From Bartonella bacilliformis KC583 (GTDB lineage: Bacteria; Pseudomonadota; Alphaproteobacteria; Rhizobiales; Rhizobiaceae), in NCBI RefSeq assembly GCF_000015445.1, contig NC_008783.1, positions 875,001 to 939,000 on the forward strand: a stretch of 64,000 bases of DNA. Reading direction: 5' to 3'. The position numbers and the translations under genes were made by a program. The notes below the pieces were generated by a model. The model ran no database searches. It worked only from the letters and a program-made list of their open reading frames with translations, and was not told the origin of the DNA. Positions 1 to 64,000 of the stretch are shown here, piece after piece. How positions within the stretch are numbered: position 1 is the first letter of the stretch; each line of letters starts with the position of its first letter.

Positions 1-908
1 AGTTTTTTGCTACCATCCTCTAAAGTTAAAGATAAAGAAAAAACGTAACTCGTAGCACAATTTGAATTTTGATATTTGTTATTTTGCAAACAAATATCAC
101 TCCACTTACTGTTGTTTCCAGTATTATAAAATAATTGATCAAAGCTATATTGACCAACAATAAAATTAGTTAAATCGATCGAAAACCACTTAGCAAAAAC
201 TGAATTTAAATAGATAACCATTCCTTGTGCGTTTACAGATAAAAATCCAACAGGAGTATGATCTAAGTGATTGGTAGCTTCTTGAAGATTCAAGGAAGAA
301 AATTCATGATGTTCTTGAAAATGCGAAATATCAACAACACGCCACAATAAAAATTTTTGTTTCCGTTTTATAATCGGATGAATAGAAATATTGTACAAAA
401 TAGGTTGTTGCTGTGTAGAATGGATAAAAATTGAACGATCTATTTTTAGATTTTCTTGAGCTGCAAGATTATTAGACGCTGCTACCTTCAAGCGATACAC
501 AAGTGCACCAGCACCTGGAAGATCAGCAAGAACAGTGTAACAAGAAGCTTTAGGTTTATAAGTAAAAAGCCTTTGATAATTTTGATTAGCATAGTGAATA
601 AAACCTGAAAAATCAGATACTATAATTACATCATTCACCTCATCAAAAAGACTAAAATCTAAATCTTTTTGCAAGTACATAGCATGACATTTTAAAATGC
701 CTGCTCCCATTAAAAAAAACGCTATAATAGCTATAATAGTTAAAACTAAGAAAGATACCAATGCAACTTTATGGAAATGCGGATAAAAAACACCTAAAAA
801 TCCTATAATTACTAAAAAAGTTATTATAAAAAAAATCCCCCAAATCATAGCACCCCATTGCATAAAAGAAAGCAATGATTTTGTACTATCATAAGAATTT
901 TTATTCAT
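1..908 (-). CDS. cckA: CckA-type hybrid histidine kinase, N-terminal part (runs off left edge)
   Basis: About 302 codons read without a stop from an ATG at 906-908 to the left edge; the kinase core lies outside the window. Two hydrophobic segments at about residues 19-40 and 47-70 anchor the protein in the inner membrane. They are followed by two PAS-like sensor domains (about 85-190 and 195-300), seen in patterns such as DEVNDVIIVSDFSGFIHYAN and HTPVGFLSVNAQGMVIYLNS. This two-membrane-segment plus tandem-PAS layout is that of alphaproteobacterial CckA, which phosphorylates CtrA and CpdR through ChpT. The DivK gene near 56.6 kb belongs to the same circuit but is not linked in an operon. The catalytic part is not visible, so another PAS kinase cannot be fully excluded. 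Confidence 0.8.
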   Translation of the reverse strand, partial: MNKNSYDSTKSLLSFMQWGAMIWGIFFIITFLVIIGFLGVFYPHFHKVALVSFLVLTIIAIIAFFLMGAGILKCHAMYLQKDLDFSLFDEVNDVIIVSDFSGFIHYANQNYQRLFTYKPKASCYTVLADLPGAGALVYRLKVAASNNLAAQENLKIDRSIFIHSTQQQPILYNISIHPIIKRKQKFLLWRVVDISHFQEHHEFSSLNLQEATNHLDHTPVGFLSVNAQGMVIYLNSVFAKWFSIDLTNFIVGQYSFDQLFYNTGNNSKWSDICLQNNKYQNSNCATSYVFSLSLTLEDGSKK

Positions 909-1133
909 TTTTATCTGCCTCGATTATGGCTGATTTTTATGCCATAAATTGTTTTCGTAATGTATATAATTTATATTGAGTGTAATTTTCTATTACATAT
1001 AATATATACATGCTTTATATACGTAATAGAAATGGCTTAAGTAATTAGACAAGTCATATTTATGTTTAGTCCAATCTTGCAAGATGCTTACGGATTTATA
1101 TAAAATAGCCTCTTGCCAAATAGGGGAAGCCAT

Positions 1134-1655
1134 ATGAGTATCTGGTTATCAAATAAAATAGGGGTACACGCAGCGAATATAATTACGAGTCTTGCATTCC
1201 TCATAATGATAATCATAGCAATTGCTATTGTTATAGGGCTTTTACGCTATTTAAATAAAGACAGAAAAACGCGTTCACAACGGTTAGCTATATGTGATAC
1301 GGTTGCTGTTGATCGTATGCGCCGTCTTGTTCTGATACGCCGTGACGATGTAGAGCATTTAATGCTTATTGGTGGAACAACAGATATTGTTATAGAATCT
1401 GGCATTATCAACACATTACACATTGAACACAAAAATCACCACAAGCCGCCAAAAGATACACTATCAACAATAACAGAAATCGATCAACATCACACCTTTA
1501 CAGAAAAAGCCCCTTTTTCTCTAAAAGCAATGGGATCTGCTAAAAATAATGCCTCTTTCTCCTCATTCGATCACAATTTAAATGATTCAGCAATTACTGC
1601 TACAATCGAAGGACGACAGGAGCCATCCTTATTCATTCCTACCCAGAAAAAATAA
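1134..1655 (+). CDS. FliO-domain small membrane protein
   Basis: A 173-residue protein with one N-terminal membrane segment (about residues 15-36), then a basic cytoplasmic part containing RRLVLIRRDDVEHLMLIGG and a following IVIE. This is the conserved core of the FliO/MopB family as found next to cckA in Rhizobiales. The C-terminal third is low-complexity and probably disordered. An earlier ATG at 1113 exists, but the one at 1134 is preceded by AGGGGAAG and begins MSIWL as I recall for family members, so I prefer it. FliO helps assemble the flagellar export gate, but these short rhizobial proteins may have another role. Divergent from cckA, with about 225 bases between the start codons. Confidence 0.72.
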   Translation: MSIWLSNKIGVHAANIITSLAFLIMIIIAIAIVIGLLRYLNKDRKTRSQRLAICDTVAVDRMRRLVLIRRDDVEHLMLIGGTTDIVIESGIINTLHIEHKNHHKPPKDTLSTITEIDQHHTFTEKAPFSLKAMGSAKNNASFSSFDHNLNDSAITATIEGRQEPSLFIPTQKK

Positions 1656-2062
1656 AATCTTTATATCAAAAAACGAGTTATATGCATATTTTAAAGAAAA
1701 ACATGAGTAAGTTCGTTGTTTTTTAGCGCTGGTAATAATTTTTTAGTGTTATTTCCTCTTATTACCAGCTTATAAAACAGCCATCAGAAAAAAATTATGT
1801 CATCTCTGATACTGGCTAGATCAGAATAAAATGTTTTTTAACAGAAACATAAAAGTTCTTGTTTAACTCATTTTTTAAAATCTATTCAAAAAAATTACTG
1901 GCATTCGTGTATCTAATAGTGATTGTTCTTTATTGGTTATTTTTTTATCCAACAAACAATTATTTCAGTGTGATGTCTCATACTAACTTGTCTACAAATT
2001 AATTAAGCTCAAAACCCAGAAGAATTAGTGCTTATCTTACTAATTTAAAAGACACAAGGATT
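1656..2062. other. Gene-free gap with an inverted repeat
   Basis: A 407-base gap between converging genes. It holds a perfect 11-bp inverted repeat (GCTGGTAATAA at 1728-1738 and its complement at 1759-1769, 20-base loop) without a clear T tract. This could be a weak bidirectional terminator for the FliO-like and flavin reductase genes. I see no coding potential. Confidence 0.4.
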
Positions 2063-2596
2063 TTATAAAGGCAAATTATGATAGTTGCGATTAAAATACA
2101 TTAAAGCATCTTTTTCTTTATTGCTGTTTATTGCTACAACTTCGCCAATTAAAATATAATGAGTTGCATGTTCGTGCCAACAAATTAAGTTACAATCAAG
2201 TGAAGCCAAAGCATCTGATAAACTAGGCGCACCAGTTTTTAAAACATTCCACTGAGCTATGCTAAAGCGTTCAGTTTGTGTAAAGTTAGAGCGTCCAGAA
2301 AAAGCATCAGCCAATTTACGATGTTTCCCTGCTAAACTGTTGATACAGAAATTACCATTTTCTACAAATAGTTTATTTTCAGGATTATGACGCATTAAAC
2401 ACACAAGAAGTGTTGGAGGATTATCTGATAAAGAACAGCAAGCCGAAACTGTTACTCCACGCTTTCCCTTAATGCCATTTGTCGTTACAATATGTACAGC
2501 TCCTGCAAAATAACTCATAGTATTCCGATATTCCTGCGGAGAAACAGTAAGATTCTGTTGAAGTTTAGGCATTAAATTTATTGTATGATTTGACAT
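2063..2596 (-). CDS. Flavin reductase-like FMN-binding protein
   Basis: A 177-residue protein of the flavin reductase domain family (HpaC/RutF-like, split-barrel fold). Recognisable elements are YRNTMSYFAGAVHIVTT near residues 22-38, GVTVSACCSLSDNPPTLLVC near 48-67, and FCINSLAGKH near 83-92. These correspond to the FMN-binding strand, the S/T-rich loop and the core of the fold. Such enzymes use NAD(P)H to reduce free FMN or FAD for a partner monooxygenase or for iron reduction; the substrate here cannot be told. It stands alone, converging with the gene at 1134-1655. The upstream AAGTA is a weak ribosome site, so the start could instead be an internal Met. Confidence 0.8.
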   Translation of the reverse strand: MSNHTINLMPKLQQNLTVSPQEYRNTMSYFAGAVHIVTTNGIKGKRGVTVSACCSLSDNPPTLLVCLMRHNPENKLFVENGNFCINSLAGKHRKLADAFSGRSNFTQTERFSIAQWNVLKTGAPSLSDALASLDCNLICWHEHATHYILIGEVVAINSNKEKDALMYFNRNYHNLPL

Positions 2597-2741
2597 ATTT
2601 TTACTTATACAGTTTTTAAATTCTCAAGGGATATTTCAATTATACATTCTCATTTTTTATGTCATACCATATATGAGCAATAAAATGCATATTTTATCAT
2701 ACAATATTACATGCTAAAAAGAGCCAACTAAGGAGATCTTA

Positions 2742-3434
2742 ATGGTTCATTCCCCTATTATTGCACCTTCACTCTTATCTGCAGATTTTTCAAAACTTGG
2801 TCAAGAAATATCCGATGTTGTTGATGCAGGTGCAGATTGGCTCCATCTTGATATCATGGATGGCCATTTTGTTCCTAATATCACCTTTGGACCTGATACT
2901 GTAAAAGCTCTACGCCCGTTAAGCAAAGCAGTATTTGATGTTCATCTCATGATTTCGCCTGTTGATCCTTATCTTGAAGCTTTTGCAAAAGCTGGCGCAG
3001 ATATTATAACCATTCACGCAGAAGCAGGACCTCATATTCATCGTTCACTACAAATAATCAAAATAATGGGGAAAAAAGCAGGGATTGCAATCAACCCAAG
3101 CACTCCAGAGCATGTGCTTGAGTATTTACTTGATCAATTAGACCTCATCCTGATTATGACAGTTAATCCTGGTTTTGGTGGACAAAATTTCATTCCAGAA
3201 ATGAAAGATAAAATTAAACGCATAAAAAATATGATTGCCAATCGGTCTATTGACCTTGAAGTTGATGGCGGTATTTCAGTGGATACAATCGGAACAGCTG
3301 CAAAAGCTGGTGCCAATGTATTTGTTGCAGGGTCTGCTATTTATAAAAATGGTAATAAAGATCTTTATAAAACACGCATTAGTGAATTACGTCAAGCTGC
3401 AACCCTCCTCTCCCATAATAAGGAAAAATTATGA
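2742..3434 (+). CDS. rpe: Ribulose-phosphate 3-epimerase
   Basis: A 230-residue TIM-barrel enzyme interconverting ribulose 5-phosphate and xylulose 5-phosphate in the pentose phosphate pathway, in the cytosol. Family signatures are visible: [10 protein letters not shown] at the N terminus, the metal-site [12 protein letters not shown] at about residues 35-46, [16 protein letters not shown], and the phosphate-binding EVDGGI followed by AGSAIY. Length is normal for bacterial Rpe. A strong ribosome site (AAGGAG) precedes the ATG. The stop overlaps the purB start (ATGA), so the two genes are translationally coupled and link ribose phosphate supply to purine synthesis. Confidence 0.96.
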
Positions 3435-4735
3435 TTACACGCTATTCTCGTCCCCAAATGGTAGCAATCTGGTCGCCAAAAACGAAGTACCGTATTTGGT
3501 TTGAAATTGAAGCACATGCTTGTGATGCAATGGCTCAACTTGGTGTGATTCCAAAAGAAGCCGCTAAAATCATTTGGGAAAAAGGTTCAGCTGCTGAATT
3601 TGATGTGAATCGTATTAATGAAATTGAAGCAACAACTAAGCATGATGTTATCGCATTTCTTACCCATTTGGCCGAATTTATTGGGCCAGAATCGCGTTTT
3701 ATTCATCAAGGTATGACATCATCAGATGTTTTAGATACAACATTAAATGTTCAATTAATGCGAGCCAGTGACATTTTGTTAAAAGATATAGATCAACTTC
3801 TTGCAGTATTAAAAAAACGTGCTCTCGAACATAAAGAAACAATTACTATTGGACGCAGTCACGGTATTCATGCAGAGCCTATAACATTTGGAGTCAAATT
3901 TGCTCTTGCATATGCTGAATTTTCTCGCTGTCGCCAACGTATGCTTGCAGCACGCGAAGAAATTGCTACTTGTGCTATCTCAGGAGCTGTTGGTACTTTT
4001 GCTAATATTGATCCACGCGTTGAAGAACATGTAGCAAAGGCATTGGGTATGCGTACTGAGGCGGTTTCTACTCAAATTATACCCCGCGACCGCCATGCAA
4101 TGTTTTTTGCAACACTTGGTGTTATTGCATCATCCATTGAAAGGCTAGCTATAGAAATACGCCACCTGCAACGAACAGAAATCCTTGAAGCAGAAGAGTA
4201 TTTTTCACCTGGGCAAAAAGGTTCATCAGCTATGCCTCACAAACGGAATCCAGTTTTAACAGAAAATTTAACCGGGTTAGCGCGTATAGTACGTGCATTT
4301 GTAATGCCTGCTATGGAAAATGTTGCACTTTGGCACGAACGGGATATTTCTCATTCATCTGTTGAGCGTTATATTGGCCCTGATGCCACCATCACACTTG
4401 ATTTTGCTCTTGCTCGACTGACATCCGTGATTGAAAATTTAATTGTCTATCCGGAGAATATGCAAAAAAATCTCAACAAATTCCGTGGCCTTGTTCATTC
4501 ACAGCGTGTGCTTTTAGCACTTACACAAGCCGGTATTAGCCGCGAAGATTCCTATCGAATCGTACAACGAAACGCAATGAAGGTTTGGGAACAAGGAAAA
4601 GACTTTTTAGAAGAATTGCTAAAAGATGAAGATGTTGCAAAAGCCTTAAGTGAAGAAAAACTTCGCGAAAAATTTGATCTTGCATACCATACTAAACATA
4701 TTAATACGATTTTTAAGCGTGTTTTTGGATCATAA
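3431..4735 (+). CDS. purB: Adenylosuccinate lyase
   Basis: A 434-residue lyase of the fumarase/aspartase superfamily. It splits SAICAR to AICAR and adenylosuccinate to AMP, releasing fumarate, two steps of purine synthesis. The superfamily signature [14 protein letters not shown] lies near residues 258-271, with further conserved segments [12 protein letters not shown] (about 95-106) and [10 protein letters not shown] (about 141-150). Length is normal. It starts inside the rpe stop codon (ATGA overlap), an operon arrangement; the next purine genes begin at 5545. Confidence 0.96.
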
Positions 4736-4813
4736 CAAAGTTTTATATAAAAAAACAAACTGTTTTTCTCCTTTTGGCTAAAGTCAGAATATACTTCAAC
4801 TAAAAAGAAATTC

Positions 4814-5362
4814 ATGAAAGTAAATCAACTCGATATTTTGATTGTTCCTGGTTATAAAGGATCTTGTTCTAACCATTGGCAAACACGCTGGGAACAAAAA
4901 TTATCTACCGCTCGGCGTGTTCAACAAACGGATTGGTCAAAACCTGTATGTAGAGAATGGGTTAATAGAGTTGAAACAGCTATCACACAAGCTAATAAAC
5001 CTGTTGTTATTATTGCACATTCATTAGGAGTTCCAACAACCATTCATGCAATTGTGCATAATGCAAAAAAAGTTTGCGGTGCTTTCTTTGTTGCTCCACC
5101 AGATGTAGCCAACCAAAAAATACGCCCAAAACATTTAATGACATTTGGCCCATACCCTCAGAAGAAGCTTCCCTTTCCTTCTGTAGTCGTCGCTAGTCAA
5201 AATGATGAGTTTTGCCAATTTTCATTAGCGCAGAAACTTGCAAATGACTGGGGTGCACTATTTGTTGACGCTGGACAGTCTGGCCATATTAATGCGGAAT
5301 CCGGACATGGACCTTGGCCTGAAGGACTTATGGTTCTTGCTCATTTCCTAGCAAAACTTTGA
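4814..5362 (+). CDS. RBBP9/YdeN-type alpha/beta serine hydrolase
   Basis: A 182-residue alpha/beta hydrolase of the RBBP9/YdeN family. It starts with LIVPGYKGS, followed by HWQTRWE, the nucleophile elbow AHSLGV (about residues 66-71, serine at 68), then a late SQNDEFC acid segment and a histidine near SGHINAESG. Those give a full Ser-Asp-His set. Members are small cytosolic serine hydrolases whose physiological substrates are mostly unknown. The gene lies between purB and purC on the same strand and may be carried on the same transcript. No signal peptide is seen. Confidence 0.82.
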   Translation: MKVNQLDILIVPGYKGSCSNHWQTRWEQKLSTARRVQQTDWSKPVCREWVNRVETAITQANKPVVIIAHSLGVPTTIHAIVHNAKKVCGAFFVAPPDVANQKIRPKHLMTFGPYPQKKLPFPSVVVASQNDEFCQFSLAQKLANDWGALFVDAGQSGHINAESGHGPWPEGLMVLAHFLAKL

Positions 5363-5544
5363 TATAAATATAGATCCTTTTCAAAAAGGCATTATTTATT
5401 ATGTTGTCATACATAAGTTAGCTTTTTTCTATTCTCTAAATAATAAAAATTGTGTAGGTATTACAGCAATCATTGAGAATTACCCTTAATTAGGGTAGTA
5501 TCTTTTTTATAAATAATACTGAGACCTCTAACGAATAGATAATT

Positions 5545-6312
5545 ATGATGAGTCGTCGTCGTCGCATTTATGAAGGTAAGGCCAAAATTTTATATGAAGG
5601 GCCTGAACCAGGTACCTATATTCAATTTTTTAAAGATGATGCAACCGCGTTTAATGCAAAAAAACATGAAGTCATTGATGGTAAAGGTGTCTTAAATAAT
5701 CGTATCTCAGAACATATCTTTACCCAACTTGGTCGTTTAAATATTCCAACACATTTTATTAAACGCATAAATATGCGTGAACAGCTTATTAAAGCGGTTG
5801 AAATTATTCCATTAGAAGTTGTCATTCGTAATGTTGCCGCAGGCTCCCTTTCTAAGCGCTTGGGATTAGAGGAAGGAACTGTTCTTCCACAATCCATTAT
5901 CGAGTTTTATTATAAAAATGATTCTCTTGATGATCCAATGGTAACAGAAGAACATATCACTGCTTTTGGATGGGCTGCTCCACAGGAAGTAGAAGACATT
6001 ATGCAGCTTTCGATTCGTATCAATGATTTTCTCTCTGGGCTTTTTGCAGGTGTTGGTATTCAATTAATTGATTTTAAAATGGAATTTGGTCGTTTATGGG
6101 AAAATGAAACAATGCGTATTGTTCTTGCTGATGAGATTTCTCCTGATTCGGCTCGTTTATGGGATATGCAAACACAAGAAAAAATGGACAAAGACCGTTT
6201 TCGTCGTGATCTGGGGGGGCTTATTAATGCCTATCAAGATGTTGCAAGACGTCTTGGAATCATGAATGAAAATGATCCCCCACGGCCAAATGGTCCAGTT
6301 TTAGTAAAATAA
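5545..6312 (+). CDS. purC: SAICAR synthetase
   Basis: A 255-residue enzyme that joins aspartate to CAIR with ATP hydrolysis in purine synthesis. Signatures are [19 protein letters not shown] at the N terminus, [10 protein letters not shown] (about residues 46-55), [15 protein letters not shown] near 92-106 and [11 protein letters not shown] near 173-183 followed by LADEISPDS. Length fits bacterial PurC. Two ATG codons lie together at 5545 and 5548; either may be used. It is followed by purS, purQ and purL in the order usual for Rhizobiales. Confidence 0.96.
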
Positions 6313-6385
6313 AAACAAAGTAATATTGTTTTGTATTGTTTAATACAAATCCTTAAAAGATATTTTTTGATAATGGAAAGTAAAA

Positions 6386-6625
6386 ATGAAAGCACGTATC
6401 ATCGTTACTTTAAAAAGCAGTGTCCTTGATCCTCAAGGAAAAGCGATTGCCAGTGCTTTAAACAGCTTAAATTTTGAGAATGTCCAGTCTGTTCGCCAAG
6501 GGAAAGTCTTTGATATTATTCTTGATGATATGTCTTCTGAAATAGCAAAGCAAAAACTTGAAGAAATGTGTGAGCAATTACTCACAAATACTGTCGTCGA
6601 AGATTATGCTATAGAATTTCTTTAA
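6386..6625 (+). CDS. purS: FGAM synthase subunit PurS
   Basis: A 79-residue protein with the PurS pattern: ARIIVTLKSSVLDPQGKAIA at the N terminus, then VRQGKVFDI and an EEMCEQLLTNTVVEDY end. PurS forms the bridge between PurL and PurQ in the three-part FGAM synthase used by alphaproteobacteria and Gram-positives. It lies 12 bases before purQ and must be co-transcribed with it. Confidence 0.94.
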   Translation: MKARIIVTLKSSVLDPQGKAIASALNSLNFENVQSVRQGKVFDIILDDMSSEIAKQKLEEMCEQLLTNTVVEDYAIEFL

Positions 6626-6637
6626 GCGGATTAATAA

Positions 6638-7306
6638 ATGAAAACTGCTATCATTCAATTACCTGGATTAAATCGCGATCGGGATATGATTGCTGCATTA
6701 TACCACATAACAGGTGTTGAACCCCTGAAAATTTGGCAAACGGAAGCAACAATCCCAGATGTAGATATGATTGTTATTCCCGGAGGTTTTTCCTATGGCG
6801 ACTATTTAAGATGTGGCGCAATTGGCGCACGTACGCCAGTTTTGCAAGCTGTTCGTGAAAAAGCACAAAAAGGTGTCACGGTTATAGGAATTTGCAATGG
6901 TTTTCAAATTTTACTGGAAGCTAAATTACTACCCGGCACTTTAATGCGCAATACTTCTTTAAAATTTGTTTGCCGTGAAGTAAAACTCGAAGTAGTAAAC
7001 GCAGATACAATATTTTCTCGAGGTTATTCTAAAGGAAAAATCATTCGTTGCCCTGTGGCTCATCACGATGGAAATTATTTTGCTGATAGTGATACCTTAA
7101 AAAAAATGGAAGATAATAAACAAATTGTCTTTCGCTATGCAGAAAATACAAACCCTAACGGTTCAATTAACAATATTGCTGGCATTGTTAATGAGGCTGG
7201 TAATGTCCTTGGTATGATGCCTCATCCTGAAAATTTCATTGAACCTTCACATGGTTGTATTGATGGCCGTTTACTCTTTGAAAGTGCTTTAAAATTAGTA
7301 AGCTGA
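6638..7306 (+). CDS. purQ: FGAM synthase glutaminase subunit PurQ
   Basis: A 222-residue class I glutamine amidotransferase that supplies ammonia to PurL. Visible motifs are [18 protein letters not shown] (about residues 46-63), the nucleophile segment GICNGFQIL near 87-95 (cysteine 89) and the catalytic His-Glu pair in MMPHPEN near 194-200. Length fits the small PurQ type that needs PurS. It follows purS by 12 bases. Confidence 0.96.
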
Positions 7307-7526
7307 TTATTATAAGAGAAGCTTGGTAGATTTTTTCTATAATAATTTTTAACCATAACAAAAAATTCTAACCCTTGCATCCTATAAGGTAACCAACTAA
7401 AGTTTTAATTATAGAACCTTAATGGCTTTATCATCTCTGTTAATGAAATCTCCAATGAGAGAAACTGCTAATGACAAGCAAAATAAATGCTTAAAATTTT
7501 GATTAATTTGACGGAATAAAATACTC

Positions 7527-9740
7527 ATGAGCGTTCGCAATAATAGTGCAATTACACCAGAACTCATTGCACATCATGGTCTCAAAATCGATGAATATCA
7601 GCGCATTTTAGAATTAATCGGCAGAGAACCAACATTTACTGAACTTGGAATTTTTTCTGCAATGTGGAATGAACATTGTTCTTATAAATCATCCAAAAAA
7701 TGGCTCAAAACTTTACCAACAAAAGGAAAATGTGTCATTCAAGGCCCTGGTGAAAATGCTGGTGTTGTTGATATTGGCAATGGTCAGTGCGTGGTTTTTA
7801 AAATGGAAAGCCATAATCACCCCTCTTATATTGAGCCTTATCAGGGTGCAGCAACAGGTATTGGTGGCATTCTACGAGATATTTTTACAATGGGTGCTCG
7901 CCCCGTTGCGGCCATAAATGCATTACGATTTGGATCTCCTGATCACCCTCGAACACGCCATCTTGTTTCGGGCGTTGTTTCTGGAATCGGTGGTTATAGC
8001 AATGCTTTTGGTGTTCCAACTGTTGGAGGAGAAGTTAATTTTGACAAACGCTATAATGGCAACATCCTCGTTAATGCTTTTGCAGCTGGTATTGCAAAAA
8101 TAGATTCTATTTTTTACTCAAAAGCACAAGGAGTAGGACTTCCTGTTGTTTATCTTGGAGCTAAAACAGGACGTGATGGTGTTGGTGGCGCCACAATGGC
8201 TTCTGCTGAATTTGATGATGCAATTGATGAAAAGCGCCCTACTGTTCAAGTAGGTGATCCCTTCACTGAAAAATGTCTTCTTGAAGCGTGTTTAGAATTA
8301 ATGGCACTAAAGGCTGTTATTGCTATTCAAGATATGGGTGCTGCAGGACTAACATCCTCTTCAGTTGAAATGGGTGCAAAAGGAAACCTAGGAATAGAGC
8401 TTAACCTTGATAAGATACCTGTTCGTGAAGAAAACATGACAGCTTATGAAATTATGCTTTCTGAAAGTCAAGAACGAATGCTCATGGTACTTAAACCAGA
8501 GATGGAAAAACAAGCTGCTGCAATTTTTCATAAGTGGGGACTTGATTTTTCTATTATTGGCAAAACAACAGATGATTTGCGTTTTCGTGTTTTGCACCAG
8601 GGAAAAGAAGTCGTTAACCTGCCAATTAAAGAACTCGGTGATGAAGCACCAGTTTATGATCGCCCTTGGATAGCTCCCTCTCCAAAGGCTATTCTTAAAG
8701 CGGAAGAAGTCAAAGAAATTGAAAATTTTGGTGATGCGCTCCTGACATTACTTAACTCTGCTGATCAAAGCTCACGGCGATGGGTTTATGAACAGTATGA
8801 TACGTTTATCCAAGGAAACAGTCTTGTCCGTCCAGGAGGCGATGCAGGTGTCATTCGCGTAGACAATAATGATAAACATGCCCTTGCTTTTTCTTCTGAT
8901 GTAACACCTCGCTATTGTGAAGCTGATCCTTATGAAGGAGGAAAACAGGCCGTTGCAGAATGCTGGCGTAATATTAGCGCCACAGGTGCAACACCGTTAG
9001 CGGCAACAGACAATCTCAATTTTGGTAATCCTGAAAAGCCTGAAATCATGGGACAATTAGTTTTTGCCATTAAAGGCATAGGAGAAGCATGTAAAGAACT
9101 CGACTTCCCAATTGTTTCAGGAAATGTCTCTCTTTACAATGAGACTAATGGAGAATCAATTCTTCCTACACCCACAATAGCCGGTGTTGGCATTATTGAT
9201 GACTGGTTAAAGGTAGTAACAGTCGGCGGTATGCAAGACGGGGATATCATTATTTTGGTTGGCCCTTGCGGTTCACATTTGGGACAATCAATCTATGTAC
9301 GTGACATTTTGAATATTGATACAGGTACTCCTCCTCATGTAGATCTACAACTCGAAAAAAAGAATGGTCAATTTGTTCGAGATGTGATTAATCGTGGCTT
9401 TATTCACGCTGCTCATGATATTTCTGATGGAGGGTTAGCTATTGCTCTTGCAGAAATGGTTATTAAATCTGGTAAAGGAATTAGAGCTAAATTAAGCAAC
9501 ATATCACCGCGTCATGCTGAGCTTTTTGGAGAAGATCAAGGACGCTACCTTATAGCTATTAAACCGAACGCACTCAATAGCCTTAAAGAACTTTCACAAA
9601 CAAACATGATTTCTTTAACAGAACTTGGCACCGTTGAAGGCGACGCGCTTGACATAAAAGATACATTATCACTTTCAGTATCTCAACTTACACAAGCTTA
9701 TGAAAGCTGGTTTCCAAAATTTATGGGAAATAGTACATAA
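7527..9740 (+). CDS. purL: FGAM synthase large subunit PurL
   Basis: A 737-residue small-type PurL, the ATP-dependent synthetase part of FGAM synthase. Signatures include [12 protein letters not shown] (about residues 45-56), [20 protein letters not shown] (about 92-111), [17 protein letters not shown] in the middle, and [11 protein letters not shown] near the C terminus. These are the duplicated AIRS-like ATP-binding halves. A 220-base gap separates it from purQ and contains no clear riboswitch, so it may have its own promoter. Confidence 0.96.
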
Positions 9741-9806
9741 TGATTAACTTCCATTTTCTGCATACAACTTTTACAAAAATCATAAATAATATAGAGGAAA
9801 ATAACC

Positions 9807-10040
9807 ATGGCAATGAGTATCCATGAAATAGAAACCCTCATTCGTGAAGGAATTCCCGATGCCAAAGTGACAATTCATGATCTTGCTGGGGATGGTGAAC
9901 ATTATGCTGCAGAGGTTATTTCAGAGAGCTTTCGAGGCAAAAATAGAGTTCAACAACATAAAATGGTCTATGATTCTCTTAAAGGGAACATGGGCAGTAT
10001 GTTACATGCTTTAGCGCTGCAAACACATATTCCTTCGTAA
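9807..10040 (+). CDS. BolA-family protein
   Basis: A 77-residue BolA/YrbA-type protein (IREGIPDAKVTIHDLAGDGEHYAAEVISESF, then RVQQHKMVYDSLKG with the invariant histidine). BolA proteins bind monothiol CGFS glutaredoxins through a shared iron-sulfur cluster. The next gene, about 100 bases on, encodes such a glutaredoxin, which supports this role. A good ribosome site (AGAGGA) lies before the ATG. Which BolA subtype cannot be fixed from sequence reading alone. Confidence 0.9.
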   Translation: MAMSIHEIETLIREGIPDAKVTIHDLAGDGEHYAAEVISESFRGKNRVQQHKMVYDSLKGNMGSMLHALALQTHIPS

Positions 10041-10138
10041 TCTAAAACTTTCTCCTTGCATTTATTCCATCAGTACGATTAGAATGATAGTTGATACAAG
10101 TTTATATTCTCAAAAATCAAGATATTAAGAAAATAAAA

Positions 10139-10471
10139 ATGATTCCTACTCACGATTTTATTGACAATGAAATTAAAACAAATGATGTCATTTTGTTCAT
10201 GAAAGGAACACCGAGCTCTCCACAGTGTGGATTTTCTGGGCAAGTTGTTCAGATTCTTGATTATTTGGGATTAGATTACAAAGGAATTGATGTTTTAGCC
10301 TCTTGTGAATTACGTCAAGAAATAAAAAATTATTCAAATTGGCCAACAATCCCACAGCTCTACATTAAAGGTGAATTTATTGGTGGCTGTGATATTGTTA
10401 AAGAAATGTTTCAGTGCAATGAATTACAAAATTTGCTAAAAGAAAAAAACATTCCCTTTAGTGCGTCATAA
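10139..10471 (+). CDS. grxD: Monothiol glutaredoxin, Grx4/GrxD type
   Basis: A 110-residue CGFS glutaredoxin that binds or delivers [2Fe-2S] clusters with glutathione. Visible: VILFMKGTPSSPQCGFSGQVVQIL with the CGFS active site, WPTIPQLYIKGEFIGGCDI for glutathione binding, and a short C-terminal helix. A longer frame opens at 10091, but the ATG at 10139 gives the usual N terminus (IPTHDFID), so I start there. It pairs with the upstream BolA gene, a conserved gene pair in alphaproteobacteria. Confidence 0.92.
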   Translation: MIPTHDFIDNEIKTNDVILFMKGTPSSPQCGFSGQVVQILDYLGLDYKGIDVLASCELRQEIKNYSNWPTIPQLYIKGEFIGGCDIVKEMFQCNELQNLLKEKNIPFSAS

Positions 10472-10544
10472 TCTCTCTGATTTTGTTAGCCTCTTATTCT
10501 TATAGAGAGAGTTGTTCGGTCGCAATTTTTTATCAAGGATAAAT

Positions 10545-11798
10545 ATGTCACATTGTGTCGACGAACACATGCATATAGATGCAATCAAATCAAAAATTGG
10601 ATATAAAGAATTTATTATTGTCATTGCAGCACTTATGGCAATCAATTCCATAGCCATTGATATTATGCTGCCGGCTATGCCGGATATTTTACAAAGCTTA
10701 CATGCTACAAATGAAAATGATCAGCATTATATCATTTCGTGTTACCTTATTAGCTATAGTGCTACCCAAATACTCTTTGGACCAATAAGTGATCGTTACG
10801 GTCGACGTAATCTCGTCCTTATTGGTCTTGCTTTTTATTCATTTACAGCGATTGGTTGTGTATTTGTATCAAGTTTACCTATGTTATTAATTCTGCGTAT
10901 CTTGCAAGGTATTGGAGGAGCAATGATACGTGTGCTTACAACTGCTATTATACGCGACCTCTACAGCGGAAAAAAAATGGCAGAAGTGATGTCGATAACC
11001 ATGATGATTTTTCTTATTGCAGCAATGGTTGGACCTGCAATAGGACAAATAATTTTGTTATTTGGATACTGGAAATTTATTTTTATATTTATGGGAATCT
11101 TCGGCTTTGGAATGATGATTTGGATTCAACTGCGCTTGCCTGAAACGTTACATACACGGAGCCCTCTTTCTTATTTCTCTGTAAAAAATAACTTACGGTA
11201 TGTCATTACTAATCGCACTACGCTGTGTTATACGCTTGCTACTTCTATTATTTTAGGCTGTGTCTTTATATCCGTAAATACATCACAACAAATATATGAA
11301 GGAATCTATAATTTAGGATTTTGGTTTCCTGTTGCTTTTGCTGTCGGTGCTGCATTTCAAGCTGTATCATCTTTTTTTAATTCTCAACTTGTTCAATATC
11401 TTGGAATGCGGCGTATTGCCCATAGTATGCTCGTGCTATTTTGCGTTACTTCATTTATTTGGTTTATTGCATCAATCCTAACAGGTGGTGTTGTCCCTTT
11501 TCCTTTTTATATGATATTATACTGCACACTGATGTTTGCATGTGGTGGGATTTTAGCTAATTTCAACACGCTTGCTCTCGAACCTTTGGGGGAAATTGCC
11601 GGAACTGCATCTTCTGTAACTGGTTTTTTTCAAACATCCATTGGTACAAGTCTTGGTTTTTTGATTGCACAACGTTTTAATGAAACAACAATCATCAATT
11701 CGGCAGGATTTTTCTTTCTTAGTCTCAGTGCTATTCTTCTTATTCTATGGACTGAAAAAGAGCGTTTTTGTATGAAAGAAATATCTGAGGAAACATAA
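10545..11798 (+). CDS. MFS exporter, Bcr/CflA-type drug resistance family
   Basis: A 417-residue inner-membrane transporter with about twelve hydrophobic segments. MFS loop signature GPISDRYGRRNLVLIG lies between segments 2 and 3, and RILQGIGGAMIRV with a later GPAIGQ matches the antiporter motif C region of the Bcr/CflA (bicyclomycin, chloramphenicol) branch. The start at 10545 has AAGGAT upstream; an earlier in-frame codon at 10512 would overlap a less likely leader. Substrate unknown. It stands on its own after grxD and converges with parC. Confidence 0.85.
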   Translation: MSHCVDEHMHIDAIKSKIGYKEFIIVIAALMAINSIAIDIMLPAMPDILQSLHATNENDQHYIISCYLISYSATQILFGPISDRYGRRNLVLIGLAFYSFTAIGCVFVSSLPMLLILRILQGIGGAMIRVLTTAIIRDLYSGKKMAEVMSITMMIFLIAAMVGPAIGQIILLFGYWKFIFIFMGIFGFGMMIWIQLRLPETLHTRSPLSYFSVKNNLRYVITNRTTLCYTLATSIILGCVFISVNTSQQIYEGIYNLGFWFPVAFAVGAAFQAVSSFFNSQLVQYLGMRRIAHSMLVLFCVTSFIWFIASILTGGVVPFPFYMILYCTLMFACGGILANFNTLALEPLGEIAGTASSVTGFFQTSIGTSLGFLIAQRFNETTIINSAGFFFLSLSAILLILWTEKERFCMKEISEET

Positions 11799-11906
11799 CT
11801 ATACCATAAACAAAAATTCATAGCCTTTTAATTGTATTAATACCTTACTTTAAAAAACATCCATTTTTGCGTTTTTTTATCAGCTAAAATAGGTATACTT
11901 ACTATA

Positions 11907-14144
11907 TTAGTTAGTAAATTTTCCGGACTTTGGAAATCCTCTTGGAAGCAAGCGGCCTGCTCCAGCGCGCGTCCCCATCCATTCAATAAGCTCATCAGCT
12001 TGACGATTAAAGCTGCGTTCAGCTGTATCTTGCCAACTTAACCCTTCTGACAAATTAAAGGTTTTTGCATCAACAACAACACCATCTTTGTAACGCTGTA
12101 AACGAACACCTTTACCACGGCTTATTTCTGGTATTTGTTCAATAGGAAAAATGAGCATCTTACGATTTTCTCCAATCACTGCAATGTGATCTCCCTTAAC
12201 CGGAATACAAAGTTTCACCTTATCAGGAGATTTTACATTCATAATTTGCTTTCCCTTTCGGGTATTAGCAATGACTTCCGTTTCAGAAATAATGAAGCCA
12301 TTTCCATAAGATGAAACCAAAAGCAATTTTCCCTGCGCATTATGTACAAAAGCTGTCAAAATATCATGCTCATTATCCATATCTACTAAAATACGAATTG
12401 GCTCACCATGTCCTCGTCCTCCAGGCAAGGTATTTGCACCAATAGTAAAAAACTTTCCACCAGTGCTCACCACCACAATTTTATCTGTGGTGAATGCTGG
12501 AAATGCTAATTTTAAGCAATCCCCCTCTTTAAAGGAAAGGGCTTTGTAATCATTTAAGTGACCTTTTAAAGCGCGCATCCAACCTTTTTCAGAAATAACA
12601 ATAGTTACCGGTTCCTTTTCGATCATTGCCTGGTAAATATCATCAACATCACGCTTTGGTGAATCTTCAAATGTTGTACGTCTTTTTCCTAATGAAGTTT
12701 CAGGAGCAAATTTTTTACGAACTTTTTTGATTTCTTCCGAAATCATTTGCCATTGTTTTACATTAGATCCCAATAATGCCTGCAATTTTTCTTCTTCAGC
12801 TTTAAGATTTTCAAATTCCTTACGAATTTCAAATTCTTCAAGCTTACGTAAAGAACGCAACCGCATATTAAGAATAGCTTCAGCTTGATTTTCTGTTAAT
12901 TGAAAATGCGTAAGCAGTTCCTTTTTCGGTTCATCTTCTTCCCGAATAATCTGAATAACTTTATCAAGATTTAAGTAAGCGATAAGGTATCCATGAAGAA
13001 TTTCTAACCGGCTGTTAATTTGCCCAAGTCTATGATTTGAACGACGAATGAGAACTTCTTGACGATGTTCTAGCCATTGCTGCAAACTTTCACGCAAAGA
13101 GAGAACATTAGGAGTTTTTCCTAAAGTTAACACATTGAGATTGAGAGGAAACCTCACTTCAAAATCAGTCAGCTTAAAGAGTGACTCCATTAAAAGTTCA
13201 GGATCAACAGTGCGATTTTTAGGAGTCAGAACAATTCGGACATCTTCTGCCGATTCATCCTGAATATCTTCAAGCATTGGCAGACGTCGTGCAAGCAACA
13301 ATTCCGCTGTTTTTTCAACAAGGCGAGACTTTTGTATTTGATAGGGTATCTCAGTAATAACAATCACATAAGAGTTACGGTTACCTGTTTCTTGATGCCA
13401 GCGTGAACGTAATCGAAATGAACCACGTCCTGTACGATAAGCTTCTTCAATGCTCTTTTTGGGCTCAACCAAAATGCCACCTGTTGGAAAATCAGGACCA
13501 AGTACAAACTGATTTAAGTCCTCATGGCTCGCATCAGAATGAGCAATCAAATGCAGCGCTGCATCGCATAATTCAGCAACATTATGCGGCGGAATAGATG
13601 TTGCCATACCAACAGCAATCCCTGAAGAACCATTGGCTAAAAGATTAGGAAAAGCTCCTGGTAAAACAATAGGCTCTTCATCTTCTTCATTATAAGTTAA
13701 ACGAAAATCAATAGCATTTTCGTTGATACCCTCAAGTAACAATTCTGCTACTTCAGTCATGCGTGCTTCTGTATAACGCATAGCTGCAGCATTATCACCG
13801 TCGATATTACCGAAATTTCCTTGTCCATCAATTAATGGATAACGGACAGCAAAGTCCTGTGCCAAACGAACTAATGCATCATAAATAGAGGCATCACCAT
13901 GAGGATGAAATTTCCCCATAACATCACCTACAATCCGTGCACACTTAGCATAAGATTGTGCAGGGTTAAGTTTTAATAAGCGCATGGCATGGATAATACG
14001 CCGATGCACGGGCTTTAACCCATCCCGTACATCAGGTAAAGCACGATGTGTAATGGTAGATAATGCATAAGCCAAGTAACGTTCTTGCAAAGCAGAACGT
14101 AGTTCTATCGGCTCAATATGTTCCTCATCAATTTTATCAGACAT
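11907..14144 (-). CDS. parC: DNA topoisomerase IV subunit A
   Basis: A 745-residue type IIA topoisomerase subunit that cuts and rejoins DNA to unlink daughter chromosomes, working with ParE (51128-53206). Seen: the N-terminal [29 protein letters not shown], the winged-helix [11 protein letters not shown], and AMRYTEARM with the catalytic tyrosine near residue 122, then a long coiled-coil part and C-terminal strand repeats (GGRGHGEP). Alphaproteobacterial ParC length is normal. The quinolone-determining region has alanine at residue 85 where E. coli ParC has serine 80, a natural substitution linked in Bartonella to low quinolone susceptibility (from memory of the literature). Confidence 0.95.
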
Positions 14145-14348
14145 AGTATTAAGATAGAGCCTTTCACCTCAAAAAACCTGCCAGTTCTTACGTTTCTTAC
14201 ATTAATGATGATAAAAAAATAGAGAAATTAATTGACCTTATAAACACCAATCAAAAACAGACTTAACATTACAAAATTCCTTCAATAATAGAAGTTTAAA
14301 TAATCTCTACACAAATTACATCTATATCAGCGTCATAAAAAGGTCTTA

Positions 14349-16139
14349 CTAAGCATTGTTAACTTTAGGAAAAATTCTAATCCCTAAATCATTCAACTGT
14401 GTAGCAGAAACATCAGATGGAGCACTCATTAAAAGATCAAGTGCTTGTTGATTCATGGGGAATAAAGAAATTTCACGTAAATTTTTTACTCCCTGCAAAA
14501 GCATAACAATGCGATCAACACCAGCTGCCATACCACCATGCGGTGGAGCACCATAATGAAATGCACGATATAGACCACCAAAACGCTCTTCGACTATTTC
14601 TCTAGAAAGCCCAGCAAGATTGAAAACCTTCAACATCATTTCAGGAGAGTGATTACGAATTCCCCCTGATGCGATCTCATAACCATTACATACAAGATCA
14701 TACTGAAAAGCTTTGATGGTAAGAGGATCTTGACTATCAACTGCGTTCATTCCTCCCTGTGGCATTGAAAAAGGATTATGCGCAAAATCAATCTTCTTCT
14801 CATCTTCATTCCATTCGAAAAATGGAAAATCAACAATCCACGCAAAAGAGAAACATTTAGAATCAATAAGATCTAATTCCTCTCCTATCCGCGTACGTGA
14901 AGCACCAGCAAAAGATGCAAATTTCTTCGGATCACCAGCAACAAAAAAACAAGCATCTCCCTCTTTAAGCCCAAGCTGTGTACGAATAGCTTCAGTCCTC
15001 TGCTCACCAATATTTTTAGCGATAGGACCAGCGCCTTCAAAATTTTCACCTTCTTTACGCCAAAAAATATACCCAAGACCTGGCTGTCCTTCACCTTGAG
15101 CCCATCCATTCATACGATCACAAAAAGCACGATTTCCACCTGTTTTAGCAGGAATAGCCCACACTTGTGCATTCTCATTATTCGCTAAAATTTGAGCAAA
15201 AACCTTAAAATCAGAATCATAAAAATGCTGAGAAACATCTTCTATGATAATTGGATTACGCAAATCGGGCTTATCTGAACCATATTTACGCATTGCTTCA
15301 TCATATGAAATACGAGGAAAGCTCTGTGTTACAAGCTTTCCATCTGAAAATTCCTCAAAAACAGAACGTATAATAGGCTCCATTGTTGCAAGAACGTCTT
15401 CTTGCTCAACAAAACTCATTTCAATATCTAATTGGTAAAACTCTCCTGGTAAACGATCTGCTCGTGGATCTTCATCTCTAAAACACGGAGCTATTTGAAA
15501 ATAGCGATCAAAACCAGACATCATTAACAATTGTTTATACTGTTGAGGAGCCTGAGGAAGTGCATAAAATTTTCCTTGATGAATACGGCTTGGAACCAAA
15601 AAATCGCGTGCCCCTTCTGGTGATGAAGCTGTCAAAAGTGGAGTTGTAAATTCTGTAAAGCCGCTGTCTTGCATATGCCGTCTTATAGAAGAAATAATTT
15701 CAGTACGACGCATTATATTTTTGTGCATAGTTACGCGACGCAAATCAAGAAAACGATACTTCAATCGAATATCTTCTGGATAATCAGGTTCACCAAAAAC
15801 TGGTAAAGGAAGTTCATCAGACTTTGAAAGAATTTCAATTTCATCTGCAAAAATTTCAATTTCACCGGTTGGCAAAGTCGTATTAATTACTTCGTCAGAA
15901 CGTGCACACACTTTACCATCTACACAAATAACCCATTCAGAACGCACCTTTTCCATGATTTGAAAAGCTGAAGAATCAGGATTAACAACGATTTGTGTGA
16001 TTCCAAAATGATCACGTAGATCAACAAAAAGAATCCCGCCATGATCACGAACGCGATGAACCCATCCCGAAAGACGAACTTGTGTTCCTACATCGCATTT
16101 ACGAAGAGCGGCGCAATTATGACTGCGATAACGGTGCAT
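14349..16139 (-). CDS. aspS: Aspartyl-tRNA synthetase
   Basis: A 596-residue class II synthetase of the bacterial AspRS type. Domain order: OB-fold anticodon-binding N terminus ([23 protein letters not shown], residues 22-44), class II motif 2 [20 protein letters not shown] near 219-238, a GAD insertion in the middle, and motif 3 [18 protein letters not shown] near residues 531-548. It charges tRNA-Asp. Many alphaproteobacterial AspRS are also able to charge tRNA-Asn, corrected by GatCAB; that cannot be read from this window. Same strand as parC, 204 bases upstream of it. Confidence 0.96.
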
Positions 16140-16274
16140 AGTTTTTGCCCTTAATTGTAAATTTGTTTCATATTGATTACAAACGCTTTTTAAATGCCAT
16201 TTGTCAAGATATGACCCAAAAGCCCAAGAAAAAAAACTATAAAAGACAAATTTAATCTCTTTTGCTATGATAAA

Positions 16275-17453
16275 ATGATGGAACTTATTACGAAGACAAA
16301 AGATCTTGAAATCGCTATTGCCACTTTGCGTAATTCTGATTTTGTAACAGTGGATACTGAATTTATCCGTGAGACAACTTTTTGGCCTCAGCTATGCCTT
16401 ATCCAGCTTGCATCGCCAAATTCTACAGCACTTATTGATCCGATGGTTCCAGATATTGATCTACAGCCATTTTTTGATTTGATGATAGACAAAAACATTG
16501 TCAAAGTTTTTCATGCTGCGCGCCAAGATATCGAAATTATTTATCATCTGGGAAGAATCATTCCTTTCCCTCTATTTGATACCCAAATTGCAGGAGCAAT
16601 TTGCGGATTTGGTGATTCTATCTCCTATGATCAAATTGTATATCATTGCACCGGACAGCATCTTGATAAATCATCACGCTTTACAGATTGGAGCTGTCGC
16701 CCCCTTTCTGAAAAACAAATACTCTACGCACTTGCTGATGTCACCTATCTTAGAGACGTTTATCTTTCATTGAAAAAGCAGTTAGAAGAAAGTAAACGCT
16801 TTCATTGGATGGACGGTGAGATGGCAATTCTTTCAACACCAACGACTTATGATATCCCAGAAGATGAAGCATGGAAAAAAGTGAAAGGAAGAGTTAAAAA
16901 ACCCTGTGAATTTGCCATTTTACAAAAAATAGCAGCTTGGCGTGAACATGAAGCACGGAAATATAATGTTCCGCGTCGCCACATCATAAAAGACGAATGC
17001 CTTATCGAAATTGCGATCCAAAAACCGAAAGACGAGTATGCATTGAAATGTTTGCGCAATATTAACAAGAGTTGGCATCATCCATCAATGACACAGGCAT
17101 TAATCAAAATTGTTCATGAAAGCTTAGAAGTCGACACCTCTACTTTACCTGCTCTTCCTAAGTATAATCCTATCGACGATAAAACAGCTGCTGCAATCGA
17201 TCTCCTTAAAGTGTTATTAAAGCTCGTTGCGAATAAAAATAATATTGCACCGACAATTATTGCAACTTCCAATGATTTAGAAAAAATCGCCACGAGAACC
17301 ATGACTCAAAATATTCCTACTATGAATGGTTGGCGTTATGAAATCTTTGGTAAAAAAGCTGAACAAATGCTAAAAGGAAAATTAGGATTTTATTTTAACA
17401 ATGGGCAAATAACAATGAAGGATCTCGAATCTGTAGAAGAAGTTTTTACGTGA
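16275..17453 (+). CDS. rnd: Ribonuclease D
   Basis: A 392-residue 3'-5' exoribonuclease that trims tRNA and other stable RNA 3' ends. The DEDDy exonuclease domain is intact: [22 protein letters not shown] (Exo I, about residues 26-47), [14 protein letters not shown] (Exo II), and [13 protein letters not shown] (Exo III with the tyrosine). An HRDC-type helical region follows (about 210-290). Two adjacent ATG codons could start the protein (16275 or 16278). It is divergent from aspS with about 135 bases between, as in other Rhizobiales as far as I recall. Confidence 0.92.
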
Positions 17454-17863
17454 AAATGTGTTATCAACATACATAAAAACGTAAATCTATTATAGACTAG
17501 TTCTAATTTGGATTTGATTTAGCTAGAAAAGCTAGCAATATCAACGATAAAATCCATCATACTTAAATTGAAAGAAATTCTATTTCTTGTCTATAAGGGT
17601 GTTTCGGACTGATAAACTTCATCAAAATATGACCATTAATTTAGTCATGCATATTCTCTATTAATAGGTGATACTCAATTTTTACCTATGGCAGCATATC
17701 AATAATTAATTTTACTTTACACTATGCAAAACAATGAAAACTCTCTTTATTTGCAAATTGTCTTTAAAAGTAGCTTGTATTATAATGAATTTTATTACAG
17801 AGTAATGAAACATATGGTCTAAATTGTTCCTTTTTAGGCAATGCATCAGGAATTTATATACTT
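17454..17863. other. Gene-free gap
   Basis: A 410-base AT-rich stretch between rnd and the zinc-finger gene. I see no open frame with a ribosome site, no RNA gene and no strong terminator. It must hold the promoter of the downstream gene. Confidence 0.3.
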
Positions 17864-18112
17864 ATGGCTGATCACAACATTCTTCATCTTCAAAATGACT
17901 GCGGCTATAAAATAATTGAAATTGGTGTGAAAGAATTTATGTGTGTAGGTGCTACACAACCATTCGATCATCCTCATATTTTTATAGACATGGGAGCAGC
18001 TGATGAAAAGATTTGCCCTTACTGTTCAACCCTTTACCGCTATAATCCTTCATTACAGCATAATCAAACTAACCCAGCAGGGTGCACATATCATGTAAAT
18101 AATATGCGGTAA
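17864..18112 (+). CDS. zf-CHCC zinc-finger domain protein
   Basis: An 82-residue protein ending in the CHCC zinc-binding pattern: cysteine in FMCVGATQPFDHPHIFIDMG, histidine in the same segment, and CPYCSTLYRY. This is the zf-CHCC domain (PF10276) related to mitochondrial complex I subunit NDUFS6. In alphaproteobacteria it is a short stand-alone protein, possibly an accessory factor of complex I. It lies 26 bases before an FAD monooxygenase gene on the same strand, as in many Rhizobiales. Confidence 0.85.
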   Translation: MADHNILHLQNDCGYKIIEIGVKEFMCVGATQPFDHPHIFIDMGAADEKICPYCSTLYRYNPSLQHNQTNPAGCTYHVNNMR

Positions 18113-18138
18113 TCTATTTCTATTTTCCCAATAGTGAA

Positions 18139-19413
18139 ATGTCCATGCACCAATCACCAGTTATCGTTGGAGCCGGTATTGCTGGTTTAAGCTCTGCTTT
18201 GGCACTTGCTCATAAAGGAATTGCAAGTACCATTATCGAAAAACGTAATAAACTTGATAATGACGGTTCTGGTATCCAGCTTACCTCAAATGCAACACGT
18301 ATTCTTGCTCACTGGGGAATTCTTAACCAACTTATCGAAATAGGTGTTCAGCCCCACTTTCTTGAATTAAAAGACGGTGTATCTTTAAAAACACACCTGC
18401 ATGTTGACCTTGTTAAATTATCTAAAAAACATTGGAAGGCTCCTTATATTACGATTCATCGAGCCGATTTACAGAAAATTTTATACAATGCCGTTATTAA
18501 AAACCCTCTTATCAAACATAAACCAGGTGAGAGTATTATATCAGCTACTCAAACTGCAACAAATAGCATTAATATAGAAACAATAAAAACCGAAGGATCA
18601 AGCAAAGCACAACAACACCAATTTTATTCAACGCCACTTCTTATTGGATGCGATGGTGTTTGGTCAAAGTTACGACAATTGGCACCTTTTCATGAAGAAG
18701 CGGATTTTAGTAATTTCATTGCCTGGCGTGTCACAACACTCTCTGAAAATCTTCCAAAAAGCTTCCGTTCTTTATTACAGGATATAGAAACAATTACTGC
18801 CTGGATAGGACCTAAAAACCATCTTGTTATTTATCCTATTCAATCAACAAAAATTTTTAATTTTGTAGCGATTACTCATGGAGAAAATCTAAAAAAACAA
18901 TGGAAACAGAAAGGACAAAAAGATAAACTCAAATCTCTCTTTAATGGCTGGAATCCTAAAATTCTTCAAATTTTTGACTCTATTGATGAGTGGAGCTGTT
19001 GGCCACTATTTCAAATGAAACATGATCGCTTTTTAGGCTTAAAGAATCAAGTATTTGTTGGAGATTGTGCACACGCAGCTCTTCCTTTTGCAGCACAAGG
19101 CGCTGCTATGGCGATAGAAGATGCTGCCACATTAGCAGAATTGCTCTCTTACAATAATCTTTCATTTATTGAAGCTGCTTCACTCTACGAAACAATACGC
19201 AAACCCCGCATCACAGCCGTCAAAAAACGTGGAGACTTTAATAGACTGATGTATCATGCAACGGGGCCCTTAGCCATCGCACGTAACTTCATCATGAAAA
19301 TCCGCACATCTGAGAGTATCATGTCTAATCTTGATTGGCTTTACAATCATGACGCAATGAATGTAACAAACAACCCTGCAGTAAAAAACTTATCCGATAC
19401 GAACTACAAATGA
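18139..19413 (+). CDS. FAD-dependent aromatic-ring monooxygenase family protein
   Basis: A 424-residue flavoprotein monooxygenase of the UbiH/salicylate hydroxylase group. The three family fingerprints are present: GAGIAGLSSALAL at residues 12-24 (FAD ADP moiety), the DG motif in LLIGCDGVWSKLR near 167-179, and GDCAHAALPFAAQGAAMAIEDA near 309-330 (GD motif). It would hydroxylate an aromatic substrate with NAD(P)H and oxygen. Possible roles are ubiquinone ring hydroxylation or a salicylate-like substrate; sequence alone does not decide. Probably co-transcribed with the upstream zf-CHCC gene. Confidence 0.82.
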   Translation: MSMHQSPVIVGAGIAGLSSALALAHKGIASTIIEKRNKLDNDGSGIQLTSNATRILAHWGILNQLIEIGVQPHFLELKDGVSLKTHLHVDLVKLSKKHWKAPYITIHRADLQKILYNAVIKNPLIKHKPGESIISATQTATNSINIETIKTEGSSKAQQHQFYSTPLLIGCDGVWSKLRQLAPFHEEADFSNFIAWRVTTLSENLPKSFRSLLQDIETITAWIGPKNHLVIYPIQSTKIFNFVAITHGENLKKQWKQKGQKDKLKSLFNGWNPKILQIFDSIDEWSCWPLFQMKHDRFLGLKNQVFVGDCAHAALPFAAQGAAMAIEDAATLAELLSYNNLSFIEAASLYETIRKPRITAVKKRGDFNRLMYHATGPLAIARNFIMKIRTSESIMSNLDWLYNHDAMNVTNNPAVKNLSDTNYK

Positions 19414-19473
19414 CTTTGATTTAACGGTTATTCCTATCAATAAACATAAGAAAACATTTGCACCATTTTTCTG

Positions 19474-22400
19474 TTAGTTCAACTCTACATCAAGAACACC
19501 GTGAAGCGTTTTTATAGCACGCGCTACATTTAAGCTCACCTTATATCGCTTAGGAAGTAAGACTTCTACTTCTCGTGATCCATTTTCTTGAATCAAAACA
19601 ATTCCTACTTCTCCATTACCACCGGAATTTAAATTTTGTTCAATTTGTGAAAGTATATCGACTGTGTTTATAAAAAGGCGCATCATTTTATGATGTTGTA
19701 CCGCTTCTTCTTCTAAGGATTGAGCTGTCTCAAGACGTAAACTAATTCCTTCGGAACGGTTCTCTGCACTCACTGTAATGATAAAAGATTTTCCAGGTTC
19801 TAGCATTTCTTCATAGGCAACAAGCCCCTCAGAAAACATAACCGTTTCATACTGCCCACTTGTATCAGAAAACTGGATAATCCCTATTTTTTTACCAGAT
19901 TTTGTTTTACGAATTTGTTTTGTCACAACAGTTCCAGCAAGACGAGCAGCTGTTGCTCCACCTTTAACTGCATTAGAAAAATTATTCCAAGTCTGAACGC
20001 GTTTTTTAGCAAGAATAGTTTGGTATTCATCCAATGGATGAGCAGAAAAATAAAAACCTATAACCTGAAATTCATGATGAAGTTTTTCTGCTAAAGACCA
20101 AGGAGTTGCCTGTGATAAAATAAAAGGCTCTTTTGGCCCATCCACCATCCCGAATATATCAGTCTGCCCACTAGAATTGTTATCAAAAATGCGAATAGCA
20201 CGCGCATTGAGAGTTTCAAGGCTTGCTAATAAAACCTCACGGGCAATACCAAAACAATCAAAGGCACCAGCATAAATCAAACTTTCCATCGCACGCTTAT
20301 TAATAACACGAGGATCAATACGCCCACAAAAATCTTCTAAATCCTTAAAAGGTTTATTCCCACGGCAAGCAACAATGTGATCGACCACTGAATCTCCTAC
20401 CCCTTTAATAGCGGAAAGAGAATAATATATGCAATTTTCTCCAATTTCAAAAATGCGATGCGATGTTTGCACACAAGGTGCAATAACTTGAATTTCTAGT
20501 CTTAATGCTTCACGCCGAAAATCATTTAATTTATCGGCATTCATCATATCATATGTCATAGAGGCAGCCAAAAACTCAACCGGATAATGTGCTTTCATAT
20601 AAGCTGTTTGATATGAGACGATTGCGTAAGCAGCAGCATGCGATTTATTAAAACCATAATCTGCAAATTTCGCTAAAAGATCAAAGATCATGTCAGCTTG
20701 ATCCTTATCAATACCACGATCAACAGCTCCACTCACAAAGCGCGTACGCTGTTTTTGCATTTCTTTATGGATCTTTTTCCCCATAGCTCGGCGTAATAAA
20801 TCTGCTTCCCCAAGTGAATAACCAGAAAGCTCTTGAGCAATTTGCATAACTTGTTCTTGATAAACAATAACGCCTTGTGTTTCTTTAACTAAATGATCTA
20901 TTTTAGGATGAATAGAAGTGATTTTTTCTTGCCCGTGTTTACGTGCATTATATGTTGGAATATTCTCCATCGGACCAGGGCGATAAAGCGCTACAAGCGC
21001 AATAATATCTTCAATACAATCTGGTTTCATCCCAATAAGCGCTTTACGCATACCAGGACTTTCAACTTGAAATACTCCCACTGTATTACCACGTGCTAAC
21101 ATGGCATAAGTCTCTTCATCATTAAGAGAAATACACGATAAATCTATTTTTACACCCTTCCGTGCAACAAAATCTACAGCCATTTTTAGAACAGTAAGGG
21201 TTTTTAAACCAAGAAAATCAAATTTCACTAACCCAGCTTGTTCAACATATTTCATGTTAAATTGGGTAACTGGCATATCTGAGCGCGGATCACGATACAT
21301 CGGTACCAATTCTGATAAAGGTCGATCACCAATAACGATTCCTGCAGCATGAGTTGATGCGTGACGATAAAGTCCTTCAAGCTGCAAAGCTATATCCAAC
21401 ATACGCCCAATAACAGGCTCTTTTTTTGCTTCTTCTGCAAATTTTGGTTCATCTTTAATAGCCTGTGCTAATTCAATATTATTTCCAGGTGTAGCAGAAA
21501 CTAACTTTGTAAGATAATCGACCTGACGATAAGGCACTTCCAAAACACGACCAACATCACGTAACACTGCACGTGCCTGTAATTTACCAAATGTAATGAT
21601 CTGAGCTACTTGATCGCAACCATATTTTTTCTGAACATAATGAATAACCTCTTCACGTCGATCTTGGCAAAAATCAATATCAAAATCCGGCATAGAAATA
21701 CGATCTGGATTGAGAAAACGTTCAAATAACAGAGAAAAGCGCAACGGATCAACATCCGTAATAGTGAGTGCATAAGCAACGAGTGAACCAGCACCAGAAC
21801 CGCGACCAGGACCAACAGGAATACCATGAAGTTTTGCCCATTTTATGAAGTCAGAAACAATAAGAAAATAACCAGAAAACTGCATACGTGTAATAACTGC
21901 AATCTCATAATCAAGCCGCTGCTCATAATCTGCAAGTGTATAGCCTTCAGCTAAACCAATTGTTTCAAGGCGGATTTTCAAACCATCTTTTGCCTGATTT
22001 ATCAATTCTTTATCTTCTTCTAGCGCAGCATTTGAATCTACAGATCGCTCTGTAAAACGAGGCAAAATTGGACTTCGCATTGGTGTAAAAGCATGACAAC
22101 GTAACGCAATTTCAACGCTATTTTCTAAAGCTTCTGGAAGATCAGAAAATAACGTAACCATTTCATCTTGTGATTTTAAATAATGATCCGGTGTTACACG
22201 TTTGCGATTCGGATTAGAAACAACTTGTCCTTCCGCAACTGCCATCAGTGCATCGTGAGCTTCATATCCTTTTTTATTAAGAAAAAAAGCTTCATTCGTT
22301 GCAACAAGAGGAATCTGATGCACGTAAGCCAAATCAATAAGCTCAGCTTCAACTTTTCGATCGTAAGAACCATGACGTTGTAATTCAATATAAAGACGAT

Positions 22401-22965
22401 CACCAAAAATCCTCTTCAAATCCATTAAGCGCTCAATGGCCCACTCTTTCTTATCTTCTGCTAAAGCCAAATTAATGGGACCACCTGAGCCACCAGTCAA
22501 AGCAATAATGCCTTCACTTTGTGATAATAGCCAATCAGCTTTAATATGAGGGAAATTAGTGTTATGCTCATCAAGATAAGCGCGGCTCACAAGACGAACC
22601 AAACAAGCATAACCTGTTTTGCTGGCAGCAAATAGCACGACAGAAGGAAAATCCGAAGGATAGTGATATTTAGCTAAACGTGAATGATCATCTTTATCAC
22701 CAAAATCAATAGCAATCTGACATCCGATAATAGGTTGGATACCCTCAGCAAAACAATATTGTGAAAACTCTAATGCACCAAACAAATTATTCGTATCCGT
22801 AATAGCTATTGCTGGTGCATTATCAGAAACCGCGTGCTGAACAATCTGTGGGATTTTTATAGCTCCTTCAAGTAGTGAATAAGCTGAATGTACTCTCAGA
22901 TGAATAAAACGAGGAAGAGTATCTTTCTTATTTAGTGCGATTCCTTTTTCTTCTAGCACTCTCAC
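19474..22965 (-). CDS. dnaE: DNA polymerase III alpha subunit
   Basis: A 1163-residue replicative polymerase. Order: PHP domain (FIHLRVHSAYSLLEGAIKI at residues 21-39, with AITDTNNLFGALEF), palm and fingers with GPGRGSGAGSLVAY near 397-410 and the catalytic PDFDIDFCQDRREE near 432-445, thumb and a helix-hairpin-helix part (YSLSAIKGVGDSVVDHI), then a C-terminal OB fold near 1010-1080. Length is normal for DnaE1. It converges with the monooxygenase gene. The start at MRVLEEKG is the first Met, but MRV could be longer than the mature family start by a few residues. Confidence 0.96.
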   Translation of the reverse strand: MRVLEEKGIALNKKDTLPRFIHLRVHSAYSLLEGAIKIPQIVQHAVSDNAPAIAITDTNNLFGALEFSQYCFAEGIQPIIGCQIAIDFGDKDDHSRLAKYHYPSDFPSVVLFAASKTGYACLVRLVSRAYLDEHNTNFPHIKADWLLSQSEGIIALTGGSGGPINLALAEDKKEWAIERLMDLKRIFGDRLYIELQRHGSYDRKVEAELIDLAYVHQIPLVATNEAFFLNKKGYEAHDALMAVAEGQVVSNPNRKRVTPDHYLKSQDEMVTLFSDLPEALENSVEIALRCHAFTPMRSPILPRFTERSVDSNAALEEDKELINQAKDGLKIRLETIGLAEGYTLADYEQRLDYEIAVITRMQFSGYFLIVSDFIKWAKLHGIPVGPGRGSGAGSLVAYALTITDVDPLRFSLLFERFLNPDRISMPDFDIDFCQDRREEVIHYVQKKYGCDQVAQIITFGKLQARAVLRDVGRVLEVPYRQVDYLTKLVSATPGNNIELAQAIKDEPKFAEEAKKEPVIGRMLDIALQLEGLYRHASTHAAGIVIGDRPLSELVPMYRDPRSDMPVTQFNMKYVEQAGLVKFDFLGLKTLTVLKMAVDFVARKGVKIDLSCISLNDEETYAMLARGNTVGVFQVESPGMRKALIGMKPDCIEDIIALVALYRPGPMENIPTYNARKHGQEKITSIHPKIDHLVKETQGVIVYQEQVMQIAQELSGYSLGEADLLRRAMGKKIHKEMQKQRTRFVSGAVDRGIDKDQADMIFDLLAKFADYGFNKSHAAAYAIVSYQTAYMKAHYPVEFLAASMTYDMMNADKLNDFRREALRLEIQVIAPCVQTSHRIFEIGENCIYYSLSAIKGVGDSVVDHIVACRGNKPFKDLEDFCGRIDPRVINKRAMESLIYAGAFDCFGIAREVLLASLETLNARAIRIFDNNSSGQTDIFGMVDGPKEPFILSQATPWSLAEKLHHEFQVIGFYFSAHPLDEYQTILAKKRVQTWNNFSNAVKGGATAARLAGTVVTKQIRKTKSGKKIGIIQFSDTSGQYETVMFSEGLVAYEEMLEPGKSFIITVSAENRSEGISLRLETAQSLEEEAVQHHKMMRLFINTVDILSQIEQNLNSGGNGEVGIVLIQENGSREVEVLLPKRYKVSLNVARAIKTLHGVLDVELN

Positions 22966-23838
22966 AATTTCCCATCACCAAATAAATGCCAAATTATAAC
23001 TCTCATCTATTCCATAACCAGAGGGAGTTTAATTATTTATACCAATCTATGTTTAAAATTACCGCATATTCGACAGATATTCCAGTTCTATTCATATTAA
23101 GGTACCATCCAAGAGTAAGCCTTACAGACAAATTCATAGAAATATCACACTGATATTCTGGATAGTTTTTTTGTGCCCTATGTTTTCTGGAAATATTATA
23201 CCGTTTTATATTTAATAGTCTGATATAATTTATTTTTTAAGATTATAGATAGTTAATTCCTATTTCATTATTTCTAGTGTTTGAATTAAAGATCAAATCT
23301 CGTTTGATATAAATATCTCAAAAATTGTGCTAATTTCTCTTACAGAACAATCTTTATAAAACAAAAACACCAGCCTACCTTACTAAAATGACTGTATTTA
23401 CTTCTTCCTCTCTAAATCTTTATAATATCGCGCTTCAATTAATTTGAACGCAATATTTTCAACTTTAGATATCTTCATTAATCAAATTTTATAAACTATA
23501 TTCTTTTAACTTTCAGAACAAAGCATATACCAGTTATATAAATCGGCTAAGGTTTAACATGTCTGACAAATTTTATGGATAGCTCTTTAATCCTAATTGT
23601 AGCTCTTAGTGAGAATAGGATCACTAACATAAGAAAATGTGTCAACTATTACATAATCAGTGCTCTGCTGTTGATTTATTGATATCTAAGTATGTTTGTC
23701 ACGAAAGCAAACAATATAAATCATCATAAAATTTAATAAGCACACTATAAACTGTTCTTTGAGGAAGGTCTAAAGCATAACTTTCTAATTAACTTACCAG
23801 CATCATAGTGGGAGGGAGGTCACAAAGGAAACAAAAAA
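22966..23838. other. Long AT-rich gap before the first VM toxin gene
   Basis: 873 bases without a convincing gene. Both divergent genes (dnaE and the toxin gene) must take their promoters from here. The last bases before the toxin carry GGGAGGGAGG and AAAGGAAAC, the latter shared with the other two toxin genes. No repeats or RNA genes are recognised. Confidence 0.35.
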
Positions 23839-25755
23839 ATGAAACTGAAACCGTTTTTATTTTTCTTTAGCCTGTTAATGACTATTCATACCTCTTCTGC
23901 AGCTCCTGTGCCACAAAAAAAACCTGACGATCCTCATGATAAATCTATTCACGTTAAGGTCCATACAGGAGGAGAATATTGCTATGCCCCAGCATTTGTG
24001 AATGGGGAAAGTTATGTTTACATCACCTATTGCTCTTCTGCCAGCGTTAAATTTGCTCGATATGACCTCTTTAAAAGAGTCGCTTGGAATGTCAATAATG
24101 TTTGGTTATGCATGACTGCTCCTAGCTCCGTTACAGGGATTGGTGGACAATCTACAGAGGATTGGGATTATCTCCTATTAAGACCTTGTGTGATCAATGA
24201 TCCCAACCAACAATGGATCATTGAAGGCAATGCATTTTATACAGCTGATAAAAAATTTCGCGTTAAAGACTATAAATGGTACGCTTACATCTCAAAAAAC
24301 AAAAATGATTACTATGATCATACCCTGAGTATGATGGATTCATGGGCAAAGATTATTGCTACTCCGGTCAATAGTAATATCAAAACTTTCATCGGATGGA
24401 AATTTGTAAGCGGCTCTAGCTTCTCTACCTACTATATTACAGACTATGGATCTAGATCAGATGTTTTTGATCTATATTACAATCCAGACAATGGCCATAT
24501 TTTCAGATATTTTCCTTCCACGGGAGTACTATCTTGCATGACTTCCCAACAATCCACTTCAGATAATTGGAATTGGGTAGGATGGAAATTTTGTGATGAT
24601 ACTGTTTCTCAAACCAAAGACATTGGTTTCTGGGATATTTCTCAATTATACGGACGCGAAGGGCCACTCCTAGATCATCAGGGTAATTTTTTACGCGTTA
24701 CCCAATATGGTATTAGTTGGGGGTCTCCTTACACAGTTAAACCTGATTACCTGAAACAAGATACTCAAAATTCTCCTAAATCTGAGTTTCTTTTTGCTTA
24801 TGATTTTGATCGTTGGGGTCGCTATGTCAATGGAAATTTAGGGGATACACTTGTCTATTGCCCTGCTCCGGGAAAAAAGGAAAATGTCGTACAGACTTCT
24901 ACTTCAAAGACACGAAGTAAACGGTCTTTACCTCCTGATTTTACTCTCACTGATGCATGGATACAAAGACTATATGACATTGCTAGAAGTTCTACTGTTG
25001 CAGGTCAAGAACATATTGCTTTTTGTGGCCCTTGTATGCTGCATACTCTGCAAATGCTTGCTGAATTGCAGGAAGATAATATAGGTGGACCTCGTCAAAG
25101 TGGAGGATACTTCTTTGATACGCATCCAGATAGGGATCCATTTATCTCCTTTCGTCAAAGATTTCCTGAACTTGCAGAAAGACTGCAAACTACAGAAAAT
25201 TACGTTAATTTACCTTGGCATGTAGGTGAAGATAGTTATACACGAACGAGCAGAGTAACTCGCTCAGCCGCATTAATGTTGTTACCTCAGTATAATTGGC
25301 GGCCTTCAACTATGGCAAGAACACGAGAAGAAATGAGACGCATGCTCCTAAATCTTTGGAACGCTCCTAGTGGCACGCTCTGGTACATTTCAATTATCAC
25401 TTCTGATAGAGATAGTTCAAACATAATAGGTCATGCTCAACCCATTTTAAGTACAAACCAAGGGCTTGTATTAATCCCTACAAACATATCTGACTTTTCT
25501 CTCGAAGATTTTAGAAGTGATATTGCTCCAATAACAACTCCAACAAGATTAATGTATTATCTTTCAAATAGAGGCACTCTAAGACTTCTTTCACTCGTAA
25601 CTTATCAAATGGCTCGGACAGATGAAGTTTCTTTGAATCTTTACATATCTCAAGGAAATTGCACTGGAGAAGGAGAAAATAGAAGAGGCAATAGGCAATT
25701 GCCAAGAACTTCTCTTCTTAATCAGTGTGATAGTGGCAGATGTGCGATTCAATGA
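23839..25755 (+). CDS. Secreted DUF1561/virulence-modifying (VM) toxin, copy 1
   Basis: A 638-residue protein with a Sec signal peptide (cleavage near residues 21-22, TSSAA), then a lectin-like half with ricin-B-type features (GGEYCYAP, WLCMTAP, PNQQWII, DNWNWVGWKFC) to about residue 350, and a C-terminal half from about 364. I assign it to the DUF1561 (PF07598) family, whose Leptospira members are about 640 residues and are reported as ricin-B cytotoxins. Between the halves sits RSKR (residues 359-362), a furin-like site. The C-half has CGPC (396-399), H532 in GHAQP and N549, a papain-like spacing. A cysteine-rich tail (CTGEGENRRGNRQLPR) ends it. The leader AAAGGAAAC is shared with copies 2 and 3. 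Enzyme activity is inference. Confidence 0.85.
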   Translation: MKLKPFLFFFSLLMTIHTSSAAPVPQKKPDDPHDKSIHVKVHTGGEYCYAPAFVNGESYVYITYCSSASVKFARYDLFKRVAWNVNNVWLCMTAPSSVTGIGGQSTEDWDYLLLRPCVINDPNQQWIIEGNAFYTADKKFRVKDYKWYAYISKNKNDYYDHTLSMMDSWAKIIATPVNSNIKTFIGWKFVSGSSFSTYYITDYGSRSDVFDLYYNPDNGHIFRYFPSTGVLSCMTSQQSTSDNWNWVGWKFCDDTVSQTKDIGFWDISQLYGREGPLLDHQGNFLRVTQYGISWGSPYTVKPDYLKQDTQNSPKSEFLFAYDFDRWGRYVNGNLGDTLVYCPAPGKKENVVQTSTSKTRSKRSLPPDFTLTDAWIQRLYDIARSSTVAGQEHIAFCGPCMLHTLQMLAELQEDNIGGPRQSGGYFFDTHPDRDPFISFRQRFPELAERLQTTENYVNLPWHVGEDSYTRTSRVTRSAALMLLPQYNWRPSTMARTREEMRRMLLNLWNAPSGTLWYISIITSDRDSSNIIGHAQPILSTNQGLVLIPTNISDFSLEDFRSDIAPITTPTRLMYYLSNRGTLRLLSLVTYQMARTDEVSLNLYISQGNCTGEGENRRGNRQLPRTSLLNQCDSGRCAIQ

Positions 25756-26153
25756 AAATTAGAGGTTGCTGAAACAATGAAAAATTTTGTAAATCTAAAA
25801 ACACCATGCTATTCTTAATTTTAATATTTTGATTTTATTGATGTTTTTTTAAATAGAGACAAAAGTGCATCACATTTAAGTTTATTAATAATCACATGGT
25901 ATGCATTGATTTAGTGCATACCATTAAAGCTTCTTAAAAGAAAACTTCACCATAATCATATGCAATAATAATCATCGCTACCCTTCTCATCCCATTGATA
26001 TTATCTTTCTAAACGAAAGCACTAACTTCAATGTGAAATCACAAAATTTTTCAACATAGAGCTCTGCTTTGTAGTTAAGAGAGAAATATTAGATATTATT
26101 AACCACCAGGAACGCGTGTAAATTAAAGTTTTTAGTTTACAACCTTTACAATT
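25756..26153. other. Gap after VM toxin copy 1
   Basis: A 398-base AT-rich gap between converging genes. The first 40 bases (GAGGTTGCTGAAACAATGAAA) resemble the sequence just after the stop of VM copy 3 (AAAGGTTTTGAAACTATGAAA), so paralogue homology continues past the stop codon. Nothing else is recognised. Confidence 0.35.
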
Positions 26154-27569
26154 TTAAGCTACCTTCTTCACTGATTTGCGAAAACGAAAAGACTTAGCAC
26201 GTTTTGCAGTCGCTTTTGCTTTTTCATGTTTTTCACTTTTATTAGATGAAGACTCTCTTGTATGTAACTTTACAGCCCTATCTGAGCGATTAGAAGTCTG
26301 CTTATAACTTTTAGATTTTTTAAAACGCCGTTCTTTACTATTCTCTTTCTCATCACTTTCTAGCGTAAATGGCTTTTCTGGATATGTTTCATATTGTAAA
26401 GGAACATTTTCACGCGTTAACTTCATACGAATTATGCGCTCTACAGCACGTAAACGTGACTCCTCTGACTCTTCATCAAAAAGCGTAATAGCATCACCAG
26501 AAGCACCATTGCGCCCTGTACGGCCAATACGATGCACATAACTTTCAGCATCCTCTGGTAAATCATAATTAATAACGTGGCTGACACCTGGTATATCAAT
26601 ACCACGAGCTGCAATATCGGTTGCAACGAGAACCTTCACGGATCCTTCGCGAAAAGCTTTCAATGCAGATTGCCGAGCATTTTGTGATTTATTGCCATGA
26701 ATCGTTGCAACAGCATGTCCCATATTTTTTAAATAACGTGTAATAGCATCAGCACCATGTTTGGTTCGTATAAAAACAATAACGGAAATCAAATCTGGAT
26801 TGACCAAAAGCCTATTTAAAATATTTCTTTTTTCATTTTTAGGGACACAATATAGTTTTTGGGTAATTTCTACAGCGGTAGTTCCCTGAGGAACGACCTC
26901 TATTTTCACTGGTTCATTAAGCAAACCATTGGCAAGTTCTTTAATTTCCTTTGGCATTGTTGCAGAAAAAAGTGCTGTTTGGTGCTCTTTACATAAAAGT
27001 TTGGCGATACGCCGTACATCGTTAATAAAGCCCATATCCAACATACGATCAGCTTCATCTAACACCAAAAAACGAGACCGAGAAAGATCAACAAATTTTT
27101 CGCGAACAAGGTCCATTAAACGCCCTGGTGTTGCAATCACAACATCCACACCAGCTCCCATACGTTTAATTTGTTTAAAACGCGACACTCCACCCACAAT
27201 TAAACATGTTGAAAGATGAGCGCCTTTCACAACAGCACTTATCATTTCTTCAATCTGAACAGCAAGCTCACGAGTAGGAACCAAAATCAAAGCACGTGCA
27301 GTCTTAGGAGAGCGCTTATCACCAAAAGTCAAAATCTGACTTAAGATAGGGAGACCAAATGCCAATGTTTTTCCAGAACCGGTCTGCGCAATACCTAAAA
27401 TATCACGCCCTTTCAACATAACTGGAATAGCCTGTTCTTGGATAGGCTTAGGCTCACTGATTCCAGCATTCAATAAATTTTTAATTAAAAGAGTCGACAA
27501 ACCCAATTTTGTAAAAACATTTTCTCTATCTACGTTCAAAATAAAATCTTTCTTTAGCTTAATCTCCAT
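26154..27569 (-). CDS. rhlE: DEAD-box RNA helicase, RhlE type
   Basis: A 471-residue ATP-dependent RNA helicase. Motifs in order: Q motif (PKPIQEQAIP), Walker A AQTGSGKT, PTRELAVQIEE, TPGRLMD, DEAD box in VLDEADRMLDMGF, SAT in LFSATMPKEI, then VIVFIRTKHGADAI, VATDIAARGIDIPGV and HRIGRTGRNG. A lysine/arginine/serine-rich tail of about 70 residues follows, typical for RNA contact. A TTG at 27587 could give six more residues; the ATG at 27569 is chosen. Alphaproteobacteria have several such helicases, so the exact orthologue is uncertain. Confidence 0.9.
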   Translation of the reverse strand: MEIKLKKDFILNVDRENVFTKLGLSTLLIKNLLNAGISEPKPIQEQAIPVMLKGRDILGIAQTGSGKTLAFGLPILSQILTFGDKRSPKTARALILVPTRELAVQIEEMISAVVKGAHLSTCLIVGGVSRFKQIKRMGAGVDVVIATPGRLMDLVREKFVDLSRSRFLVLDEADRMLDMGFINDVRRIAKLLCKEHQTALFSATMPKEIKELANGLLNEPVKIEVVPQGTTAVEITQKLYCVPKNEKRNILNRLLVNPDLISVIVFIRTKHGADAITRYLKNMGHAVATIHGNKSQNARQSALKAFREGSVKVLVATDIAARGIDIPGVSHVINYDLPEDAESYVHRIGRTGRNGASGDAITLFDEESEESRLRAVERIIRMKLTRENVPLQYETYPEKPFTLESDEKENSKERRFKKSKSYKQTSNRSDRAVKLHTRESSSNKSEKHEKAKATAKRAKSFRFRKSVKKVA

Positions 27570-27721
27570 AAACGGATCACAAGCCAAATTACACTATTCA
27601 AGAATCTAAGCAATAGAGATTATTATCTTTAATTTTGAAAATGAATGCTTGAAATAAGAACAAAAAATTTGCGCCAATCCCGTAAAATATTAATCATTAA
27701 AAAAAAGGAATACTTTTGTAT

Positions 27722-28342
27722 TTATTTTTTTATTATGGTTTCCTTTGGCAAATTTATTCCATCTAAAGTAGGATAAATTTCAAGAAATACTGGATTTTGT
27801 ACTGTTTTTTGTCCTCCATAGATTAAATACCATTTGCTATCATCAAAAATTGCTAATGTTTTATATTGCAGGATACGATCTTTTGTCTCAAGCGTAGTTG
27901 GAATCAGGGCATAAAAAGTGCTATTCTTAGTTTGCAAGTAATCTATTTTAGTTTCATCCAAATGGTAGGCGCCAGCAGCAATATTCTCAAATTGATCACG
28001 CAATTTTTCAAGTAAACTATTATATAAACTAACCTCTGCCATACCTAATCGACGTGCTACTTCTTTATAGAGCCGGTCAGGCGTATGAGCAGCAATAACT
28101 GCAAAATTTTTATCTCTTACAGCATTATTGATATCAGCAACTAAATTTGAAAGCTCAGTTTTTTGCAATATTGTTGGCTCATTTGCAAAACTTTGTTTGC
28201 TAGCACTTAGCAAAAACAATGCTCCCCAAATGAAGTACATAACAGACCTGAGCCTTATATGTTTTATTTTCACAAAAATATTACACAAATCCACCACAGA
28301 TTTTACGATACATTTGATAAATTTATTCATAGCACCACTCAT
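27722..28342 (-). CDS. Exported hypothetical protein
   Basis: A 206-residue protein I do not recognise. A basic N-terminal stretch is followed by a hydrophobic segment at about residues 34-50 ending in SFANEP, which looks like a long signal peptide or an anchor. The rest is soluble and alpha/beta in look (LSNLVADINNAVRDKNFAVIAAHTPDRLYKEVARRLG), with IFDDSKWYLIYGG near the end. It could be a small periplasmic protein with an NTF2-like fold, a guess from the DDSKWYLIYGG ending. Internal Met codons at 28330 and nearer the hydrophobic segment are other possible starts. Confidence 0.65.
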   Translation of the reverse strand: MSGAMNKFIKCIVKSVVDLCNIFVKIKHIRLRSVMYFIWGALFLLSASKQSFANEPTILQKTELSNLVADINNAVRDKNFAVIAAHTPDRLYKEVARRLGMAEVSLYNSLLEKLRDQFENIAAGAYHLDETKIDYLQTKNSTFYALIPTTLETKDRILQYKTLAIFDDSKWYLIYGGQKTVQNPVFLEIYPTLDGINLPKETIIKK

Positions 28343-28482
28343 TATTCTAGTTTTTTGATATCGTGTAAATTTTTAACTGTAAGACAAGCATTATCAGTCA
28401 AAATTTATTAAAAGATGAAAATTTTTCTTTTGTTTTAATTCTTGATTCAATAAATAATATAGCTTATGAAGAGCGCATCGTC

Positions 28483-28568
28483 GCGGACGTGATGAAATTG
28501 GTAAACATAGCAGACTTAAAATCTGCCGGTCAAAGACCTTGCGGGTTCAAGTCCCGCCGCCCGCACCA
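28483..28568 (+). tRNA. tRNA-Leu (anticodon TAA)
   Basis: An 86-base cloverleaf including an encoded CCA. The anticodon loop in GCAGACTTAAAATCTGC shows TAA; the T arm is GCGGG-TTCAAGT-CCCGC; a long variable arm fits leucine. The acceptor stem GCGGACG pairs with CGCCCGC except for one A-C mismatch at the fifth pair. Plus strand, upstream of the secDF region. Confidence 0.95.
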
Positions 28569-29414
28569 TTTTTATTCCCTAAAAAATGATTTAAAATAAG
28601 TTTCTAGTATTGTTAATTTTGTAATTTCAGATCAATTTTGTATGGAGTTCAAAAGCAAAAACAAGATCAATAAATTAGATATAACAAAAAAACTTTCTCA
28701 AAAGGTAATAGTCAATTTATCTTTTTAATTTTAATAAAGACATTTAAATAACCTGAGAATTTATTAGCTCAATTCTTTCTAAAGAATCCTATTTATAATC
28801 AGATCACTATATAAATTTTCTATTAAAGAAATTCACTTTTTAATTACAAAGAACTTTATTACACTGGTTAGATAAAATTGTTCATCTTTTGTGAACATAA
28901 AAATAACCAGCTTATGCAAAAACAGCTAAAAATTTTAATTTTTTATGATCTATAAATAAAATAAATATTTTCAATTTATTATATATAAAACTTAATTTAT
29001 TTTATTAGGAATACGCAATCAATACTCATTTATATAAATTGTAACTTGACTGTATGGAGTAAAATATTGGGGATGGAATCAAAAAATTAGAAAATAACTG
29101 TAACGCTGAAATTATAAATTAAAATCATGATTACATTATCAAGATTTATATCTTACATAAGCGTTTCAATAATCAATTATTTTTTTGAATAATTTCATCA
29201 AATAATTCTGAGATTATTGATTTTTCTATTGTTGCAGTGCGTCATGTTATATACATGACACCATGCACAAATGAATACATATCTGCATTGAAAATCAGTA
29301 AAAGGTGGTCACTTTTTAAGGAACATACGATAAATAATGATTCCAACTTTTATAGAATATGTCTATAAAAGCTTTCCTTGCCCAATAAAGCGGATAAAAA
29401 AGAGGATAGGTTAA
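28569..29414. other. Long AT-rich gap
   Basis: 846 bases, very AT-rich, between tRNA-Leu and the small membrane protein gene. A short palindrome (GTCATGT-TATAT-ACATGAC, near 29241) is the only structure I noted. I see no gene here. Confidence 0.35.
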
Positions 29415-29822
29415 TTGAAGTTAATAAGACAAAGAAAGCACTCTAACATGTTTTTTTTGCATTTACATTGCAGAAAAAGAAATTTTTTCTTTTTTGCAAT
29501 CGGGTGTTTTCTCCTATCTAACTTTATGTGGCTGACCGATAGCTCAGCATTTCAAGATCATTTAGATGAAAAACAATATACCAATGATATTATCAATGCT
29601 TACACATATTATCTGAAACACAAATACAATCAACCAAATATGATGACGGCTACAAATAAGAAATTCACAAAGCCGCACACATTTCATCATTTATCTGCTG
29701 TAGATTCTCAAGACATTCTAATATTAAATGTCCCTCCAAAACCTAACACAATTATCTATGTGCAACTTTATAGTCTTCAAACGCAATATCTTTCAAACCA
29801 GCGTGCTCCTCCTCTCGTTTAA
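29415..29822 (+). CDS. Small exported or membrane hypothetical protein
   Basis: A 135-residue protein I do not recognise. It has a basic start and a hydrophobic segment at about residues 25-42 (FFFFAIGCFLLSNFMWL) ending near DSSAFQ, like a signal peptide or anchor. The mature part is rich in Asn, Thr, Tyr and His. The TTG at 29415 has AGAGGATAGG just upstream; an ATG at 29448 is the alternative start. It lies about 70 bases before secDF on the same strand and could share its transcript. Confidence 0.5.
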   Translation: MKLIRQRKHSNMFFLHLHCRKRNFFFFAIGCFLLSNFMWLTDSSAFQDHLDEKQYTNDIINAYTYYLKHKYNQPNMMTATNKKFTKPHTFHHLSAVDSQDILILNVPPKPNTIIYVQLYSLQTQYLSNQRAPPLV

Positions 29823-29895
29823 TCTATAAAGGTCATTATCTCTGTTTCATCTTTTTCACGTTTAACTTTAAAAACGCTTATTATTGGAACATATC

Positions 29896-32400
29896 ATGCG
29901 CACACCCCGCTGGCTTACTACTCTCTATTGTCTTATTCTCTTAAGCGGCATTTACGTCGCACTGCCCAACTTATTTTCACAAGAACAAATCGAAAATTCA
30001 AAATTCCTACCAAATACCCAAGTAACACTTGGACTTGACCTTCAAGGAGGGTCCTCTCTTCTTCTTGAAGTCGATGCAAAAACATTAAAGCGTGATCAAT
30101 TACAAACGGTTTTAAACAATGTACGTGCAAAATTACGCGAAAAAAAAATTCGCACATCAAGTATTCGCATAATCGAAAATAACGTAGTAGCTGTTCTTTC
30201 TGACCTTACGAAAAATCAAGAAGCCATTACTGCTTTAAAAACACTCATTACGCCTATAAACAACAGCTTTGGCGTTACAACGAATAATATCTCTATCCAT
30301 GCTCAAAATGAAACGATTCATGTGACATTAACTGAAGCTGCTATAAAGGATCGCATCAGTAATGCTATAGAACAAAGCTTAGAAATCATCCGTCGTCGTA
30401 TTGATCAAGTCGGTGTTACTGAACCAGCTATCCAAAAAGTAGGAACAGATCGTATTATGGTCCAATTACCTGGACTACAAGACCCAAAGCAGCTGCGCGA
30501 TCTTTTAGGCACGACCGCAAAAATGACCTTCCATCTTGTCCCCGCAAACGTAGATCTTAACAACCCACCCGCAGGTGTATCAATTCTTCCTGGATATAAC
30601 AATGAAAATCAACGTTATGCAATTTACGACCAAGTTGCTTTAGATGGCAATGTTCTTAAAGATGCCCGCGCAGGTTTTGATCCACAAATACCAGGACGTT
30701 CTATAATCTCCTTCACCATGAATTCCATTGGCTCGAGAATATTTGCAGAAATAACACGCCAAAATATCAACCGCCCCTTTGCAATTGTTCTTGATAGCAA
30801 AGTTTTGACTGCTCCCATCATTAATGGCGTCATTCCCAATGGACAAGGTCAAATTACAGGAAATTTTGACCCCAAAGAAGCCTCTACTCTTGCAGCTCTT
30901 CTTCGTGCTGGCTCTTTACCTGCACCACTCACTGTTATTGAAGAAAGAACTGTAGGTCCTAATCTTGGTGCAGATGCTATTAAAATGGGGCTTTATACGG
31001 GAATCATAGGTTTTATTCTCGTTGCAATTTTCATTTTTTTTCTATACGGAATTTGGGGAATTATTGCTGATATAGCACTAGCACTACATACTATTTTGAC
31101 ATTCGCTGCATTAAGCCTTCTTGGTGCTACACTTACACTTCCAGGCATTGCTGGTATTATTTTAGGTATAGGTATCGCTGTTGATGCCAATATCCTCATT
31201 AACGAACGTATCCGAGAAGAAAGCCGAAAAGGGCTCAGTGCTTTTGCTGCTCTAGATCGTGGCTTTAAACAAGCTTTTACAACGATTATTGATGCTAACG
31301 TCACTGCTGTTATTGCAACCATTTTGCTTTTTTTGTTTGGTACTGGGCCCGTCCGTGGTTTCGCTGTAACAATGTTGCTTGGTGTTGTTATCTCTATGTT
31401 TACTGATATCACCCTAGTGCGCATGATTATGATTTGGATAATCCGTAAATGGAAAATAAAAATATTGCACATTCAGCCTTTTTTCAATTTTATTCCTCAA
31501 AATACAACTTTCCGTTTTATGAATGCTCGCTTCATTGGCATTGGTGTTTCATTTATTTTATCACTATCTTCCATTTTTTTGTTCTTTAAACCAGGTTTAA
31601 ATTTCGGCATTGATTTTATTGGTGGAAGCCAGATGAGTATTACAACATCAACACCAGCAAATTTGGCAATCTTGCGATCACAGCTATCTACCCTTAACAT
31701 CGGTGAAGTGACGCTACAAAATATTGATAATGAAAATGCAGTACTCATTCGTATCCCGAAACAAAATGGTGATGAAATACAGCAAACTATAGCTATTGAT
31801 AAAGTCAAAACCACCGTAAAAGATATTTACCCGGATGCTGCATTTGATCAAATAGAGGTCGTTGGTCCAAAAGTTTCAGGTGAACTCGCTATTGCTGGTA
31901 TTACAGCTGTCATTTTAGCAGCAATTGCTATGTCACTTTATATCTGGTGGCGCTTCGAATGGTTCTTCGCAGCAGGAGCCATTATTACGCTTATCCTTGA
32001 TACTACGAAAATGGTTGGTTTTTTTGCTCTATGTCAATTTGATTTCAATTTAACCGCTATTGCCGCTCTTTTAACGATTGTTGGCTATTCCATTAATGAC
32101 AAAGTCGTTGTCTATGATCGCATGCGTGAAAATATGCGCCTCTACAGAACAAAGCCACTGCGTGAAATCATTGATCTCTCAATCAATCAAGTTCTTGTAC
32201 GTTGTATCTTTACATCAGCAACGACGGTACTTGCTATGTTACCTATGGCGATATGGGGAGGAAGTACTGTCCAAAATTTTGCAATACCTATGGTCGCTGG
32301 AGTTCTTATTGCAACATCATCTTCTATCTTTATCGCAACTCCCATTCTATTGTTGTTAGGTAATTGGTGGCATAACCATAATAAAGAAACTCAAATATAA
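29896..32400 (+). CDS. secDF: Fused protein translocase subunit SecD-SecF
   Basis: An 834-residue fusion of SecD and SecF, the membrane pair that pulls exported proteins through SecYEG using proton flow. The SecD part has the first membrane segment (about residues 5-23), LGLDLQGGSSLLLEVD, the periplasmic head, then segments with GIILGIGIAVDANILINERIREE (about 420-442). The SecF part starts near residue 555 with LNFGIDFIGGSQMSI and has IVGYSINDKVVVYDRMREN near 722-740. A TTG four codons upstream is open, but the ATG at 29896 is preceded by GGAAC and gives the usual MRTPRW start. A terminator follows. Confidence 0.95.
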   Translation: MRTPRWLTTLYCLILLSGIYVALPNLFSQEQIENSKFLPNTQVTLGLDLQGGSSLLLEVDAKTLKRDQLQTVLNNVRAKLREKKIRTSSIRIIENNVVAVLSDLTKNQEAITALKTLITPINNSFGVTTNNISIHAQNETIHVTLTEAAIKDRISNAIEQSLEIIRRRIDQVGVTEPAIQKVGTDRIMVQLPGLQDPKQLRDLLGTTAKMTFHLVPANVDLNNPPAGVSILPGYNNENQRYAIYDQVALDGNVLKDARAGFDPQIPGRSIISFTMNSIGSRIFAEITRQNINRPFAIVLDSKVLTAPIINGVIPNGQGQITGNFDPKEASTLAALLRAGSLPAPLTVIEERTVGPNLGADAIKMGLYTGIIGFILVAIFIFFLYGIWGIIADIALALHTILTFAALSLLGATLTLPGIAGIILGIGIAVDANILINERIREESRKGLSAFAALDRGFKQAFTTIIDANVTAVIATILLFLFGTGPVRGFAVTMLLGVVISMFTDITLVRMIMIWIIRKWKIKILHIQPFFNFIPQNTTFRFMNARFIGIGVSFILSLSSIFLFFKPGLNFGIDFIGGSQMSITTSTPANLAILRSQLSTLNIGEVTLQNIDNENAVLIRIPKQNGDEIQQTIAIDKVKTTVKDIYPDAAFDQIEVVGPKVSGELAIAGITAVILAAIAMSLYIWWRFEWFFAAGAIITLILDTTKMVGFFALCQFDFNLTAIAALLTIVGYSINDKVVVYDRMRENMRLYRTKPLREIIDLSINQVLVRCIFTSATTVLAMLPMAIWGGSTVQNFAIPMVAGVLIATSSSIFIATPILLLLGNWWHNHNKETQI

Positions 32401-32429
32401 GATTACTTACGTACTCAACAAAAACAGAA

Positions 32430-32465
32430 ATGGCGTATCAATCAATATGATACGTCATTTTTATT
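32430..32465 (+). terminator. Terminator after secDF
   Basis: An 11-bp stem (ATGGCGTATCA at 32430-32440 paired with TGATACGTCAT at 32448-32458, one G-T pair) followed by a T-rich tract, 30 bases after the secDF stop. Fits a Rho-independent terminator. Confidence 0.7.
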
Positions 32466-33081
32466 TATCAAACTATAATTGGATAATTGGCTATTTTGAG
32501 TGTACGATTATGATTAGGTAAACTATTTCAAACCTTATATCTCTAGCATTGTGCATCTAAGAGTAACTTTTATGCTCTATTAGACTAAATCATCGTAAAG
32601 AAAAAAATTCTTATCACAATGATAAAATTAAATGAATTTATAGTGCCTTTTCATGGTTATAGCACCTCTCTAATACCTCAAGATTGATCATATTGTTACT
32701 ATTAGCTACAATATTAAGTTGGTAAATGCGTTACATTATTTCTCTAATCAAAAAAGTAAACGTAGGAAGAGCGAATAATTTTGGACAACATCATTAAACA
32801 AGAAATTGTTAATACCAAGAACATTAAAGTGCATATAAAGTTGTTTACAATTGCATCATACTATTGAAATAAAATAATGTATAACCAGTATATCTACTCT
32901 TAAAGAGAATTTCTTAATTATTGACTATGCTTTATTTGAAGTAGAAATAAGCTATTTTGTTAACATCAATGAAGGTATTTTAGTGACGACCCATAAAGAA
33001 ATTGCTAATAATATTATTGACCATATGATTGAATAACGATCTGTACCCCCCTATACGAAAATCGTAAATTAACCCTGAAAC
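32466..33081. other. Gene-free gap, possible decayed coding remnant
   Basis: About 615 bases. Near 32983-33037 a short frame reads VTTHKEIANNIIDHMIE, which recalls the helix-turn-helix of Crp/Fnr-type regulators (a THxEIA pattern), but it is isolated and without an upstream domain. I regard it as at most a gene scrap. Nothing else is recognised. Confidence 0.25.
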
Positions 33082-34065
33082 ATGGATGAAAACAAAAATG
33101 GATCAAGAAGCATGAAACTAAAGAATTTTATATGGCCATCTGTCGGCATCCTAGCAATGTTGCTATCGATCCGCATCCTTTATATAAAACTCTCTGCTAT
33201 TTCTTTCACTGATGTATTAAATCGTCTAAGTGATTTAGATATACATCATTGGCTCTTAGCTTGTTTATGCTCATTTGTCGCTTATGCAGCTCTTGCTGGA
33301 TATGATAGAATTGCCTTACAACATCTCGGTCATAAAATTTCTTGGTTATTTATCACTATATGTTCATTCACAACTTATGCGCTTTCACATAATATAGGTG
33401 CTTCAATTTTTTCTGGTGCCATCGTACGTTATCGCGCTTATAAAATGAAAGGATTAAGTGGAACAGAAATCGCAATATTAGTAGGCTTTTGCTCCTTTAC
33501 TTTTGTAATTGGTACAACTTTGCTTTTTGGCATAGTTCTCATTCTAAAACCTGACATTATTAATCTCATTCACGACGGTCTTCCTGAATGGCTTGGAGTG
33601 ATAATTGGTGCGCTTTTACTCATGTGTATAGCACTTTATACGTTTGGAAGCTGGCTTCAGTTAAAGCCCTTACGCATAGGTAAAAAATTTCAAATTTCTT
33701 ACCCAAAGATTAAAATTGTTATTCAACAGCTCCTTATCAGCCCACTAGAACTTTTAGGAGCAGCAGGAATTATATATGCTGTCCTCCCACAACATGCTGA
33801 TATTTACTTTATTTCCGTACTCGGTGTTTTCTTAGCATCCTTTAGTGTAGCTTTGCTTTCTAATGCCCCTGCAGGAGGAATAGGTGTCCTTGAAGCTTTA
33901 TTCATAGCAGGCATGCCCAATATAAACCCTGCTGATGTTATAGCAGCCCTTATTGTGTTCAGAATGCTTTATTTGATCATACCCTTTATTATTTCATTGT
34001 TCTTTGTAGCCATTTTTGAAGCTCAACAATATTGGAAACAAATACGGCACACTCCACCTAAATGA
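33082..34065 (+). CDS. LPG-synthase-TM (UPF0104/YbhN-type) membrane protein
   Basis: A 327-residue inner-membrane protein with about eight hydrophobic segments and family marks YALSHNIGASIFSGAIVRYRAYKMKGLS (about residues 98-125) and LLSNAPAGGIGVLEALFIAGMP (about 258-279). These belong to the flippase-like LPG_synthase_TM domain (PF03706). There is no soluble synthetase domain as in MprF, so it is the stand-alone type, whose substrate (a lipid or lipid carrier) is unknown. A second possible start lies at 33112. Confidence 0.82.
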   Translation: MDENKNGSRSMKLKNFIWPSVGILAMLLSIRILYIKLSAISFTDVLNRLSDLDIHHWLLACLCSFVAYAALAGYDRIALQHLGHKISWLFITICSFTTYALSHNIGASIFSGAIVRYRAYKMKGLSGTEIAILVGFCSFTFVIGTTLLFGIVLILKPDIINLIHDGLPEWLGVIIGALLLMCIALYTFGSWLQLKPLRIGKKFQISYPKIKIVIQQLLISPLELLGAAGIIYAVLPQHADIYFISVLGVFLASFSVALLSNAPAGGIGVLEALFIAGMPNINPADVIAALIVFRMLYLIIPFIISLFFVAIFEAQQYWKQIRHTPPK

Positions 34066-34303
34066 AAGGTAAACTATACTGCATCTATCTCGTAAGCGGA
34101 TAGATAATGACTTTTCACTTAGAAAAAAGTGACCACAAATTTCGTTAATAACGTCGGTTAATTTAATGTAAGCGAAATCACTAAAATGATAAACACATTT
34201 CTATGTACAAAACTCATATGAAAATATAACGCACGTTATCTAATTATGTGATAAGAGCGAGTGTGTGATCTTCCACTCTTCCAATGAGTAATGATAAATT
34301 TAG

Positions 34304-35887
34304 CTATTTTTGACCTATACAATTAATTTTTTCTGGAAAAATAAGTGGAGAGATAAGGATTTTAGAGATATTCCTGCGATCCATCTCGATCACTTTAAAG
34401 GACAAACCTTCAGATTCAAAACTTTCTCCTTCATTTGGCAAATGACCAAAATGCCAAAGCATAAACCCTGCAAGAGTCGTGTAACGATCTGCTTCATCAA
34501 CAAGATCACGTTCAAGATAACCACTTAAACGACGAATATCCGCATACCTTTCAACAAGAAGACTCCCATCTTCAAGTTTTTCTGCTACAACAGGTTCTTC
34601 ATCATCATCAGGAAAATCACCAGCAATAGCTTCAAGAATATCTGTCGGCGTTGCAATCCCCTCAAAAGAGCCATGCTCATCAACAATGATCGCAAGCTGG
34701 ATTGAAGAGTGCCGAAATTGCTCCATCAACCGTAAAACACTTGTATTCTCATGTACAACAAGTGGTTCACGCATGGCTTTTTGCCAATTAATTTTTTCGC
34801 CCTCAGCTAAATTTAAAAGCAGATCTTTAGTTAAAGCAACGCCAACAAACTCATCTACTTTTTCATATGCAAGAATTAAGCGACTATGTTTAACTTTCTG
34901 TAACTCTTTACGCATTTCATTCTCATCACCGTTCAAATCTAACCATTCAATTTCATTACGCGGTGACATAATAGAACGTACAGGACGATCAGCCAAATCA
35001 AGAACCCCACGAATCATTTCTTTTTCTTCTGGCCGAAAAATCTCTGAAGCAGCAGCTTGTTCAACGATAACATCAACAGTTTCGCCAAGATTACCATCCT
35101 TTTTTCCACCCCCTAAAAGTCTCAGCACAGCATTTGCTGTCCGCTCACGTAAATCATTTGTTGTAATCATCTTTTCACGATTATGACGTCCAATTTGATT
35201 AAAAATTTCAATGAGCACTGAAAAGCCTATAGCTGCATACACATAACCTTTTGGAATATAAAAACCAAACCCTTCAACAACAAGAGTAAAACCAATCATC
35301 ATGAGAAAGCCAAGACAAAGAATGACAATGGTAGGATGGCGATTAATAAAACGCATAATGGTGCCAGATCCCCACATCATCACAGCCATAGCAACAATAA
35401 CCGCTATATACATAACAGCCACTTGGTCTTTGTTGATCATACCTGTCGCAGTAATAACACTATCGAGAGAAAATACTGCATCAAGCACAACGATTTGAAT
35501 AATCACTTGCCAAAAAACAGCATAAATAATGCCTGTTTCTCTTTCATGTGTTACGCCTTCTAAGCGTTCATGTAACTCCATTGTTCCTTTTGCTAACAAA
35601 AAGGCCCCACCGCTCACCAAAATCAATTTATGCCAACTAAACGCAAAAGATCCGATGGAAAAAATCACCTTATCAAGACTCATCACCCAACCAATAACTG
35701 TGAGTAGAAAAAGCCGCATAACTAAAGCTACTGTTAAACCAATTAATCGCGCACGATCACGCAAATGTAATGGTAATTTTTCTGCTAAAATCGCAATAAA
35801 AACAAGGTTATCTACTCCCAAAACAATTTCGAGAAAAATTAACGTAACCAAATCAAACCACGCATGGGGATCAACGATCCATTCCAT
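34304..35887 (-). CDS. TerC-family membrane protein with CBS and CorC/HlyC domains
   Basis: A 527-residue protein of the YoaE/YegH kind. Residues 1-240 form a TerC domain with about seven membrane segments and the acidic patterns FLEIVLGVDNLVFIAIL (18-34) and LDAVFSLDSVITATGM near 134-149. Residues about 300-425 hold two CBS domains (MSPRNEIEWLDLNG; VHENTSVLRLMEQFRHS; VDEHGSFEGIATPTDILEAI), and a CorC/HlyC transporter-associated domain ends the protein. TerC proteins are linked to metal (manganese) export and exoenzyme metallation; CBS domains suggest nucleotide sensing. Monocistronic by position. Confidence 0.88.
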   Translation of the reverse strand: MEWIVDPHAWFDLVTLIFLEIVLGVDNLVFIAILAEKLPLHLRDRARLIGLTVALVMRLFLLTVIGWVMSLDKVIFSIGSFAFSWHKLILVSGGAFLLAKGTMELHERLEGVTHERETGIIYAVFWQVIIQIVVLDAVFSLDSVITATGMINKDQVAVMYIAVIVAMAVMMWGSGTIMRFINRHPTIVILCLGFLMMIGFTLVVEGFGFYIPKGYVYAAIGFSVLIEIFNQIGRHNREKMITTNDLRERTANAVLRLLGGGKKDGNLGETVDVIVEQAAASEIFRPEEKEMIRGVLDLADRPVRSIMSPRNEIEWLDLNGDENEMRKELQKVKHSRLILAYEKVDEFVGVALTKDLLLNLAEGEKINWQKAMREPLVVHENTSVLRLMEQFRHSSIQLAIIVDEHGSFEGIATPTDILEAIAGDFPDDDEEPVVAEKLEDGSLLVERYADIRRLSGYLERDLVDEADRYTTLAGFMLWHFGHLPNEGESFESEGLSFKVIEMDRRNISKILISPLIFPEKINCIGQK

Positions 35888-36354
35888 TACAGTTTATCCT
35901 TTTAAAATATTGCAAAAAGCTTAAATGCGCGTTGCTGAAAAAATAAATTCACGAATTTTCGTTTGCACGATTGATCGATAATTCAAATACGTACAAGCTG
36001 CTTCCAAAAATACAGAGCTATAAAATACCGCTTACCCCACATGACTGCTGATAAATTTTATAAAATGGAATAACAACCTGTACTGCTTGATACTCCAATA
36101 AGGCTCTTCTGATTTTTCTCAGGCATTATGCTCGATATCCTCCTATTATGGCTCCGCATAACAATTAAAACACTTGTTGACAAAATTTTCTATGATGGAT
36201 CTATTTTTGTAGAAGATCAAGGGGGTACAATATTTTTACATCTTATTAATTAAACTATAAACTTTAATCATCTCATAAAAAAACAACAAAATCATCTGGA
36301 CATCGTTCTTTAGGAACGTTATAGAACCGCTCATTCTTACTTTTAAGAAATGGC
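35888..36354. other. Gap before tRNA-Lys
   Basis: 467 bases. A 41-codon frame from an ATG at 36128 to a stop at 36253 is open but has no good ribosome site and no recognisable product. The rest must contain the promoters of the TerC-type gene and the tRNA. Confidence 0.25.
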
Positions 36355-36430
<76 letters not shown>

Positions 36431-36487
36431 ATAGAATCAATGAATTAGCGTAAAATATCAAAATATAAAATTTTTTATGTATGTAGC

Positions 36488-36527
36488 TTGCCACCAGGTT
36501 TTGTATAATTTGCCACCCGGTTTTGTA
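36488..36527. repeat. Short direct repeat, possible IS end
   Basis: Two copies of an 18-base unit, TTGCCACCAGGTTTTGTA and TTGCCACCCGGTTTTGTA, differ by one base and are 22 bases apart. IS21-family elements carry such repeated blocks at their ends, but no transposase gene is present here, so the link is only a suggestion. Confidence 0.4.
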
Positions 36528-36687
36528 CCAATTCATTTTTTTTCAAGGGATTTTTAAAAGATTTTCAAAGGTCATTGAAAGCTCCTTTCATGCATCTTTT
36601 TTCCTTGGCTCAACATTCAACAATCTCATCTGAAAATGCATCGTTGCTTGGTTGAGGAATGGGGACAACTTGCACCTATTGCATGAT

Positions 36688-36724
36688 GAAGAGAAATTCG
36701 GTCAATTTGACCGAATTTCTCTTC
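36688..36724. repeat. Perfect 17-bp hairpin
   Basis: GAAGAGAAATTCGGTCA at 36688-36704 is exactly complementary to 36708-36724, with a three-base ATT loop. No T tract follows. It could be an operator, a phage transcription stop or the scar of an inverted duplication. Confidence 0.6.
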
Positions 36725-36777
36725 CCAAGACCAAAGTGCAAACTTGGCACTTCGATCTAAAATGCACCTCAACTGAT

Positions 36778-36800
36778 CAAAGGGGCAAGTTGCCCCTTTG
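36778..36800. repeat. 23-base palindrome
   Basis: CAAAGGGGCAA, a single G, then TTGCCCCTTTG: an 11-bp perfect arm pair. It lies just downstream of the minus-strand frame ending at 36815, so a terminator or a phage operator are both possible. Confidence 0.5.
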
Positions 36801-37059
36801 AGTGTCTGTTTCTACTAGATTTCATTTTCTCCTGCTTCCTTGCCCTTATTCGACGCTTCTAGGGTAATGGCTGTCGTATAGCCGCTTGTTTTCTTATAGC
36901 GATAGATAACTATTTTTCCATAAGCCATTAATTTCACCACGAAACCCTTGCAACAAGAGAGACTGTGCAGCCATAATTTCTGGTTGTCCCTCCAGCAGCA
37001 AAGAACCACTGCTGATAGCACGGCAGAGTTACCTAATTCTGATACCGCAGCAGCCAAAG

Positions 37060-37396
37060 CTTATTTTTGGCATATGGCTGTAGAAATTGAGCATGAAGAT
37101 AAAGCAATTGAAGAATATAGTTTTATCTATGATATCCATGTAACCTGATGCGGTTTTTTCATATCCCATCCAACACTTAAAATGGCTGAAGCTAGTCCTG
37201 ACGGCCTGATTGGGAAAGATGGATTAATCGAGATTAAATGCACGCTTTCAACAGCGCATTACGCTTTTTCCTAAATGGCGATAATTAAATCTGAATATCT
37301 CTTACACAAATGCAGTTCCAAATGGCCTATACAGGACGAAAATAGTGCGATTTTGTAAACTACGATCCACGGTTTACAGACCAATCAGCCAGATTA
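37060..37396 (+). pseudogene. YqaJ/lambda-exonuclease-like recombinase, C-terminal fragment
   Basis: Broken frames read MAVEIEHEDKAIEEYSFIYD, then after a stop GFFISHPTLKMAEASPDGLI followed by GKDGLIEIKC, and further on YDPRFTDQSARLK. These match the catalytic half of YqaJ-type viral recombinases: the acidic start, the DGL core, the EIKC metal site and the DPRF end. These phage enzymes chew duplex DNA 5' to 3' for single-strand annealing. Several stops and a frame change show it is dead. The N-terminal half of a similar enzyme lies at 59853. Its 3' end abuts the VM pseudogene. Confidence 0.8.
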
Positions 37397-38500
37397 AAGT
37401 GAAGATAATGCTTCTTGAGATATTTCTTCTTTGTTAAACGAGCATAAAAGTCCAATCCTGGATTATGAAGGTCCATCCATTAAGAATGACTCAATATGGC
37501 TGTAATTGGGATTTTCTTTATATAGTTAAACTTGAGTATATTGATAAAGATACTAAAGAATCCCCAGAATCCTCTTTTATTTTTGCTAAGAACATTGAAC
37601 AATGGAAATTTAGGGAATACACTGACTATTGCCCGGCTCTTGGGAAAAGAGAATGTTACCAATGTTGTTAAGTATGAATAAAACGGTCTATACCTCGTGC
37701 TCTCACCAAAGTAGTACAAAGATTATAGCAGATCGCTATGAGCACTAGTTCTACGAAGCAAGAATCCATAGCCTTTTGTGGAATCTGTATGATCCAGATT
37801 ATGGAAAATATTCGCTGAATTGGAAACACGTTCTTTAATAGCCCCTCTTCGAAGTGGAGGTTATTTTTTTGATACGGCTTGTGGTTAGAACCCGTTTACT
37901 TCACTTAGCAAATATTTCCTGATCTTACTGGATAGACTTGAATCTACAATGTATCATACTAACTTACCTTGGCGTGTAGGAGAAGATAGCTTTATAGGAA
38001 CAAGTAGAGTAACTTGTGCAATAGCTTCAATATAGTTCCTGCGTATGAAGAATGGCGACTTTCTAGTATTGCAAAAATGCCAGAAGATACAAGAACCTTA
38101 CTTGGAAGTCTTTGGATTCATCATCCTGCAACAACTTGGTTTATTTCATTTATCAAATCAAGAGGTAATAGAAAATCTGGTTGGTCACGCCCAACCTTTT
38201 AAAAACAAATCAAGGTTTTTTGTTTAATCCTTACAAAGGTGCGAGATACATCATCTTTTGAAAGTTTCGAATATAATATTCGCGCAATGATAAACGCAGA
38301 CATATTAATTAATTAGTCACCTTTCTGCAGGGTATTCTCAAATTCATGCATTCATGATTTCTCAAATGGCTCAAAGAGATGTAATCTCTTTGAGTAACTA
38401 ATATCTCGTAATAATTGTACTGGAAAAAAAGAAGATAGCAGGAGAGGCAGTAGATAACTCCCAAGAATTTCTCTCATTAACCAGTGTTTCAGTTTTCCTT
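37397..38500 (+). pseudogene. VM toxin (DUF1561) pseudogene, 5' truncated
   Basis: Scattered frames align in order with the intact VM proteins: SEDNAS-stop-DISSL (intact copy: SKDASFWDISQL), LRMTQYG, KDTKESPESSFIFAKNIEQW, YCPALGKRE, ESIAFCGICM, GGYFFDT, NLPWRVGEDS, LVGHAQPF and finally SQMAQRDVISLS. Roughly the first 265 codons, including signal peptide and most of the lectin half, are missing, and there are many stops and shifts. It ends near 38500 at the place matching the cysteine-rich tail. It lies next to two intact copies, so it is a third member of a local array. No function expected. Confidence 0.85.
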
Positions 38501-38544
38501 TCACAAAGTTTGTCGATATTTGCTTTTCAAGAGTGAAATTCAAG

Positions 38545-38969
38545 GCGCAAAACGATCAATAAGTTGGCACGCTAATCTGAATGATGTTTATTCACTCAAG
38601 CCTTAATCATCAATAACAAATAAACACCCTATCCTTAAAACTTAAAACATATTTGACGCGCTTTTATAGGACAGCTCTCTGAGCTTAATTGCAAATTTTC
38701 ATGCAGGTAGGATACCTAATTATGCCTGCTCTTCAGCAATCTCATCACAGTGCCTTTCTCCTAATTATAATGAAGGTTCATGTTTAAACAACCTCCATTA
38801 CAAATAGAAAACCATAAACAAACCACAAACATAACATCAATAAATCACGAATTTATTGTTCTATCCAAAATCCCATCCCCTTGTTCTTCATTCAGGACGT
38901 GGCGATCAAGCACATTTTCCAACTCACACCTCAATATCATAGCGAAAACGACGTCAAAGGAAACACACA
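38545..38969. other. Gap before VM toxin copy 2
   Basis: About 425 bases without a gene. It should carry the promoter of copy 2; the last bases (GTCAAAGGAAACACACA) form the ribosome site that resembles those of copies 1 and 3. Confidence 0.35.
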
Positions 38970-40907
38970 ATGAAATCGAAGCTGTTGTTGTTCTTGTCTA
39001 GCCTCTTATTGTCTCTTCATACTTCTTTTGCCGCACCTATTCCTGCTCAAGTCCTGCAAACCCCTACGGACCATCCTCATGACAAAGCTATTCATGTTAA
39101 AGTCCATACAGGATATGAATATTGCTATGCCCCTATCTTTACAAAAGGAGAGGGCTACATCTATCTCAGTGATTGTTCTTCCTCTAACGTTAAATTCGCT
39201 CGCTATGATCTCTTTGAAAGAGTCGCCTGGAATATCAACGACACCTGGTTGTGCATGACTGCTCCTAGCTCTGTTACAGGCATTGACGGAAGCTCCACCG
39301 CTAACTGGGATTATCTGCTCTTACGGCCTTGTGTGATCAATGATCAAAATCAACGCTGGATCATTAAAGACAGAAGCTTCTACACAGCCGATGGAAGATT
39401 TCGTGTTAAAGATTATAGATGGTATGCCTATATTTCAAAAAACGAGAAAGATTATTATGACCATCATTTAACTTTTGAAATGAACCACTGGACACAAACG
39501 ATTTCTCCTCCTGGGAATCTCAGTTCTAAGACCTTTGTCGCCTGGCTATATGTCAATACATATCCTCCTGTATTTGCCCTCTATTATCTGCAAAATGACT
39601 CCTCCTCCCTCTCTACAACGCCACTGCCTCTTTACTACAATCCAGAAAATGGCCATATCGCTCAATATTACACTGCCTCTGGGGATTTCTATTGTATGGT
39701 TTCTCAACAATCTGCTGAAGATGATTGGAATTGGGTAAAATGGCAACCTTGTACGGATAAAGTTCCTTCAAGTAAGGATGCCTCTTTTTGGGATATTTCT
39801 CAGTTAGATGAGACTGAAGGTCTTATTTTGGATTCTCAAGGTAATCCGCTAAGAGTAACGCAATATGGTATTTATTGGGGGGTCCCTTACACAGCAAAGC
39901 CCAGTTATATTAAACAAGACACCAGCAACTCGCCAACCTCTAATTTTCTGTTTTCTGCTGATATTGAAAAATGGAACCGTTATGTGAATGGGAATTTAGG
40001 AGAAACACTTTCTTATTGCCCTGCTCCTGGAAATAAGAAAAATATTCTGCAAGCTTCTCAGACACGAAAAAAACGACAGTTACCTCCTGAATTTACTCTC
40101 TCCGATGAATGGACAAAAAGACTATGGGAAATCTCTAGAAGTAATACTAAAGAAGGTGAAGAAATAATTGGCTATTGTGGAATTTGCATAATGCATGCTT
40201 TACAAATACTTGCTGAGTTAGAAGAATATTCTCAAAGAACGCCTCTTCAAGATGGAGAAGGATATTTCTTTGATACAGCTCATAATATAAATCCATTTAT
40301 TTCACTTCGTCAGAGATTTCCTAGAATTGTAGAGAGACTCGAAGTTACAGAAGAATTTTTTACAATTCCTTATGGGCCAGAAGAAAATATGCCCATACAA
40401 TCAAATAGAATATCTCGGGTAATAGCATCAACATTCTTATCTCGACATCTTTGGAGATCTTTAGCCATTGCAAGAACAGCAGAAGAGATGAGAAGTGCAA
40501 CTCAAACGCTGTTGAATACTCCCCTTGGAACGCTTGGATTTATAACAACTATTGAACAGAGTTCTGAAGGAGAAATTAGTTCTCATGTCCAACCTATTGT
40601 AAGAACAAGAGATGGGTTATTCTTAATCCCTACAAACACACCGGATTTCAGTCTTGAAATGTATAGGAGGAACATTATCAATGTAACAAGCCCAGAGATA
40701 TTAATTTATCATCTTTCAGATTTTGGCACTCGAACACTACTTTCATTCTCAGTTACTCAAATGGTTTCGTTATCTCTACCTCCATATGATCTTTATCTCT
40801 CTCAAAACAATTGTACTGGAGAAGGAGAGCATAGAAGAGGCAATAGAGAACTTCCAAGAGTTTCTATTATCAATCAGTGTTTAAGTGGTAGATGTGCCAT
40901 TCAATAA
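38970..40907 (+). CDS. Secreted DUF1561/virulence-modifying (VM) toxin, copy 2
   Basis: A 645-residue paralogue of the gene at 23839. Signal peptide to about residue 22 (TSFAAP), lectin half with GYEYCYAP, WLCMTAPSSVTGIDG, NQRWIIKD and DDWNWVKWQPC, then RKKR at residues 366-369 followed by QLPPEFTL, a textbook furin-type R-x-K-R linker. The C-half shows CGIC (403-406), H539 in SHVQP and N556 in LIPTN, with the same 17-residue His-to-Asn distance as the other copies. The tail CTGEGEHRRGNRELPR is conserved. DNA is strikingly like copy 3 in the lectin half (around 39580-39680 versus 41870-41970), so the pair arose by tandem duplication. Host-cell target unknown. Confidence 0.86.
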   Translation: MKSKLLLFLSSLLLSLHTSFAAPIPAQVLQTPTDHPHDKAIHVKVHTGYEYCYAPIFTKGEGYIYLSDCSSSNVKFARYDLFERVAWNINDTWLCMTAPSSVTGIDGSSTANWDYLLLRPCVINDQNQRWIIKDRSFYTADGRFRVKDYRWYAYISKNEKDYYDHHLTFEMNHWTQTISPPGNLSSKTFVAWLYVNTYPPVFALYYLQNDSSSLSTTPLPLYYNPENGHIAQYYTASGDFYCMVSQQSAEDDWNWVKWQPCTDKVPSSKDASFWDISQLDETEGLILDSQGNPLRVTQYGIYWGVPYTAKPSYIKQDTSNSPTSNFLFSADIEKWNRYVNGNLGETLSYCPAPGNKKNILQASQTRKKRQLPPEFTLSDEWTKRLWEISRSNTKEGEEIIGYCGICIMHALQILAELEEYSQRTPLQDGEGYFFDTAHNINPFISLRQRFPRIVERLEVTEEFFTIPYGPEENMPIQSNRISRVIASTFLSRHLWRSLAIARTAEEMRSATQTLLNTPLGTLGFITTIEQSSEGEISSHVQPIVRTRDGLFLIPTNTPDFSLEMYRRNIINVTSPEILIYHLSDFGTRTLLSFSVTQMVSLSLPPYDLYLSQNNCTGEGEHRRGNRELPRVSIINQCLSGRCAIQ

Positions 40908-41271
40908 AAATATGGCATAGCCTTTTAGGCCTTTGAGAACTCCATTTTTCCAAATGCATAAAAATCGTATTAAGTGCATTAATCAGACGCTCAAAATCAA
41001 AAATAAACACAAATATAATCAGCTCCATCCATCACATAACATAAAGCGAAACATCATTTCTGCACCCTGGTAAATCACCATCCCTTGTAGAATTTTTTTT
41101 GATTTCTGTGAACTCGACGCTATGTGAGAAAAAAACAATATAAACAAGCCATAAAAAAATCATTCTTCCAGAGTATTATAAGTTCTATCGTTCAAGATAG
41201 CTATGTAAGGCGTCATTTTTTCGGTTATAACTCATCAACAAAAAGCGGGAAAGAAATTAAAAGGAAACGCA
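40908..41271. other. Gap between VM copies 2 and 3
   Basis: 364 bases with no gene seen. An imperfect short hairpin (ATAGCCTTTTAGGCCTT) follows the copy 2 stop. The end holds AAAAGGAAACGCA before the copy 3 start, the same leader type as the other copies. Confidence 0.35.
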
Positions 41272-43221
41272 ATGAAATTGAAACTGTTTTTCTTCTTCCT
41301 TAGCTTACTATTGACCATTCAGACTTCTTCTGCAGCTCCTGTTCCTGGAGTGATTCAAAAACCTCCTGATCGTCCTCATGATAAAGCTATTAAAATTAGA
41401 GTCCATACAGGAGGCGAATACTGTTATACTCCCACCTTTACAGAAGGAATGGGCTATATTTACATCAATGATTGTTCTTCCTCTACCGTCAAAGCGCGAT
41501 ATGACCTATTTCAAAGAGTTGCCTGGAATATCAATGATACCTGGTTATGCATGACAGCCCCTGAATCCATTACAGGGAGTGATAGCAACTCCTCTGCTAA
41601 TTGGGATTATCTTACTTTGAAGCCTTGTGTGATCAATGATCAAAATCAACGCTGGATCATTAAAGACGGAGGTTTCTATACAGCCGATGAGAGATTCCGC
41701 GTTAAAGATACTCATTGGTATGCATATATTTCAAAAGATTCAAAAGCTTCTTATGACCATCAATTAACCTTTGAAATGAAGGACTGGAGCTCAACGGTTT
41801 CTCCTCCTGGTAATATCAGTTTTAAAACATACGTAGCATGGTTATATGTTAGTGTATACCCTCCTTTATTTGCCCTCTATTATCTGCAAAATGACTCTTC
41901 CTCCATCTCTACAACGCCGCTGCCTCTTTATTACAATCCAGAAAATGGTCATATCGCTCAATATTACGATTCATATGGGTCTTTCTATTGTATGGCTTCC
42001 AAACAAACTACTTCACAAGATTGGAATTGGGTACAATGGACAGAGTGTACAGATAAAATTCCTTCAAAGAAGGATTCAACCTTCTGGGATGTTTCTCAGT
42101 TAAATGGAAATGAAGGTTTTATTCTGGATTATCAAGGCAATCCGTTAAGGGTTACTCAATATGGTACCCGTTGGGGTGTCCCTTATACAGCAAAAACGAG
42201 TTATATACCAAAAGACACAACAAACTCTCCAACATCTAAGTTTATTCTTTCTACTGATATTGAACAATGGAATCGTTACACGAATGGGAATTTAGGGGAA
42301 ACACTTCCTTTTTGCCCTGCTCCTGGAAAAAAAGGGAGTATTTTGCAAACTTCTCAAGCGCGAAAGGGGCTATTTTTACCTCCTTGGTTTACCCTCTCTG
42401 AGGCATGGATACAAAGACTATGGCAAATCGCTAGAAGCACCGTAGATGGAACGGAACGAATTGGCTTTTGCGGTATCTGCATGTTGCAAACTTCGCAAAT
42501 GCTTGCTGAATTGCAAGAAAATTATCAAACTCCTACCTATCAGGATGGAGCAGGTTATTTCTTTAATACGGCTTTTGGTAGGGATCCATTTGTTTCATTG
42601 CGTTCTAGATTCCCTCATATTGCAGAAAGGCTGCAAATGACAGAAGTATATTCTGAAACGCCTTTTACTCCAACAGAGGATAGACATGAACGAGCGAACA
42701 GAGCATGTAATGTAATGATATCAACATTTTTACCCGACGTTATGTGGAGATCTTCAGCAGTTGGAAGAGCAAGCGCAGAAATAGCAAGAACACTTATAGG
42801 CCTATTTCGCATTCCTCCTGGAACGATTGGGTTTGTTGAAGTTGTTAGAGAGAATACAGAGCGTACAGGCTACGTTGCTCATGCACAGCCTTTTATAAGA
42901 ACACAGGAAGGGATCATATTAATTCCTACCAATGCACCTCAATTGAGTCTTGACGAATTCCGTCAATCTCTGACCCCAATACCAACAACACAACAAGGTT
43001 TAGAAAGATTAGTTTTATATCTTTCAGTGAGAGGCTCTCAACCAATTCGTTCAGTCTCAACTTTTGAAATGGTTCAGTTAACCTTACCCTCTTTGAATGT
43101 TTATATGTCTCAAAGAGATTGTACTGGAGAAGGTGATCATAGAAGAGGTAGCAGGCAACTTCCAAGCACTTCATCCATTAATGAATGTGCTAGCGGTGGC
43201 GGCAGGTGTTCCCCACGATAA
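41272..43221 (+). CDS. Secreted DUF1561/virulence-modifying (VM) toxin, copy 3
   Basis: A 649-residue paralogue. Signal peptide to about residue 22 (TSSAAP), lectin half with GGEYCYTP, WLCMTAPESITGSDS, NQRWIIKD and QDWNWVQWTEC, C-half starting LPPWFTL. Here the linker reads QARKGLFLPP, so the furin-like site of copies 1 and 2 is absent. The C-half keeps CGIC (400-403), H537 in AHAQP and N554. The tail has CTGEGDHRRGSRQLP and an extra glycine-rich end (SGGGRCSPR) unlike the GRCAIQ end of the other two. The lost linker site and different tail may reflect a change in processing. A strong bidirectional terminator follows. Confidence 0.86.
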   Translation: MKLKLFFFFLSLLLTIQTSSAAPVPGVIQKPPDRPHDKAIKIRVHTGGEYCYTPTFTEGMGYIYINDCSSSTVKARYDLFQRVAWNINDTWLCMTAPESITGSDSNSSANWDYLTLKPCVINDQNQRWIIKDGGFYTADERFRVKDTHWYAYISKDSKASYDHQLTFEMKDWSSTVSPPGNISFKTYVAWLYVSVYPPLFALYYLQNDSSSISTTPLPLYYNPENGHIAQYYDSYGSFYCMASKQTTSQDWNWVQWTECTDKIPSKKDSTFWDVSQLNGNEGFILDYQGNPLRVTQYGTRWGVPYTAKTSYIPKDTTNSPTSKFILSTDIEQWNRYTNGNLGETLPFCPAPGKKGSILQTSQARKGLFLPPWFTLSEAWIQRLWQIARSTVDGTERIGFCGICMLQTSQMLAELQENYQTPTYQDGAGYFFNTAFGRDPFVSLRSRFPHIAERLQMTEVYSETPFTPTEDRHERANRACNVMISTFLPDVMWRSSAVGRASAEIARTLIGLFRIPPGTIGFVEVVRENTERTGYVAHAQPFIRTQEGIILIPTNAPQLSLDEFRQSLTPIPTTQQGLERLVLYLSVRGSQPIRSVSTFEMVQLTLPSLNVYMSQRDCTGEGDHRRGSRQLPSTSSINECASGGGRCSPR

Positions 43222-43341
43222 ATAAAGGTTTTGAAACTATGAAAGAGTTTGGTAGGAAGATAAGAAAAAATCAGACTATATGATTTTCTTAGAACAGTAA
43301 AAAATGCCAAACTCTTTCAATAAAGACCAGTATATATCGAA

Positions 43342-43375
43342 AAAGTGATCTTCATCTTATGATGAAGATCACTTT
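43342..43375. terminator. Bidirectional terminator between VM copy 3 and the RiPP-like cluster
   Basis: AAAGTGATCTTCATC at 43342-43356 is perfectly complementary to 43361-43375, a 15-bp stem with a four-base TTAT loop. It lies between the converging ends of VM copy 3 (43221) and the methyltransferase gene (43392), so it can stop transcripts from both sides. Confidence 0.75.
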
Positions 43376-43391
43376 CGTGTCTTGGTAAATA

Positions 43392-44630
43392 CTAACAAAC
43401 ACGTTCATAGGTGTTAAGTTCACGTTTTAAATATCCATTATCAACTAAACAGCGTCTCAATCTCGCATAATCATCACTAAAGAGAGAACAAATTTTGGAA
43501 ATTTCGAACTCGCTATAAGTTCTATTTAAATCAAACGCATTCACAATTTTGCTTAATATCTCTTGTGTCTCAAGCTGCTGGTCATTTAATTCTTTATTAT
43601 CCCTTTTTCTGCTTTGTAAAGTTATATTCCAAGAATCTGTAACCACTTGCCATTTTTTTTCATTATATTCAATCAAGCCAATAGAGTGTAAACGAGCAAC
43701 AGCTTTGTTAACCTTTTTGATGTCTAATTCTGTCACAGTACAAATTTCTGAAATACTCTTTTCTCCTAAAATTATTGCGGCATAAATTAATCGCAACTCT
43801 GCATTAGCCATTACCCCATGAAAAGCAGAAATTTTAAGATCATTTTGTAATTTTTCTTTTCCTATAGGAAATTGACTAGAACGAATTGGTATTTCATCCA
43901 TCTCTAATAATTCTTCCTGCAGTGATTGTTGACGAAAAACTAATTCAGATGGTAGCCTTTTGCGAATAATACCTAAACCACTTTGGCGATATTTATGTAA
44001 TTCAGGTATCGTTATTACCTCATAACTATAATCAAGCCTACTTATAATCTCTTCCCATAGAGGTGTACGAACGCGTCTTAATAATTCTTTACTATCTGAA
44101 GAAATTTGCGCTAAAATTATTGGTTCATGTAAAATTAAATACCCCCCTTCAGCAATATGAGGCCAAAGAGTTGCTACAAACCGAACATCATCAGCAAGTG
44201 AGCCTGCATCAATCCAAGCAAAGTCAATTTTTCCCCAAGATGTGATTATTTTATCATCAATGTCAAAAAAATTTCTTTGAACCATAGTAATAAATTCGAG
44301 ATTTGTTTTATCTGCTTGTATAGTATCCCATATCTCCTGCGCAGATTGGCCAAGCGCTGTAAAATCATCTATGGTTATGAGATGGGGGTTATAATCTGCT
44401 GGTACATGTGAAGGATCAAGTACTTCTGTACGTTCTTGCCATATATTTTTTTCAATTATTTCTTTGTCATTAATCCATTCTTCTTTCGCTTTTTTAAGAG
44501 CTTCAAGAATAAAAATTGTGCTATCGCCTGCACCAATTTCAATAACAAGGTTTGGGCGCACCATTTTTAGTAAGGCACTAATAAGCTCAGAACTATTTTC
44601 TGTTCCCATTCCTGGTCTAATAAGGTTCAT
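43392..44630 (-). CDS. Methyltransferase-HTH-DUF2087 fusion protein
   Basis: A 412-residue protein of three parts. Residues about 10-220 form a class I SAM-dependent methyltransferase-like fold: motif I LVIEIGAGDSTIFILEAL near 29-46, then FAWIDAGSLADDVRFVATLWPHIAEGGYLILHEP near 136-169. Residues about 265-330 look like a winged helix-turn-helix (AELRLIYAAIILGEKSISEICTVTELDIKKVNKAVARLHSIGLIEY). Residues about 350-405 match DUF2087 (FDLNRTYSEFEISKICSLFSDDYARLRRCLVDNGYL), a domain found with regulators. It might methylate a peptide or act as a regulator. It lies 18 bases after the gene at 44649-45335, in one minus-strand operon. Confidence 0.75.
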   Translation of the reverse strand: MNLIRPGMGTENSSELISALLKMVRPNLVIEIGAGDSTIFILEALKKAKEEWINDKEIIEKNIWQERTEVLDPSHVPADYNPHLITIDDFTALGQSAQEIWDTIQADKTNLEFITMVQRNFFDIDDKIITSWGKIDFAWIDAGSLADDVRFVATLWPHIAEGGYLILHEPIILAQISSDSKELLRRVRTPLWEEIISRLDYSYEVITIPELHKYRQSGLGIIRKRLPSELVFRQQSLQEELLEMDEIPIRSSQFPIGKEKLQNDLKISAFHGVMANAELRLIYAAIILGEKSISEICTVTELDIKKVNKAVARLHSIGLIEYNEKKWQVVTDSWNITLQSRKRDNKELNDQQLETQEILSKIVNAFDLNRTYSEFEISKICSLFSDDYARLRRCLVDNGYLKRELNTYERVC

Positions 44631-44648
44631 ACTTCTCCCCCTTTTATT

Positions 44649-45335
44649 TCAAAATAAACGCAATATACCAGCTTCAATAAAAGTGCATAGAGTATTTTTC
44701 ATGGTGTCAGAGAGGTTCGTTATGGGCCACTCCATAGTATGAGGCTTTGATAATTTATTTAAAAAATTTTTTGCTTGCGCATCTACCAAAAATACCCGAC
44801 CATTTAATGGATTTATTACTTTGTAACCAGCCTTAAACGTTACAATTATACATGTTGGTTCCCGTATAATACCGCTTGGTATATTTTCTAAAAACAGTTG
44901 ATTAGTTTCGAGGATACCATGGCGTAATAACGTTACATATATTTCACTTGAACTATAACGCTTCCCATTTAATAGGATAGGGAACATTTCTTTTATTTTT
45001 CGTCCATACTTTAAATTATCATAGGTCTTAACATCAATATTTATAAAAACTTTCGATCGTTCAGATAAAATTGAAATTTCTTCAATAGATGGAATTCCAA
45101 AAATAGCTAACATATTTTTAACAATGCACACGTTTTTAGAAAAATAAATATCTGCCTCTGGATTAAGTCTCTCTGGATAGGGATAATATGCGTTTTTAAG
45201 AATAGGTAATTTAGACCTCTTGAGTTCAATTTGAGAGTATTTTTCGTGTATATTATGCTGATAATACTCTATTAATTGCCAGGCATAGGCACCTGTAAAT
45301 TTGTAGAAATTTATATGAAATGGATCTTTTTCCAT
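44649..45335 (-). CDS. Cluster protein with PqqD-like C-terminal region
   Basis: A 228-residue protein I cannot assign by full length. The last 65 residues (YKVINPLNGRVFLVDAQAKNFLNKLS, ending FIEAGILRLF) follow the pattern of PqqD-type small winged-helix domains, which bind leader peptides in many RiPP pathways as the recognition element. The first 160 residues are mixed alpha/beta without a known motif (PILKNAYYPYPERLNPEADIYFS). A strong ribosome site (GAGGGGG) precedes the ATG. First gene of the minus-strand operon, divergent from the 53-codon gene. The leader-binding role is inference. Confidence 0.55.
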   Translation of the reverse strand: MEKDPFHINFYKFTGAYAWQLIEYYQHNIHEKYSQIELKRSKLPILKNAYYPYPERLNPEADIYFSKNVCIVKNMLAIFGIPSIEEISILSERSKVFINIDVKTYDNLKYGRKIKEMFPILLNGKRYSSSEIYVTLLRHGILETNQLFLENIPSGIIREPTCIIVTFKAGYKVINPLNGRVFLVDAQAKNFLNKLSKPHTMEWPITNLSDTMKNTLCTFIEAGILRLF

Positions 45336-45370
45336 ATTATCCCCCTCGTTATTTAAAATTTATTCATATC

Positions 45371-45399
45371 TTGACTTTACAATTTAAAATTGCAATGAT
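45371..45399 (+). promoter_or_regulatory. Candidate promoter of the 53-codon gene, with palindromic spacer
   Basis: TTGACT at 45371-45376 and AATGAT at 45394-45399, 17 bases apart, fit a sigma-70 type promoter, 35 bases before the ATG. A perfect 13-base palindrome (CAATTTAAAATTG at 45380-45392) lies in the spacer, a good place for a repressor to bind. The HTH protein of the divergent operon is one candidate. Confidence 0.45.
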
Positions 45400-45433
45400 T
45401 GTTGTTTATCACAAAATTTAGGGAGATAATTCA

Positions 45434-45595
45434 ATGAATATTTTATTAGATAAAGTAGAAGAATTCGAAGAAATTACTAAGGCTACATTGCTTAGAAAAG
45501 AAAATGAATTTTGTTTTTTTATTTCAGAGATATTGCCTGTAATTAGACATGTAAAATATGCACAAGTTCATATCGATGAAGATATGATTGTTTAA
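45434..45595 (+). CDS. 53-residue putative RiPP precursor peptide
   Basis: A short gene with a strong ribosome site (GGGAGA, seven bases before ATG). Product: 53 residues, N-terminal half acidic and helical (MNILLDKVEEFEEITKAT), middle with one cysteine (EFCFFISEIL), C-terminal part HVKYAQVHIDEDMIV rich in Asp, His and Tyr. A charged helical leader followed by a distinct tail is the usual shape of a ribosomal precursor peptide. It sits first in a plus-strand group with an oxygenase and an exporter, divergent from a PqqD-like protein and a methyltransferase. No close family recognised; it could also be a small regulator or a toxin-antitoxin-like peptide. Confidence 0.6.
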   Translation: MNILLDKVEEFEEITKATLLRKENEFCFFISEILPVIRHVKYAQVHIDEDMIV

Positions 45596-45778
45596 TAGCT
45601 CTTTTGTAATTTAAAGATGCGTATAGAAAGACTAATTTAGAGAACTAAAATTTTATAACGTTAGCCTTTTCAGGCTGTATCACGCCAATATCTTTATATA
45701 ATTGGTTATTTTATAAAAAACTAATAAATGAACGATACTTATAAAATATTACATTAGATTTATGGGGGAAATATAAAA

Positions 45779-46966
45779 ATGATACCCTTATTTTCTCAGC
45801 AATTTGCACGAGAAATTTGGAGTAAAAAAGCGATTGAGCTATCAACGGATTTTATCCCTTTTTCTGACAATCAACTCTTGAGCGCATTACACGCATACAC
45901 ACATTCGTACGATAAAATACGATTTTTAAATAATATTGCATCCGTTAATATCTCTATTAATGGTGAAAAACCACAAAAGCCTTCAAAAGATTTTTTGGTT
46001 TTGGACACCGACCATACACTCGATGATTATATTTCTCGGATTGACAAAATAATTGGTAATGATGACTGGTCACTAATGTATTTTGGCCTTTCTGCAGCTG
46101 ATCCCCGCATGTGGGATGCAGCTAAAATATTTTCTGATAAGCTTGCAACTTCTATAGGAAAGCGCCCAGGTGGGCGAGTTGATGTCGACTGTTTTATTGG
46201 GCGATATTCTTGTACCCATGCCGGGATACACACAGATTATGCTCATAATTTTGCATATACACTGCGTAATGGAAAAACTATGTACACTTGGCCAAAGGAT
46301 AGACTTGACCTTGTTGGGCTTAAATATCCGCATTATGAAAAGTATAAATGCGAAAGTATAGCCTTAAAAAACAATACAGGATGTGTTGCCTACTTTCCTC
46401 ATGATTTTATGCATGTTGCCGAAACAAAAGAAAATATTTCTGTCAATGTGAATCTTGCTTTTTGGGAATATTCCAGTGCTGCTAAAGATCACGCAGATCA
46501 CCTAAGAAAAATGATTTCTATCCCCCAAAGGACACATTATAACATCATTCATTCTGGGCTAGTTAATCTCAATCCAGATGACCAATTACAACTTTCAACA
46601 TTAGATGCCATTTTAAAAAACGGCCACTTAAAAAAGTATATGGCATCTCAGAGCTTAATCATGGACACAAGCTCTCGGATCGGAATTGCTCGCCCTCCTA
46701 TAGAAGTAGTCAATATTAGAAATAATATCCATTTGGAACACAATACAACACTCCAATGGATTATTCTATTAGAATCAGAAGAAATTCTTATTTCCGCTAA
46801 TGGCCACTGCATATGTGTTCCTTACCGTATATCTTTTTTAAAAATCATGCATCAACTCGTTAATAGAGAAACTGTAAATTTAACTGAATTCTCTAATCAC
46901 GAAAAAGAATATCAAGAAATTCTACGCTTTATTAAGAGTTTAGCGTGTTGGAAAGCCATATGCTAA
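45779..46966 (+). CDS. JmjC/cupin-like Fe(II)/2-oxoglutarate oxygenase
   Basis: A 395-residue protein with a JmjC-like core. GIHTDYAHNFAYTLRNGKTMYTWP (residues 149-172) holds H151-x-D153, with K166 in the place that binds 2-oxoglutarate, and AYFPHDFMHVAE gives H212, completing the HxD...H iron site. This is the layout of cupin-fold hydroxylases that act on protein or peptide side chains. Residues about 320-395 (EEILISANGHCICVPYRIS, then FLKIMHQLVN) may form a small winged helix like that of bacterial ribosomal oxygenases. A strong ribosome site (GGGGGAA) precedes the ATG. Its neighbours suggest it hydroxylates the 53-residue peptide. That is inference. Confidence 0.8.
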   Translation: MIPLFSQQFAREIWSKKAIELSTDFIPFSDNQLLSALHAYTHSYDKIRFLNNIASVNISINGEKPQKPSKDFLVLDTDHTLDDYISRIDKIIGNDDWSLMYFGLSAADPRMWDAAKIFSDKLATSIGKRPGGRVDVDCFIGRYSCTHAGIHTDYAHNFAYTLRNGKTMYTWPKDRLDLVGLKYPHYEKYKCESIALKNNTGCVAYFPHDFMHVAETKENISVNVNLAFWEYSSAAKDHADHLRKMISIPQRTHYNIIHSGLVNLNPDDQLQLSTLDAILKNGHLKKYMASQSLIMDTSSRIGIARPPIEVVNIRNNIHLEHNTTLQWIILLESEEILISANGHCICVPYRISFLKIMHQLVNRETVNLTEFSNHEKEYQEILRFIKSLACWKAIC

Positions 46967-48168
46967 ACAAATATAAGCCCGTTATTTTACAATTTTGTAT
47001 CTGTCTCATGCTAACTTTTGCCAGCTTAGCTGATGAAACAGCACAGATAACTTTCGCCTTAACACTTGCAGAGAATACCCATTTTATCTCTATGCTTTTG
47101 TCGACAGGATTGTTATGCGGTATTCTTGCTAATTTTTCTGCACCTTTACTGTTACATCAGTTTGGTGCCTACCGACTTATCATTAATATTTTTTATATTG
47201 AATCTCTCTTAATTGTAATAGCTGCTTTCATGGGATCCTTTTGGGCTTATATTTGTCTAGCAGCAGGCTTAGGGTCAGTTCTGGCATTACTTTGGTCGGC
47301 AGTTATGGTGGCTATACCAGATTTTGCTCAAAATGAACATCAACTTGATTGGATAAATCGTGTAGTACAAACTATGCGTAACTTTGGTTACATTGGTGGT
47401 CCAATTTTAGGGAGTTTATTTTTTACCTATTTACAGCATAGTTATGGTTTAATTTACCTTGCTATACTGGTTCTATGTGCTGGATTTATTGTATTGTTAT
47501 GTTTTAATTTACTGAAGATAAATAATATCAAACAAACTAAAAATGAGCATCTCCCTCATAGTACGAAAAAATATCTAGACTTTATCGGTCTATTTAAGAA
47601 AAAAACTGTTTTTTGGGTTTTACTGCCTTTAGTCATTACGATAGCTTTTAGCTCAGCTGAAAATGTTATGTTAATTATCTATATCCGTAAAATTTTACAA
47701 TTTGATGCAACATCTTATGGATGGATCTTAAGTAGTACAAGTATTGGGCTAGTTGTTGGACCGCTATTATTTACTGGTTTTTTTAAAATTTTAGGAGAAG
47801 CCCCTGGAGCTTGTTTGGCTGCAGCGGGTATTGGTACAGGAATATTCTGCTTATCCTTAACTTCCAATATATGGGTTATCATCATATCTTCTCTCTTAAT
47901 TGGAATATCCAATGGCGTACAAAATACCCTTATGGCCACTTTTATGATGAATAATATTAAAAAAGATGAGCGCAAACAACAAATGCCTGCCTATATCTTT
48001 ATAGTACAAAGCTCAGTATTAGCTGGTTTCTTCAGTGCTGGCTTTATTGCTTTGGACTATATACAAATAAGTTTAACAATAATTGGTATAATGACGATAC
48101 TTGCTGGCTGTACGGGGATTATTGCTAATCTTTATCAACAAAAATTTAAACCCAAAAGCAATCTATAA
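46960..48168 (+). CDS. MFS transporter of the RiPP-like cluster
   Basis: A 402-residue inner-membrane protein with about twelve hydrophobic segments and no soluble domain, of the MFS type (closest in look to the MFS_1/MFS_3 exporter groups; TMRNFGYIGGPILGSLFF and a second-half GWILSSTSIGLVVGPLLF). The ATG at 46960 overlaps the oxygenase end by seven bases and has GGAAAG upstream; an in-frame GTG at 46945 is the other option. Coupling to the oxygenase gene argues that it exports the pathway product or confers immunity. The substrate is not known from sequence. Confidence 0.82.
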   Translation: MLNKYKPVILQFCICLMLTFASLADETAQITFALTLAENTHFISMLLSTGLLCGILANFSAPLLLHQFGAYRLIINIFYIESLLIVIAAFMGSFWAYICLAAGLGSVLALLWSAVMVAIPDFAQNEHQLDWINRVVQTMRNFGYIGGPILGSLFFTYLQHSYGLIYLAILVLCAGFIVLLCFNLLKINNIKQTKNEHLPHSTKKYLDFIGLFKKKTVFWVLLPLVITIAFSSAENVMLIIYIRKILQFDATSYGWILSSTSIGLVVGPLLFTGFFKILGEAPGACLAAAGIGTGIFCLSLTSNIWVIIISSLLIGISNGVQNTLMATFMMNNIKKDERKQQMPAYIFIVQSSVLAGFFSAGFIALDYIQISLTIIGIMTILAGCTGIIANLYQQKFKPKSNL

Positions 48169-48602
48169 CTCAGACTTTTTAAGATACTAATTTACACCCT
48201 ACATCTTCTTTTTTTCATCAATAAAGTAGAAAATGTATTTTTTTAAGACTTATTGTCCTCTATATGTCCATGCTGCTGATACTAATAATTTTGGTTAATT
48301 CAAAATATTGTATGATCTAAAATCAAAGTGCATGAGCCTATAGGGAACATAAAAATTTGTAAAAAACTATAAAATTGCGTTTTTTTACATTACAAAAGCA
48401 CACTTTCCTTATCTACATCATAGGAAAACTTGTGGAAGGTTCTTTTGCGTAGCTCTTCAAACAATATTTTAAGTAGCAATTAGTATAGCATTGTTAAAAG
48501 AAAAATGATGATTTCTTGTTTTATGGAAATAGAATTTCCTATTTGCAAAATTCAAAATAATTTTCATTTAATATAATACATAAACAATTTTGGATAATTC
48601 TT
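48169..48602. other. Gap after the RiPP-like cluster
   Basis: 434 AT-rich bases with no gene or clear terminator. The lemA promoter must lie near the right end. Confidence 0.3.
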
Positions 48603-49247
48603 ATGCTCGATACACAAACTGCAAGAATTTTTTCTATTCATCCTGTCATGAAGATATTACAAAAATTCTCAATTGCTATTTTTTTAATAGCTCTCGTACC
48701 ATCTTTAAGTGGCTGCGGATTTAATACAATACCAACGAATGAAGAAAGAGTACATGCGTCTTGGAGTGAAGTTCTAAACCAATATCAGCGCCGCACAGAC
48801 CTCATTCCCAATCTTGTAGAAACTGTTAAAGCTTATGTATCTCATGAGAAAGATGTTTTGACTGGTATTACAGAAGCACGTGCAAAAGCAACACAAACAA
48901 ACATCAATACTGATATGCTAAATAATCCAGAAATGATGCAGAAATATTTTGAAAATCAAGCAAATTTATCAAGTTCACTCTCGCGTCTTATGGCTATTGC
49001 CGAAAACTACCCTGATCTTAAAGCGAGTCAAAATTTCCTTGCTCTTCAATCACAATTAGAAGGAACTGAAAATCGTATTACCATTGCTCGCCGAGATTAT
49101 ATCGAAGCAGTACGCATATATAATACAGCACTCAAAACAATGCCTGCAATGCTCTGGGCAAAATTATGGTTCCGTGATGCTAAACCTATAAAAACTTTTA
49201 CCATTGATACCAATGCCCAACAAATACCGAAGATTGATTTTAATTAA
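48603..49247 (+). CDS. lemA: LemA-family lipoprotein
   Basis: A 214-residue LemA protein. N-terminal hydrophobic segment ending in the lipobox-like LSGC (cysteine near residue 38), then NEERVHASWSEVLNQYQRRTDLIPNLVETVKAYVSHEKDVL, the classic LemA helical core, and RRDYIEAVRIYNTALKTMPA near the end. LemA proteins are membrane-anchored helical bundles of unclear role. The ATG at 48603 gives a long leader; the Met at 48648 just before the hydrophobic segment is also possible. Its stop overlaps the next start (TAATG). Confidence 0.88.
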   Translation: MLDTQTARIFSIHPVMKILQKFSIAIFLIALVPSLSGCGFNTIPTNEERVHASWSEVLNQYQRRTDLIPNLVETVKAYVSHEKDVLTGITEARAKATQTNINTDMLNNPEMMQKYFENQANLSSSLSRLMAIAENYPDLKASQNFLALQSQLEGTENRITIARRDYIEAVRIYNTALKTMPAMLWAKLWFRDAKPIKTFTIDTNAQQIPKIDFN

Positions 49248-50101
49248 TGGTACGTTTCGCTATGTTTATTCAACGTGCTACCTTCTTCCCTTATTTATGG
49301 GTTCTCATAAGCCTTTTATATTTGGTTGTTGCATCAAATAATGTTGCCTATTCACAAACTCAATTTCCGATCTTGACTGGTTATGTTAACGATGGTGCCC
49401 ATTTACTTGACCACACAACAATAGAAGATCTAACAGAAAAGCTAGATGTGCTGGAAAAGAAAACTGGAAATCAAGTTGTCATTGCAACTGTCCCTACTCT
49501 CTCAGGAATTGATATTGAGACTTATAGTAATTCTCTTTTTCGTACATGGAGCTTGGGGCAAAAACAGATCAACAACGGTGTGCTTCTTGTCGTTGCCCCA
49601 AATGAGCGTGAAGTGCGTATTGAAGTAGGCTATGGTTTAGAGGGTGAGTTAACAGATGTAATTTCTGCAGTCATTATTAATAATTTCATTCTTCCTAGTT
49701 TTCGTGAAGGAAATTATCAAGAAGGAATCGTGAAAGCAATTAATGCAATTATCAATATTACTGTAGAAAAAAATTCTGATCTTACCAATAAAATTAAAAA
49801 ACAAGCTGAAATTCTTGAAACAAAACATAAACAAGCTAAAAAAGAAAAAATAATAACAAATATAGTTATGTTTCTCATCTTTTTTATAATGGTTTGCTTG
49901 CCTATTCTTGCAATGATTTTTGGTGAAAAAGTAGCTCCACGTCAATATCGTTGGATGGGTATCATCTTTACACTTTGGTTTACCAACATGAATGCCGATG
50001 GAAGGTATATGAATAGAAGTTTCCGTGGGCATTCATCTAGTCGTAGATTTAAGGGGGGTGGAGGATCATCTGGTGGTGGTGGCGCATCAGGAAAATGGTA
50101 A
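49247..50101 (+). CDS. TPM-domain (YgcG-type) membrane protein
   Basis: A 284-residue protein: signal or anchor segment at about residues 10-33, then a TPM phosphatase-like domain (LTGYVNDGAHLLDHTTIEDLTEKLDVLEKKTGNQVVIATVPTL; VLLVVAPNEREVRIEVGYGLEGELTD) at about 45-170, a membrane segment near 206-225, and a glycine/serine-rich end (GGGGSSGGGGASGKW). This layout pairs with LemA in a widespread two-gene unit, here with overlapping stop and start. The domain may help in membrane protein or photosystem repair in other organisms; its role here is unknown. Confidence 0.88.
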   Translation: MVRFAMFIQRATFFPYLWVLISLLYLVVASNNVAYSQTQFPILTGYVNDGAHLLDHTTIEDLTEKLDVLEKKTGNQVVIATVPTLSGIDIETYSNSLFRTWSLGQKQINNGVLLVVAPNEREVRIEVGYGLEGELTDVISAVIINNFILPSFREGNYQEGIVKAINAIINITVEKNSDLTNKIKKQAEILETKHKQAKKEKIITNIVMFLIFFIMVCLPILAMIFGEKVAPRQYRWMGIIFTLWFTNMNADGRYMNRSFRGHSSSRRFKGGGGSSGGGGASGKW

Positions 50102-50322
50102 AAATAGAAACAAACAATTCCGTAGAGCATGATCATTTTTTTTCATATAAAAACGCAATACCCAAACAACCTCAAATGAGATAATAAGCTAAAAAAGTAT
50201 AACGAACTCAATGATGAAGATCTTTATTTTCCGTTTTAATAAATATTGCTGATATTTTCTTTGTATGATTTTTGCTAACATAAAATACAACCCCAATGTA
50301 AATATTGTTGAGGATATTCCAA

Positions 50323-51048
50323 TTGCAACACACTAGTCGTGATCACTTATCATATAATTTCAAAACAACTGCCCCCCATCCACCAGTTGAATGGAAAATA
50401 AGTGATGGCTTAGTCGAATATCCTGAAGCACTCCGCTATATGCAAAAACGCGTAGAAAATATTTATGCAAAAATCGCTCATGAACAAGTTTGGCTTTTAG
50501 AACACCCCTCCCTTTATACAGCTGGGACAAGTGCAAATAAAAATGATCTTTTAATACCCCATGTATTTCCTGTCTATGAAGCAGGACGCGGCGGCGAGTT
50601 TACATATCATGGTCCAGGACAACGTATTGCTTATATTATGCTTGACCTTAAACGCCGAAAACAAGACATTCGTGCTTTCATTAGTGCATTAGAACAATGG
50701 ATCATACAAACACTTGCACAATTTAATATTAAAGGTGAACGTCGTGAAGATCGGATCGGTGTTTGGGTTGTAAGACCTGATCGTCCATCAATAATAAGCG
50801 GTATACCCGCAGAAGATAAAATTGCTGCTATTGGCATACGTGTACGAAAATGGATTAGCTTTCACGGTATTTCTATCAATGTTGACACTGATTTAACACA
50901 CTATTCAGGCATTGTTCCCTGCGGAATAACAAATCATGGTGTCACCAGTTTACTTGATTTAGGTTTGCCCATAACTATACACGATGTTGACAATGCTTTA
51001 AAAAAAGCATTTGAACAAATTTTTGGTCCAACAATTGATGTTTCTTAA
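50323..51048 (+). CDS. lipB: Octanoyl-ACP:protein octanoyltransferase
   Basis: LipB moves octanoyl groups from acyl carrier protein onto lipoyl domains, the first step of lipoic acid attachment. Visible: [40 protein letters not shown] (about residues 85-106) with the signature histidine and glycines, [23 protein letters not shown], and YSGIVPCGI with the catalytic cysteine and a lysine in KIAAIG. The frame opens at 50305; no ATG is present. The TTG at 50323 sits eight bases after GAGGA and gives a start MQHTSRDHL, so I prefer it. About 241 residues, normal for LipB. Confidence 0.92.
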
Positions 51049-51127
51049 GTGCATTGATTTTTAAATAAAAAATAGGCATAAAGCTTTATTTTAAGAAAAT
51101 TCAAATTTAGGTAGATAATTAAGTAAT

Positions 51128-53206
51128 ATGAGCAATGACAATAAAGATCTTTTTAGTGTTCTAAATCATGCTCAGTCCCGTATAGACAGGAAAGAAAACA
51201 CTCAATATACTTCAGCGCACTCAGAAATAGTCGTTCCAGCCGTTCCGTTATCTTCACCCCATCATCATAAAGAAGACAGCACCTATAATGCCTCATCTAT
51301 TCGAATACTTGAAGGTTTAGAACCTGTACGTTTACGACCTGGAATGTACATCGGTGGCACAGATAGCAAAGCACTCCACCATTTATTCTCTGAAATTATT
51401 GACAATGCGATGGACGAAGCCGTTGCAGGTTATGCTGATTTGATTGATATAACATTGGACAGCAACAATTATCTGACTGTCACAGATAATGGACGTGGCA
51501 TTCCTATTGAAAATCATCCCCAAATACCGGATAAATCTACCCTTGAAGTCATTATGACACATCTTCATTCAGGTGGAAAATTTGATGGAAAAGCCTATCA
51601 AACTTCTGGTGGATTACATGGAGTGGGCATTTCTGTCGTTAACGCCCTCTCTGATGATATGGAAGTAGAAGTCGCACGAGAGCGCAAACTTTATCGCCAA
51701 CGTTTCTCACGCGGAATTCCTCAATCTGGGCTAGAAGAATTAGGCGATGTTTATAATCGTCGTGGTACACGAGTTTGTTTTCATCCTGATAGTCAAATTT
51801 TTGGCGAAAACACAGCTTTTGACCCAGAAAAAATTTATAAAATAGCGCGCTCTAAAGCCTATCTCTTCAATGGAGTGAAAATTCGTTGGAATTGTGATCC
51901 TGCGGCACTTAAAGATGCAAAAAACATCCCTGAAAAAGATGTTTTTTACTTTCCAGATGGACTGAAAGATTATTTATCATTATCACTGAAAAATAAACAT
52001 CTTGTAACAGCTGAAATTTTTTCTGGTAAAACACAACAGCTTAGTGGCCATGGTTCAGTTGAATGGGCGATAGCTTGGCACAATGGTGATGCCTATATAC
52101 AATCTTACTGTAATACCATTCCTACTGAAGAAGGTGGAACACATGAAACAGGACTAAGACAAACTCTTCTCCGTGGATTGAAAGCTTATGCTGAATTAAT
52201 AGGAAATAAGCGTGCCTCGATCATTACTTCTGATGATGTTATGGCTTCAACAGTTGTAATGCTCTCAGTCTTTATTAAAGATCCTCAGTTTGTTGGACAA
52301 ACAAAAGATCGATTAGCCACAACTGAAGCACAACGTATCGTTGAAAATGCAATACGTGATCCTTTCGATCATTGGCTAGCTAATTCTCCCCATGAAGCAA
52401 CAAAACTACTAAATTGGGTTATTGAACGAGCTGAAGAACGTCTCAAACGACGTCAAGATAGAGAAATAAATCGAAAAACTGCCGTACGTAAATTACGCTT
52501 ACCTGGAAAATTAGCAGATTGTAGCCAAAATTCTGCCGCTGGTGCTGAATTATTTATTGTTGAAGGTGACTCTGCTGGTGGTTCTGCTAAACAAGCGCGT
52601 AATAGAACAAATCAAGCAATTTTACCTCTGCGTGGAAAAATCTTAAATGTAGCAAGTGCTGCACGTGAAAAAATGAGTTCAAGCCAAACGATCGCCGACC
52701 TAATACTCGCACTTGGATGTGGAACGCGTTCTAAATATCGTGAAGAAGATCTCAGGTACGAACGTATTATCATTATGACCGATGCAGATGTTGACGGTGC
52801 GCATATTGCTTCACTCTTAATTACTTTCTTCTTTCAAGAAATACCTGATCTTATTCGTGCAGGACATCTGTATCTCGCTGTGCCTCCCCTTTACAGAATA
52901 TCACAAGGAGGAAAGGTTGCTTACGCACGCGACGATTCTCATAAAGACGAGTTGCTAAAAACTGAATTTACTGGAAAAGGTAAAATTGAAATTGGACGTT
53001 TTAAAGGCCTTGGAGAAATGCGTGCCGAGCAACTTAAAGAAACAACGATGAATCCTAAAAAACGTACACTTTTACGTGTTTCTATTGATACTTTTGAAAT
53101 GCAAGAAACTAAAGAAACAGTGCAAAATCTTATGGGAACTAAACCGGAAGAACGGTTCCGCTTTATACAAGAAAGCTCTACTTTCGCAAATAATTTAGAT
53201 ATCTGA
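51128..53206 (+). CDS. parE: DNA topoisomerase IV subunit B
   Basis: A 692-residue ATPase subunit of topoisomerase IV, partner of ParC (11907-14144). GHKL ATPase part: RPGMYIGGTD, EIIDNAMDEAVAG, VTDNGRGIPIENHP, TSGGLHGVGISVVNALS. Transducer and TOPRIM part: AELFIVEGDSAGGSAKQARNR near 474-494 and IMTDADVDGAHIASLL near 549-564. The C terminus has RFKGLGEMRAEQLKETTMNP. Length is normal. The first 50 residues are variable and may be disordered. Confidence 0.96.
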   Translation: MSNDNKDLFSVLNHAQSRIDRKENTQYTSAHSEIVVPAVPLSSPHHHKEDSTYNASSIRILEGLEPVRLRPGMYIGGTDSKALHHLFSEIIDNAMDEAVAGYADLIDITLDSNNYLTVTDNGRGIPIENHPQIPDKSTLEVIMTHLHSGGKFDGKAYQTSGGLHGVGISVVNALSDDMEVEVARERKLYRQRFSRGIPQSGLEELGDVYNRRGTRVCFHPDSQIFGENTAFDPEKIYKIARSKAYLFNGVKIRWNCDPAALKDAKNIPEKDVFYFPDGLKDYLSLSLKNKHLVTAEIFSGKTQQLSGHGSVEWAIAWHNGDAYIQSYCNTIPTEEGGTHETGLRQTLLRGLKAYAELIGNKRASIITSDDVMASTVVMLSVFIKDPQFVGQTKDRLATTEAQRIVENAIRDPFDHWLANSPHEATKLLNWVIERAEERLKRRQDREINRKTAVRKLRLPGKLADCSQNSAAGAELFIVEGDSAGGSAKQARNRTNQAILPLRGKILNVASAAREKMSSSQTIADLILALGCGTRSKYREEDLRYERIIIMTDADVDGAHIASLLITFFFQEIPDLIRAGHLYLAVPPLYRISQGGKVAYARDDSHKDELLKTEFTGKGKIEIGRFKGLGEMRAEQLKETTMNPKKRTLLRVSIDTFEMQETKETVQNLMGTKPEERFRFIQESSTFANNLDI

Positions 53207-53223
53207 TTTTCAAAAGTTAATTT

Positions 53224-55008
53224 TTAATCTACTGCTGCTGCATCAATAACCCGCAGTTGCGGAGTAATCGTTCCATTCCAGTAATTTAAACTGAGATTAC
53301 CAGCCAAATGGATCGTTTTATCGATATTTTTAACAAGAAAATCACCAAGTGATGTTTCTACTGCACGAAAAGCTATTCCTTGCAGTTTTTTCCCTTCAAT
53401 ATCAGAAACAGTAAGACGCAAGTGACCTTTCCCCACTTCGTGAAGATTAACCAACCGATGAGAAGGAAGAACAAAGACAGGTGTAGCATTTCCTGAACCA
53501 AATGGACCTGCTTTTTCAATCATATCAAAAAGATCCTTATTAGCACCAGAAGCAGAAATAAAACCATCTATGTTGAGACACTGCTCAGCACGCAACTGTG
53601 AAACCATTAAAGAAACTTTTTCTTTTAGCCACTCTTGAAAGGCATTGATTTTTGTTGATTGGATTGTAAGTCCAGCGGCCATACTATGCCCTCCGCCTTT
53701 TTCTAATAAATTTAGAGAAACCGCTTCACGAACAAGTTCTCCTAAATCTATGCCGTCAATGGAGCGTCCTGATCCAATACCTTTGCCATCTGCTTTTAAA
53801 GCAATTGCAAAAACAGGACAAAAAAAACGCTCTTTTAAACGAGATGCAAGAATACCAACAATTCCAGGATGCCATTCTTGATGAGCAACAACAATTGATA
53901 AAGGCATTTCTTCATCTTGATAAATAGAATGAATATAAGCTTCTGCCTGAGCTAATTGAACGCTTTCCATCTCTTGTCGCTCTTGATTAAGCTGATCCAA
54001 TTGCTTTGCTATTCTATCAGCTTCATCTCTATTATCACAGCTAAGCAAACGTGCTCCTAACGCCTGATCTCCAATACGTCCACCTGCATTAATTCTAGGT
54101 CCTAACAAAAAACCTAAATGAAAACTATTAAGCGGCTCACCTATACGTGCGACTTTCGCTAAAGCGGCTATCCCAGGATTATGCATAGAACGCGCAACTT
54201 GAAGCCCTTTAACAACAAAAGCACGATTAACGCCTTTTAATGGAACTACATCACATATGGTCGCTAACGCAACGAGATCAAGCATAGCTAAAAGATCAGG
54301 AATATCTCCTTCCCATTTTTTCTCTCTCAATAAATGATTGACCCATGCTAATGTAATAAATACGACACCTGCAGCACATAAGTGCCCTTGTTCTGAAAAA
54401 TCATCAGGGCGATTAGGATTAACAAGAGCGACAGCTTCTTGATGAAGATCGCCCATTTGATGATGATCTAAAACCACCACATCAGCACCTAAAAGTCTAG
54501 CGACTTTTATTGCCTCCGGACTGTTTGCACCACAGTCAACAGTAATAATTAAACTAGCTCCTTCTTGTACTAACGCTTTCATGGCTTGTGCATTCGGCCC
54601 ATAACCTTCAACGATACGATCAGGAATATAAGTTTTTGTTTCTATACCAAAATAACGAAAAAAACGTGCCAACAGCGCTGATGAACAGGCACCATCAACA
54701 TCATAATCACCGAAAATAGCGACATTTTCTTGATTCATAATAGCTTTAACCAAACGCTCTGCAGCACATTGCATATCCGTAAAATGCTCTGGATTAGGCA
54801 TTAAAGTGCGTAACGCTGGATTAATAAAAGAAATAACTTCAGATTCATCAACATCTCTTGCCGAAAGAACCCGAGCTAATTGATCTGGCAAGCCGAATTT
54901 TTGAGAAATAGCACGAGCTTTATTGATTCCCTGAATATCAAGAGAATCCACCCAAGCTTGACCACAAGCAGAAGATTTAACATCAAGACAATAATGAGAT
55001 AATTGCAT
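53224..55008 (-). CDS. recJ: Single-stranded-DNA-specific exonuclease RecJ
   Basis: A 594-residue 5'-3' exonuclease for repair and recombination. DHH phosphoesterase marks: IFGDYDVDGACSSALLARFF (about residues 98-117), VDCGANSPEA, VVLDHHQMGD, and LGPRINAGGRIGDQALGARLL. DHHA1 marks include GIGSGRSIDGIDLGELV and GGGHSMAAGLTI near 435-446, followed by the RecJ OB fold. It converges with parE, ends only 18 bases apart. Length is typical. Confidence 0.95.
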   Translation of the reverse strand: MQLSHYCLDVKSSACGQAWVDSLDIQGINKARAISQKFGLPDQLARVLSARDVDESEVISFINPALRTLMPNPEHFTDMQCAAERLVKAIMNQENVAIFGDYDVDGACSSALLARFFRYFGIETKTYIPDRIVEGYGPNAQAMKALVQEGASLIITVDCGANSPEAIKVARLLGADVVVLDHHQMGDLHQEAVALVNPNRPDDFSEQGHLCAAGVVFITLAWVNHLLREKKWEGDIPDLLAMLDLVALATICDVVPLKGVNRAFVVKGLQVARSMHNPGIAALAKVARIGEPLNSFHLGFLLGPRINAGGRIGDQALGARLLSCDNRDEADRIAKQLDQLNQERQEMESVQLAQAEAYIHSIYQDEEMPLSIVVAHQEWHPGIVGILASRLKERFFCPVFAIALKADGKGIGSGRSIDGIDLGELVREAVSLNLLEKGGGHSMAAGLTIQSTKINAFQEWLKEKVSLMVSQLRAEQCLNIDGFISASGANKDLFDMIEKAGPFGSGNATPVFVLPSHRLVNLHEVGKGHLRLTVSDIEGKKLQGIAFRAVETSLGDFLVKNIDKTIHLAGNLSLNYWNGTITPQLRVIDAAAVD

Positions 55009-55295
55009 GACTATCTCATAAAATAAAAGTAAAAAAAATACAATTAACGCTTAACGATAAAGCGCTCCACTCCTTCTTTATAATATATAAAAATATAATG
55101 ATAGCTTATTTATAAAGTACTATTTTATCGTTTTTATTTTCTCTTGACGCAAACCATAAGACATTATATCAGACAGGTAGCATGGATTAAGGCATGTTCT
55201 GTTGTGGTAATCATTCACAACGTAAAGCAACAAAAAATGCTCTCATGATCATCATATACAGGATTATAGAGAGTTTTAATAATAAAGGGACTTCT

Positions 55296-55760
55296 ATGGT
55301 AACTTTTTCACAAAAACCTGCTGAAGTGGTAAAAAAATGGATCCTCATTGATGCAGAAAATCTTGTTTTAGGTCGTCTTGCTACACTCGTCGCTAATCGC
55401 TTACGTGGAAAACACAAGCCTACTTTTACTCCACATGTTGATGATGGCGATAATGTTATTGTTATCAATGCAGATAAAGTGGTTCTCACTGGTAAAAAAT
55501 ATACCGATAAAAAATATTACTGGCATACTGGTTATATTGGTGGCATCAAAGAACGTACAGCTCGTCAAATTCTTGAAGGCCGTTTTCCTGAGCGGATTAT
55601 TGAAAAAGCTGTAGAACGCATGATTCCTCGTGGCCCACTTGGTCGCCGTCAAATGAGAAATCTGCGTGTTTATGCTGGTAGCCAACATCCCCACGAAGCA
55701 CAACAGCCTGAAGCTCTTGATGTCGGTACCTTAAATCGGAAAAATAAAAGGATTGCTTAA
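55296..55760 (+). CDS. rplM: 50S ribosomal protein L13
   Basis: A 154-residue L13. Marks: [48 protein letters not shown] and [19 protein letters not shown] longer frame opens at 55194, but the ATG at 55296 has AAAGGGA upstream and gives the family start, so the earlier codons are leader. It precedes rpsI by two bases, the usual rplM-rpsI operon. Confidence 0.97.
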
Positions 55761-55762
55761 TT

Positions 55763-56248
55763 ATGGCTGAACTTAATTCTCTTTCTGAACTTAGTGCCGT
55801 GACAAATGCTGTAGAAGTTAATAAAAACATTGCTCCTGTTCACGTACAAAAACTTGATTCACAGGGGCGTTCTTACGCAACAGGGAAACGTAAAGATGCT
55901 GTTGCTCGTGTATGGATTAAACCGGGCACTGGAAAAATTACCGTAAATAATAAAGAATTTGAACAATATTTTGCTCGTCCTGTTCTTAGAATGATTCTTC
56001 GCCAACCAATTGTTATAGCTAAAAGAGATACACAATATGATGTCGTTGCAACTGTTGCTGGGGGTGGCCTTTCTGGTCAGGCAGGTGCAATACGTCATGG
56101 CATTTCTAAAGCTCTGACATATTATGAGCCAGCATTGCGTACTATCTTAAAAAAAGGTGGTTTTCTTACACGTGATAGCCGTGTTGTTGAACGTAAAAAA
56201 TATGGTAAAGCGAAAGCACGTCGTTCTTTCCAATTCTCAAAGCGCTAA
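55763..56248 (+). CDS. rpsI: 30S ribosomal protein S9
   Basis: A 161-residue S9. The family core begins near residue 32 with [30 protein letters not shown] and ends in the invariant [18 protein letters not shown]. The first 30 residues are the extension found in alphaproteobacterial S9. It starts two bases after rplM and is followed by a clear terminator. Confidence 0.97.
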
Positions 56249-56290
56249 TTTTCAAATTTTTTACAACAGTGAAGAGTGCTTCATGATAGT

Positions 56291-56320
56291 AAAAAACCTC
56301 GTTTTGACGGGGTTTTTTAT
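56291..56320 (+). terminator. Terminator of the rplM-rpsI operon
   Basis: AACCTCG, a six-base TTTTGA loop, CGGGGTT and a run of six T, about 45 bases after the rpsI stop. A clear Rho-independent terminator with A and T tracts on both sides, so it may work both ways. Confidence 0.85.
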
Positions 56321-56407
56321 TTTAAAATACAATCAAAAATTATGAACATACATCATAATTATAATGCCCTTGCTTATCACAATTAAAATCTAATCAAATA
56401 TGAAGTC

Positions 56408-56773
56408 TCAGTCCAAAAAGGACTTCAACATTGCGATAAAATAAGGAACGGAAATAGGTTTAGACATATATTCCTCACATCCACTCGCACGAATCCGTTC
56501 TTCGTCCCCTTTCATAGCAAAGGCTGTTACGGCAACAACAGGGATAGATTTGAGCTCTTCATCCTCTTTTAATTGTTTAATGACATCGATTCCTGATACT
56601 TCAGGTAACTGAATATCCATAAGAATAAGAGAAGGCTTTGATAAACGGGCTAGATCTAGTGCAATAAGGCCATTACGAGTCTCAACTGTTTCATAGCCAC
56701 CCGCTTCTACAAGATCACGAAATAATTTCATATTAAGTTCGTTATCTTCTACGATCATGACTTTTTTTAACAT
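56408..56773 (-). CDS. divK: Single-domain response regulator DivK
   Basis: A 121-residue receiver domain without an output domain. Marks: [27 protein letters not shown] with the acidic pair E9-D10, phosphoacceptor D53 in [13 protein letters not shown], threonine in [16 protein letters not shown] and K105 in YMSKPIS. It is closely like DivK of Caulobacter and Brucella, which controls CckA activity through DivL and so the cell cycle and polarity. In many Rhizobiales divK precedes pleD; pleD is not here, as the next gene on this strand is absent. Confidence 0.93.
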
Positions 56774-57335
56774 TAGCGTTACTCTTTTTCTACATAAAAG
56801 CGTATGAATGTAAATCAGATATACTACCGTTTAGCTAAGATAAAGAAAAAAACACACAAAATGAATGGACTAAGTAGCCCACGGTAAAAGCATTTTTCTG
56901 CTCATGATAATAGGGTTTGACGCAATATTTTCTTCAACTTATAGAAATAGAAGCTGAAATATTAGTATGATTACATCATCATAAAGCTTTTAGCTGGTTA
57001 TATTACACTTTGTGCTAATAAATAGCTCTATAATCCTTAATACTATCTGTTTCATCACGAAACGGTTGTGAATTCATAAACCAGGTTAAGCTCTATATTT
57101 CTCAAAATAAATCAAATCAGTGATCTCATATGACCTGGCTAATTTGCAAATATGGGATTTTGATACGATCCTTACTCAAGAATACCTCCCTAAAAATATC
57201 ATAATCTACTTCAAATGATCCTTTTACTTTCTCATATTGTTTTGTGCTTTAAAATAAACACTTACATCAGAAAAAGTACCACACACAAATTTTGTAAATC
57301 TGATCAATGTCTACATGAAAAAGAAATAATTCAAA
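56774..57335. other. Gap between divK and the amidase gene
   Basis: 562 AT-rich bases. A plus-strand frame from 57215 is mainly the shadow of the amidase. No other gene or RNA is recognised; the divK promoter must lie here. Confidence 0.3.
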
Positions 57336-58100
57336 TTACTGCGATGGAAAATATTTTGCTACTAATGCATAAAGAATTGCTGCTGTTTCAGCATCTAGAA
57401 TTCCATCATACGTTTCTTGGCGAAAATGCATCTGAAATGCTCGAATCAAAGCCTCATATCCACTTTCAGTATTTGCAATTGAGGTATCATATCCATATTT
57501 CCTTAGTTGAGCAACAATCTCTGATTGAGATGGAATATTTTTGAGAAATTTAGCTTGATATTCCTCCTTAAGATCATCATCATACCATGCTCCAATACCT
57601 ACTCTATAGAGCTCTTTCCAGGGAAAAGATGGACCTGGATCACTTTTCCGTGTAGGAGCAATATCACTATGGGCGACAACATTAGTCGGCACAATATCTG
57701 GATAACGTTGCAAAATATTCGCCCCAAGTTCTTTAACTGCATCAATTTGTATTGGATTATAAGGAGGGAATCCTCCAGGATCACCAGTGGCTAAATTAAC
57801 TATCTCAATCCCAATAGACGTATCATTCAAATTTGTACGCCCAGCCCATGAACTAACACCAGCATGCCACGCACGTTCATTTTCATCAACTAAATTAAAA
57901 ATACGCATATCTTTAAAACCTGCTTCAATATACGTTTTTTCTGAGGGATCCGGAATAAGATAGTGAGCACTAACCTTAGCTCCTGTCAAAGCTGCAATGG
58001 ACACTTCAAAGTCAATTGCAGTATAATGTAATACTAAAAAACGAACCCGACGATTAAAGCTTTTTACAGAGCGATAGCTATTATAATCAATTTTATACAT
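57336..58100 (-). CDS. N-acetylmuramoyl-L-alanine amidase, AmiD/AmpD type
   Basis: A 254-residue zinc amidase. Amidase_2 domain: LVLHYTA with H25, AWHAGVSSWAGRTNLNDTSIGIEIVN (E99), and VVAHSDIAPTRKSDPGPSFPW with H144 and D154, the three zinc ligands being H25, H144 and D154. A C-terminal peptidoglycan-binding domain (about 180-250, VAQLRKYGYDTS, RAFQMHFRQETYDGILDAET) follows, as in AmiD. It cuts the bond between muramic acid and the peptide for wall recycling. No signal peptide is seen, so it acts in the cytosol or leaves by another route. Monocistronic. Confidence 0.92.
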   Translation of the reverse strand: MYKIDYNSYRSVKSFNRRVRFLVLHYTAIDFEVSIAALTGAKVSAHYLIPDPSEKTYIEAGFKDMRIFNLVDENERAWHAGVSSWAGRTNLNDTSIGIEIVNLATGDPGGFPPYNPIQIDAVKELGANILQRYPDIVPTNVVAHSDIAPTRKSDPGPSFPWKELYRVGIGAWYDDDLKEEYQAKFLKNIPSQSEIVAQLRKYGYDTSIANTESGYEALIRAFQMHFRQETYDGILDAETAAILYALVAKYFPSQ

Positions 58101-58898
58101 AGAAAATCCTTACTTTTTAGCTAAATAAATTATTATAAGTAAGTGGTATACAAAATTAATATTAGTACTATTTTAAGAATTTTTTATGATAAAATTAATA
58201 TCTATGTGCTATTCTGAAATATTTATAATTGTACTTTTAAAAAATACAGGAAGATAACATAACCTTCATATAAGAAAAGAGGGATATATGTCTCCTATAA
58301 TAATCAAACATTTTGATAATCATTACATTTTTAAAAAGATTCAAAAGGAAAATTCATTCATGATAAAAATAGGAAAAGAGCTTATAAAAGATGTCTTTTT
58401 TCTATTTCTTAATGGCAGAAACATTTTCAATAACTCTGATTGACGATAAAATACTTTTTCATGAAAAGAACCGAGAGATAAAAAGTTTTTTCTGACTTTT
58501 TTTACAAAAAAGAATAACTATCACTTGACCGTTTTGGTTAACACGCTGCGCATTATCATAACCAACATATCCAAGAAGCTCACGCTCCGATAGTTTTTTC
58601 TGCTGTAATCAATTTTTTTTGATTAAAGACCAAAAAACAATACAGTATTGTATGTAAATAATTGGGCTTGCAGCTTACATTCATGAGTAATCATAATTTA
58701 TAAATTACTCACAGAAAACTCAGTAAGAAAAAACAGAAGATACATTTATATCATTCTGTTTTTTACCTAGACCACTAAAAGAAGTGGTATTACTAAATAA
58801 GCTCACATTTTCATGCAAACGCAGGCGTTCTCTTAATTAAGGATATCCTTGTGATTTTGTGTAATTTATTACCGTGCTCTCCGTTTCACTTTCTTTTT
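58101..58898. other. Long gap with a possible gene remnant
   Basis: About 800 AT-rich bases. On the minus strand near 58490-58610 a frame reads LSERELLGYVGYDNAQRVNQ and continues NGQVIVIL, which looks like protein sequence but lacks a proper start and ending. I take it as a scrap of an unknown gene. Nothing else is supported. Confidence 0.3.
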
Positions 58899-59180
58899 CT
58901 AGCACACCGCAACCTGAAGAGAATAGTGCTCTCCTAGTGGCCTAATGGTACTCTTACAAACATGTTCTTTCAAAGTCTTCTGTACACTAGGACTGCTACT
59001 CATATCACGCCGAAATGCAGGCAATCTCATCCAAAACACCCTAGGAATAGTCTCACTAGTGTAACGAGTTAAATCGTCCAAACCAACTGGTCCTTTTCTT
59101 TCTGCTTCTGCAGCGGTTACTGGTGCTACGACTGAAGACAAAGCAGAACATAAAGCTGCAACGAGAACGATACGTTTCAT
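58899..59180 (-). CDS. Small secreted hypothetical protein
   Basis: A 93-residue protein with a clear Sec signal peptide (MKRIVLVAALCSALSSVVAPV, cleavage near TAAEA). The mature part is about 70 residues, basic, with two cysteines near the end (HVCKSTIRP; LQVAVC). A strong ribosome site (GGAGG, eight bases upstream) supports expression. I do not recognise the family, and the abrupt end may mean truncation. The leader contains a 19-base tandem repeat. Confidence 0.6.
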   Translation of the reverse strand: MKRIVLVAALCSALSSVVAPVTAAEAERKGPVGLDDLTRYTSETIPRVFWMRLPAFRRDMSSSPSVQKTLKEHVCKSTIRPLGEHYSLQVAVC

Positions 59181-59197
59181 GAGATAAATTCCTCCAT

Positions 59198-59235
59198 AAA
59201 TAATTAAATTTACAAAAAATAATTAAATTTACAAA
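59198..59235. repeat. 19-base perfect tandem repeat in the leader of the small secreted protein
   Basis: AAATAATTAAATTTACAAA occurs twice head to tail at 59198-59216 and 59217-59235. It lies just upstream of the ribosome site of the minus-strand gene ending at 58899, so copy number changes could alter expression. Confidence 0.75.
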
Positions 59236-59244
59236 GGATCCCAT

Positions 59245-59852
59245 TGAAGGATCCTGATTACAGGTTAGCAGTACACATTTCGGCCATAATCGTCAATCAA
59301 ATAATGTCTCTTTTGTGTTCTTTTTTTGTCTTTATTATCGGTTTTGCATTCTATATCTTTCAGTCTCTCATCCCCTTATTACGCCTCTTCCGCGTGTTTT
59401 TCACAAAAACAAAAAACTACAACTTCTTGCCTTTTGCCTTATTCTTCATGTCAATGCTTAAACTCTCCAGTATCCTTCTGCATAAAAATCTTGCTCCTAG
59501 CGAATCTTGAAGTTCCTGTTACAGAAATAGAGGGAGAGAATAGTCAAAAATTGAAATCTTCTAATGATACAATTAGTATTATAAGGTAGTATCATAAGCA
59601 TTTAGATTAATGGAAACAGCATAAGGGGATGTGTTCCATAAATAAAGACTTCCCAAAAGTTATATAAGGGATTCTGAATGTGAAGAGTTACGCGTAAGAG
59701 GCGTTGCATTTCTTATAACCGCATCTATCCATATGAATCAGAAACAGCAGACAAAGCTAAAGCTAATGACATTGAGGCATCATGGAGATGGCTTGCTCTG
59801 GCCAAACAACGCATTTAAAGCTCCCACATATCACAACAGACGGTGACGTGAT
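59245..59852. mobile_element. Unassigned DNA at the edge of a prophage remnant
   Basis: About 600 bases. A hydrophobic 68-codon frame (59304-59510, MSLLCSFFVFIIGFAFYIFQ) is open but without a clear ribosome site. Near 59720-59818 a frame reads RIYPYESETADKAKANDIEA, then SWRWLALAKQRI and a stop, which looks like the end of a small phage protein ahead of the exonuclease fragment. I treat the right half as decayed phage DNA. Confidence 0.35.
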
Positions 59853-59975
59853 ATGAAACAAAGGATAGATGAATGGTTTCAAGCGCAGTTCGGAAAAGTG
59901 ACAGCCTCAAACATTGATTGTATCGTCAACAAAACAGTGAAAAGTTTACCAACCAGCAAATATGAAAACTTATAA
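59853..59975 (+). pseudogene. YqaJ/lambda-exonuclease-like recombinase, N-terminal fragment
   Basis: A 40-codon frame, KQRIDEWFQAQFGKVTASNI then DCIVNKTVKSLPTSKYENL and a stop. It matches the start of YqaJ-type recombinases (EW...R.GKVTAS plus the serine-rich helix), and similarity may run a little past the stop (KLITKR). The rest of the gene is gone and an integrase fragment follows. The catalytic half of a related gene lies at 37060, which has no N-terminal part. Confidence 0.7.
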
Positions 59976-60028
59976 ATTAAACTCATCACAAAAAGATAGA
60001 AAAGAGCCAGTTTCAAACAGATGTCTTT

Positions 60029-60325
60029 CTTCCCATTTTGCCCAAATTAGCTGCTACACTCGCAACGGGTCCAATTGGTGATGAGACGTTTATCTGTAGT
60101 AAAAGCGAAAAAAATTCATCAAAGAAAGCTTTGTCAACATGTTTCGTAAAGCCCTGTAACCAGGCAGGCATAAAAAAATCAGCCCATGGATTAAGAAAAT
60201 TGGCTGCAACAAGAGCAGCCAATTCAGGAGCTACAGTTTCACAAATGAGAGCACTTTTTGGGTGGACCGAAGATAGCATGGCATCCCTTTATCCTAAGAG
60301 GGCAGATCGCAAAAACTTGTTCTAG
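60029..60325 (+). pseudogene. Tyrosine recombinase (phage integrase), C-terminal fragment
   Basis: About 95 codons reading LPKLAATLATGPIGDETFICSK, SAHGLRKLAATRAANSGATV and FGWTEDSMASLYPKRADR. HGLR carries the His and Arg of the catalytic core and the tyrosine of SLYPKRADR is at the place of the DNA-linking residue. The N-terminal and first catalytic arginine regions are missing, so it is a dead piece of a prophage or island integrase. It lies about 100 bases from tRNA-Ser, in line with integration at that tRNA. Confidence 0.8.
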
Positions 60326-60429
60326 AATCCATAAAAAAACTACAAAAAGTGCGGGATAAACTCTAAAAAATCAATAAAATCAAAGGACTTTCCTTAATCT
60401 TTACATAACTCATTGAATCTATTGACAAA

Positions 60430-60519
60430 TGGCGGAGAGAGAGGGATTCGAACCCTCGATACGGTTTCCCGTATACACGCGTTCCAGGCGTGCGCCTTCA
60501 ACCACTCGGCCACCTCTCC
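60430..60519 (-). tRNA. tRNA-Ser (anticodon GGA)
   Basis: A 90-base cloverleaf with encoded CCA on the minus strand. Acceptor GGAGAGG, D arm TGGCCGAGTGGTTGAAGGC, anticodon stem-loop CACGCCTGGAACGCGTG showing GGA, a long variable arm (TATACGGGAAACCGTAT) and T arm GAGGG-TTCGAAT-CCCTC. The long variable arm confirms serine type. An integrase fragment lies just to the left. Confidence 0.96.
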
Positions 60520-61162
60520 AAAGACCTGTGCACTATATCCAGAAAGAAATAACACGCAAGCTTAAATTCTACATATAAAATTCAAAAAAATACTTTATTC
60601 ACTAAAACAATAATCCTGTAAACTAAATTACCCTTACAGTTTCTATTGTTGCAAAGGAAAATACCTTTCCCTCAAACCATCAAAAGAAGTAACAAAAGAA
60701 AATATTTTGCTACCTTTGATCTCAGAAAAGATATTGACTTTTCCCTTCTACTCTATTTGTGACTCAAAATCAGCCCTAAAAGTGATTGGGCTAAACAAAC
60801 CTTATTATTATCATCGCACTGCATGTACTGCATGTAATGAATAAGGATAAGTTCCCCCCCCCTCTCAAACACAAAAACCGGATCAATAATGTCTGCTCTT
60901 TGGTAGCATCAGCAAGGGCATAACTGCCTGATCACTAGCCTGTAATACAAGAGACTAACTAAAAATCGTATAATCACCTTTATCGTAAATTACCTAAATC
61001 ACATTATAGATACTCTGCTTAATTGATCAGCTTTCATCACAAATCAAAGTTCAATAATGAAAAAATCGCGTCATGATACGACGTTTTCATCTGGTGTGCT
61101 ACAGGGAACAGACAGTTGCGATGGATGACTATGTAAAAATTGTTCTCTTCATCAGAAAAACT
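60520..61162. other. Gap between tRNA-Ser and the adhesin gene
   Basis: About 640 bases with no gene seen. There is a short duplication (GCATGTACTGCATGTAATG near 60820). Nothing else is recognised. Confidence 0.3.
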
Positions 61163-61201
61163 TTCGCCCTTGCCTAATAGATACCTAATAGCAAGGGCGA
61201 A
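61163..61201 (-). terminator. Terminator of the trimeric autotransporter gene
   Basis: TTCGCCCTTGC at 61163-61173 pairs perfectly with 61191-61201 (11 bp, 17-base loop). On the minus strand it is followed by AAAGTTTTT, and it lies 35 bases after the adhesin stop, so it fits a Rho-independent terminator. The loop itself has a short repeat (CTAATA twice). Confidence 0.65.
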
Positions 61202-61235
61202 CAAAAAACTTACAAGAATATTCTGATCTTTTATA

Positions 61236-64000
61236 TTAATTCAGTGTAATACTTACTCCCGCACCTATACCCCAATGGCCTCCAGCAGTAGTCGCAGAAA
61301 AATTAGATTGGATCTTTCCATCTTCAGACGTATAACCCGTACCCAAAGCAAATGCGGATTGACTGCGCCACATACCACTTCCAAACGCAAAACTTAATCT
61401 TCCAGGTGTATCATTATAACGCAAGTTAGACACTGCCAAACCAATCGCTGCAGCCTGTCTAGCCTCTTTACGTGCACCTTCAATCCCATAACTTAAGGCC
61501 TCAAACTTCATATCTGTATAGCCTTTAGCCTGAGAAACAGCATCGTCGATGGCATTAACAACGATATTCTTTATTTTACCATCCGTGTATTTTTTTGCAT
61601 CATTGAGAACAAGTTTCATCTGTTCCTGAGTATAATCATGCAACTGACCACCGTTAACTGCTTCTTGTGATCCTTTTTCAATTTTACCATCAGCAACATT
61701 GTCAATAGTTACAGGTTTACCAGAATCTCCACCTTGTAAAACAACTTTATTAGTCTTTTTGCCACTCTCATCTCTTTGATAGCTAACGGCTCCATCGGCA
61801 AAATGGTTAACCGTATTTTCAATACTATCAACCTGTTTACTAACATCATTTACTTTATTTTCAACGTTAGTAACACGCTCATTAGTCTCCCAAAGCTGAC
61901 CACCATTGACAGCATCTTCTGAACCTTGCGCGACTTGACCATCGGCTACATTAACAATCTTACTGGGCTTACCGTCATGACTAGCATCATAAGCTCCTTT
62001 ATCCTTGCTCCAACCTAAAGAATCTGACTCTGCTTTGTTTTGATCTACCTTGTTTTCAACTTCCTGAAGGCGATCATTCATGCCGGACATACTCTCATTC
62101 ACACCACCAAAAGCATCAGCAACATTGTTATAGGCCTTTTCACTAGAGGTACCATTAGTACCGAAGTGAGAAACCTCGTAAGTAGGAGCTGTCCATTTTC
62201 CATTATTATATCCAGCGCCACCGCCAAAATAATGAGAAAATATATCGCTTATAGTATAAATCTGGCCAAAGTGTCTGGAAATCTCATTCTGAATATTATC
62301 AAGAGAATCATTAACAGCAGAAAAGGCAGAGCCAACATTATTATATTGCTTTCCTTCAATAGTGTAAGTTGGTGCTTTACCACTACTTATGTCCGCACCA
62401 CCGCCGAAATATTGTGATACGTTTGTATGAGTTTCATCAACACGATGATTTAAGTTATGAACCTCTTCATTAGTTTCCCAAAGCTGTGCACCATTAATAG
62501 CTTCAGTTGATTCTTCTGTAACTTTACCACCTGAAATACCGGAAATAGTCCGCCTTACACCATCCTTATTCAAGATATTAATTTCAGTGCCACTATTTCC
62601 TGCACCAATGGTGATACGACCATTTTCATCTTCATTTTCTCCTTGCTGAATAAGGCCACTTCCTTTTATTGCCTCTTTTACCTTGTTTAGCTGTGCAACA
62701 TTAACGGCATCACCGTCTAAAACACCATCTGCTAATCCTGTAAGTGTTTTATCTCCAGCATTAATACCACCAGCAGTTACTGATGGACCATTCTTACAAG
62801 CAGTACCATCATTACACCCTTTAATCACTAAACCAGCATTACTTAAACTGCTCAATCCTGTTGTTATGCGACCAACTTCAATGTGCTCAGCCAAATCAAA
62901 AGTTAGCTTGTTTTTGTTATCTTTTGTTATAACAAGATTACTACTTCCAACTGAAAAATCTGCACCATCTGCACCAACAGGCGTAGCATCTGCACCGTTA
63001 ACAGTAAGCATCCAACCTTTGTCTACCGTTTCTTTTAATGCTTTCAACTGTGAAAAATTAACGGCATCACCGTCTAAAACACCATCTGCTACTCCACGAA
63101 TATTTTTAGACGCAAAATCAGCACCATCAGCACTTATCTGAGGCCCCCCTTCGATCATTACGCTATTATTATCTAAGCTGATTTTTCCTACTTTTATGCT
63201 ATTCACATTAATGTCTTTAGCCAAATCAAAAGTTAGCTTATTTTTGTTATCTTTTGTTATGACAAGATTACTACTTCCAACTGAAAAATCTGCACCATCT
63301 GCACCAACAGGCGTAGCATCTGAACCGTTAACAGTAAGCATCCAACCTTTGTCTACCGTTTCTTTTAATGCTTTCAACTGTGAAAAATTAACGGCATCAT
63401 TATCTAAAACAGCATCTGCAACCCCTGTAAGTGTTTTATCTCCAGCATTAATACCACCAGCAGTTACTGATGGACCATTCTTACAGGCAGTACCATCATT
63501 ACACCCTTTAATCACCAAACCGGCATTGCTTAAGCTGCTCAATCCTGTTGTTATACGACCAACTTGAATATGCTCAGCTAGATCAAATGTTAGCTTATTG
63601 CCTGATCTCACAATGCTCAGGTTAGGAGTATCCAAATTGGGATTTTCAACTGAAAAATCTAAGCCATCTGCACCAACAGGCGTAGCATCTGCACCGTTAA
63701 CAGTAAGCATCCAACCTTTGTCTATCGTTTCTCTTAATGCTTTTAACTGTGCAACATTAACAGCATCAGTCATTTCACTACCAGCTGCAACCCCTGTAAT
63801 CTGCCGTGTTACCTTCTGACTAACATCACCAATGCTAACTGCACCCCTTGTACTCACCCATACGTGATCACTACTCTTTGTTGTGGCACCAGTCGCAGGA
63901 TTATAACCAGAAACGTTATGCTCAGTACTAGCAATGGATGCAGTACCCAAAGCAACACCAGTATCAGCAATTACATGTGCACTCGCACCAATAGCAACCC
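61236..64000 (-). CDS. Trimeric autotransporter adhesin (BadA/Vomp type), C-terminal part
   Basis: Over 900 codons read to the right edge; the start lies outside (a TTG at 63950 is internal, as VAIGASAHVIADTGVALGTA continues upstream in the YadA-head style). Then come three stalk modules of about 125-130 residues, each with KGWMLTVNGADATPVGADG; the first and third also share LTFDLAEH and GLSSLSNAGLVIKGC. Neck and coiled-coil units follow (AQGSEDAVNGGQLWETNERV). A YadA anchor closes it (about the last 90 residues, GIEGARKEARQAAAIGLAVS, GHWGIGAGVSITLN), which trimerises in the outer membrane. BadA and Vomp proteins of this family bind host matrix and promote autoaggregation. The terminal residue is N rather than the usual aromatic. 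Confidence 0.92.
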   Translation of the reverse strand, partial: VAIGASAHVIADTGVALGTASIASTEHNVSGYNPATGATTKSSDHVWVSTRGAVSIGDVSQKVTRQITGVAAGSEMTDAVNVAQLKALRETIDKGWMLTVNGADATPVGADGLDFSVENPNLDTPNLSIVRSGNKLTFDLAEHIQVGRITTGLSSLSNAGLVIKGCNDGTACKNGPSVTAGGINAGDKTLTGVADAVLDNDAVNFSQLKALKETVDKGWMLTVNGSDATPVGADGADFSVGSSNLVITKDNKNKLTFDLAKDINVNSIKVGKISLDNNSVMIEGGPQISADGADFASKNIRGVADGVLDGDAVNFSQLKALKETVDKGWMLTVNGADATPVGADGADFSVGSSNLVITKDNKNKLTFDLAEHIEVGRITTGLSSLSNAGLVIKGCNDGTACKNGPSVTAGGINAGDKTLTGLADGVLDGDAVNVAQLNKVKEAIKGSGLIQQGENEDENGRITIGAGNSGTEINILNKDGVRRTISGISGGKVTEESTEAINGAQLWETNEEVHNLNHRVDETHTNVSQYFGGGADISSGKAPTYTIEGKQYNNVGSAFSAVNDSLDNIQNEISRHFGQIYTISDIFSHYFGGGAGYNNGKWTAPTYEVSHFGTNGTSSEKAYNNVADAFGGVNESMSGMNDRLQEVENKVDQNKAESDSLGWSKDKGAYDASHDGKPSKIVNVADGQVAQGSEDAVNGGQLWETNERVTNVENKVNDVSKQVDSIENTVNHFADGAVSYQRDESGKKTNKVVLQGGDSGKPVTIDNVADGKIEKGSQEAVNGGQLHDYTQEQMKLVLNDAKKYTDGKIKNIVVNAIDDAVSQAKGYTDMKFEALSYGIEGARKEARQAAAIGLAVSNLRYNDTPGRLSFAFGSGMWRSQSAFALGTGYTSEDGKIQSNFSATTAGGHWGIGAGVSITLN

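Follow-up and report, generated by a model that had tools for sequence, protein, structure and literature searches.

The window analysed here is a 64,000-nucleotide stretch of Bartonella bacilliformis KC583 (NC_008783.1, positions 875,001 to 939,000, forward strand) and contains a 53-codon gene upstream of an oxygenase gene. Does this small gene encode a RiPP precursor that its neighbours modify and export? The original prediction proposed this from a small ORF, an oxygenase gene, an MFS gene and a divergent gene pair, all of which were found where it placed them (coordinates within the window):

43392..44630, minus strand: fusion of a methyltransferase (residues 30-168), a probable wHTH (about 268-326) and DUF2087 (354-410) (PF13578, PF09860)
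44649..45335, minus strand: 228-aa protein, originally labelled PqqD-like and called PQD here (full-length relatives in Bartonella and Burkholderiaceae operons)
45371..45399, plus strand: promoter-like TTGACT-17-AATGAT upstream of the peptide gene (consensus scan only)
45420..45425, plus strand: Shine-Dalgarno-like agggag, 8 nt upstream of the peptide ATG (direct reading)
45434..45595, plus strand: putative precursor peptide gene, 53 aa, ATG start (12-locus alignment, 50 protein clusters, purifying selection in relatives)
45536..45565, plus strand: conserved core P35-VIRHV-KYAQ44 (conservation of KYAQ and of Pro at -6)
45779..46966, plus strand: ribosomal-oxygenase-like, presumably Fe(II)/2OG-dependent oxygenase, 395 aa (29-sequence alignment, AF2 model, PDB matches)
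46229-46231, 46235-46237 and 46412-46414, plus strand: HxD...H codons of the oxygenase (alignment)
46751..46948, plus strand: C-terminal domain of the oxygenase, bbb-aaa, the RRE strand-helix order (DSSP of the model; RRE order according to the available part of PMC12710340)
46945..48168, plus strand: MFS transporter, its start overlapping the oxygenase stop (PF07690, E 1.8e-29; third gene of the operon in relatives)

Gene order and the peptide family

The promoter-like site is no better than chance, because the consensus scan returned 5 sites in the region and 4.1 +/- 1.9 in shuffles. The gene set itself is co-linear across other Bartonella and the Burkholderiaceae, which bears out the claim that a conserved precursor is tied to the oxygenase, the MFS protein and two divergent genes. 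In its complete form the operon comprises the peptide, the oxygenase, the MFS protein, a methyltransferase, the PQD of about 228 residues and the methyltransferase-DUF2087 fusion, and five Burkholderiaceae loci carry these six genes in identical order. The separate methyltransferase gene has been lost from most Bartonella loci examined and is absent from the B. bacilliformis locus. None of the operon genes encodes a protease, a point against the RiPP reading.

A profile built from 12 relatives of the peptide retrieved 50 protein clusters at E<=1 (6 of them query rows of the profile), 49 of which also passed E<=4e-7. The 53-codon gene is therefore real and belongs to a family conserved far beyond chance. 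Its hosts are Bartonella, Burkholderia, Paraburkholderia, Pandoraea, Ralstonia and Cupriavidus. KYAQ is present in 49 of the 50 clusters, once in 25, twice in 19 and three times in 5. Among the 78 copies found in the 50 proteins, all 76 with enough flanking sequence have Pro at -6. These short conserved proteins have a leader-like and a core-like part. Bartonella peptides mostly carry one core, and those of Burkholderiaceae carry two or three in tandem (..EPVVANVKYAQRND..) as near-identical 17-residue repeats. The leader of most relatives reads M-x-I-S-L...E-L; that of the window peptide (MNILLDKVEEFEEI...) includes a 14-residue stretch missing from the other 11 peptides of the 12-locus alignment.

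Selection on the gene was assessed at two scales. In the sets used, peptide dN/dS was below 1 for 36/36 pairs from Bartonella and 15/15 from Burkholderiaceae. In a pair of B. bacilliformis strains the peptide gene is 98% identical, versus 89% and 94% for the flanking gaps, with 2 synonymous changes and 1 non-synonymous change. The original prediction had offered Asp, His and Tyr of the peptide tail as modification targets. Asp and His are not conserved and were rejected; Pro at -6 and KYAQ are conserved instead, which makes the Lys, Tyr or Gln residue of KYAQ the likelier predicted target.

The oxygenase and its linkage to the peptide

The HxD...H site reported for the oxygenase (H151, D153, H212) is indeed intact and is invariant in all 29 aligned sequences, the window's included. 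The AF2 model of the protein (pLDDT 91.5) has its best PDB matches in NO66, YcfD and MINA53, although Foldseek comparison with ribosomal oxygenases gave TM-scores of only 0.39-0.50 by query length with rmsd of 8-11. In the predicted model, a barrel bearing the HxD...H site is followed by a C-terminal winged helix, as in the JmjC fold of ribosomal oxygenases, and DSSP assigns to this C-terminal domain the bbb-aaa strand-helix order of a RiPP recognition element. The PDB matches listed are JmjC hydroxylases or demethylases with protein or peptide substrates. The assignment to a protein-hydroxylase type thus agrees with the predicted fold. The label JmjC is supported by the fold of the model and not by Pfam, in which the window oxygenase has no match that would back it. 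Cupin_8 is matched by 7 of the 29 family members (best E 9e-4), and PF08007 by one (E 0.17) and not by the window protein.

Searches for the oxygenase elsewhere gave no match in plasmids and, in viral contigs, 14 stretches with the pattern and 0 relatives. In genome contigs, with patterns taken from a single sequence, the sole match was B. bacilliformis Ver097. A family taken for Enterobacteriaceae from its WzyE matches, chosen to reach Photorhabdus, gave 0/392 in a search run without a positive control; a 16S probe pattern gave 0/60, and the 2/398 hits of a phylum-wide scan were the window's own genome and one weak partial match.

Co-occurrence of peptide and oxygenase, the check that the original prediction had proposed, turned out in its favour. 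Among the 36 loci examined, an intact peptide was found in 17/19 loci with a full-length oxygenase and in 2/17 without (two-sided Fisher 5e-6, the loci being non-independent). A tailoring-type enzyme gene is thus linked to the precursor gene across species. In the 17 loci where both are intact, the peptide lies upstream at a distance of 63-187 nt. In L064-L066, which have lost most of the oxygenase to deletion, the peptide has decayed by loss of the start, by stops or by a K to Q change. Four loci depart from the pattern: the oxygenase is intact in L032, whose 19 kb hold no KYAQ ORF, and in L063, where the peptide is frameshifted; in L016 and L059 the peptide is present and the oxygenase broken. 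For oxygenase relatives named Arthrobacter, Streptomyces and Photorhabdus, the precursor profile search returned no peptide under those names. An enzyme set widespread without the peptide would have spoken against the proposal. This applies to PQD, which stands without the peptide in nine Bartonella loci from which the oxygenase has gone too, and hardly to the oxygenase, which is intact beside no intact peptide in only 2/19 loci. The operon context speaks for the peptide, rather than a ribosomal protein, as the predicted substrate of the oxygenase, and the product of the small gene is very probably an enzyme-modified peptide.

The divergent genes and competing explanations

The PqqD label of the 228-residue protein was not borne out. 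The protein falls into no Pfam or NCBIfam family, PDB-sequence and profile-profile searches gave the label no support, hhalign found no kinship with the C-terminal domain of the oxygenase, and an AlphaFold2 model built from 2 sequences (pLDDT 38.7) was too poor to use. At one and the same loose E-value, PF05402 matched in 13/14 control genomes and had 0 matches in the window's genome. With PQD as the sole query, a protein search returned only a B. bacilliformis copy; full-length relatives occur in the operons of other Bartonella and of Burkholderiaceae. The proposed methyltransferase-HTH-DUF2087 fusion stands at both ends, with PF13578 at E 2.5e-9 and PF09860 at E 8.7e-13 (48.7 bits vs a cut-off of 22.4, residues 354-410); its HTH part drew only models below cut-off (residues 264-326, best E 4.1e-5). 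The L030 fusion has the same architecture, with TrmB/MarR at E 3e-4, again below cut-off. PHROGs matches were uninformative: weak and of unknown function for PQD (E 6e-4) and the fusion (1.2e-6), stronger for the MFS protein (1.1e-15).

The MFS protein, PQD and the fusion could work together as a module that senses, or protects from, the product made by neighbours, with the peptide and oxygenase as the producer half of a bacteriocin-like system. We regard this as possible and hold it with reserve; it is compatible with a RiPP operon. It draws on nine Bartonella loci (L072-L080) from which the peptide and almost the whole oxygenase are missing, with at least two kinds of junction. There the MFS gene is full-length in 8/9, and among L072, L075, L077 and L080, which share one junction, its dN/dS is 0.13-0.16 in 5/6 pairs and 0.30 in the closest pair. 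However, PQD and the fusion are each full-length in only 5/9, and the MFS gene is full-length in just 11/17 of all loci without an intact oxygenase. Moreover, L078 and L079 are near-identical, and the junctions may derive one from the other or have spread by recombination; selection after loss of the peptide and oxygenase is therefore not proven. In some Bartonella that lack peptide and oxygenase, the MFS, PQD and fusion genes show purifying selection; some of the operon may therefore serve another function, and the MFS gene may have its own role.

The peptide might instead regulate the oxygenase or assist it as a chaperone-like subunit, without being exported as a product; the substrate of the oxygenase would then lie elsewhere. 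The shortness of the peptide, its closeness to the oxygenase and the lack of a protease in the operon fit this. We nevertheless consider it improbable, because the tandem repeats, whose number varies between loci with nearly identical oxygenases (two in L029, three in L037), are typical of a multi-core precursor.

Less probable still is that PQD and the methyltransferase half of the fusion are the true tailoring enzymes and that the oxygenase makes a small-molecule co-substrate. Oxygenase and PQD reside together in the same 4/65 Burkholderia genomes, so that PQD accompanies the oxygenase in 4/4 genomes that have it; this shared occurrence counts equally for the RiPP operon proposed below. Against this, the PDB matches listed for the oxygenase act on proteins or peptides, and its predicted model carries an RRE-like domain of its own.

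A chance ORF beside an ordinary oxygenase is contradicted by the 12-locus alignment, the 50 clusters, KYAQ conservation, dN/dS, the linked decay and the strain pair, and we dismiss it.

Proposed biosynthesis and relation to known systems

We consider it likely that the locus is a RiPP biosynthetic operon, in which a precursor with a leader and one or more P-x5-KYAQ cores would be hydroxylated by the oxygenase, perhaps methylated, trimmed and exported by the MFS protein. Conservation, linkage, coupled decay and the predicted fold are observations; how the leader is recognised, the hydroxylation and where it falls, and the methylation, trimming, export and regulation are inferred. The precursor would consist of an N-terminal leader for enzyme recognition, followed by cores built on P-x5-K-Y-A-Q, a single one in most Bartonella and two to three in tandem in Burkholderiaceae. 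The oxygenase would bind the leader through its own C-terminal winged-helix domain and hydroxylate a KYAQ side chain, with Lys as first choice, then Tyr or Gln. Methylation would follow in Burkholderiaceae, by the methyltransferase and perhaps also by the methyltransferase half of the fusion. The other half of the fusion, wHTH-DUF2087, probably increases or adjusts precursor transcription, like BtmL in the bottromycin cluster. The cores would be trimmed by a protease encoded elsewhere in the genome, and the MFS protein would export the product.

More tentatively, the operon may represent a new RiPP class that horizontal transfer has spread among alpha- and beta-proteobacteria. In this class a relative of ribosomal oxygenases would hydroxylate KYAQ, with its winged helix as built-in recognition element, and the MFS-PQD-MT-DUF2087 genes would serve immunity or sensing and be retained in non-producers after deletion of the peptide and oxygenase genes. 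A single domain would then have two trades, as the winged helix of ribosomal oxygenases and as the RRE. The KYAQ operon offers a direct test of whether that winged helix is the peptide-binding device of the RRE. It also offers a possible new oxidation for RiPP chemistry and can be searched for by a precise signature, one to three copies of P-x5-KYAQ ahead of a ROX-like oxygenase. The peptide family is annotated as hypothetical protein where named, and its owners include Bartonella, which are host-bound and have small genomes; Bartonella loci that have the producer half and those that lack it form a natural experiment in which producers can be set against non-producers.

No description of the KYAQ peptide family was found in the open literature, a scope that mostly leaves out subscription papers and preprints, and neither KYAQ together with RiPP nor VKYAQ gave a match there; the putative RiPP family of this operon appears undescribed in that scope. 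Compared with the ribosomal oxygenases YcfD/ROXA, NO66 and MINA53, the window oxygenase shows 11-15% identity (TM-score as above), lies in a peptide operon of patchy distribution and lacks a PF08007 match. Fungal dikaritin precursors such as that of ustiloxin contain several short Tyr-containing cores in tandem. They resemble KYAQ precursors in this respect and differ in host, processing and enzymes.

According to the available part of the RRE-Finder 2025 account (PMC12710340), JmjC proteins can carry RRE-like domains and have bacterial homologues in RiPP-like contexts; like the model of the window oxygenase, they show a bbb-aaa domain on a JmjC protein. Neither the KYAQ precursor nor the present operon was found in that part. 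BtmL, a wHTH-DUF2087 protein, raises the precursor transcript in bottromycin (PMC7113386, in the portion available). It shares with the window fusion the DUF2087 domain, a wHTH (probable here) and a cluster-situated gene, and differs in that here the wHTH-DUF2087 part is fused behind a methyltransferase. Biphenomycin offers a further parallel in gene content, as far as the available parts of its accounts extend (PMC12707348, PMC12257519). What sets its pathway apart is an FRF-type core together with an MNIO, a B12 radical SAM enzyme and a step by an arginase or a similar enzyme; the gene set here has none of these enzymes, a Pfam scan of six window proteins showed no MNIO or B12 radical SAM domain, and the core here is KYAQ. 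Both systems have a small precursor (putative here), a JmjC-type or cupin-like hydroxylase (predicted here) and an MFS gene. BipG is the JmjC ornithine hydroxylase of a RiPP (PMC12707348), and BipG and PbsQ act on a basic core side chain (Orn), as we propose, with Lys as first choice, for the oxygenase of the KYAQ operon.

The small gene and its peptide family

The original prediction had described a compact locus with a small peptide gene, an oxygenase, an exporter, a PqqD-like protein and a methyltransferase-HTH-DUF2087 fusion, and every one of these features is present in the window:

43392-44630, minus strand: MT2087, a methyltransferase-wHTH-DUF2087 fusion (PF13578 and PF09860)
44649-45335, minus strand: PQD, 228 residues, with 98 bases between its start and the small ORF
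45434-45595, plus strand: small ORF, 53 codons
45779-46966, plus strand: oxygenase, 395 residues
46945-48168, plus strand: MFS protein (PF07690)

The oxygenase is 98% identical to that of Bartonella bacilliformis Ver097, the nearest named relative found, and the window is on this ground taken to come from the same species. The plus strand also carries two adjoining secreted-protein-like ORFs, 38970-40907 and 41272-43221. The latter matches DUF1561 over its full length (PF07598, E 2.5e-202) and has a weak ricin-B-lectin match, the former has a similar start, and the B. bacilliformis locus L019 likewise has two matches.

The small gene is a real gene. All four other Bartonella species with a full-length oxygenase among the 61 genomes around that of the window carry a 49-50-codon ORF immediately upstream of it, starting with MNISL and containing KYAQ. 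At the same position in Burkholderiaceae, ORFs of 60-77 residues (e.g., L029) repeat a unit resembling VEPVVANVKYAQRND, present in two or three copies. A profile built from alignment A2 (12 sequences) and searched against 5.8 billion proteins matched 50 clusters at E<=1, 49 of them at 4e-7 or better; six of the 50 are identical to a query row of the profile. The clusters that carry a name belong to Ralstonia, Burkholderia, Paraburkholderia, Pandoraea, Cupriavidus, and numerous Bartonella, and their annotation is 'hypothetical'. KYAQ is found in 49 of the 50 (missing in P0080), with one copy in 25, two in 19, and three in 5, and a proline stands six residues ahead of the lysine in all 76 copies with enough flank (78 copies in total). 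The window peptide matches this pattern (P35, K41-Q44); in alignment A2 it has 14 additional residues ahead of the core and its own distinct tail. Core number varies within Bartonella too, since cluster P0057 of Bartonella sp. MM73XJBT is a two-core precursor. The weakest match, P0082 (E 0.82; 133 residues, on a single 2,884-base contig), contains two SNVKYAQ copies and is perhaps a more distant precursor.

Selection was assessed on 22 gene copies minus those of the window, L019, L012, L016, L063, L064, and L065. Peptide dN/dS was below 1 in all 36 pairs of nine Bartonella genes (median 0.46) and in all 15 pairs of six Burkholderiaceae genes (median 0.19). Between two B. bacilliformis strains, the gene differs by two synonymous changes and one non-synonymous change (98% identity), and the gaps flanking it are 89% and 94% identical.

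Linkage of peptide and oxygenase

The oxygenase was matched in 9 of 61 genomes around that of the window, i.e., 9 of 37 Bartonella, some copies being in pieces. It was also matched in 6/249 genomes of a Burkholderiaceae-type family (including the distant L034), 4/65 Burkholderia genomes, and 1/32 genomes of a Pandoraea-type genus. PQD is present in the same four Burkholderia genomes. In the Bartonella scan, with broken copies counted, the peptide profile matched 18/61 genomes (E<=0.1) and PQD 25/62. Distant oxygenase relatives occur in L034 (7821-8921, 23% identity) and L022, with a weak partial match in genome G367; they may represent neighbouring families whose precursors differ.

We scored 36 loci, leaving out L034. 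An intact KYAQ peptide accompanies 17 of the 19 full-length oxygenases, as the predicted co-occurrence would have it, but L032 and L063 retain the oxygenase without a working peptide and count against the link. Where the oxygenase is broken or missing, the peptide is intact in 2/17 loci: L016, where its tail is altered, and L059, whose oxygenase has one stop and a metal ligand change, H151 to Q. In L064, L065, and L066, the oxygenase is mostly deleted and the peptide is decaying (start lost, stops, or Lys replaced by Gln). The association (Fisher 5e-6) serves as a guide only, because the loci are related, the window and L019 represent one species, and all 36 were chosen via peptide, oxygenase, or PQD.

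Operon organization, likely spread, and loss

Operon order was mapped by tblastn, taking the queries from the Bartonella locus L013 and from L030. In L029, L030, L031, L037, and L038 the genes run peptide, oxygenase, MFS, class-I methyltransferase (PF13649), PQD, MT2087; the L033 contig ends inside the methyltransferase gene, and L032 has all operon genes except the peptide. Bartonella loci keep this order with the class-I methyltransferase mostly missing; among those examined, it is full-length only in L061. Short N-terminal remnants of it lie between MFS and PQD in L013, L014, L060, L066, L073, and L077, and L015 has a tandem duplicate of the MFS gene (9176-11682). PQD and MT2087 are inverted only in B. 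bacilliformis (window, L019). In MT2087, HTH-type matches between the two Pfam domains fall below cut-off. The label 'PqqD-like' found no support: PQD matched neither a Pfam or NCBIfam family nor a solved structure, showed no profile kinship, and gave an unusable structure model.

Horizontal spread of the operon is likely, because its G+C content is 53-56% against 57-68% in the flanks (four Burkholderiaceae loci) and because of the oxygenase tree, which has three clades (B. bacilliformis; other Bartonella; beta-proteobacteria) with unsettled branching order. An ORF judged by eye to be phage-type integrase-like (L012, 4058-5194, minus strand) lies beside a truncated Bartonella operon end and hints at island mobility.

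Nine Bartonella loci found via PQD (L072-L080) have no peptide and nearly no oxygenase. Their junctions are of at least two kinds, of which one may derive from the other; a further deletion, of the oxygenase only, affects L064-L066. Full-length genes in the nine comprise MFS (8/9), PQD (5/9), and MT2087 (5/9), all three in L072, L075, and L076; MFS is full-length in 11 of the 17 loci lacking an intact oxygenase. L072, L075, L077, and L080 have a common junction; five of their pairs give an MFS dN/dS of 0.13-0.16 and the closest pair (L075-L080) gives 0.30, compared with 0.155-0.234 in loci with a full-length oxygenase. The intact MFS, often with PQD and MT2087, and the low dN/dS would fit a possible immunity or sensing remnant in these loci, although recombination may have played a part.

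Proposed chemistry and known systems

The small gene very probably encodes the precursor of a modified peptide on which the linked oxygenase acts. Given this reading, hydroxylation would likely fall on KYAQ. The invariant part of the core comprises Lys, Tyr, Ala, Gln, and the proline at -6. As a tentative guess, somewhat short of an even chance, the lysine may be the hydroxylated residue; it is favoured because the JmjC enzyme BipG hydroxylates ornithine (PMC12707348) and because it belongs to this invariant part. From gene content, the peptide might also be methylated, trimmed by a protease encoded elsewhere, and exported via the MFS protein.

PMC7113386 describes BtmL, a wHTH-DUF2087 protein of the RiPP bottromycin, as increasing transcription of the precursor gene; by analogy, we infer that the C-terminal half of MT2087 may play a similar role. 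No description of the precursor or gene set was found among the papers listed by searches of the open literature. A RiPP with a JmjC-type hydroxylase is an already known kind; what looks new is the precursor, the gene set, and the presence in a RiPP-type operon of a whole-length architecture resembling ribosomal oxygenases (NO66, YcfD, MINA53).
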